The notes under the pieces are model-generated. The model saw nothing but the letters and a program-made list of their open reading frames with translations, was not told the origin of the DNA and did not search any database. From assembly GCA_027019335.1 (NCBI GenBank), contig JALUWV010000093.1, forward strand, positions 1 through 36,207: a stretch of DNA of 36,207 nt. Reading direction: 5' to 3'. Position numbers and translations under genes: made by a program. The DNA is from Sulfurimonas sp. GTDB lineage: Bacteria > Campylobacterota > Campylobacteria > Campylobacterales > Sulfurimonadaceae. The first letter of the stretch is position 1. Every line of letters begins with the position of its first letter. This document shows, in pieces, positions 1-36,207 of this stretch.

Positions 1-133
1 CTTCAAGCCAATAAGGCTCTTCAGTTTGTAAAAAGCCACAGTTATCACAGTGAAAATATTCAATATCATATTTGTTTAATATTTTTGCACTAAATTTTTT
101 TTTACTATCTTGACCACAAATTTTACAGTTCAT
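1..133 (-). CDS. Partial SAM-dependent methyltransferase, N-terminal end only
   Basis: A reading frame opens with ATG at 131-133 and runs off the left edge without a stop, giving about 44 residues. The visible part is a small zinc-ribbon-like knuckle, with CKIC near the start and CDNC about 30 residues later, followed by GFLQTEEPYWLE. This layout is typical of class I methyltransferases found in polysaccharide and lipopolysaccharide loci, where the knuckle precedes the SAM-binding fold; the SAM-binding part lies outside the window. The ATG overlaps the 3' end of the flippase by 11 nt in another frame, so it is probably translated from the same operon mRNA. The methyltransferase assignment rests only on the N-terminal pattern. 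Confidence 0.6.
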   Translation of the reverse strand, partial: MNCKICGQDSKKKFSAKILNKYDIEYFHCDNCGFLQTEEPYWLE

Positions 134-1418
134 TCTTTTCCTTTAAAAAGTATTGAAATGAGCTTAGAAAAAGCAAAGCCTTTATTTTCATCCAAAAAAG
201 TCGATTCATACTTTTAAAGAATAAATCACTCAATAATACTGAAATTGCATAACTTATAATTGTTGCAATTGCTGCGCCTTTAATCCCATACAAAGGAATT
301 AATATTATATTTAATATTATATTTAATATTGCTCCAATTATAACTTTTTTTGTTAAAAGAATTGATTTGTTTTCTATATAAAACCATTTATCATTTGCCA
401 CACTTAAAAATACAAACAAACCAGACCAAATATGTATTATCAATACACTGCCAGCTTGATTATATTGACTTCCATACAATAGATTTACCATCCAGTCACT
501 CAAGAAAGTCATAGGAAATGCAATTGCTACTGCCATCCATACCATAAGGTCATAGAGTTTTTGAAGTCTTGTGTAGTACAATTCTTCACTTTGTTCTTTA
601 GCATTGACAATCGCAGGAAAAAGTGAAGAAGCCATGACCATAGGTATAAAATACCATGCTTCACTTATACGTACCGCTGCTGCATATTGTCCTACTGCTT
701 CACTATTTATCATTTCTTTTATCATTACTTGGTCGATTTTCATATATATCAATATTGCAGCACCTGCTAGAGCCATCAGCCAACTATCTTTTAGTAAACT
801 AACTGCTGTTAATTTATTGAATCTTAAATGTTGAATTTTAAGTGTTGAATGTTTCAAAAAGAAATAAATAAATCCACATGTTAGTATAAAACTATCAAAA
901 AGTATAACCCATACAAAAGCGATAAGTGGTGCATCTGTTAGTATAAGTGTGATTTTAACCAAACTACTTATAAAAAGAGATATGATGTTCGCATACACTA
1001 CAAATTTACTCATCACTTTACTTTGGAAATACATATCTATCACATTGAAACTTTGGAATATAGTAGCACTTGCTATGATAAAAATCATAACATTTGTATA
1101 ATGGTCATTTGAAGTAAAATGAATTGCTATATATAAAATTAAAAGTGTTAAAACAGCCCCCATAAGCTTTAAGTAAAATGTAGTTCCTAAAAGCTCATTT
1201 TCTTTTTGTGGATGTTTTACAAGTTCACGTACTACTATTCCATCAAGTCCAAGTGTAGCAATAGCAGTAAATAGTCCTACAAAAGATTGAGCATAATTTA
1301 AAAGACCAAATTTATCAGGTCCTAAGTATCTTGCCATCCAAACACCTACAAAAAGACCTACCACCATACGCAGTATTTTTTCTGCAAAAAGCCATGAGGT
1401 GTTTTTAAAGTATTTCAT
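123..1418 (-). CDS. Wzx-type oligosaccharide flippase (polysaccharide biosynthesis membrane protein)
   Basis: This integral membrane protein of about 431 residues probably flips an undecaprenyl-linked repeat unit across the inner membrane. It begins NTSWLFAEKILRMVVGLFVGVWMARYLGP, the usual N-terminus of the Wzx/Polysacc_synt branch of the MOP superfamily, followed by many hydrophobic segments to the end. I chose the ATG at 1416-1418 because an AAGG sits 4 nt upstream and homologous proteins start at this point. An in-frame ATG at 1470-1472 would add 18 charged residues and lacks a clear ribosome binding site. It lies downstream of the GDP-fucose and UDP-glucuronate genes and overlaps the next gene, so it belongs to the surface glycan operon. 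A 12-bp tandem repeat (299-330) encodes a repeated NIIL motif in one membrane segment. Substrate cannot be predicted. Confidence 0.88.
   Translation of the reverse strand: MKYFKNTSWLFAEKILRMVVGLFVGVWMARYLGPDKFGLLNYAQSFVGLFTAIATLGLDGIVVRELVKHPQKENELLGTTFYLKLMGAVLTLLILYIAIHFTSNDHYTNVMIFIIASATIFQSFNVIDMYFQSKVMSKFVVYANIISLFISSLVKITLILTDAPLIAFVWVILFDSFILTCGFIYFFLKHSTLKIQHLRFNKLTAVSLLKDSWLMALAGAAILIYMKIDQVMIKEMINSEAVGQYAAAVRISEAWYFIPMVMASSLFPAIVNAKEQSEELYYTRLQKLYDLMVWMAVAIAFPMTFLSDWMVNLLYGSQYNQAGSVLIIHIWSGLFVFLSVANDKWFYIENKSILLTKKVIIGAILNIILNIILIPLYGIKGAAIATIISYAISVLLSDLFFKSMNRLFWMKIKALLFLSSFQYFLKEKNEL
299..330. repeat. 12-bp tandem repeat inside the flippase gene
   Basis: The unit aatattatattt occurs about 2.5 times in direct succession. 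It is in frame and encodes a repeated Asn-Ile-Ile-Leu in a hydrophobic segment near the C-terminus of the flippase. Copy number changes by slippage would add or remove four residues and not shift the frame. Confidence 0.8.
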
Positions 1419-1576
1419 GAAGCCTTGATGTCTTTTTAGGATTCTTAGTTTAACCATCATTTTACTATACATCTGTTAGTTTTCAATCATTATAAGTTAT
1501 TCTTCATTAAGATTAAATCTACCTGTTTGTTCTGTAGTAATAAAATTCTTTTTATCTCTTGTTTAGATAATATCAT

Positions 1577-2581
1577 CTAATTGTTATGCTCCAAATACCA
1601 TGCATAAACTAGTTGAATACCCTCTTCAAGTTCGACAGTATGTTTCCACCCTAAACTATGTAGTTTACTAGGGTCAGTAAGTTTTACCATTGTGCCATCT
1701 GGTTTAGTATCGTTAAAGTAAAGCTTTCCATTATAGTCTACTATTCTTTTTATAGTTTCTGCAAGTTCTTTTATACTTATATCTATACCTGTTCCTATAT
1801 TTATATGAGTATTTCGTATCTCTTTAGTGTTTACACTATTTGGTGTACAACTATCATTTGTTCCATCTTCAGTTGTGTAAGTATCTTTAAAATCTCTGTT
1901 TTCAAGTAAAAAAACACAAGCATCAGCCATATCTTCACTGTATAAAAACTCTCTTCTCGGTTTACCACTCCCCCATATTTCTACTTTAGATTCATTATTG
2001 ATTTTTGCTTCGTGCATTTTTCTTAAAAGTGCAGGAAGTACATGAGAAGTCTCAAGGTCAAAGTTGTCATTTGGTCCGTAGAGGTTTGTAGGCATCACAG
2101 ATATAAAGTTAGTTCCATACTGTAAGTTATACGACTCACACATCTTTATACCTGCTATCTTAGCGATGGCATAAGGCTCGTTTGTGTACTCTAGCTCACT
2201 TGTAAGTAAACTATCTTCTTTCATAGGCTGAGGAGCATTTTTCGGATAAATACAAGTACTTCCTAAAAAAAGCAACTTAGTAACACCATTTAAATAAGAT
2301 TGATGAATTACATTGTTCTGAATCTGAAGATTTTCATAGATAAAGTCTGCTCTATAAGTGTTGTTCGCAACTATACCACCAACTTTTGCAGCAGCAAGTA
2401 TGACATACTCAGGTTTTTCAGACTCAAAAAACTCTGCTACTGCATTAAAATTTAACAAGTCTAACTCTTTATGCGTTCTGTAAACTAAGTTGGTATAACC
2501 TTTATATTTAAGGTTTTTAACTATTGCTGAACCAACAAGACCGCGATGTCCTGCTATGTATATTTTACTTGTTTTATTCAT
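1577..2581 (-). CDS. fcl: GDP-L-fucose synthase
   Basis: This bifunctional 3,5-epimerase/4-reductase converts GDP-4-keto-6-deoxy-D-mannose, made by the upstream gmd product, to GDP-L-fucose in the cytoplasm. It is a short-chain dehydrogenase-type protein with a nucleotide-binding GHRGLVGS at residues 11-18 and a Ser108, Tyr137, Lys141 triad (GST...YAIAK), in the same spacing as the Escherichia coli enzyme. The start used is the ATG at 2579-2581 (334 residues). It overlaps the stop of the preceding 37-codon ORF by 8 nt (ATGAATAA), so translational coupling explains the lack of its own good ribosome binding site. Upstream in-frame TTG and ATG codons at 2612-2614 and 2609-2611 follow an AAGG with only 3 nt spacing to the ATG and are less likely. 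A loop of about 30 residues after the core, rich in Thr, Asn and Asp, lengthens the protein slightly. Confidence 0.93.
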
Positions 2582-2687
2582 GTGAATGCTTGTTATTCCA
2601 TTTAGTAACATCAACCTTGTTTAAAAAATATGCAGCAACTAATGCAACGGTACTTATGCTTACTAATACTATTTCCAATTCACTCAT
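2574..2687 (-). CDS. 37-residue single-span membrane microprotein between gmd and fcl
   Basis: A short frame starts with ATG at 2685-2687 and ends with TAA at 2574-2576. It has the best ribosome binding site in the neighbourhood (AAAGGATAGAAA before the ATG). The product begins [20 protein letters not shown] and ends with a basic, His-rich tail containing TKWNNKHSH. It has one hydrophobic stretch of about 17 residues (5-22) after an acidic N-terminus, consistent with a single transmembrane helix. The stop overlaps the fcl start codon by 8 nt and gmd ends 29 nt upstream, so it sits exactly where a coupled cistron would. I do not recognise the family. It could be a leader peptide that only serves translation of fcl, or a small partner of the membrane glycan machinery. 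Confidence 0.65.
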
Positions 2688-2716
2688 TTTCTATCCTTTT
2701 CTAAAACTTTTTTCAT

Positions 2717-3838
2717 TTACTCAAAATAACTCATAGTTTTATACCCACCATCTTGAAGGTAAACATCTTTTGTCATGAGTTTTAAATCTGATTTCATCAT
2801 GTCATACACTAACTCTTTTAAATCATATTCTCTGTTCCATCCGAGCTTAGTTTCTGCTTTTGTTGGGTTACCTAAAAGTAAATCTACCTCTGTTGGTCTA
2901 AAGTATCTTGGGTCTACGGCTACGACTTCTTTTCCTATCTCTAAGTTATACTCAGGGTTTGAACAACTCACTACATATGCTTTTTCCTCTACACCTTCGC
3001 CTTTAAACTCTAACTCTATGCCAGCATAGTCAAATGCCATTTTGACAAAGTCTCTTACTGTTGTAGTTTGTCCTGTCGCGATTACCCAGTCTTCTGGTTC
3101 GTCAGCTTGAAGTATCATCCACATCATTCTTACATAATCTTTTGCATGCCCCCAGTCGCGTTTAGCATCAAGGTTCCCAAGGTAAAGTTTATCTTGTAGT
3201 CCAAGTGCTATTTTAGAAGCTGCACGAGTGATTTTTCTTGTTACGAATGTTTCGCCTCTTACTGGTGACTCATGATTAAAAAGGATACCATTACATGCAT
3301 ACATTCCATACGCTTCACGGTAGTTGACTGTGATCCAGTATGCATACATTTTAGCGACGGCATAAGGGGAACGAGGGTAAAAAGGTGTCGTTTCACTTTG
3401 TGGGGTTTCTTGTACTTTTCCAAAGAGTTCTGATGTACTTGCTTGGTATATTCTTGTTTTTTCTGTAAGTCCAAGGAGTTTTACGGCTTCTAAGATTCTA
3501 AGAGTTCCCGTTCCATCTGCATTTGCGACATACTCAGGTGTCTCAAAACTTACAGCAACATGACTCATGGCAGCAAGGTTATATATCTCATGAGGTTGTA
3601 CTTCTTGGATAATACGAGTAAGATTCATACTATCAGTCATCTCTCCAAAATGAAGATGAAAATCTACATTAGTTTCATGAACATCTTGATACAAATGATC
3701 TATACGGTCAGTGTTAAAAAGTGAAGTACGGCGTTTTATTCCATGTACTTCATAGCCTTTTTTGAGTAAGAACTCTGCTAAGTATGAACCATCTTGCCCT
3801 GTTATTCCTGTTATAAGTGCTACTTTTTTTTCTGCCAT
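2717..3838 (-). CDS. gmd: GDP-mannose 4,6-dehydratase
   Basis: It catalyses the first committed step to GDP-L-fucose: GDP-D-mannose to GDP-4-keto-6-deoxy-D-mannose, using bound NADP. Length (373 residues) equals the Escherichia coli enzyme. Seen motifs are the Rossmann [10 protein letters not shown] at 11-20, the active-site STSE at 134-137, and [10 protein letters not shown] with Tyr159 and Lys163. The usual NHESPRRG segment reads NHESPVRG, a mild variant. An AAGGA lies 8 nt before the ATG. It follows manC by 30 nt and precedes the microprotein and fcl, so the order manC-gmd-fcl gives the complete route from mannose-1-phosphate to GDP-fucose. Confidence 0.97.
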
Positions 3839-3868
3839 TTTATTATTCCTTTTGTAAGTGTATTTTAT

Positions 3869-5242
3869 CTAATCTCTACTAAAATCATCATCAATTCTGA
3901 TAATATCATCTTCACCCGTATACTCGCCAACCTGTGCTTCTATGAGAACGACAGGTATTTTACCATTATTGGCTAAACGATGTACTTCACCCATTTTGAT
4001 ATATGTTGATTCATTTGGTCGTATGAGTTTCGTCTCTTTTCCTACTCTAACGGTAGCTGTACCGCTTACAACTATCCAGTGTTCATTTCTATGATAATGT
4101 TTTTGCAGACTTAGGCGTTTACCTGGTTTTACTTCTATGCGTTTTATCTTGTAACCAGGGGTGTCTTCTAGTACTGTGTACGTTCCCCATGGTCTATGAC
4201 CGGTAAGGTGAATATTATGTAGCTCCGTTGTTTTTTTAATCTCTGCGACAACCTGTTTTACTTTTTGGCTACTTCCTTTTTTACTTACGAGTAGTGCATC
4301 ACCCGTATCTACTATGATGAGGTCTTCTACATCTATGGTAGCTATGTGTTTATCTATACTATAAATGAGATTATTTTTAGAGTCTATCGCTATATATTTG
4401 TCATGTTTAGTATTGCCATTTTCATCTTTAGGGAGTTCTTCATACAGTGCATCAAAGCTTCCTACATCTGACCAGTTTATATTTGAAGGGATGACTTTTA
4501 CTTTTTGAGATTTTTCCATGACTGCATAGTCTATAGAATCTTCAGGAATACTTAGCATGTCTTCATGTTTTATTCTTGTAGAATTATTCTCATGTTTAGC
4601 CTTCTTTAAGGCTTTATGGGACATTTCAAAAACTTCAGGAGAGTATTTTTGTAATTCTTCTAAAAATACCCCTGCTTTAAACATAAACATCCCACTATTC
4701 CAGTAGTAGTTTCCTGCTTTAAGATACTCTGTAGCAGTTTTAAAATTTGGTTTTTCATGAAATGCTCGTACTGAGTTGTTATCACTAGATTCGATATAGC
4801 CAAATCCTGTTTCAGCGAAGGTTGGTGTTATTCCAAAGGTTACCAAGTTATCTTGTTGTGCTAACTCTTTGGCTTGATGAAGGACTTGTGCATATTCAGT
4901 TTCATCTTTTATCAAGTGATCAGATGGAGTTACTAGGACTATTTCCTCTTTACTCAGTGCCATACAGGCTAATGCTATCGCTGGAGCTGTATTTCTTCCT
5001 ATAGGTTCGAGTAAGTATTTGCTATTGGTTTGGTGAAGTTCTTCTAGTTGGTCTAAGGCTAAGAAGTATTGTTCAGTGTTGGAGACTATAAGTTGATTAT
5101 CGCATACTTTAGAGTTTCTTTCGACTGTAAGCTGAAAAAGAGATTTTGAGTCAAAAAGTTTTACGAATTGTTTTGGCATAAGTGTTCGGCTGATGGGCCA
5201 AAGTCTAGTACCACTTCCTCCACATAAAATTATATTTGTCAT
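3869..5242 (-). CDS. manC: Mannose-1-phosphate guanylyltransferase / mannose-6-phosphate isomerase (type II, bifunctional)
   Basis: It makes GDP-mannose from mannose-1-phosphate and GTP, and in this long form also interconverts fructose-6-phosphate and mannose-6-phosphate. At 457 residues it has the two-domain architecture of ManC/AlgA/CpsB: an N-terminal nucleotidyltransferase with GGSGTRLWPISR (residues 8-19) and FVKLFD, and a C-terminal cupin isomerase domain from about residue 345 with RPWGTY, PGKRLSLQKHYHR and EHWIVVSGTA. Its ATG directly abuts the TAG of ugd, so the two are co-translated. The phosphomannomutase needed between the two activities is not in the window. Confidence 0.95.
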   Translation of the reverse strand: MTNIILCGGSGTRLWPISRTLMPKQFVKLFDSKSLFQLTVERNSKVCDNQLIVSNTEQYFLALDQLEELHQTNSKYLLEPIGRNTAPAIALACMALSKEEIVLVTPSDHLIKDETEYAQVLHQAKELAQQDNLVTFGITPTFAETGFGYIESSDNNSVRAFHEKPNFKTATEYLKAGNYYWNSGMFMFKAGVFLEELQKYSPEVFEMSHKALKKAKHENNSTRIKHEDMLSIPEDSIDYAVMEKSQKVKVIPSNINWSDVGSFDALYEELPKDENGNTKHDKYIAIDSKNNLIYSIDKHIATIDVEDLIIVDTGDALLVSKKGSSQKVKQVVAEIKKTTELHNIHLTGHRPWGTYTVLEDTPGYKIKRIEVKPGKRLSLQKHYHRNEHWIVVSGTATVRVGKETKLIRPNESTYIKMGEVHRLANNGKIPVVLIEAQVGEYTGEDDIIRIDDDFSRD

Positions 5243-6412
5243 CTAATTATCACTATTGAATATATCCCTAGTATAGACCTTCTCTTTCACATCTTCAAGC
5301 ACAGTCTCAAATCTATTGGCGATTATAACATCACTCATTTTTTTAAACTCTTCTAAATCTTTAATGACCTTAGAATGAAAAAACTCATCTTCTTTCATTA
5401 CAGGTTCATAGATAACTATTTCTATACCTTTTGCTTTTATGCGTTTCATGATGCCTTGAATTGCAGATGCTCTGAAGTTATCTGAACCTGATTTCATAAC
5501 AAGTCTATATATACCAACTATTTTTGGGTTTTTAGCTATAACACTATCTGCTATAAAGTCTTTTCTTGTAGAGTTGGAATCTACTATGGCACCTATAATA
5601 TTACTTGGTACATCTTTATAGTTCGCTCTGAGTTGTTTGGTGTCTTTTGGTAGACAGTAACCACCATATCCAAAACTTGGATTATTATAGTGAGTTCCTA
5701 TACGAGGGTCAAGTCCAACACCATTTATAATATCTTTTGAGTTGAGTCCATGAGCTTGTGCATAGGAATCTAGCTCATTAAAGTACGATACTCTCATAGC
5801 AAGGTAAGTATTTGAAAAGAGTTTTACAGCTTCTGCTTCTGTAGAATCTGTGAGTAAAATGTCTATCTTTTCTTTGATAGCACCCTCTGCTAGTAAGTGA
5901 GCAAACTTTTTGGCTCGTTCACTTTTCTCTCCAACTATAATTCTACTTGGGTAAAGATTGTCATAAAGTGCTTTTCCCTCTCTTAAAAACTCTGGAGAAA
6001 AGATGATGTTGGTAGTGTTGAACTTCTCGTTTATAGATTTTGTATAGCCTACAGGCACTGTTGATTTTATAACCATTGTAGCATTGGGATTTATCTCTAG
6101 TACATCTTTTATAACTATTTCTACAAGCTTTGTATTGAAGTAATTAGTTTCGGGGTCATAGTCAGTGGGAGTAGAAATAATAATAAAATCTGCATCTTTA
6201 TAAGCTTCTTCTTTATTAAGTGTAGCCTTAAAGTTTAACACTTTATTCAGAAGGTACTCAGATATTTCTTTGTCTTCTATAGGAGATACTTTATTGTTTA
6301 GCATCTCTACCTTCTCTGGAATAATATCTAATGCTACAACTTCATTATGTTGCGATAGAAGTATTCCATTTGAAATACCTACATATCCTGTCCCTGCTAC
6401 TGCTATTTTCAT
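5243..6412 (-). CDS. ugd: UDP-glucose 6-dehydrogenase
   Basis: It oxidises UDP-glucose to UDP-glucuronate with two NAD. The 389 residues match the short bacterial Ugd class (Escherichia coli 388). The N-terminal [19 protein letters not shown] carries the NAD-binding GTGYVG at residues 7-12. The catalytic cysteine is Cys253 in [14 protein letters not shown], and a central [18 protein letters not shown] helix links the two Rossmann domains. GAGG lies 7 nt before the ATG. It is the first visible gene of the left-hand operon, divergent from the comEA-like gene, with the promoter for this strand presumably in 6413-6490. Related UDP-ManNAc dehydrogenases are a less likely alternative because they are usually longer. 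Confidence 0.93.
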
Positions 6413-6435
6413 ATTTTTACCTCATTTCATAATCT

Positions 6436-6447
6436 AAAGTATACTTT
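6436..6447. repeat. 12-bp perfect palindrome upstream of ugd
   Basis: AAAGTATACTTT lies 24 bp upstream of the ugd start codon in the divergent ugd/comEA-like intergenic region. On the minus strand its TATACT half could serve as a -10 element or the site could bind a dimeric regulator. No well-matched -35 box is visible at the right distance, so the role is open. Confidence 0.35.
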
Positions 6448-6492
6448 ATTCAAACTTTACACTTAATTAATTCTTGCATTTTTTAAAAAGAC

Positions 6493-6521
6493 TTGCTTTT
6501 TATTGTTGTTTTATATATAAT
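6493..6521 (+). promoter_or_regulatory. Sigma-70-type promoter of the comEA-like gene
   Basis: TTGCTT at 6493-6498 and a perfect TATAAT at 6516-6521 are separated by 17 bp, within an AT-rich tract. The start codon follows 24 bp after the -10 box, with AAAGGATTCAC as the ribosome binding site region. This predicts a very short untranslated leader. Confidence 0.7.
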
Positions 6522-6544
6522 TTTTAGCAAAAAAAAGGATTCAC

Positions 6545-6793
6545 ATGAAACTATTTATACTATTATTTTTAACAGCTACACTTCTTTTCTCTGCTGTAGA
6601 TATTAACAATGCGGGTAAAGCAGTGCTTACAACATTGAAAGGGATTGGGGCTAAAAAGGCGGATGCTATTATGATGTATCGTAAAACTCACTGTTTTAAA
6701 AGTGTTGAGGGTTTGACAGCGGTAAAGGGAATCGCACTGAAAACAGTTGAAAAAAATAGGACAAATATAAAAGTTGGTTCTTGTAAAAAATAA
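6545..6793 (+). CDS. ComEA-like exported helix-hairpin-helix DNA-binding protein
   Basis: The 82-residue protein has a cleavable-looking signal peptide (LFILLFLTATLLFSAV, residues 3-18) followed directly by VDINNAGKAVLTTLKGIGAKKADAIMMYRK, the paired helix-hairpin-helix motif of the ComEA family. A second hairpin, LTAVKGIALKTVEKN, follows. Such proteins bind double-stranded DNA in the periplasm, and in naturally competent bacteria ComEA pulls DNA in through the outer membrane. Two cysteines in the mature part (Cys in THCFKS and GSCKK) could form a disulphide. It lacks the long linker and membrane anchor of Bacillus ComEA, as is usual in Gram-negatives. It has its own promoter and is followed after 64 bp by alaS. 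Confidence 0.8.
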   Translation: MKLFILLFLTATLLFSAVDINNAGKAVLTTLKGIGAKKADAIMMYRKTHCFKSVEGLTAVKGIALKTVEKNRTNIKVGSCKK

Positions 6794-6822
6794 TTATAAT
6801 CAATTCTTTATCTCATTTAGGT

Positions 6823-6828
6823 TATAAT
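6823..6828 (+). promoter_or_regulatory. Probable -10 box of alaS
   Basis: A TATAAT in GGTTATAATCG lies 29 bp before the alaS start codon in the 64-bp gap after the comEA-like gene. The -35 position (about 6800-6805) is a poor match, so the call depends on the -10 sequence alone. Confidence 0.45.
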
Positions 6829-6857
6829 CGCGTAATTTTATACAAGTGATGTAACTT

Positions 6858-9410
6858 ATGAATATTAGAGAAGAGTATTTAAAATTTTTTGAATCAAAAC
6901 AACACACTCGTGTTGCATCTTCAGCTTTAGTGCCTGATGATGCGACACTCCTTTTTAACAACGCAGGGATGGTGCCTTTTAAGTCCATCTTTACAGGGGA
7001 AATTCCTGCTCCACAAAATCCTCGTGCTACTTCATGTCAGACCTGTATTCGTGCTGGTGGAAAACATAATGACCTTGAAAATGTAGGGCATACCGCACGC
7101 CATCATACTTTTTTTGAAATGATGGGGAACTTTAGTTTTGGCGATTACTTCAAAGAAGAGGCTATTGCTTATGCTTGGGAGTTTATCACTGAAGTTCTTA
7201 AACTTGATGTGAGTAAACTTTGGGTAACTGTTCATGATAGCGATGATGAAGCAGAAGAAATCTGGATGAAACATATCTCCAAAGACCGTATTATGCGTTT
7301 AGGCGATGCCGATAACTTTTGGCAGATGGGCGACACAGGACCATGTGGACCTTGTAGTGAGATTTTTTATGACCAAGGTGCGGAGCATTTTCAAGGTAAA
7401 GAAGATTATATGGGTGGCGAGGGCGACCGATTTTTAGAGATTTGGAACCTTGTATTTATGCAGTATGAGCGAAAAGTAAAAGGGGGGGAGTTAATCCCTC
7501 TTCCAAAGCCTTCTATTGATACAGGGATGGGGCTTGAGCGTGTTGTTGCCATTAAAGAAGGAGCTTTGAGTAACTATGGTTCTTCACTTTTTATGCCACT
7601 TATTAACAAAGTCGAAACACTTATCTTTAAAGAGTATGTGTATGCAACAGGGGCTTCTTATAGAGTGATTGCAGACCATATCCGAACAGCAGTTTTCTTG
7701 CTTTCCCAAGGAACAAATTTCTCTAATGAAGGACGTGGTTATGTGCTACGTCGTATCCTTCGTCGTGCTGTGCGTCATGGGTATCTTTTAGGTTTTCGTG
7801 AACCATTTATGTATAAACTTGTAGATACTTTAGTAGAAATTATGGGTAGTGAGTATGAGTACCTCTCTTCAAAAGCAAACGCAGTCAAAGAGCAGATAGA
7901 GCTTGAAGAAGCACGCTTTTTCAAAACCATTGAACGCGGGATTGCTCTTTTTGATGCAGAGCTACAAAATACAAAAGAGGTTTTTAGTGGAGAGGTTGCG
8001 TTTAAACTCTACGATACCTTTGGTTTCCCACTTGATTTAACAGAGGATATGCTTAAAAGCCATGACTTAAAACTTGATACCCAAAAGTTTGAAGAGTTGA
8101 TGCAAGCCCAAAGAAGTTCTGCAAAAGCAGCTTGGAAAGGGAGCGGAGATGAAGCCGTTGCTGGCGATTTTAAAGCCCTTTTAGAGCAGTTTGGAGAGAA
8201 CACCTTTGTCGGTTATGAGTTTACAGCCCATAGCGGTGAAGTCTTAGCACTTTTAGATAGTAATTTTCAAAGAGTAGATGTTTTAAATGCAGGTGAAGAG
8301 GGTTGGGTTTATCTTGATATCACTCCTTTTTATGCAGAGAGTGGAGGGCAAACAGGAGATAGTGGTGAGCTAGAAGGTTTTGCAAAAGTGCTTGATACAA
8401 AAAAATTCTTTGGTCTCAATCTTTCTCAAGTAGCTCTGAGTAAAACACTGAAAGTAGGTAATGTTGTTGATAGCATTGTCGATATTAGCCGTGGTGAAAT
8501 CACCAAACACCACTCTGCAACACACTTACTCCATGCAGTTTTAGGGAATGTTTTAGGCGAACACATCGCTCAAGCTGGCTCTTTAGTCGAAGCCGATAGA
8601 TTGCGTTTTGACTTTTCACATCCAAAGGCGATAAGTCAAGAAGAACTCACAGAGATTGAAAGAAAAGTGAACTATGAGATTATGCGAGGGATTGAGGCAA
8701 AAACAGAAGTTTTAGCTATAGATGAAGCAAAAAAATCAGGGGCAAAAAGTCAGTTTGGTGAAAAATATGGCGATGAAGTACGTGTGGTAAGTTTTGCTGA
8801 TGCAAGTATAGAGTTTTGTGGTGGTGTTCATGTACAAAACACGGCAAATATAGGCTCTTTCATCATTACAAAAGAGTCAGGGGTGAGTGCAGGAGTACGA
8901 CGCATCGAAGCGGTGTGTGCAAATGCGGCATATAAGTACTTTAGTGAGCAAAGAGCCTTGTTGCAATCAGCACAAACAGAAGTGAAAAACTTAGATGTTC
9001 TTGCGGGGATTCATCGTTTGAAAAGCAATGCAGAACAACTCAAACAAGAACTCAAAGAGGCACAAGAAGCTTCTCAAGTTGAGATACAAATGCAAGAGAT
9101 AAATGGTGTAAACGTTGTTGTAGAGGAGTTTCCAGCAGGCGACATCAAAGAGAAGATAGATGCCCTTAAAAATGAAAATGAAAAACTCTGTGCAATGCTC
9201 TTTCAGGTGAAGGGAGACAAAGTTCTCATTGCCGCTGGTGTAAAAAATGCAAGTGCAAAAGCGGGAGATTGGATTAAGAAAGTAGCACCAATCTTAGGTG
9301 GTGGCGGTGGCGGTCGTCCAGACTTTGCCCAAGCTGGAGGGAAAGATGCTTCAAAATTGCCTGAAGCTAAAGCAGAAGCAATAGACTTTATCAAAGAGGT
9401 ACTTGCATAA
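6858..9410 (+). CDS. alaS: Alanine-tRNA ligase
   Basis: It charges tRNA-Ala and edits mischarged Ser/Gly. At 850 residues it is full length for the bacterial enzyme (Escherichia coli 876). The class II catalytic core begins at the N-terminus with [32 protein letters not shown] and [15 protein letters not shown]. The editing domain shows the zinc-site pair HSATH (His552, His556) and CGGVH (Cys654, His658). The C-terminal DHHA1 domain ends in the glycine-rich [15 protein letters not shown]. The next gene starts at the base after the TAA, so alaS probably leads a long plus-strand operon that includes maf and PBP1A. A run of seven G in codons for KGGE (7482-7488) is present, but phase variation of an essential gene is unlikely. 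Confidence 0.98.
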
Positions 9411-9947
9411 ATGAAAGCACTTATTTACGAAATCTTTGCAGATTACAGAACACAAATTATATTTTTACATGTCATCTCAGCGGTTGTTTGGGTGGGTGGT
9501 ATGATAGCAATGCGTTTTGCAGCACACCAATCGATTCAAGAGATAGAATCGCCAATGCATCGCATTGAGCGAGCAGCTCATGCTCTTAAACGTCTCTTTT
9601 GGATAGTGACACCTTTTGTGATTATACTTATCATAACAGCGGTTATTATGGCGGTGGGACTTGGCTTTCGTGAGGCGGCAGTAGATGCAAACCATAATGT
9701 TATTGATGCTGGAGCAATGTTTCTTTACAATATCGTTCACACAAAAGAAGCTATTTGGATGGTTATGGGAGCGAACTTAGCACTGATGATGTTTTTAAGA
9801 AACAAAGCTGAAAAACACTTAAATCTCGGTGATGCACTCGGTGCAAGAGCCAAACTAGGGCTGATAGCAAAGTATCTCGTTCCTTTAAATATCGTGCTTG
9901 GGGTAATCGCAATTTACCTTGGTGCTTTTTTGAGAAACTCTTATTAA
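9411..9947 (+). CDS. Four-helix integral membrane protein, CopD/HemJ-like in appearance
   Basis: The 178-residue protein has about four hydrophobic segments: one near residues 17-35 (FLHVISAVVWVGGMIAMRF), then about 63-83, 112-127 and 151-172. A conserved-looking His in the first helix (FLHVISAVVWVGG) resembles the haem- or copper-associated helix of CopD and HemJ families. That resemblance is by eye only and no function is claimed. It starts immediately after the alaS stop codon and ends four bases before maf, so it is translated from the alaS mRNA. No signal peptide cleavage site is evident and both ends look cytoplasmic. Confidence 0.7.
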   Translation: MKALIYEIFADYRTQIIFLHVISAVVWVGGMIAMRFAAHQSIQEIESPMHRIERAAHALKRLFWIVTPFVIILIITAVIMAVGLGFREAAVDANHNVIDAGAMFLYNIVHTKEAIWMVMGANLALMMFLRNKAEKHLNLGDALGARAKLGLIAKYLVPLNIVLGVIAIYLGAFLRNSY

Positions 9948-9951
9948 ACAG

Positions 9952-10500
9952 ATGTTACGTTTAGCTTCTTCTTCGCAAACACGCGCGCTGCTTTTACAAA
10001 AAGCAGGTATTGCCTTTGTGCAAGAGAGTGTTGATTTTGATGAAGAACAAATCATTGCCTCAACTCCAAAAAACTTTGTATATCAAGCAACACTCGGAAA
10101 GTACGAGGCAAATCTGAAAGCTTTTGGCTATGAGGATTATCCACTTTTAGTTGCCGATACAGTGGTAACTTCACAAGGGCAGATTCTTCGTAAGGCTCGT
10201 TGTAAAGATGATGCAGAAAATATCTTGATGACACAAAGTGGTAACATCACGTCTATTGTCACTTGTATGGTCTATCACTCAAAAGAGAAAAAGATTATCG
10301 ACATCTCGCAAACAGATTATATTTTTAAAAAATTTGATAGGCAAGATTTGGATAATTACTTAGAGAGTGGAGAGTGGCGAGGAAAAGCAGGGGCTTGCAT
10401 GGTTGAGGGATTTTGTAAAAAGTATATTCAAGAAGTCAAAGGTTTTGAAAGTACAGCGATGGGGCTGACTACAGAAGTTTTAACTTGCTTTCACAGATAA
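9952..10500 (+). CDS. maf: Maf family nucleotide pyrophosphatase
   Basis: Maf proteins hydrolyse non-canonical or modified nucleoside triphosphates (house-cleaning) and have been linked to septum formation. The 182 residues include the substrate-loop start LRLASSSQTRALLLQKAGI and the catalytic-region VADTVVTSQGQILRKA, followed by GEWRGKAGACMVEGF and a C-terminal ESTAMGLTTEVL. The usual ILGKP is ILRKA here, a variation I believe is shared by Campylobacterota relatives. The position just behind alaS and in the same operon as PBP1A matches the alaS-maf-pbpA neighbourhood known from Campylobacter jejuni, although here several genes lie between maf and pbpA. Confidence 0.9.
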   Translation: MLRLASSSQTRALLLQKAGIAFVQESVDFDEEQIIASTPKNFVYQATLGKYEANLKAFGYEDYPLLVADTVVTSQGQILRKARCKDDAENILMTQSGNITSIVTCMVYHSKEKKIIDISQTDYIFKKFDRQDLDNYLESGEWRGKAGACMVEGFCKKYIQEVKGFESTAMGLTTEVLTCFHR

Positions 10501-10511
10501 AAGGGCAGTAG

Positions 10512-12002
10512 ATGAAGACACGTTATGTAAAAAACTTATTGATTAGTTTTATGACTATTGTCATTGTAATGGTAGTTGGCGTCGCTTATAACATCAAGAC
10601 GATTAATATTATTTCCCAAGAGGTTACAGGACTTTATGAACATCCTTATGTGGTCAATAGTGTTGTAAGAGATATAAACATCTACCTCGTATCTATCCAT
10701 GGATATATGAAAGATGTCGCTTTAGCGAGGACGACTAAAGAGTTACTTGTGGCAACAGATGGAGTTCAGACAAACGAGAACAATATCTTTGTACTCTTGC
10801 CTCTTTTATATGAAAAATATTTAGGAAAGAAAGCAGATATTACTCGTTTTGAAAAAGATTTTCGTCATTGGAAACTTATTCGGCAAGAAGTGATTTTACT
10901 TGCACAAGAAAAAAAACAGAAAGAAGTGACCCTACTTGTACGAGAGAAAGAAGCCAAGTATCTAAAAGTTGTTATCGGTGATTTAAAAAATTTGACAAAT
11001 TTTGCTGATAAAAAAGGTGAAGAGTATATAGCGCATATTGTCACAGAAAAGCAAAATACTATACAATCAACACTTCTTTTATTTGTCGGTGCTTTTTTCA
11101 TTGTTATGCTTATTTATCTTTATATCTTACGAGATTCGCAAAAAAAAGAGTTAAAGATACAACGCTATTTTGATATGATTGATGCAAATATCTTCTCACT
11201 TATTTTTGATTCTAAAGGGAATATAATAGAAGCAAGTAATGCTTTAGCATTTTTTCTCGGTACCACAAAAAAAGAGTTAAAAAAACGCCATATTAAGAGT
11301 TTAGTTAAAGACGAAGAGCAACTTGCTTTATTGCTACTTTCAGTTGAAGATGGTTTCAAGTGGGAAAATGAATTGCATTTTGAGGATGATATTTATCTCT
11401 ATCTCAGAGTTGCACCTACAACAGAGGAAGATGGAAGACTTCTTTATAGTATGATTATAGATGACATCAGCGATAAAAAAAGGATAGAACTCCTTTCAAA
11501 CATTGACCCACTCACAAGCTTGTATAACAGGCGTTTTTTTGATGCAATCGCGCCAAAAGAACTAAAACAGATGGCACGTAAAAAAGAGAATGCTGTTTTT
11601 GTGATGATTGATATTGATTATTTTAAACTTTATAATGACCATTATGGGCATCCAGAAGGGGATGCAACACTTCAAGCTGTAGCATATATGCTCAAAAAAC
11701 ATCTTAAACGCCCTCATGATTATGCTTTTAGACTCGGAGGAGAGGAGTTTGGACTTCTTTTTAGTGCTGAACCTATGGATGAACTCAAGATCTATTTAGA
11801 ATCTTTGATAGCATCTATTGAAAACCTACATATTCATCATGCGATGAGTGAAGTTTCCGAGTATGTAACCATATCTGTCGGGGCTGTATATGTCGAAGCA
11901 ACAAAAACAGCGAACATTGATTCTATATATCTTGCCGCAGATAAACTCCTCTATAAAGCAAAACATGAGGGACGCAACCAGTTACAAATCGATGTTTTAT
12001 AG
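10512..12002 (+). CDS. Membrane-bound diguanylate cyclase with sensor, PAS-like and GGDEF domains
   Basis: It makes cyclic di-GMP from two GTP. The 496-residue protein has an N-terminal membrane helix (about 10-27), a helical periplasmic sensor region (about 30-180), a second membrane helix around residues 182-198, a PAS-like segment (about 210-325, starting RYFDMIDANIFSLIFDSKGNIIEASN in outline) and a GGDEF domain. The active-site motif is GGEEF at 409-413. An inhibitory I-site RPHD lies exactly five residues before it, so the enzyme is probably active and feedback-inhibited. The sensor resembles four-helix-bundle chemoreceptor-type domains but its ligand is unknown. Its stop codon overlaps the next gene by 11 nt. 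Confidence 0.93.
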   Translation: MKTRYVKNLLISFMTIVIVMVVGVAYNIKTINIISQEVTGLYEHPYVVNSVVRDINIYLVSIHGYMKDVALARTTKELLVATDGVQTNENNIFVLLPLLYEKYLGKKADITRFEKDFRHWKLIRQEVILLAQEKKQKEVTLLVREKEAKYLKVVIGDLKNLTNFADKKGEEYIAHIVTEKQNTIQSTLLLFVGAFFIVMLIYLYILRDSQKKELKIQRYFDMIDANIFSLIFDSKGNIIEASNALAFFLGTTKKELKKRHIKSLVKDEEQLALLLLSVEDGFKWENELHFEDDIYLYLRVAPTTEEDGRLLYSMIIDDISDKKRIELLSNIDPLTSLYNRRFFDAIAPKELKQMARKKENAVFVMIDIDYFKLYNDHYGHPEGDATLQAVAYMLKKHLKRPHDYAFRLGGEEFGLLFSAEPMDELKIYLESLIASIENLHIHHAMSEVSEYVTISVGAVYVEATKTANIDSIYLAADKLLYKAKHEGRNQLQIDVL

Positions 12003-13086
12003 TCAAGAACTCAAAGCACTTAAACGTGCAGGTCGTTACAGAACTCGAACAGTTGTGAGCCATAATTTAAAAGATTTTGCCTCAAATGATTACTTAGGAT
12101 TGGCACATACAAAAGAGTTACACGAACTCGCTTGTCGTCAGCTCGAGAGACTAGAAGTACATAGCTCCAAAGCTTCCCTCTTAGTCAATGGCTACCATCA
12201 AGTGCATAAAGATTTTGAAGATGCTTTATGTGAGGCGAATGGCTTTAGTGCAGGGATTGTCATGGGGAGTGGTTTCAATGCAAACATTGCACTCATAGAG
12301 TCTCTTGTGCGCAAAGGTGACACACTCTTTATGGATGAACTTTATCATGCTTCAGGAGTTTTAGCTTCACAATTACGGCATATAAATGTAGTATTTTTTA
12401 AACATAATGATATGCAAGATTTGCGTTTACTCCTTGAAAATTCCAATGCAAAGCGCAAGATTGTCGCGGTGGAAGGGATTTACTCTATGGATGGCGATTT
12501 GGTGAAAAAAGAGGTCTTTGAGATTTGTGACACTCACAATGCCTTGCTTATCGTAGATGAAGCGCACAGTAGTGGAGTGATAGGTAAAGAGTTGATGGGT
12601 GTGTTTGATTATTATGACATCTGTATCAAAGAAAACTACATTAAGATGGGAACCCTTGGGAAAGCATATGGAAGTTTTGGTGCGTTTATCTTAGCAAGTG
12701 AACATATCGTAGAGTATCTACTTAACCGTGCAAAACCCATCATTTATGCGACTTCACTCTCTTTATATGATACACTCTTAGCCCATGAGTCTTTAAAATA
12801 TATTCAAGAAAATAGTGAAACACTCAAACAAGCGATACAAATAAGACAAAAAATCATCGAAGAAGAGTTAGGCATAAAGGTTGCAGGTTTGATTGTTCCT
12901 CTTGTCATTAATGACAACAAAAAAGTACTCGAGATAAAAAATCAGCTTGAGCATTTTGGTGTGAGTGTAGGAGCTATCCGACAACCTACAGTCCCTCAAG
13001 CCATTATTCGTCTTATCGCAAGAGTCGGTGAAAGTGCCGAGGATTTACGAGCATTATGTCAAAAACTGGATCTACTCCGAGTATGA
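11992..13086 (+). CDS. bioF: 8-amino-7-oxononanoate synthase-like PLP enzyme
   Basis: It belongs to the alpha-oxoamine synthase family of PLP enzymes; the biotin-pathway member condenses pimeloyl thioester with alanine to form 8-amino-7-oxononanoate. The start chosen is the ATG at 11992-11994, which overlaps the end of the cyclase gene by 11 nt and gives 364 residues. An open frame upstream adds 34 residues that overlap the GGDEF domain and look spurious. Motifs are FASNDYLGLA near residue 29, the cofactor Asp in VDEAHSSG (189-192) and the Schiff-base Lys224 in GTLGKAYGSFGAF. No other biotin gene is adjacent, so a related oxoamine synthase specificity remains possible. The stop overlaps the next start as ATGA. 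Confidence 0.85.
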   Translation: MFYSQELKALKRAGRYRTRTVVSHNLKDFASNDYLGLAHTKELHELACRQLERLEVHSSKASLLVNGYHQVHKDFEDALCEANGFSAGIVMGSGFNANIALIESLVRKGDTLFMDELYHASGVLASQLRHINVVFFKHNDMQDLRLLLENSNAKRKIVAVEGIYSMDGDLVKKEVFEICDTHNALLIVDEAHSSGVIGKELMGVFDYYDICIKENYIKMGTLGKAYGSFGAFILASEHIVEYLLNRAKPIIYATSLSLYDTLLAHESLKYIQENSETLKQAIQIRQKIIEEELGIKVAGLIVPLVINDNKKVLEIKNQLEHFGVSVGAIRQPTVPQAIIRLIARVGESAEDLRALCQKLDLLRV

Positions 13087-13772
13087 AGATTCAAGCCCTG
13101 AGAATTAATCTCGAAGATAAAATTTTAGTAGATATTTCTTTTCATATTACTTCCTCTTTAGCACTTGTTGGAGAGAGTGGAAGTGGCAAAAGTTTGACTC
13201 TTAAAGCACTCTTAGATATGCTACCTTCTTCTATGAAAAGAAGACTTGAGATTGATGCTGATTTTACTCTCAAAGCGGGAAAGACACTCTCTTTAGTTCC
13301 TCAGAACCCTTTTACAGCACTTTCACCACTCACAAAAATCAAAAAACAATTTTTTGCAAAAAAAGAGCGAGTACTTGAACTTTTTGAGGCTGTGGGTTTA
13401 GATGCGGCACTTTTAGAGCGATTTCCTCCCGAACTCTCAGGGGGACAACTCCAGCGTGTTGTCATCGCTATGGCACTCGAATCAAAGCCAAAACTCCTTT
13501 TACTCGATGAACCAACAACAGCACTTGACCCAAAAACAAAAAGCATGGTTTTAGCACTTTTAAAAAAACTCCAAAAAAAAGAAAATTTTCTCATGCTTTT
13601 TGTGACCCATGACATTGCCTCGGCTGCACAAATTTGTGAAGATATTTGTGTGATAAAAGAAGGAAAAGTTATAGAGGATGGTATAATAACGGACATATTA
13701 AAAAATCCCAAAGAGTTGTATACAAAAACACTCATAGAAGCGAATTTTGCAAATAGGAAGTTTAGAGAATGA
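13083..13772 (+). CDS. Orphan ABC transporter ATP-binding protein, peptide/nickel (Dpp/Nik) type
   Basis: This single ABC ATPase domain has 229 residues. It shows Walker A GESGSGKS (30-37), Q-loop LVPQNPF (71-77), signature LSGGQLQR (118-125), Walker B LLLLDEPT and the H-loop VTHD. The sequence around the signature and the LVPQNPFTALSPL segment is closest to the oligopeptide/nickel importer class. It lacks the C-terminal extension that those proteins (about 320 residues) normally carry. The ATG at 13083-13085 overlaps the bioF stop as ATGA, which decides the start; an in-frame ATG 27 nt earlier is less likely. No permease or binding protein gene is nearby, so its partner is encoded elsewhere or it has a non-transport role. 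Confidence 0.85.
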   Translation: MKIQALRINLEDKILVDISFHITSSLALVGESGSGKSLTLKALLDMLPSSMKRRLEIDADFTLKAGKTLSLVPQNPFTALSPLTKIKKQFFAKKERVLELFEAVGLDAALLERFPPELSGGQLQRVVIAMALESKPKLLLLDEPTTALDPKTKSMVLALLKKLQKKENFLMLFVTHDIASAAQICEDICVIKEGKVIEDGIITDILKNPKELYTKTLIEANFANRKFRE

Positions 13773-15781
13773 AATATATAAAACGATTGCTTATAACTAT
13801 TGTTATCTTGGGGTTTTTATCTCCTTTTGCACTGATTGGCTACTATCTTTATGCGTATGATTATGATATTTCTAAGCTTGTAGATTACAACCCTTCAAAG
13901 ACTTCTGTTATTTATGATAAAAATGGCGATAGAATTGCCAATGTTTTTTACAAGAAAAACCGTTTTTATGTCCCTTTCAATGAGATTCCCCCACGGGTAA
14001 TTGAAGCACTTGTTGCCATCGAAGACACGACTTTCTTTGAACATCCTGGGATTAATGTTGAAGCGATTTTGCGAGCTGTTGTCAAGGTCGTTCAAGCAGG
14101 TAAAGCAGTGCAAGGGGCAAGTACCATAACCCAACAACTTGTAAAAAATGTCCTTTTGACACGAGAGAAAAAACTCTCTCGAAAGATAAAAGAAGCGATA
14201 TATGCTGTTAAAATTGAACACTATTTAAGCAAGACACAAATCCTCGAACGCTACTTAAATGAGATTTATTATGGGCATGGGTATTATGGGATAAGAACAG
14301 CAGCCGATGGCTACTTTCATAAAAGATTGGAAGATTTAAGCCTCAAAGAGATTGCTATCTTAGTTGGTCTACCAAAAGCACCGAGTACCTATGCACCAAC
14401 AAGAAACTATGAAATGTCCATGGGGCGAGCCAACCGTGTTGTGACACGTATGCATGTACTCGGATGGGTAGATGATAGTGCTTATGCAAAGGCACTTGCA
14501 GAATCTCCAAAAGTTTATAATGATACCTTGACAAAAAATAAAGCACCTTTCATTGTGGATGAAGTAGCCCGAAGAATGCGAGCGCAGGGGATTAAGGATT
14601 TTAGAACAGGAGGGTATAAAATCTATACTACGATTGATTTAAGACTCCAAAATGCAGGGAGAGAAGCGGTAAAATATGCATATGACCTAGCGCTCAAACG
14701 CAGTGTCAAAAAGAAAGAACAAGAACTAAAGAGACAAAAGTATGCGAAAAGAACACACAATGAAGAGTATGAATTTCGTGATGTCAATATGTCCAAACTC
14801 AATGGTGCTTTAGTTTCACTCGATTCTAAAACAGGAGATATCCTTGCTTTAGTGGGAAGTGCTGATTATAAAAAAAGTTCGTATAACCGTGCCACACAAG
14901 GACGAAGACAGCCAGGGTCTGCGTTTAAACCTTTTATCTATCAAGTAGCACTCAATCTCGGCTACTCAGGAGCAACAAAGCTTGTAGATATTGCTAAAAC
15001 TTACTCGTATGAAAAAAATGGTAAAGAGAAGAAATGGCAACCAAAGAACTATGAAAAAGATTATAAAGGGCTGATTCCTTTACGTGAAGCCCTTGTTCAC
15101 TCTCGTAACCTTGCAACCATTAACCTTGTCAATGAACTCGGTTTAAATGCACTTTTAAAAGAGTTGAAAAAGTTTCATATCAAAAACCTACCACATGACC
15201 TCTCCTTATCTTTGGGAACAATCTCGCTTTCACCTCTACAACTCGCAGGGTACTATACCTCTTTTTCAAATCAGGGAGTGCAAAAAGTGCCACATCTTAT
15301 CAGTAGCATAGAGCAAGGTTCAAAAACTATCTATGAAAAAAAAGATGTTTCTTACGATGTTTCACCTGCTACACAGGCATATATAATGACGACAATTTTA
15401 CAAGATGTTGTGAGACGAGGAACAGGACGTAGAGCAAGAGTAAAAGGGATAGAACTTGCAGGAAAGACAGGAACAACCAACAACAATGTTGATGGCTGGT
15501 TTGCAGGCTACTCTCCAAGCATAGAGACTATAGTCTGGTTTGGAAATGATGATAATTCCCCAATGTACCGTGGTGAAACAGGAGGACGAGTAGCAGCCCC
15601 TGCATTTAGTAAATACTATGAACAACTCCTCCAACTCTACCCACAAGTCAAACGTAAGTTCGAGCAACCCGAAGGTATCATAGAAGTGAAGATTGAGAAG
15701 GGAAAAGAGTATTTTAGTGATATATCAAAACCTCCAAGAGTCACAGAAGAGGTAAGTTCAGAAGATGAACTTTTATGGTAA
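13769..15781 (+). CDS. pbpA: Penicillin-binding protein 1A, bifunctional transglycosylase/transpeptidase
   Basis: This class A PBP builds and crosslinks peptidoglycan in the periplasm. The 670 residues start with a signal anchor (LLITIVILGFLSPFALIGYYLY). The GT51 domain follows, with catalytic Glu85 in EDTTFFEHPG and QGASTITQQLVKNV, then the transpeptidase domain with Ser384 and Lys387 in PGSAFKPF, SRN, and KTGTT. A short acidic tail (VTEEVSSEDELLW) ends the protein. The ATG overlaps the ABC ATPase stop by 4 nt (ATGA). The gene name follows Campylobacter usage, and mrcA or ponA would be equivalent names elsewhere. Confidence 0.95.
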   Translation: MKYIKRLLITIVILGFLSPFALIGYYLYAYDYDISKLVDYNPSKTSVIYDKNGDRIANVFYKKNRFYVPFNEIPPRVIEALVAIEDTTFFEHPGINVEAILRAVVKVVQAGKAVQGASTITQQLVKNVLLTREKKLSRKIKEAIYAVKIEHYLSKTQILERYLNEIYYGHGYYGIRTAADGYFHKRLEDLSLKEIAILVGLPKAPSTYAPTRNYEMSMGRANRVVTRMHVLGWVDDSAYAKALAESPKVYNDTLTKNKAPFIVDEVARRMRAQGIKDFRTGGYKIYTTIDLRLQNAGREAVKYAYDLALKRSVKKKEQELKRQKYAKRTHNEEYEFRDVNMSKLNGALVSLDSKTGDILALVGSADYKKSSYNRATQGRRQPGSAFKPFIYQVALNLGYSGATKLVDIAKTYSYEKNGKEKKWQPKNYEKDYKGLIPLREALVHSRNLATINLVNELGLNALLKELKKFHIKNLPHDLSLSLGTISLSPLQLAGYYTSFSNQGVQKVPHLISSIEQGSKTIYEKKDVSYDVSPATQAYIMTTILQDVVRRGTGRRARVKGIELAGKTGTTNNNVDGWFAGYSPSIETIVWFGNDDNSPMYRGETGGRVAAPAFSKYYEQLLQLYPQVKRKFEQPEGIIEVKIEKGKEYFSDISKPPRVTEEVSSEDELLW

Positions 15782-15789
15782 TAATATAT

Positions 15790-15818
15790 TTGACAAAAAA
15801 ATAAATATAGTATATACT
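15790..15818 (+). promoter_or_regulatory. Strong promoter of vapBC
   Basis: A consensus TTGACA at 15790-15795 and a near-consensus TATACT at 15813-15818 are exactly 17 bp apart. This is the best sigma-70 promoter in the window. Its -10 box overlaps the left arm of the inverted repeat at 15805-15836, so binding of the antitoxin complex there would block RNA polymerase. Confidence 0.8.
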
Positions 15819-15836
15819 TTTTAATATATACTATAT
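15805..15836. promoter_or_regulatory. Inverted-repeat operator of vapBC
   Basis: The arms at 15805-15816 and 15825-15836 are perfect 12-bp inverted repeats (core TATAGTATATA / TATATACTATA) separated by 8 bp. The left arm covers most of the -10 box and the right arm lies at the predicted transcription start. VapB-type AbrB/MazE-fold antitoxins, alone or with the toxin, usually bind such palindromes to autoregulate. Binding here is inferred from position and symmetry. Confidence 0.7.
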
Positions 15837-15848
15837 GAGGAGTGAATG

Positions 15849-16085
15849 ATGACAATGGTAGCCAAAGTTTTTAAAAATGGACAAAGTCAAGCAATCCGAA
15901 TCCCAAAAGAATTTCGAGTCAATAGCGATGAAGTTTATATAGAGAGTATCAATAATATGCTTATTATAAAGCCGAAACTAAAAGATAAATGGGAATCTTT
16001 TTTTCAAGAACTAGAAAAAATAGATACTGATGATTTTTTAGCACAACGAGAAGATTTACCAGTACAAGAAAGAGAGTTATTCTAA
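15849..16085 (+). CDS. vapB: VapB-type antitoxin with AbrB/SpoVT (swapped-hairpin) DNA-binding domain
   Basis: It neutralises the adjacent VapC nuclease and represses their operon. The N-terminal VAKVFKNGQSQAIRIPKEFR is the classic VapB/MazE-like swapped-hairpin motif (FKNGxSQAIRIPKE). The C-terminal half (KWESFFQELEKI...) is the flexible toxin-binding tail. AGGAG at 15838-15842 is 6 nt from the ATG at 15849, giving 78 residues; the ATG at 15846 is too close to it and the one at 15855 is further away. The TAA shares its last A with the vapC start codon. Confidence 0.9.
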   Translation: MTMVAKVFKNGQSQAIRIPKEFRVNSDEVYIESINNMLIIKPKLKDKWESFFQELEKIDTDDFLAQREDLPVQERELF

Positions 16086-16483
16086 TGCTCTATATGCTTG
16101 ATGCAAATATTTGTGGCTATATTATCAGAAATAAGCCAGAGACCATTAAAGAAAAGTTTAAAACTATAGAAAAAGACCATGAAATTGCACTTTCTAGTAT
16201 AGTTATTGCAGAATTATTATATGGTACTCAAAAAAAAGGGAGCATTAAACTCTCAAAAATAGTCAATAGTTTTATCAGTAATTTCACCATATATGATTTT
16301 GATAAGTTAGCTGCAAGTGAATATGCTATAGTGAGAGATATTTTACAAAAAGAGGGAAATATAATAGGCTCAAATGACCTATTTATAGCTGCACATGCAA
16401 AATCTTTGCATGCTGTTTTAGTAACAAACAACATGAAAGAGTTTCAAAGAGTCCCTGAGTTAAAGCTTGAAAACTGGATTTAA
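16085..16483 (+). CDS. vapC: VapC-type PIN-domain toxin ribonuclease
   Basis: VapC proteins are Mg-dependent endoribonucleases that cleave tRNA or rRNA when not bound by antitoxin. The 132-residue protein keeps the acidic PIN residues: Asp6 in MLYMLDANI, Glu43 in IVIAELLYG and Asp98 in IIGSNDLFIAAHA. It ends with the usual VTNNMKEFQRVPELKLENW motif, so it appears intact. It overlaps vapB by one base. Its TAA shares a TTAA tetranucleotide with the TAA of the convergent gene at 16480, leaving no space between them. Confidence 0.92.
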   Translation: MLYMLDANICGYIIRNKPETIKEKFKTIEKDHEIALSSIVIAELLYGTQKKGSIKLSKIVNSFISNFTIYDFDKLAASEYAIVRDILQKEGNIIGSNDLFIAAHAKSLHAVLVTNNMKEFQRVPELKLENWI

Positions 16484-17262
16484 TCTTCTTTAGGCTTTCT
16501 CGCTTTAATGTTGATAGTTTTACCTACTTTTGGTGTGCCATTGTAGTGGTGGTTTCTATCTCCACTTTTGCCTGAAAAGATTGCTTTTCCATTTTCATCT
16601 TTGCCTAAAAATTTGTTAGGTGCTTTTTTCTTTTTTGCCCATTTGTCATCTGAATCAGATTTTTTAAAGCTATTTTTTTTGCCATATTTATCGTATGATT
16701 TTTTCTCTTCATCGCCATAGTCGCGTTTTGGTTTTTTGTCAAAATCTTGCTCTTTTGGCTCTTGTGTTTTGGCTTCATAACGCTGTTTTGCCACTTCTTT
16801 AATCTGCTCTTTTGTAAGTGGTTTTCTTCCGTAAGTTTCCTCTTTTTTAGGTGCTTGCGGGTAAGCAAAACCTTCTATGACTTCTTGTTTGAGTGCGCGA
16901 CCGAGTAACATCTCTACTTGATGGAGTTCTTTTTGTTCTGATTGGCTTAAAAGGATAAGTGCTTTTTGTGTTGTTTTGGCAATCCTTGCCATGTAGACAA
17001 TGTTTTTGATAGGCAAATCAAAGCTAATGAGGAGTTCACAAGTCAACTCTTTTTGTTTGATGAGTTCTCTATCTTCGATGACTTGTATCGTTTTGTTTTC
17101 TAAGGCATCTAGGATAGTTTGTGGCTCTTTTGAACAGGCGACCAAAATATTAAGCCCTTTATGTTCAGCGATAATTTTGTTTAAAAGTTCCAGTTTTTTT
17201 TCACTTGGACATTGGTAGACACGGTGATTGTTGGGTTTGATAGTTACTTGCTTGTTGGACAT
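16480..17262 (-). CDS. Degenerate DEAD-box helicase RecA2-like protein with a basic low-complexity tail
   Basis: I do not recognise a named family for this 260-residue protein. Residues about 1-125 read like the second RecA domain of a DEAD-box helicase. The segment LLISFDLPIKNIVYMARIAKTTQKALILLSQSEQKEL lines up by eye with the helicase stretch around motifs V-VI and the following A-x-x-L-x-x-x-x-E-x-x-x-L pattern, but the ATDxAARGxD and HRxGRxxR motifs are gone. There is no RecA1 domain and no Walker A. Residues about 130-260 are rich in Lys, Asp, Glu and Tyr with several KxFLGKDENGKA-type stretches, resembling RNA-binding tails of cold-shock helicases. AAGG lies 7 nt before the ATG. It is divergent from rhlE across 81 bp, so a helper of that helicase or an RNA-binding regulator is plausible. 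Confidence 0.7.
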   Translation of the reverse strand: MSNKQVTIKPNNHRVYQCPSEKKLELLNKIIAEHKGLNILVACSKEPQTILDALENKTIQVIEDRELIKQKELTCELLISFDLPIKNIVYMARIAKTTQKALILLSQSEQKELHQVEMLLGRALKQEVIEGFAYPQAPKKEETYGRKPLTKEQIKEVAKQRYEAKTQEPKEQDFDKKPKRDYGDEEKKSYDKYGKKNSFKKSDSDDKWAKKKKAPNKFLGKDENGKAIFSGKSGDRNHHYNGTPKVGKTINIKARKPKED

Positions 17263-17289
17263 TGAGAAGCCTTGAAAATTATTTTTGCA

Positions 17290-17295
17290 ATTATA
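17290..17295 (-). promoter_or_regulatory. Probable -10 box for the RecA2-like gene
   Basis: On the minus strand a perfect TATAAT (plus strand ATTATA) lies 27 bp upstream of the start codon in the 81-bp divergent region shared with rhlE. The -35 box is not obvious. A weaker TATTAT on the other strand may serve rhlE. Confidence 0.4.
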
Positions 17296-17343
17296 CCGTG
17301 ATTCGCCCTAAATTATGCTATTATAGAGAATATAAGGAATGAT

Positions 17344-18558
17344 ATGACATTTAAAGAATTAGGACTCTCTAGTCCATTACTCAAAGCTATTGGTGAACAA
17401 GGGTATGAAACTCCGACACCCATTCAAGAAAAAGCGATACCTGTGATCTTACAAAAAAAAGATGTTTTAGCAGGTGCGCAAACAGGAACAGGAAAAACAG
17501 CAGGTTTTACTCTTCCATTGTTAGAACTTTTAAGCCGTGCAAAACATAAAACACAACAACATAAGGTAAAAGCACTTGTGCTGACTCCTACACGTGAGCT
17601 TGCATCGCAAGTAGAAGAGAGCGTAAGACTTTATGGAAAACATTTGCCATATAAATCAGCTGTTATTTTTGGAGGGGTTAAAATAAACCCTCAAATAGTT
17701 GCTTTACGAAAAGGTGTGGACATCGTAGTGGCGACTCCAGGGCGTTTACTTGACCACATCTCACAAAAAACTATCAATTTAGCATCTGTAGATTTTCTCA
17801 TCTTAGATGAAGCAGATAGAATGCTCGATATGGGTTTTGTCAATGACATTAAAAAAGTTGTCGCTATTTTACCAAAAGAGCGACAAACTTTACTCTTCTC
17901 TGCAACTTACTCAGATGCAATTAAGAAGTTATCAAACCAATTTTTAAAATCTCCAACACTCATAGAAGTTGCCCGTGCAAATACTTCAAGTGAAATCGTC
18001 AAACAAGCGGTCTATCATGTTGATAAAACACGTAAACATGAACTTTTAAGACATCTTATTACGGAGGGAAAATGGCAACAAGTTTTAGTGTTTACTCGCA
18101 CGAAACATGGTGCAAATCGCTTGAGTGGACAGCTTGAAAAAGATGGTATATCATCAGCTGCAATCCATGGAAACAAAAGTCAAAATGCAAGAACAAAAGC
18201 TTTAGCTGACTTTAAAAAAGGTGGAGTACGAGTTCTTGTCGCGACTGATATTGCTGCACGTGGGATAGATATAGACCAACTCCCTCATGTGGTAAACTAT
18301 GAACTTCCAAATGTAAGTGAAGATTATGTGCATCGCATTGGGCGAACGGGAAGAGCAGGGAATGTAGGTGAAGCGATTAGTTTAGTATGTGTTGATGAGG
18401 ATGAGTTTTTGAGAAATATTGAGAAACTGATTAAAAAAGATATACCAAAAGTGTGGCTCAAAGGGTTTAAACCAGACCCAAGTATCAAAGCGGAACCTAT
18501 CAACATGGGTGGAAACCGTGGTGCTAGAAATAAACCTAGAGGAAGAGGGCGAAGATAA
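17344..18558 (+). CDS. rhlE: DEAD-box ATP-dependent RNA helicase, RhlE type
   Basis: It unwinds short RNA duplexes and probably acts in ribosome assembly or RNA turnover. The 404 residues contain every family motif in order: Q motif [10 protein letters not shown], motif [25 protein letters not shown], motif II DEAD at 155-158, [34 protein letters not shown], and motif [12 protein letters not shown]. The C-terminus is a short basic RNA-binding tail ([16 protein letters not shown]). AAGGA is 5 nt before the ATG. It diverges from the RecA2-like gene, and its stop codon lies in a hairpin loop shared with the convergent DUF748 gene. Confidence 0.94.
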
Positions 18559-18566
18559 GTCTTCGC
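18549..18566. terminator. Stem-loop between convergent rhlE and the DUF748 gene
   Basis: GCGAAGA (18549-18555) and TCTTCGC (18560-18566) form a perfect 7-bp stem with a TAAG loop. The loop contains the rhlE TAA, and the right arm ends on the first base of the DUF748 stop codon. No T-tract follows on either strand, so it is a weak intrinsic terminator at best and may instead protect the 3' ends. Confidence 0.4.
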
Positions 18567-21500
18567 TACTTCACATCTACATGAAGCCCAATTCTCACAA
18601 AATTATTGGAAGAATTGGCTTCTTTTTTCATCTTTTGTATCACAACTCTTGATTTTTTAATGGATTTTTCTTCGATAAGGTATTTTTGTATGGTACTTGC
18701 TCTTGTTTGGGCTAATGCTTTGAGTTCTTTGTCCGAAACAGTTTGTATCTTGATACAGCGTTTGAGAAGTTCATTGAAATACTTCTCTTTGTACTGCTCA
18801 TGCAATGCACTCAAATCAACATCTTTTTTTGCCTCACTATAAATAGACTCAAGCATATCTACATTCATCGCATTTTGATGCTCTTTTTCATTGCTTATAC
18901 CACTTTTTTTCATGACAAGATGAATAAGTTTCTGTTTTTTGAGTGCTTTTTTATCTATTTGTTCATCATAAAGTGGTGTAATATCTAAGACTAACTTCGG
19001 TTTTTTTCGCATCATTTTCACGATATTATCAAGTTTTTCGCGTTGAGTTGGGCTGATTTTAGCACTTCCACCTTCAAACTCGACATATTCAAGGGCATCA
19101 CTATCTAGCCCCATAAGTGAACCTAAAAATCGAAATGGAGAGCTAACAGCACGTACAATTAAGTTTGAAAATGTTTTCCAAACTAAGGCACCATATTTAA
19201 AATCAGGGTTATCGAGGTCTCCTTGTACTGGCATATCAATGTCGATGATGCCATCACTATTTTCAAGTAGTCCAATCACAAAACCTAAAGGAAGTTTAGT
19301 AACATTCTCATCACTATTTTCTTTACCTAATTGAATATGTTTAATCATAATGTTATTTTTGCCAAGCAGTTGCGAGTTTTGAATCTTATAACCTAAGTCC
19401 AAAAAGAGTTTCCCTTTCTCTATCTGATAGCCAGCAAATTTTGCACTATAGCCACTTAAAGAGTGTAAGGCAAGATTTTTAAAATTGAAATGCAAGTCTG
19501 TAAACTCTTTTGGATTTGCACTTTTTATACTTCCTTTGAGCTTTGTAGAACCATACGCATCGACTTCACCATCAATGTCTACAAATGTTGTTTCATTGGC
19601 ATCATTTGAGATAGCATAAATGGTGCCGACTAAACCATGTATATCTGTTTTAAATTGTATAGGGATTGATAAATCTGCAAATTTTGCATTGCCTTCAACA
19701 ATGTTCACTTTTGCAATTTTGATAGGAAATTGTGTTGTATTTGTGTCTTGACTTGTATTGACATCACTTTTTTTAAGAAGTTTTGCAAAATTCATCTTTT
19801 TTTGCTTGTCCACAAGGGCATCAATATAAAAAGATTTTAAAGTGACTTGGTCAACATAGAGTCGATTGGGGTTATACTCAAAAGTAAATTTACTGACATT
19901 CACATCGTTAATAGAAAAAACAGAAGCATCTGTTCTACTATCGTTCAAGAAAAAATCTTCTAAGCCAATACTCCCTTGCACTTGTAAGTCTGCTTTTGTT
20001 TTAGAAGCATCATACTCAGTGCTTGCATTGACAAAGAGTTTGCCATCAGCTACTTTTATAAATGCTTTTTTTTGTACATAGGGTGTCAGGTTTGTGAGTC
20101 CGAGATGTGAGAGCTGTAGGCTTCCTTTTTCTTTGAGGGGAGTATGTCTGAGTTTTCCCTTTGCTCTGAGTTTCCCTTTGAAATTGATACGCGAAGAGAG
20201 CTTGTAAGATAACCATGTACGGCGTTTGCTATCAATGTGATACAGATGAAGGTTTATCTTATCTACAGTATTGAGAGTACTCGGTGAAAGGGTTCTATCT
20301 CGAAATCTTACTTTTGCATTGTAGATAGCAAAATGTTTGATAGAAGCTTCAAAAGCTTTCTCTTTTTTCTTTGTTTTGAGCTGTGGTTTTGATTTTTTTG
20401 GCACAATAAGATTTTCAAGATTAAGCACTCCTTTTTTGTTTAAAAGGGCATTTATTTGTGGGCTAACGAAAGCAACTTTACCAATAGTGAGCTTTTTGTG
20501 GGAGAGGTCAAAAGATAATTTGGAAACATTGAGTGCATGCAGAGAGAGCAAAGTTTTTCGACTCCAACGTTTGCTTATGCGTAGTTTCTGTACACTTACA
20601 TTTGTATCACTTACTTGCAGGAGTATTTTTTTCTTTTCTTTTGTGAGGTCGAGTGTTGTGTCGAGAGAGAGTGTAGCACTTCGTAATTTGACATTGTAAA
20701 CTTTGAGTGCATCTTTAGCCATACTATCGAGGTAAGGGCGGTAATGCACAAGATTAAAATTTTTACATTGCAAGTGTGTATGAACATCTAAAACTTTTTG
20801 TTGAATGAGACCTTGTGCTTGACACTCTAAGGAGTCATTTAAACGGAGAAAAACTGTATAATCAAAAGGTTTTTCTCCCGCTAACGTAATATCTTTTGCA
20901 GAGATATTTAAAGTGTCGAGTTTTGTTGTGACATTTGGCGAGATACCATTGTCCTCGAAATTAGCTGAGATGTTTTTTAACTCTAAATCTTTGAGCAGAA
21001 CACTCCAAGGTTTTTGTCGTGGAGCCGTTTGTGCAATGCTCGTTTTTTTCGTTTCTTTTTTGTTGAGTTTGAGGTAGTGGAGTAAATCTATCTGCTCTTT
21101 TGCATTACGTTTTGCATCTAAATGCAAAGTATCTAAAGTGATTTTGTCTATTTGTACATCTTGTGCAAATGGTTTTACACTTGCATTTTGTAGTGTAAAA
21201 TTATGAAGAGTTACAATGTCTTGATGTCCATTTTTTGGGATGATTCGTAATTTGTCAATCTTTAATCCAATTTTATCCGCGAGTGTTGCATTTATATCAT
21301 CTGCATTGAAATGAAAATGAGCATTGAAAGAGACTTTTCCATCAGCCACTTCAAAATTGAGCATATCCTTGATATATTTCCAAGGGGTATAGAGTTTGTT
21401 TGCTTGGAGTGAGAGATGACCATCAATGACTAAGGGCGTAATGCTTTTGAGCTCAGTTTGCATTTGGAAGTTTCCGCCATCGCCTAAACCTGTATAAAAA

Positions 21501-22057
21501 TTCAAGTGTGTTGCATTAGAATCCATGTTATTTGTATCGAGATTTTCTAATACAAAATAAATATTATGAAAATCAAAAGCAAATTTTTCTTTTTTTGTAT
21601 TATCCTGATAAGCTACATTTCCATCAAGTAGTTTTATCTTATCTATAATGATTCGTGGAAGATGTAGGGGTTTACTTGGATTCTTCTGTGCTTGAGTCTC
21701 TTTTAAAATTCCTAAAAGATTGAGCTTTTTCTCTTGAGAGAGTGCGAGAAAGAGTTCTGGCTTGTCAAGTAAAATATTTTTTATATGAACCGTTTTGGCA
21801 AACAAAGAGTATAACTCAAGGTTTAAAGAAAATGTTTTGAACTGTATAAGAGGGGTATTTGCCTTATCTGTGAGTTGAAGATTATGGAATTTGAGTTTAA
21901 AAAGAAAGGGGTTAAAATAGATACTTTCTATATGCACTTTTGCATTTGTTTCTTGTGCGACAAGTTTTATAATTTGTGATTTTGCAAGCCATGGAAGAAC
22001 AAAAAACCCAACGACTGCATAGAGCAGTAGCAGGAGAAATAGTATTTTTTTGAACAA
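18566..22057 (-). CDS. Large AsmA-like DUF748 envelope protein
   Basis: The 1163-residue protein has one N-terminal membrane anchor (ILFLLLLLYAVVGFFVLPWLA, about 4-24) and a very long, beta-rich periplasmic part. Early segments such as VHIESIYFNPFLFKLKFHNLQL and FKTFSLNLELYSLF are typical of DUF748. The C-terminal part contains PVQGDLDNPDFKYGALVWKTFSNLIVRAVSSPFRFLGSLMG in outline, another hallmark, followed by a charged helical end. AsmA-like proteins are thought to move phospholipids or support outer membrane assembly; the specific role of this family is not established. The start is TTG at 22055-22057, supported by GGAG exactly 7 nt upstream; the nearby ATG is out of frame. It lies 58 bp downstream of ccoG. 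Confidence 0.88.
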   Translation of the reverse strand: MFKKILFLLLLLYAVVGFFVLPWLAKSQIIKLVAQETNAKVHIESIYFNPFLFKLKFHNLQLTDKANTPLIQFKTFSLNLELYSLFAKTVHIKNILLDKPELFLALSQEKKLNLLGILKETQAQKNPSKPLHLPRIIIDKIKLLDGNVAYQDNTKKEKFAFDFHNIYFVLENLDTNNMDSNATHLNFYTGLGDGGNFQMQTELKSITPLVIDGHLSLQANKLYTPWKYIKDMLNFEVADGKVSFNAHFHFNADDINATLADKIGLKIDKLRIIPKNGHQDIVTLHNFTLQNASVKPFAQDVQIDKITLDTLHLDAKRNAKEQIDLLHYLKLNKKETKKTSIAQTAPRQKPWSVLLKDLELKNISANFEDNGISPNVTTKLDTLNISAKDITLAGEKPFDYTVFLRLNDSLECQAQGLIQQKVLDVHTHLQCKNFNLVHYRPYLDSMAKDALKVYNVKLRSATLSLDTTLDLTKEKKKILLQVSDTNVSVQKLRISKRWSRKTLLSLHALNVSKLSFDLSHKKLTIGKVAFVSPQINALLNKKGVLNLENLIVPKKSKPQLKTKKKEKAFEASIKHFAIYNAKVRFRDRTLSPSTLNTVDKINLHLYHIDSKRRTWLSYKLSSRINFKGKLRAKGKLRHTPLKEKGSLQLSHLGLTNLTPYVQKKAFIKVADGKLFVNASTEYDASKTKADLQVQGSIGLEDFFLNDSRTDASVFSINDVNVSKFTFEYNPNRLYVDQVTLKSFYIDALVDKQKKMNFAKLLKKSDVNTSQDTNTTQFPIKIAKVNIVEGNAKFADLSIPIQFKTDIHGLVGTIYAISNDANETTFVDIDGEVDAYGSTKLKGSIKSANPKEFTDLHFNFKNLALHSLSGYSAKFAGYQIEKGKLFLDLGYKIQNSQLLGKNNIMIKHIQLGKENSDENVTKLPLGFVIGLLENSDGIIDIDMPVQGDLDNPDFKYGALVWKTFSNLIVRAVSSPFRFLGSLMGLDSDALEYVEFEGGSAKISPTQREKLDNIVKMMRKKPKLVLDITPLYDEQIDKKALKKQKLIHLVMKKSGISNEKEHQNAMNVDMLESIYSEAKKDVDLSALHEQYKEKYFNELLKRCIKIQTVSDKELKALAQTRASTIQKYLIEEKSIKKSRVVIQKMKKEANSSNNFVRIGLHVDVK

Positions 22058-22115
22058 GATAAAACTCCATTATATGTATCTAATGAAGTTTATCTTATTG
22101 TAGGTTAAAGCATTA

Positions 22116-23561
22116 TTATTTCAGTTTATCTATAACACTCTTTTTTGGATAAACAAATGTCGCCTTACGAATAACAGAAATTTTTTCACTTCTTTTTCCA
22201 TCTGCATCGAGTGCATAAGCATGAATGACGATAGGGATAATAGTATCTTTTCTATCATTACTCACAAGTACATCCGTTGTTCTAAGTGTAACAATTTTTT
22301 TCTTTTTCACCCCTGGATTTGCATTAAATGGTTTAGATGGTTTCACAATTATTATTTTTCCGTTGATTCCTTTTGGTGGGATAACTTCAAAATAAAACTT
22401 CATTTTTTTGTTCTCAGTATTTTGGAGTAAAAATACATACGAGTTATCAACTCTCACTTTGCCTTCAGCAATATGTTTCACTGAGTACATACGAGTTTCT
22501 TTGTTAATGTTTAGAAGCATATGCTCTTTTGTACCACCCATAAACCCAAGAACAATAGAGATTCCGACGAGGAGTGCCACATATGCTAAAACTTTTGGAC
22601 GGAAATATTTTGTTTTTCCTTTCTGATCGATGATTTCATAATCACTTGACCAAGTCACAAGAGAAGGTTTTCCAAGTTTACCCATAACAGTTGTACAAGC
22701 ATCCACACACTCTAAACAGTTAATACACTCAAGTTGTAAACCTTTACGAATATCAATATGTGTTGGACAAACTGTTACACATGATTCACAAGTCGTACAC
22801 TCTGCAGCAGGCTCAAAAGCTTGTAAGTCTTTTTGTTTTGTGAATTTTTTATTATGGTTTTCATCATAGATATCGCCCCCTCTATGTGTATCATAAAGTG
22901 CCATAACTGTATGTTCATCATAGAGTACTGATTGGACACGAGAGTAAGGACAAACATATGCACAAAAGTTTTCTTTTAAAAATGCAATATCATAGATGAG
23001 GAAAAGAGCGACAGCAAGCACAGTTCCTATCAGTGTCCAGTGATTTGCATAATCTGCAAGGTAAGGGAAAAAATCTTCAGGAGGGACAAAAAACCATAAA
23101 AAGTCAGATGCTGCAATAAGAGAGATGACTGTTACCATCATTAAAGCGATGACACGTTTTACTTTGTTCTCTGCTTTTGTCATATCTGGTTCTTTTTGTT
23201 TGTTTTTAATGCGTTTGCGCATTTTAAGAATCTTTGTTTCGATTAAATCACGATAGATAACACGAAACAGTGTTTGCGGACAGACCCAACCACAAAACAC
23301 ACGCCCTCCAACAACAGTCATTCCAAAAATGGTTAAGAACATGAGCATGAGTAAAAAAGGCATCAAATATAATTGTTGCATATCAAATTGAACAAAAGCT
23401 AAGTGTAGTTTGAGTTTATCAAAACTTAAAAGGAAGAAGTGATTTCCATTGTATGTAATCCATGGAAGGACAAGGGTAAAGATGGTTGCAAATGTAAACA
23501 TATAATAACGCTTATATCTCCACGGCATCGGTATCTTTATAGATTTTTTCTCTGTACTCAT
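22116..23561 (-). CDS. ccoG: Cytochrome c oxidase accessory protein CcoG (FixG/RdxA)
   Basis: CcoG is a membrane iron-sulphur protein that handles copper for maturation of the cbb3-type cytochrome oxidase. The 481 residues include several membrane helices, the Cys pairs GGRVFCGWVCPQ and ENFCAYVCPYSR, and a ferredoxin-like region CTTCESCVTVCPTHI plus CINCLECVDACTTVMGK with eight cysteines in CxxCxxCxxxC spacing. The C-terminal 140 residues form the periplasmic Ig-like FixG domain. The cbb3 oxidase genes themselves are not in the window. The start codon overlaps the stop of the upstream recombinase-like gene as TAATG. Confidence 0.95.
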   Translation of the reverse strand: MSTEKKSIKIPMPWRYKRYYMFTFATIFTLVLPWITYNGNHFFLLSFDKLKLHLAFVQFDMQQLYLMPFLLMLMFLTIFGMTVVGGRVFCGWVCPQTLFRVIYRDLIETKILKMRKRIKNKQKEPDMTKAENKVKRVIALMMVTVISLIAASDFLWFFVPPEDFFPYLADYANHWTLIGTVLAVALFLIYDIAFLKENFCAYVCPYSRVQSVLYDEHTVMALYDTHRGGDIYDENHNKKFTKQKDLQAFEPAAECTTCESCVTVCPTHIDIRKGLQLECINCLECVDACTTVMGKLGKPSLVTWSSDYEIIDQKGKTKYFRPKVLAYVALLVGISIVLGFMGGTKEHMLLNINKETRMYSVKHIAEGKVRVDNSYVFLLQNTENKKMKFYFEVIPPKGINGKIIIVKPSKPFNANPGVKKKKIVTLRTTDVLVSNDRKDTIIPIVIHAYALDADGKRSEKISVIRKATFVYPKKSVIDKLK

Positions 23562-24214
23562 TATTTTTTCTCCGTTGTTGGTTTTGGGCAGGCAATACTG
23601 TTTATCACATCATCTTCTGCATCTTTGGATGTTTTTTGGACTAAAGATTTAAAAGCAACTTGCTTTAACTCTCTTGAATCAATATAATCTTTTATAGAGC
23701 TTCTACTCACACCTAGTAAACGTGCGATTTCACTCACATTTTTCTTTTCATGTAGATACTGTAATATTTCACCTACATACTGGTCAAATTTTGAGTTTGA
23801 TTGACTCCCTTTTGGTCGGCCAATAAACTTTTGCGACTCTTCTTCTAACTCTTGTCGAAGTTTGTCTATCAAACCTAAAGCGAGCATTCCGCTACTTTCT
23901 CGTGTTATTATAACAGATTTTTTTATAAAATGTACCTTTATTTCATGTTTGAGTAAACAACGAAACATTTGTACTAAATCTTGTATATTTGTGCTTAGTA
24001 CCCAGATATCATAGACAAGAAGTGTTGCACCTTCGTGTGAATGAAAATAGTTTGTTACATCGGGTCTTTGAGATAAGGGCTTATTTTGTGAAGTATAATC
24101 AATGAACTCATCATCCACTGTAATACCGTTGGCAAGAGTATAAGCATTTATGTTTTTTAACTGTTCACCTGCTGTATCAAACTGTTTATCTGGACGTATA
24201 TAGGCAATTGTCAT
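23561..24214 (-). CDS. Serine-recombinase-like DNA-binding protein lacking catalytic residues
   Basis: The 217-residue protein has the layout of a resolvase/invertase: an N-terminal catalytic-type fold (about 1-130), a linker helix, GRPKGSQSNSKFDQYVGEI, and a C-terminal helix-turn-helix VSEIARLLGVSRSSIKDYIDSREL. The active site is gone. The YxRVS motif reads YIRPD, so the nucleophilic Ser is replaced. The usual LDRLxR segment reads IWVLST, losing the Asp and both Arg. It therefore probably binds DNA without recombining it and may act as a regulator. It has its own promoter and is coupled to ccoG by a one-base stop/start overlap, so ccoG and redox or copper status are candidate targets. The role is inferred. 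Confidence 0.8.
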   Translation of the reverse strand: MTIAYIRPDKQFDTAGEQLKNINAYTLANGITVDDEFIDYTSQNKPLSQRPDVTNYFHSHEGATLLVYDIWVLSTNIQDLVQMFRCLLKHEIKVHFIKKSVIITRESSGMLALGLIDKLRQELEEESQKFIGRPKGSQSNSKFDQYVGEILQYLHEKKNVSEIARLLGVSRSSIKDYIDSRELKQVAFKSLVQKTSKDAEDDVINSIACPKPTTEKK

Positions 24215-24250
24215 GACGGATAAACCTCTCTTTTTTTGATTTTCATCGCT

Positions 24251-24280
24251 ATTATATCTTTATTTGATGATTAAAGTCAA
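24251..24280 (-). promoter_or_regulatory. Promoter of the recombinase-like gene and ccoG
   Basis: On the minus strand TTGACT (24275-24280) and a perfect TATAAT (24251-24256) are 18 bp apart. The start codon lies 36 bp downstream of the -10 box, with AGAGAGG as a possible ribosome binding site. Confidence 0.7.
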
Positions 24281-24367
24281 TACTATTTGTAATATATTCG
24301 TCATATTTTAGTAGTGTGCTTCATTTAACAGCTCTTTTTATGTTCTCTTTAGATAAAATAACTTCCA

Positions 24368-24373
24368 TATAAT
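24368..24373 (+). promoter_or_regulatory. Probable -10 box of metH
   Basis: A perfect TATAAT lies 21 bp upstream of the metH ATG; the -35 region (about 24345-24350, CTCTTT) is weak. The leader would be only about 15 nt, too short for a SAM or cobalamin riboswitch, so any regulation must act on the promoter. The rest of the 180-bp divergent gap shows no further structure that I can support. Confidence 0.45.
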
Positions 24374-24394
24374 TTCAACAAAAAGTCTGAATCC

Positions 24395-27300
24395 ATGACA
24401 ACAAAACAGTATATACTTCAAACCATTCAAAAACGTCCGCTCATTATTGATGGAGCAATGGGTACACAACTCCAACAACGTGATGATCAAATTCCTCTTG
24501 AAGCTTGGGAAGGCAATGAAGGGTGTAATGAACTCCTCAACGTCACAGCTCCTGACATTATGGAAGAGATATTTAATGCTTACTTAACTGCAGGCGCAGA
24601 CTTTATCACAACCAATACCTTTGGCTCTTTTTCTTGGGTTTTAGATGAGTATGACATCGGACATCGTGCGTATGAGCTTACAAAAGCAGGTGCCGAGATT
24701 GTCAAAAAAGCGTGTCAAAAGTACTCAACTCCAGAACATCCGCGTTTTTGTTTAGGTTCTATTGGTCCAGGGACAAAACTTCCCTCTTTAGGACATATTA
24801 CGTATGACAAAATGTTTGAAGGCTACACCGAGGCTTGTCTTGCCCTCATAGATGGAGGTGTGGATATTTTCTTGATTGAAACAGCACAAGACCCCCTCCA
24901 AATTAAAGCAGCGCTGCATGCTATGGAAGCTGCAAATGAGCAAAGAGGAGTAGATATTCCCATCATGATTTCTGTAACTATTGAACTCAGTGGAACAATG
25001 CTTATCGGAACAGATGCGGAGACGATAGCGACTATTTTGGAGCCTTTTGATAACATTTTGAGTTTAGGATTTAACTGTGGAACAGGACCACAGCAAGTCT
25101 TAAAACATGTGAAAACTTTAAGTGAACTTTGGGGAAAACCAATCTCTGTACACTCAAACGCAGGACTCCCACAAAACAGAGGGGGCTACACCTACTACCC
25201 AATGGGACCCGATGAGTTTGTAGCACAACAAGAGAAATTTTTGGACTACGATGGTGTAAGTTTTCTTGGCGGATGCTGTGGTACAACCCCACAACACATC
25301 CGCGCCCTTGTAAACAAAGTAAGCTCCGTACAACCAAAAGCACCCTCAGGCTCCCATCCAAACGCCATCGCTTCGCTTTTTAACACCGTACCACTCATGC
25401 AAGAACCCGCACCTCTTTTAGTAGGGGAGCGTTCAAACGCAACAGGCTCAAAAGCATTTCGAGAACTTCTTTTAGCAGAGAACTACGAAGGGACACTCAG
25501 TGTCGCGCAACAACAAGTTCGAGCAGGGGCGCATGTGGTTGATGTCAATGTTGGTTTTGCAGGTCGTGATGAAACAAAAGATATGACTGAAGTCATGGCA
25601 ATGTATGCACAAAAAATCGCCCTCCCTCTCATGCCCGATTCTACACAAACAAAAGGACTCGAAACAGCTCTCAAATACATCGGAGGAAAAGCTATCTTAA
25701 ACTCTGTCAATCTTGAAGATGGAGAGGGAAAGTTTGATGATGTCTGTCGTCTGGCGAAAAAATTTGGGGCAAGTTTAGTCTGTCTGACTATTGATGAAGT
25801 AGGCATGGCAAAAAGTGTAGAGGACAAACTCAAAGTAGCCGACCGTATCATCGACCTTGCTACAAATCGACATGGTATTCGTAAGGAGAACTTAGTTTTT
25901 GATGTTTTAACCTTTACCTTAGGTTCAGGAGATGAAGAGTACTTTGAAGCAGGGATAAACACCATCGAAGCCATCCGACAACTTCGTATAAAACACCCAG
26001 AAGTTGGGGCAATTTTAGGGCTTTCAAACATCTCTTTTGGTCTGGATAAAGATGCACGACCATACTTAAACTCTATGTTTTTACACCACTGTGTGCAAGC
26101 AGGACTCACTTCTGTTATCATCAATGTAAAACATATCATTCCACTCAATAAAATTCCAGAAGAAGACCAAAAAATCTGTGATGACCTCATTTTTAACCGA
26201 TTGCCAAATGGGGAAGCACTCTTTGCGTTTATAGAGCATTTTTCCTCTAAAGAAGCGGTCGATAATGATGCCGTCGATGAAGCATACTTAGCAATGAGTG
26301 ATGAAGAAAAGATTGCAAAACTTTTAATGGATGGCGATAAAGATCGCATGATTCCTCTTGTCGAAGAGGCACGCCACACAATTGCTCCTGAAATCATTGT
26401 CAATGAGATTTTGATTGATGCGATGAAAGTCGTTGGAGAACTCTTTGGTTCTGGACAAATGCAACTCCCTTTTGTCCTCCAATCTGCCGAGACTATGAAA
26501 AAAACAGTTGACCATCTCAACCCCTACTTACCAAAAGTAGAAAAAGAGGTCGATACAACTTTAGCTTTAGGAACAGTCAAAGGCGATGTCCATGATGTAG
26601 GGAAAAATCTTGTGGATATCATCCTCTCAAACAATGGCTATAAAGTCAAAAACCTTGGGATTAAAGTTGAACTCGATCGTTTTTTAGAAACTATGAAAGA
26701 AGGGCATATCTCTGCACTTGGCATGAGTGGATTACTTGTAAAATCAACACAAGTGATGCTTGAAAATCTCAATACCTTAAAAGAGAAAGATATAAAAATC
26801 CCTATCCTTTTAGGTGGTGCCGCACTTACACGTGCATTTATTGATGATTTTTGTCGTCCTGCGTATGATGGACCTATCTTCTACTGTAAAGATGCGTTTG
26901 ATGGGGTCACGGCTATGAGTCGGATTGAAGCTGGGAACTTTGACACGAACCTCCATCCTGATGCCCCTGTGGTAGAGAGAGTGGAGAAAAAAGAGGTCAT
27001 CATTCCTCCTTTTGAAGAACTTACTATGCCAAACCGAGACATCCCAATTCCTATTCCACCTTTTTGGGGAAGACGAGAAATCAAACTGACTACACAGCAA
27101 ATAGAGATGGCATTTGAGTGGATAAATCATAAGATTTTGTTTAAATCGCGTTGGGGTTATAGCTCTAAAGGTATGAAAAAAGAGGCTTACCAAAAGCAAC
27201 TCGATGAGGTCGTGTGGCCTGCCTATGAAAAACTCAAAAAGCAGTTTTTAGAAGAGAAACTCTTTGAACCGACTATCATTTATGGCTATTGGCCATGTCG

Positions 27301-27886
27301 TAGTGATGATAATAAGCTACTTATCTTTAAAGAAGAAGAGGGCTTTAATGCCATCGGTGAAATCAATAAAGAACCGCTTGAAGTAAGAAGAAATGCAAGT
27401 TATAAAGAGTTCTCATTTCCAAGACAGCGCAAAAAACCGCACCGTGCTTTGAGTGACTTTTTTCAGAGTGAGCATGATGACATTATCGCCTTGACTTGTG
27501 TGAGTGCGGGTGCAAAACTGAGTGAAGTGGAACATGAGATTTATGAGCAAGGGAACTATACGGAGTATTATCAGTTTCATGGTTTAGGGGTAGAACTCGC
27601 AGAAGCCCTAGCTGAGATTGCGCATAAGCAAATCAGACTCGATTTAAACATTGCACAAGGGGAAAAACCCACATTGGCAGATGTTCAGATGAATAAATAT
27701 CAAGGAAGCCGTTACTCATTTGGCTACGCTGCTTGTCCTGACCTAGAGTTAAATCGTCCACTTTTTGATTTACTTAAACCTGAGGACTTTGGGATTGAGC
27801 TGAGTGAGACCTTTCAGATTCATCCTGAACAGTCTACATCAGCATTGGTCGTTTACCATCCAAACGCAACATATTATAATGTATAA
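24395..27886 (+). CDS. metH: Cobalamin-dependent methionine synthase
   Basis: It transfers the methyl group of methyltetrahydrofolate to homocysteine through methylcobalamin. The 1163 residues cover all four modules: the homocysteine domain starting IIDGAMGTQLQ with zinc-site Cys in LGFNCGTGP and GGCCGTTP; the pterin domain from about residue 340 (VGERSNATGSKAFR); the B12 domain with the cobalt-ligand His733 in GDVHDVGKN; and a C-terminal reactivation domain with SRYSFGYAACPDL. It is slightly shorter than the Escherichia coli protein (1227). It is probably co-transcribed with the permease 9 bp downstream. Confidence 0.97.
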   Translation: MTTKQYILQTIQKRPLIIDGAMGTQLQQRDDQIPLEAWEGNEGCNELLNVTAPDIMEEIFNAYLTAGADFITTNTFGSFSWVLDEYDIGHRAYELTKAGAEIVKKACQKYSTPEHPRFCLGSIGPGTKLPSLGHITYDKMFEGYTEACLALIDGGVDIFLIETAQDPLQIKAALHAMEAANEQRGVDIPIMISVTIELSGTMLIGTDAETIATILEPFDNILSLGFNCGTGPQQVLKHVKTLSELWGKPISVHSNAGLPQNRGGYTYYPMGPDEFVAQQEKFLDYDGVSFLGGCCGTTPQHIRALVNKVSSVQPKAPSGSHPNAIASLFNTVPLMQEPAPLLVGERSNATGSKAFRELLLAENYEGTLSVAQQQVRAGAHVVDVNVGFAGRDETKDMTEVMAMYAQKIALPLMPDSTQTKGLETALKYIGGKAILNSVNLEDGEGKFDDVCRLAKKFGASLVCLTIDEVGMAKSVEDKLKVADRIIDLATNRHGIRKENLVFDVLTFTLGSGDEEYFEAGINTIEAIRQLRIKHPEVGAILGLSNISFGLDKDARPYLNSMFLHHCVQAGLTSVIINVKHIIPLNKIPEEDQKICDDLIFNRLPNGEALFAFIEHFSSKEAVDNDAVDEAYLAMSDEEKIAKLLMDGDKDRMIPLVEEARHTIAPEIIVNEILIDAMKVVGELFGSGQMQLPFVLQSAETMKKTVDHLNPYLPKVEKEVDTTLALGTVKGDVHDVGKNLVDIILSNNGYKVKNLGIKVELDRFLETMKEGHISALGMSGLLVKSTQVMLENLNTLKEKDIKIPILLGGAALTRAFIDDFCRPAYDGPIFYCKDAFDGVTAMSRIEAGNFDTNLHPDAPVVERVEKKEVIIPPFEELTMPNRDIPIPIPPFWGRREIKLTTQQIEMAFEWINHKILFKSRWGYSSKGMKKEAYQKQLDEVVWPAYEKLKKQFLEEKLFEPTIIYGYWPCRSDDNKLLIFKEEEGFNAIGEINKEPLEVRRNASYKEFSFPRQRKKPHRALSDFFQSEHDDIIALTCVSAGAKLSEVEHEIYEQGNYTEYYQFHGLGVELAEALAEIAHKQIRLDLNIAQGEKPTLADVQMNKYQGSRYSFGYAACPDLELNRPLFDLLKPEDFGIELSETFQIHPEQSTSALVVYHPNATYYNV

Positions 27887-27895
27887 AGGAAAATC

Positions 27896-29011
27896 ATGGA
27901 ATTTATAACACTCTATTTTCAAGCATTGATTGATTTAAGTAACGCTATGGCACCTTACATTTTGTTTGGGCTGATTTTTGCAGGGATTTTACATGAACTT
28001 GTACCTGATACCATTGTTTCAAAGCATTTAGGAAGTAGCTCTGTTCTCTCCGTCATCAAAGCCACACTCTTTGGGATTCCTTTACCTGTCTGTTCTTGTG
28101 GGGTTATCCCTCTTGCAACAAGTATCAAAAAAAGCGGTGCGAGCAATGGTTCAACACTCTCTTTTCTTATTTCAACTCCCATCACTGGGGCAGATTCGAT
28201 TTTAGCAACCTATGGGATGTTTGGCTGGGCTTTCACCATCTATAGAGTGATAAGTTCTATGATTATCTCTATCATTGCTGGGGTAATTGCAAACTTTTAT
28301 GGAGATGAAGAGGTAGCAGAAAAACCAAAACCTGTATTTAGTATGACAGCACCTAAACAAGCAGTAGGCACGATGAGCTTTTCCGCAGTTGCTACTCCAA
28401 AGACAGCAGAAGCGTGTGAGAGTGGGAGTTGCTGCTCTTCATCTGGGAGTTGTGACACACAAACAGGAAGTTGTTCACTCCTTACAAATGCCCTCTCTTA
28501 TGCATTTGGGACACTCCTCAAAGATATAGCTTCACCACTATTTATTGGTTTACTTTTGGGAGCTTTTATTACCGTAGCAATGCCTGATAATTTAAGCGAA
28601 ATTCTCATCGCACATAGTTGGCTCTCTTACATCATCGTTATTGCTATTGCCATTCCGATGTATGTCTGTGCCACCGCTTCTTTGCCAATAGCAGCAGGAC
28701 TTATCCTTGCTGGTGTTGCTCCTGGTGCGGCATTTGTTTTTTTAACAGCAGGTCCTGCGACAAATACTGTGACGATGGGGGTTGTTAAAAAAATGTTAGG
28801 GACGCGTACACTCTATATTTATTTAGGTACTATCATCGTAGGTTCTATTATTTTTGGACTTGGACTTGATATGATTTTACAAGATGTTGATGTCAAAGAG
28901 ATGGTTCACTTAGATGAAAATGCAAGTTTTATCGCTATGGGTTCAAGCCTTGTTTTATGGGCTTTCGTGCTTTACTTTATAGTAAAACCTTATATAAAAA
29001 ATCGATTTTAG
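27896..29011 (+). CDS. SO_0444-family metal permease (putative Cu/Zn or related metal efflux)
   Basis: The 371-residue membrane protein belongs to the permease group that includes ArsP and the SO_0444 type. It carries FGIPLPVCSCGVIPLA with Cys66 and Cys68 in the first half and a second half with PMYVCATASLPIAAGLILAGVAPGAAFVFLTAGPATN. A hydrophilic loop at about residues 137-197 between the halves contains Cys174, 179, 180, 186 and 193, a probable metal-binding patch. GGAAAATC precedes the ATG, 9 nt after metH. The substrate is uncertain: copper/zinc is the family label, and methylated arsenic is the ArsP substrate. It ends 20 bp from the convergent pseH. Confidence 0.85.
   Translation: MEFITLYFQALIDLSNAMAPYILFGLIFAGILHELVPDTIVSKHLGSSSVLSVIKATLFGIPLPVCSCGVIPLATSIKKSGASNGSTLSFLISTPITGADSILATYGMFGWAFTIYRVISSMIISIIAGVIANFYGDEEVAEKPKPVFSMTAPKQAVGTMSFSAVATPKTAEACESGSCCSSSGSCDTQTGSCSLLTNALSYAFGTLLKDIASPLFIGLLLGAFITVAMPDNLSEILIAHSWLSYIIVIAIAIPMYVCATASLPIAAGLILAGVAPGAAFVFLTAGPATNTVTMGVVKKMLGTRTLYIYLGTIIVGSIIFGLGLDMILQDVDVKEMVHLDENASFIAMGSSLVLWAFVLYFIVKPYIKNRF
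28998..29009. repeat. 12-bp palindrome at the permease 3' end
   Basis: AAAATCGATTTT is perfectly self-complementary and overlaps the first base of the permease stop codon, in the 20-bp convergent gap region with pseH. No G+C-rich stem or clear T-tract follows, so terminator function is doubtful. Confidence 0.3.
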
Positions 29012-29031
29012 GTATAATTTTATTATGATTT

Positions 29032-29487
29032 TTAAACTGTTAAAGATGTAGCAGCCGATTCTGTAATCAGCTCCATGTAAAGTATTTTTTTATTGTTTAT
29101 TAACTCTTCTTTGACGAGTATAAAATTATACTTTAAGTATAATTTTATAGCTTTTTCATTATCTTTAAAAACTTTCAAATAAAGATATTTATATTTAAAA
29201 GTTAGTATCTTCTCCATCAAGAAGTTACCCTGAGCATATTTTTTTGGATTTGAATATAATCCTATTTCAGCTTTATTATTTTTTATATTATTAAAATAAA
29301 TCACACCTACATTCTCTACAAGAAAGTATTTATTTTCTTTGTCATTGATTAGACTATCTATAAATTTTAAATGATTTTCAATTGAAATTTTATCTAAAGA
29401 ATACATATTTATTCTTGTCCTGATATTATTGCGCCAATCTAAAACCATTAATTTTTCTTTATAAGTTAAGTTTATAAAGTTTTTCAT
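29032..29487 (-). CDS. pseH: PseH-like GNAT N-acetyltransferase
   Basis: PseH acetylates the 4-amino group of the UDP-linked 4-amino-4,6-dideoxy-L-AltNAc intermediate in pseudaminic acid synthesis. The 151 residues match the family length and layout: an N-terminal LDWRNNIRTRINMYS with the start of a substrate pocket, IGLYSNPKKYAQGNFLMEKIL as the acetyl-CoA loop, and FKDNEKAIKLYLKYNFILVKEE near the end. It overlaps the upstream deacetylase gene by 4 nt and is the last gene of the nine-gene operon. Because a deacetylase directly precedes it, an acyl donor or acceptor different from the standard one is possible. A perfect inverted repeat lies within the coding sequence at 29119-29149. Confidence 0.82.
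   Translation of the reverse strand: MKNFINLTYKEKLMVLDWRNNIRTRINMYSLDKISIENHLKFIDSLINDKENKYFLVENVGVIYFNNIKNNKAEIGLYSNPKKYAQGNFLMEKILTFKYKYLYLKVFKDNEKAIKLYLKYNFILVKEELINNKKILYMELITESAATSLTV
29119..29149. repeat. 31-nt perfect inverted repeat inside pseH
   Basis: The arms at 29119-29133 (TATAAAATTATACTT) and 29135-29149 are perfect 15-bp reverse complements around one central base. They encode KLYLKYNFI-type residues near the C-terminus of PseH. The stem is almost entirely A-T. It could form a hairpin in the last gene of the operon's mRNA. Confidence 0.75.
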
Positions 29488-30164
29488 CTTACTATTCTTA
29501 CACTTTTAAATGCTTCGACATATTTTTTTCCAACTCTCATACCTTGATATTTGGCATTTAACTCAATCCCTTCTAAACTTCTAGGGTGTGGATAACGACA
29601 AAGTTCAGAAGTGTATTTTTTCATTGCTTCTATTTTTAAGTTAATGGTATCACTTATATCAAAAAAAGTATCAGGAGAAAAAGAGAGAGGATAGTTCCAC
29701 TCAGTAGATGAAAGTATCTCAAAGCTATATATCTCTTTTACACATTCATCTTCCATAGGTCTTGTAGCTGTTAAAACTGCTTGATATGTAATGCGATGGT
29801 CTATGTTCAAATCATTTTCAAAATGGGTAAAAATAATATCTGGTTGTACTTCTTTTTTAACTTTTGATATAACTTTTACAATATCAAGTAAATCAACACT
29901 ATCAAATCGATTGTCAGCAAAAGATTCTACAAAAACCTTTTTGATGCCAATAGTATCATTTGCTTTTTGTATCTCAGTATTTAAAACTTCTATCTCTTGC
30001 TTTTTAGATTCAACTACTCTTTGTTCATCTCTACTTGTTTTACCCTCGCCAAGGATTAATGTATAAGCTTCATACCCTTCTTTTATTAGTTTAGCAACTG
30101 TCCCAAAACAACCTAGGACTTCATCATCTGGATGTGAAGCTACTATAAGTATTTTTTTACTCAT
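29484..30164 (-). CDS. PIG-L/LmbE-family N-deacetylase
   Basis: PIG-L enzymes remove N-acetyl groups from sugars or sugar-linked intermediates using zinc. The 226 residues start KKILIVASHPDDEVLGCFGTVAKL, with the zinc-binding SHPDDE at 10-15 (His11, Asp14). The second zinc motif is DLNIDHRITYQAV with His123. The family-typical FTHFENDLNIDHR segment is intact, so activity is likely. It overlaps the amidohydrolase-fold gene upstream and pseH downstream by 4 nt each. In this setting the substrate is probably a nucleotide-linked or free nonulosonic acid or its precursor. Confidence 0.88.
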   Translation of the reverse strand: MSKKILIVASHPDDEVLGCFGTVAKLIKEGYEAYTLILGEGKTSRDEQRVVESKKQEIEVLNTEIQKANDTIGIKKVFVESFADNRFDSVDLLDIVKVISKVKKEVQPDIIFTHFENDLNIDHRITYQAVLTATRPMEDECVKEIYSFEILSSTEWNYPLSFSPDTFFDISDTINLKIEAMKKYTSELCRYPHPRSLEGIELNAKYQGMRVGKKYVEAFKSVRIVR

Positions 30165-30982
30165 ACAAAACTCTGAATATTTTTTGCATTATTAAATAAT
30201 ATATTTTCTATTTCATGAGTAGAAAAGTTATAGTTTTCTAAAAAAGATATAGTTTTAAAAGTACTTTTAGAAATATCAACATAAGGGCTATCCGACCCAT
30301 ACAAAACTCTACTGCTTCCAAGCTTCTTATAAGCATATGCAAAATCTTTTTCAATTGAAGAGTTTAAATAGTATGAGATAGAAAAAGATGTCTCTAAAAA
30401 TATATTTTTTTTCTCATCTGCAAGAAGCATAGCCTCTATAACTCTTGCACCACCAGAATGTAGCAAGATAATAGGTACTTTAGTGATAAAGTCAGAAATA
30501 ATAGAAGCTAGTTTCAAATTATCATAAGTATACATTTTAGATGTTCCATAACTTGTATCTATACAGATAATAATTTCTCTTTTCTCAGCATATTGGCAGA
30601 TTTTTACGATATCTATAAAATCGGTTTTAGAAATTCTTTGATTATAAGAGTGGAATTTTATGCAGTTTATACCATTCTGTATTGCTTTATCTAAATAGTC
30701 CAATACATTTTTTTTTCTAAAATCAATCAACGCACTAAACAGAGAACCTTTAAAGTCATTTTTAACTTGTTTAATAAAATGAGTTAAATCATCTTCAAAA
30801 AAAATATCTTGATTAAAAAGCATGAAATTACCTGCTTTTATAGTGCTTTTAAAATTATCATAGTAATTAGAATAACAATATTCAAGATTTTTTAGTGACA
30901 TTAGATTTTCATTTGAGATGTTATCATTAATATTATTGGTAAGATTACATGGTAAATGTATATTAAAATCAAAAACTTTCAA
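30161..30982 (-). CDS. Amidohydrolase-2-like TIM-barrel hydrolase with altered metal motif
   Basis: The 273-residue protein resembles metal-dependent amidohydrolases or decarboxylases of the ACMSD-like group. Visible landmarks in the expected order are a first-strand motif DFNIH (Asp5, Asn7, His9), IKFHSY (His111), IILLHSGG (His175) and LYGSDSPY (Asp231). The classical first-strand motif is DxHxH, so the first metal His is replaced by Asn. This may mark a mononuclear subtype, a different metal, or weakened activity. It lies 4 nt behind the methyltransferase gene and overlaps the deacetylase gene by 4 nt. The substrate is unknown. Confidence 0.75.
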   Translation of the reverse strand: MKVFDFNIHLPCNLTNNINDNISNENLMSLKNLEYCYSNYYDNFKSTIKAGNFMLFNQDIFFEDDLTHFIKQVKNDFKGSLFSALIDFRKKNVLDYLDKAIQNGINCIKFHSYNQRISKTDFIDIVKICQYAEKREIIICIDTSYGTSKMYTYDNLKLASIISDFITKVPIILLHSGGARVIEAMLLADEKKNIFLETSFSISYYLNSSIEKDFAYAYKKLGSSRVLYGSDSPYVDISKSTFKTISFLENYNFSTHEIENILFNNAKNIQSFV

Positions 30983-30986
30983 CTAC

Positions 30987-31634
30987 TTAATCCCTATATA
31001 TAAATAGCATAAATTCTTTTTGAGGAATGGGTGCATAATTATGTTTTAGAACAACATTATTAGATAATGTAAATGCAAATTTAAGCATTTCTATAGGATT
31101 ATGATAAAAAACAAAATCTTCTTTTTCATAATCCTGAGTAAGATTTGTTGATAAAAAATCAACTATAAGAACATCATTTACCATTGCAAAAGCTTTTTTA
31201 ATAAATAGTTTTGAGTATTCTAAATTATCCATTTTATTTTTTAAATTAAAATTTAAAACTCCAAACATTACTCCAATATCTGCAATATCTGTTTTTTCTG
31301 TATCTATTATATTTTCAACTTGAAATGTTGAAACATCAGTTAAATGATTTTTCTTTGCTTCATTTATCAAATCTGAATTTATATCATAACCTATATAGCT
31401 ATCGAAAGTTATTTTATTTTTAACAATAAAATCTAAATAATCCCCAAAACCACAACCAATATCTAAAATTGATTTACCATTAAACTCTATATTACTATCT
31501 AAAGTCTGCTCAAATCTATACTTTTGCTGTTCTTTTGTACCCCATCCTAATGTTTTTATATCATGACCCATTTGCTTATATCTTGAAGAGTATCTATCTA
31601 TTGTTTGCGTTGATATATCTTTTAAGTTATGCAT
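30987..31634 (-). CDS. Class I SAM-dependent methyltransferase
   Basis: The 215-residue protein has motif I as SILDIGCGFGDYLDF (about 56-69), an acidic YIGYDIN at the end of strand 2, and an NVIDTEKTDIADIGVMFG-like motif region near 110-130. After this comes a VLIVDFLSTN segment, all typical of a Rossmann methyltransferase. The short N-terminal helix KDISTQTIDRYSSRYKQMG may form a cap over the acceptor. It starts one base after the RraA-like gene. In this operon it most likely O- or N-methylates the sugar or its acyl group; the acceptor cannot be told from sequence. Confidence 0.88.
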   Translation of the reverse strand: MHNLKDISTQTIDRYSSRYKQMGHDIKTLGWGTKEQQKYRFEQTLDSNIEFNGKSILDIGCGFGDYLDFIVKNKITFDSYIGYDINSDLINEAKKNHLTDVSTFQVENIIDTEKTDIADIGVMFGVLNFNLKNKMDNLEYSKLFIKKAFAMVNDVLIVDFLSTNLTQDYEKEDFVFYHNPIEMLKFAFTLSNNVVLKHNYAPIPQKEFMLFIYRD

Positions 31635-31635
31635 T

Positions 31636-32352
31636 TTATTTCCTTAAATCTTGAAAATCACTTTCAAAATTTTGTAATTTATCTCTTAAAGTTTTAGGTA
31701 AAATTTCTTTTTCATTGTCTAAATACTGCTTTAAACATATCGTTTCATAGGTACTCATTTTTAATGTATCTATACAAAAATACCATATATCTTCTTGAAG
31801 TTCAATAAACTCAAGTCTTTTAAGAAAATTTTTATTTATTGCTTTGTTTTTAATCAAAGTACAGCCAGAATCATCAGCAACAATAATTGAATTTTGAAAC
31901 ATTTTCTTTCTTTCTTTAATTACTTTTTCTATACTTTCCTCCAAAAAAACTTTTTCATTATAGCATCCTAATGGTGTATATCCTAAAGACCATATAGCAT
32001 AATCTTCTTTTTTTAATCTATGAACATCCCTTACTAAACCATTTATAATAATTGCTTTTGCATTTTTATACAACATAATATATTTTGATACGATATCCCC
32101 TAACACTGCTCTGTCTTTACAGTTAAAAGTATCTACAAATATAATTTTATCTTCTTTTATATTTTCAATTTGTTTATGCAACTCCCAATTTGAATTATTA
32201 TATGCAAAAATATATTCAACTTCTCCCACAACAAAATGCCCGTTATTTAATGGTTTTAATCCATCAAGCACACCATTTTTTGCAAGTGCATCTGAAATCT
32301 CAACACTTGATATCTTATTTTTATCTATGTAGTGCAAAATTTTATTTTTCAT
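31636..32352 (-). CDS. RraA/HMG-aldolase-fold protein
   Basis: The 238 residues fit the RraA-like family that includes 4-hydroxy-4-methyl-2-oxoglutarate (HMG) aldolases and oxaloacetate decarboxylases. The metal-aldolase pattern is visible: a glycine turn with LGDIVSKYIMLYKNAKAIIINGLVRDV, with Arg108 and Asp109 in the GxxRD motif. Downstream is LGYTPLG. The RNase E regulator RraA itself lacks the catalytic residues; these are present here, so a pyruvate-type aldolase or decarboxylase is favoured over an RNA regulator. A C-terminal extension of about 60 residues is unusual. It overlaps the ATP-grasp gene by 11 nt and is one base from the methyltransferase gene. Confidence 0.72.
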   Translation of the reverse strand: MKNKILHYIDKNKISSVEISDALAKNGVLDGLKPLNNGHFVVGEVEYIFAYNNSNWELHKQIENIKEDKIIFVDTFNCKDRAVLGDIVSKYIMLYKNAKAIIINGLVRDVHRLKKEDYAIWSLGYTPLGCYNEKVFLEESIEKVIKERKKMFQNSIIVADDSGCTLIKNKAINKNFLKRLEFIELQEDIWYFCIDTLKMSTYETICLKQYLDNEKEILPKTLRDKLQNFESDFQDLRK

Positions 32353-33526
32353 AAATCACCTTTATATTTTTTTCTATTACTTTATTTATGTCAATAAATT
32401 CATTACTTGCAATCACAAAACCATGTCTATCTGCATCTGTTGTTATGTTTGATATGGTGTCACCATTATTAATCAATAGTCGTAATTTTAATACTTCTTC
32501 TTTTTTTGAAAAATCTTCAACACCATCAATCCTTTTTATTTTTCCTTTGTTTAGATTGAAAAATTTTAAAATAGTTTTATTTTTAGCAATATTGTTTTTA
32601 AAAAAACTTTTATTTATTTCTAATACATCACAGATGTATTGTTCAACTAAGTTGATTCTAGATACATGAGGTACAATAATAGCAGAAGTATATACTCCAC
32701 CTCCTCTATTAGCACTTTCAATTAAATAAATTTCATTATCTTTTGTAACCATATATTCACTATGAATCATTCCAAAAGTATAGCCCAATGCACTATTGAT
32801 ATTTTCGTTAGTTTTACTAATCTTATCATAAATATCTTTATCAAATTTGGCAGGATATTGTATTTCAATAGCAACTTGTGTATCTTTAGAAGCAAGAATT
32901 TTATTGGCTATTGCTAAAGATTTTACTCCATATTTTTTAAATGCATAACCATCAACAGTAATATGTTCTCCATCTATAAACTTCTCAACAATTACCAATC
33001 TTGAGTGTGAATTTATAAGTGCATCTATATAAGCATCTTCAATTTCATCTTTTGATGAAATTTTATTTACTCCAAAACTACCTCTATTATCTACAGGCTT
33101 TACAATAATTGGAAAATCAACATTTTTACAAAATTCATATATATCATTTATTGAAGTTACTAATGCAAATTCGGGTACTAGAAGATTTGCTTCTTTTGCC
33201 TTTAATCTTTGAAGATATTTATTTGTAGCTATTTGAGCTTCTTTGATTCTTGGTCCGGGTAAATTTAAACTTTCAGATACAAGAGCTTGTGCAAAGTAGC
33301 TATAATCACATTCATCAGATATTACAGCATCTATATTTATCTTTTTTGCATAATTAAGAATTTTTTCTAAATTTCTTATATCTGTAATCAATACATCTTT
33401 ATATTTTGGTTTTTTGTAATAATCTAAATTATAATGTATTCCATAAATTTCAACATTATATTCTTCAAGTTTATCTAGTAATGGTTCTTGTTCCCATCCT
33501 AAGTTAATCACTAATACCTTTTTCAT
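32342..33526 (-). CDS. ATP-grasp ligase
   Basis: The 394-residue protein has a pre-ATP-grasp Rossmann-like domain (about 1-110; KVLVINLGWEQEPLLDKL) and an ATP-grasp domain. Nucleotide-binding segments FPIIVKPVDNRGSFGVNKI and RLVIVEKFIDGEHITVDGYA, plus the metal-site YLIESANRGGG, are in the expected order. Such enzymes activate a carboxylate as acyl phosphate and join it to an amine, thiol or other nucleophile. Next to a deacetylase it could attach a carboxylic acid or amino acid to a freed amine of the sugar. It starts one base after the NeuB-family gene and overlaps the RraA-like gene by 11 nt. Confidence 0.85.
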   Translation of the reverse strand: MKKVLVINLGWEQEPLLDKLEEYNVEIYGIHYNLDYYKKPKYKDVLITDIRNLEKILNYAKKINIDAVISDECDYSYFAQALVSESLNLPGPRIKEAQIATNKYLQRLKAKEANLLVPEFALVTSINDIYEFCKNVDFPIIVKPVDNRGSFGVNKISSKDEIEDAYIDALINSHSRLVIVEKFIDGEHITVDGYAFKKYGVKSLAIANKILASKDTQVAIEIQYPAKFDKDIYDKISKTNENINSALGYTFGMIHSEYMVTKDNEIYLIESANRGGGVYTSAIIVPHVSRINLVEQYICDVLEINKSFFKNNIAKNKTILKFFNLNKGKIKRIDGVEDFSKKEEVLKLRLLINNGDTISNITTDADRHGFVIASNEFIDINKVIEKNIKVIYEK

Positions 33527-33527
33527 T

Positions 33528-34535
33528 TTAACATTTCCCTCTTAGCATATCCCATTTTAACAATTCACCTTTAGATATATTTGAATTACTTTTCATATTT
33601 TTTATAATAAATTCCATCTGCTTACAATCTATACCGTTATAATCTCTTTTAAATTCAAAATCATTTTCATTGAAGCTTTCATTATCTTTTTTAGCCTTTT
33701 TTAATACTAATCTATATAAAATACTATCTTTAAAATGTTGTTCTTCTATTTCCAGTTCTATTCTGCTTTTACTTTTAAGTGCTTGTTCTATCGCTCTTAT
33801 ACCAGTAACCATATTTTTAAATTCATCTGGAAGTATTGATATAGCAGCATCTGGAATTGGTAAATTTTTATCAGTTGTGAAATGCCTTTCTATTATTTGA
33901 GCTCCCAATGTTACAGCAGATAATGAAGTGTATATTCCATCTGTATGGTCTGAATAGCCTATAGTTTTGTTAAACATACTTTTATATACTTCTATAAGGT
34001 GTAAATTTGCTTTATCATAAGGTGTGGGATATAGGCTATTACAATGAAAAATTGCAAAATTATCATGATTATATTTTGCAAATTTTTTTACTACTTCTTC
34101 TAGTTCACTATAAGAGACTATCCCTGTTGATATTAAAGTTGGTTTTTTTAGTTTGATAACTGCATCTACAAGTTGTGGGAAGGTACCTATTTGAGCAGAT
34201 GCTAGTTTATAGAGTTTTACATCTATATCTTCTAAAATATCGATAGCTTTTAAATATGTAGGAGATGAAAAAAATGTAATATCATTTGTATCACAATAAC
34301 TTTTTAAATCATAATGCCACCGTTCTAAAAGATCAATTTTTGAATGTAATTTTTTCATTTTTTGAGAAGGATTATGATATAACTCATTGACATTAATAGA
34401 TTGAAACTTTACTGCATCCGCACCAGACTCTTTTGCAGCGATTATCATCTCTTTTGCTAAATTTAAGCTTTGATTATGATTTGAGCCAATTTCTGCGATT
34501 ATATATGTTTTTTCTAAAGCATTAAAATTTAACAT
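33528..34535 (-). CDS. NeuB-family nonulosonic acid synthase (PEP-condensing)
   Basis: NeuB-type enzymes condense phosphoenolpyruvate with a six-carbon aldose to make a nine-carbon sugar acid; members include NeuB, LegI and PseI. The 335 residues have the TIM-barrel landmarks YIIAEIGSNHNQSL near residue 11, ADAVKFQS, TFFSSPTYLKA, VKLYKLASAQ, PTLISTGI, IFHCNSLYPTP, KTIGYSDHTDG and ERHFTTDK. A C-terminal domain of about 55 residues resembles a divergent antifreeze-like SAF domain (ending ISKGELLKWDML). It is less like Campylobacter PseI, whose first motif reads ELSANHAGS. It could be a PseI variant or a paralogue with another acceptor. It overlaps pseG by 7 nt and abuts the ATP-grasp gene. Confidence 0.85.
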   Translation of the reverse strand: MLNFNALEKTYIIAEIGSNHNQSLNLAKEMIIAAKESGADAVKFQSINVNELYHNPSQKMKKLHSKIDLLERWHYDLKSYCDTNDITFFSSPTYLKAIDILEDIDVKLYKLASAQIGTFPQLVDAVIKLKKPTLISTGIVSYSELEEVVKKFAKYNHDNFAIFHCNSLYPTPYDKANLHLIEVYKSMFNKTIGYSDHTDGIYTSLSAVTLGAQIIERHFTTDKNLPIPDAAISILPDEFKNMVTGIRAIEQALKSKSRIELEIEEQHFKDSILYRLVLKKAKKDNESFNENDFEFKRDYNGIDCKQMEFIIKNMKSNSNISKGELLKWDMLRGKC

Positions 34536-35479
34536 TTTTCAGATATCCTTTTAATTTTTCTTCTATACTTACTTAAATTGTCATCTAAGTATAGTATATT
34601 TTTATAAAGTTTTTTACAATTAAATTTTTTCATAGTAATGAGTTTCTTTTTCTTAAAATATTTATAAATATCTTTTTGATCATTTCCTGTTAAAATAGAG
34701 ATAAATGGTAATTGCATATATAAAACTTCATGTGAAATTACACTTGGAGAAATAATTGCCATATCACTAATATGCATCAATTTAGCAATATTATTTGTAT
34801 TAATATATAAGGTCATATTATTATTTATTGAAACAAAATATTTTAATTGGTTTAAATTTTTATTTGATGTTGTTGTAACAATATTGACATTATATATCTT
34901 TGGAATACATTTTAATATTTTCATAGTTATATTAGAGTGATCACTGCCACCCATAGCTACAAAAATAGTTTTTTTATCATGTTTATAAATTTTTCTTTTT
35001 ATAAATTTTTCTTTGATAAATTCATCTCTAATAAGAGTATATTTAGACCCACATTTAAGTTTGCATTCACTTGGAACTAAACTTTTATACTTTTTTTTAT
35101 CACAACTAATATTATGGTTGAGAAGTATATCACAATAATGTTTTTCATAAGTATCATCTAAAACCATCATTTGCAAGGTTAGATTCTTTTTTTTTAGTTT
35201 CTTTTCAAATTTATAGTCAATTCCATAATGGTCAATTATCAACAAATCTATCTTTAGTTTTAGTATAATTTCATTTAATTCTTGTATATTATTTGATTTT
35301 AAAATGATAGTTTTATAACCAGATTCCTCGATTTTATAGTTTATATTACCTTGTAGATTTTGTATTGCAAATATACTATTATGACCTTTCTGAAAATATT
35401 GAGAAGCCAAAACTAAATCTCTCATAATATGCCCTGTCCCTATACTAGATGAGGAGTCTGCACGAAATAAAATATTCAT
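34529..35479 (-). CDS. pseG: PseG-type UDP-sugar hydrolase of pseudaminic acid synthesis
   Basis: PseG removes UDP from UDP-2,4-diacetamido-2,4,6-trideoxy-beta-L-altropyranose, giving the free sugar used by the synthase. The 316 residues begin ILFRADSSSSIGTGHIMRDLVLASQY, with the catalytic-region His17 in the GxGHxxR motif. They contain LLIIDHYGID, VLDDTYEKHYCDILLNHN and TIFVAMGGSD in the same order as Campylobacter PseG, and a long Lys-rich C-terminal region (YFKKKKL, KKLYKNI). One sampled 60-base line (34861-34920) is 18% G+C, far lower than the neighbouring pseF gene. It overlaps pseF by 4 nt (ATGA). Confidence 0.88.
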   Translation of the reverse strand: MNILFRADSSSSIGTGHIMRDLVLASQYFQKGHNSIFAIQNLQGNINYKIEESGYKTIILKSNNIQELNEIILKLKIDLLIIDHYGIDYKFEKKLKKKNLTLQMMVLDDTYEKHYCDILLNHNISCDKKKYKSLVPSECKLKCGSKYTLIRDEFIKEKFIKRKIYKHDKKTIFVAMGGSDHSNITMKILKCIPKIYNVNIVTTTSNKNLNQLKYFVSINNNMTLYINTNNIAKLMHISDMAIISPSVISHEVLYMQLPFISILTGNDQKDIYKYFKKKKLITMKKFNCKKLYKNILYLDDNLSKYRRKIKRISEKC

Positions 35480-36189
35480 GATAAATTACCATTTCTATTT
35501 AAAATTTCATACAGGTATTCAGCCCGTTGCCAATCTTCTAAAGTATCAATATCTTGCACTAAATGTCTTGGTAAAATGATGGGGATGCTTATATCACTAA
35601 ACATCATCTTATTTGTAGAAATTTTTTCTAACTCTCTGTTTGTCCAGTAAAATTGCCCTGCATCTTGGTAGGCTTCTTCTAAGTCTTGACTTCTACTCAT
35701 ATAGTGTTGGGGAGTAAACATTTCACATCGTCCATCACTAGTTAGCTTAAAAGTTCTCTGAATAGGAAAAGGCATTGTTGTTGCACTAAAAGCATTTATG
35801 GCATTACTTTTTTGTAATGCTTCATAAGCTTTTATTAGATATTGTTTTTGCAAAAGTGGAGCAGTCGCATAGAGTGTACAAATATATTTATAATTCTCTC
35901 CTTGTTCTTCCAAGTATTCTATAGCATGGTTTGTAACATCTGTCGTACCCGTAAAGTCATCACTCAGTTTTATTGGTCTAAGAAATGGTACTTCTGCACC
36001 ATATTCTTTTGCAATATTTGCTATTTCTTTATCATCAGTACTCACTATGATTTTGTCAAATAGTTTAGATGCTAATGCTACCTCTATGCTATAAGCAATG
36101 AGCGGTTTACCGTGAAAAATTTTAATATTTTTTCTTGGTATGCGTTTACTGCCACCTCGTGCGGGGATAATACAAACTGCATTTTTCAT
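35476..36189 (-). CDS. pseF: Pseudaminic acid cytidylyltransferase
   Basis: PseF activates pseudaminic acid with CTP to CMP-Pse, the donor for flagellin or capsule glycosylation. The 237 residues open with the CMP-sugar signature AVCIIPARGGSKRIPRKNIKIFHGKPLIAYS and continue with FDKIIVSTDDKEIANIAKEYGAEVPFLRP. The central LYATAPLLQ and DAGQFYWT and the final PRHLVQDIDTLEDWQRAEYL are typical of PseF. LegF or NeuA are less likely alternatives. The ATG is at 36187-36189. The 18 bases upstream run into the window edge and could carry the end of a preceding operon gene, either with an abutting TAG or with an ATGA overlap. Confidence 0.87.
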   Translation of the reverse strand: MKNAVCIIPARGGSKRIPRKNIKIFHGKPLIAYSIEVALASKLFDKIIVSTDDKEIANIAKEYGAEVPFLRPIKLSDDFTGTTDVTNHAIEYLEEQGENYKYICTLYATAPLLQKQYLIKAYEALQKSNAINAFSATTMPFPIQRTFKLTSDGRCEMFTPQHYMSRSQDLEEAYQDAGQFYWTNRELEKISTNKMMFSDISIPIILPRHLVQDIDTLEDWQRAEYLYEILNRNGNLS

Positions 36190-36207
36190 CTAAAAACTAC
36201 ACCCGCG

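Follow-up and report, generated by a model that had tools for sequence, protein, structure and literature searches.

A catalytically dead serine recombinase linked to ccoG appears to serve as a regulator in Campylobacterales

Many sulfur-oxidising relatives of Campylobacter retain a dead serine recombinase, which appears to function as a regulator. The member studied here is encoded directly upstream of ccoG on a Sulfurimonas contig, analysed as one stretch of 36,207 nucleotides (the window). Judged by sequence comparison, this domesticated recombinase is probably a transcription factor that regulates itself as well as terminal-oxidase and copper genes, acting through a putative operator. Open-licence papers were searched for a resolvase linked to ccoG in Sulfurimonas and for serine recombinases that serve as regulators in an inactive state; this turned up no account of the family. 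The original prediction had recognised the dead recombinase and its coupling to ccoG and had missed the operator, the regulon and a conserved Cys pair. New here is the candidate operator of the regulator–ccoG unit, which recurs at unlinked genes.

Gene organization and domain structure

The locus comprises the following genes:

22116..23561, minus strand: ccoG (cytochrome c oxidase accessory protein/cupric reductase), one transcription unit with the regulator
23561..24214, minus strand: catalytically dead serine-recombinase-fold regulator, 217 aa, identified by a Pfam Resolvase match above cut-off and an alignment of 53 homologues; resolvase-like domain at residues ~1–122, GRPKG arm and helix-turn-helix (HTH) at 132–185, Cys86 and Cys209
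24395..27886, plus strand: metH (methionine synthase), divergent neighbour in most Sulfurimonas, with no sign of regulation

The regulator matches Pfam Resolvase (PF00239) over residues 3–122 with 36.2 bits (cut-off 23.3), as well as the gamma-delta resolvase structures 1gdt and 1zr2. This match and the YIRPD motif described below bear out the earlier proposal of a serine-recombinase relative without a catalytic Ser. The best NCBIfam match, over residues 1–184, is the Mpi family serine-type recombinase (NF009949); at 42.8 bits the regulator falls short of the cut-off of 272 and, unlike the Mpi master invertase, is catalytically dead. A structure prediction from two input sequences reached a pLDDT of 41 and was left out of the evidence. 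A contig scan for relatives returned a single close match, and the nearest named relative was a Sulfurimonas MAG (84% identical). The ccoG product was identified by TIGR02745 (436 bits, cut-off 316.7). As predicted, the regulator stop and the ccoG start share one base (TAATG), and one-base overlaps recur at other loci.

Active-site losses define a dead enzyme

Aligned to gamma-delta resolvase, the regulator reads YIRPD at the catalytic motif, with Asp at position 9 as the counterpart of Ser10. The LDRLGR motif is replaced by IWVLST, so that D67, R68 and R71 correspond to W71, V72 and T75. The original prediction of lost Ser, Asp and both Arg was correct as to their absence, but the Asp is uninformative, because most active invertases of the order have Ser, not Asp, at the D67 position. 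The same active Campylobacterales invertases carry YxRVS and both Arg (positions 72 and 75) in 12 of 12 cases. The diagnostic losses are those of Ser9 and of both these Arg. A regained catalytic Ser was looked for in 53 aligned distinct homologues and found in none (0/53 with Ser at position 9).

The prediction had overlooked that other active-site residues are retained: R7 (R8 of gamma-delta) in 51/53 homologues, Q18 (Q19) in 52/53, and R50 in 53/53, the equivalence of R50 to R45 depending on the alignment. The window protein thus combines a serine-recombinase N-terminal domain and the R8, Q19 and R45 equivalents with the absence of the catalytic Ser and the R68/R71 equivalents.

The regulators form one conserved clade

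A profile search covered 259 Campylobacterales genomes that are at least 90% complete, with the window's own genome added. Family members, defined by at least 150 bits, occur in 107 of the 259 genomes, in at least ten families; the remaining listed matches score below 77 bits, in the range of ordinary invertases. ccoG itself was detected in 234 of the 259. In an unrooted maximum-likelihood tree with a few long branches, the 53 homologues form one clade (support 100/100) apart from the 12 active YxRVS invertases. A single ancient loss is therefore the simplest reading, and the dead regulator belongs to one ancient Campylobacterales clade.

Residues G132, R133, P134, S139, S141, D144, S161, R171, S173, D176, S180 and R181 are invariant in all 53 proteins. 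By this measure the DNA-binding domain (GRP arm and HTH) is the most strongly constrained part of the protein. One broken copy was found (G156).

A second degenerate serine-recombinase group occurs in family f9 (L031, L187, L188, L189, L190 and also L185), with YxRVN for YxRVS and LNVFGRT for LDRLGR, both conserved within f9. No f9 member with a listed ccoG position adjoins ccoG, and the group is apparently independent of the ccoG-linked clade.

Linkage to ccoG holds across families

Among members for which both coordinates are listed, 69 of 72 sit immediately upstream of ccoG, in the same orientation. The exceptions are G075, with a frameshifted adjacent ccoG, G146, whose contig ends before any ccoG is reached, and G052 (L030). 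Among the family loci that were read, 57 of 59 adjoin ccoG, across ten family codes (57 of 61 if the two non-members L031 and L032 are counted); the others are L044, at a contig end, and the divergent L030. The linkage proposed for the window is nearly universal in the family. L030 (G052:C144) is not beside ccoG and has lost both Cys; it keeps the HTH and an exact operator. In G075, the regulator is intact next to the frameshifted ccoG, and an intact ccoG copy lies within ccoNOQP. Its survival there suggests that the regulator acts in trans.

Some f4 and f18 genomes carry a second, near-identical ccoG closing ccoNOQP, the other copy standing behind the dead recombinase. The pairs L063/L064, L065/L066, L069/L070, L071/L072 and L075/L076 are 97.7–100% identical over ~1.41–1.44 kb. 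Identity stops at the ORF ends, which fits gene conversion, the apparent origin of these paired copies. The duplication was also considered as a product of the regulator; this was dropped, the second copy being the ordinary ccoG that ends ccoNOQP. In G167:C1, three ccoG copies (1108913, 1219930 and 1330947; L067, L068) lie exactly 111,017 bp apart, representing either a ccoG-bounded tandem 111-kb repeat or an assembly artefact.

A candidate operator overlaps the regulator–ccoG promoter

Upstream of the regulator, promoter elements and candidate operators are interleaved:

24275..24280, minus strand: -35 hexamer TTGACT, aligned in homologues
24251..24256, minus strand: -10 hexamer TATAAT, 18-bp spacer, aligned in homologues
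24265..24303, minus strand: candidate operator O1, TGACGA-N27-TCATCA (one mismatch), which covers the -35 and some of the spacer
24214..24251, minus strand: degenerate second candidate operator O2, TAGCGA-N26-CCGTCA, which begins at the -10 and reaches the start codon

The promoter had been predicted (TTGACT-18-TATAAT, 24280–24251) and is both real and conserved across homologues: across families, a TTGAC -35 and a TATAAT-like -10 stand in fixed geometry with the half-sites. The candidate operator consists of inverted TGACGA half-sites 26–28 bp apart and overlaps the core promoter of the regulator–ccoG unit. It is present in nearly all homologous promoters, across families, and O1 is the sole match with at most one mismatch in the whole 36-kb window. 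From TGACGA to TCGTCA, start to start, the distance is 33 bp in most members, 32 bp in f4 and L023, and 34 bp in part of f18. Extra direct half-sites recur every 20–21 bp in some f4 and f6 members. The second operator of Sulfurimonas is of equal size, lies 52 bp further downstream and ends at the ribosome-binding site (RBS) or start codon; O2 is better preserved, as TGACGA-N27-TCGTTA, in other Sulfurimonas (G060:C1:1977349, G109:C52:91527 and G070:C5:21896).

In ccoG promoters of genomes without the regulator, no site within one mismatch was found (first 21 genomes scored). In GC-richer genomes the bare pattern TGACGA-N26/27-TCGTCA lacks selectivity, and we therefore counted only recurring matches in AT-rich promoters.

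Some lineages show shifted half-sites, on both sides in L025 (TGGCGA/TCGCCA) and on one side in f18 (TCGCCA or CCGCCA). The corresponding proteins have Arg instead of Lys at residue 175 of the recognition helix, and five of the six Arg175 members are shifted, the f18 cases coming from few, related genomes. This covariation is just suggestive, because the Arg175 member L028 keeps TCGTCA.

The operator recurs at unlinked genes

An M48-metallopeptidase operon promoter carries a site with at most two mismatches in 16 of 20 regulator-positive Sulfurimonadaceae and in none of ten regulator-negative ones, where the best sites have three mismatches, like shuffles; the genomes are related, and these counts are not independent. 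The window's own genome (G000, 84% complete) has an exact site with an N26 spacer at this promoter (G000:C20:18517). Outside Sulfurimonadaceae the site is absent from all 28 M48 loci, and an order-wide M48 target was rejected. The operon encodes a small membrane protein, the M48 protease, PrmC and a DUF4149 protein. Its first gene (L097–L124; G000:C20), between operator and M48, specifies an unannotated but conserved single-helix membrane protein of 62–69 residues (EPxLExIxDYxTLKGEKK...IPVK) for which there is no Pfam match. In most of these genomes the operator ends 41–42 bp ahead of a -10-like hexamer, with no consensus -35, a placement that suggests activator-type geometry.

Sites also precede the cytochrome bd genes cydAB in six genomes of three families: with at most one mismatch at DUF4492-cydAB in G126, G193, G249 and G061, and exactly at rhodanese-cydAB in G205 and G258. 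These operators overlap the core promoter or start region, which points to repressor-type geometry. In G249, a further exact site lies between a TonB receptor gene and tandem NosL genes; the receptor most resembles the copper-receptor model TIGR01778, with a score under the cut-off. The regulon varies between genomes: the M48 target is confined to Sulfurimonadaceae and the TonB/NosL site to one genome. A general copper-receptor regulon is unsupported, the operator being found at the TonB receptor in one of ~70 genomes and degenerate in its sister.

Exact matches in f6 and f20 mostly have spacers of mixed composition, and these were set aside as chance-like (flanking genes were seen for L219 only). 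Single-genome matches at L087:5012 (G060), L088:4990 (G016) and L089:4994 (G258) lie near genes for DUF6858, a SLAC1-family channel and a sulfide:quinone-reductase-like protein, which are possible further targets. Separately, the window encodes at 18566–22057 (minus strand) a 1163-aa protein, possibly an AsmA/DUF748-type membrane protein, whose N-terminus resembles the protein adjoining the M48 operon in G070 (L090).

A conserved Cys pair suggests a signal

Of the 53 members, 52 have both Cys86 and Cys209, the latter within a C-terminal Cys-Pro, and 37 contain exactly two Cys. None of the 12 aligned active invertases has Cys209, nor is Cys among the residues listed for them at column 86; a Cys of the active invertases L193 and L198, considered as a counterpart of Cys86, falls one column off. 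The pair is not needed for the remaining role of L030, which lost both Cys yet kept HTH and operator.

Cytochrome bd has no copper requirement. CcoG acts as a cupric reductase in the biogenesis of cbb3 oxidase (PMC8267372). Together with the invariant Cys pair, these properties make copper or thiol-redox sensing a natural hypothesis, in which Cys86 and Cys209 would read out copper or the thiol redox state as the signal. Sensors of the CueR type share an invariant Cys pair and a copper-linked partner gene but have another fold; in the regulator the two Cys are 123 residues apart and a metal role is hypothetical.

Relation to known systems

With serine invertases and resolvases (gamma-delta/Tn3 resolvase, Hin/Gin and Mpi), the regulator shares a resolvase-like N-terminal domain, a C-terminal GRP arm with HTH, and inverted half-sites. 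Unlike them, it lacks the catalytic Ser and the R68/R71 equivalents, carries a C-terminal Cys-Pro tail, and is tied to ccoG and to promoter operators; active serine invertases and resolvases may autoregulate too. The region before its HTH is ~12–16 columns shorter than in the outside relative L031. Mobile-element-derived regulators such as Ner/SfsB likewise represent mobile-element DNA-binding proteins turned host regulators (PMC8987985). An excerpt of that article gives Xre and RHH examples, cites serine recombinases as invertases, resolvases or integrases only, and names no dead serine recombinase as a regulator.

Proposed function and alternative explanations

The proposed ancestor is a Campylobacterales serine DNA invertase. 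Its catalytic Ser, together with two Arg of the active site, would have been lost a single time, ahead of the order's split into families. The recombinase-type N-terminal domain would have been kept, presumably still as a dimer, together with the GRP-arm/HTH domain, which we infer to bind the inverted TGACGA half-sites 26–28 bp apart. The regulator–ccoG unit itself is most likely repressed, because the operator covers the core promoter and, in Sulfurimonas, also the region from +1 to the RBS. Elsewhere the protein would control lineage-specific targets, among them cydAB with repressor geometry and the Sulfurimonadaceae M48 operon with activator geometry.

That the TGACGA operator belongs to another regulator, with the dead recombinase a co-regulated passenger of the ccoG unit, is unlikely. 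Recombinase–operator binding is deduced from sequence, and the operator also occurs at loci without a recombinase gene nearby, as this explanation would have it; however, the unlinked M48 sites are confined to recombinase-bearing genomes, the operator accompanies the recombinase promoter in every family, L030 with no adjacent ccoG included, and conservation within the protein is highest in the HTH.

The retained resolvase domain with R7, Q18 and R50 would also suit an architectural or partner subunit that pairs in trans with an active invertase or holds DNA sites. Some genomes of the order do carry active invertases, and the f4 arrays of direct TGACGA half-sites, 20–21 bp apart, resemble resolvase accessory sites. 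We regard this as quite improbable, since no other Resolvase-family protein was found in the window's 84%-complete genome and the sites lie at promoters, in constant position relative to the -35 and -10. The gone catalytic residues and the broken G156 copy might finally be taken for a functionless, decaying invertase relic beside ccoG by chance, but conservation refutes this: the open frame, invariant HTH, linkage across ten families and conserved operator make it extremely improbable.

The domesticated transcription factor remains the favoured explanation. The regulator has the conserved DNA-binding domain expected of a dedicated factor, and the operator is found at its own and at unlinked promoters, co-occurring with the gene. 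The original prediction had cast the protein as a recombinase turned transcription factor, possibly for oxidase assembly or copper handling; neither the search for a regained Ser nor that for missing ccoG linkage overturned this, and it gains support from the operator at its own promoter, at unlinked cydAB and at one TonB copper-receptor-like/NosL pair. A more specific version is tentative and rather doubtful: a dual-mode factor that senses copper or redox state through the Cys pair, represses its own CcoG unit and the copper-free bd oxidase, and activates the membrane-protease operon.

Discussion

For decades, serine recombinases have served as a model of site-specific recombination. A conserved clade that traded catalysis for sequence-specific binding would illustrate how a mobile-element enzyme becomes a transcription factor, and the defined operator makes direct tests simple. 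For the environmentally dominant Sulfurimonas and their relatives, the protein is a candidate for controlling the assembly of cbb3 oxidase, the bd oxidase and copper genes. Were the dual-mode reading true, terminal oxidases would be coordinated with copper supply across Campylobacterales.
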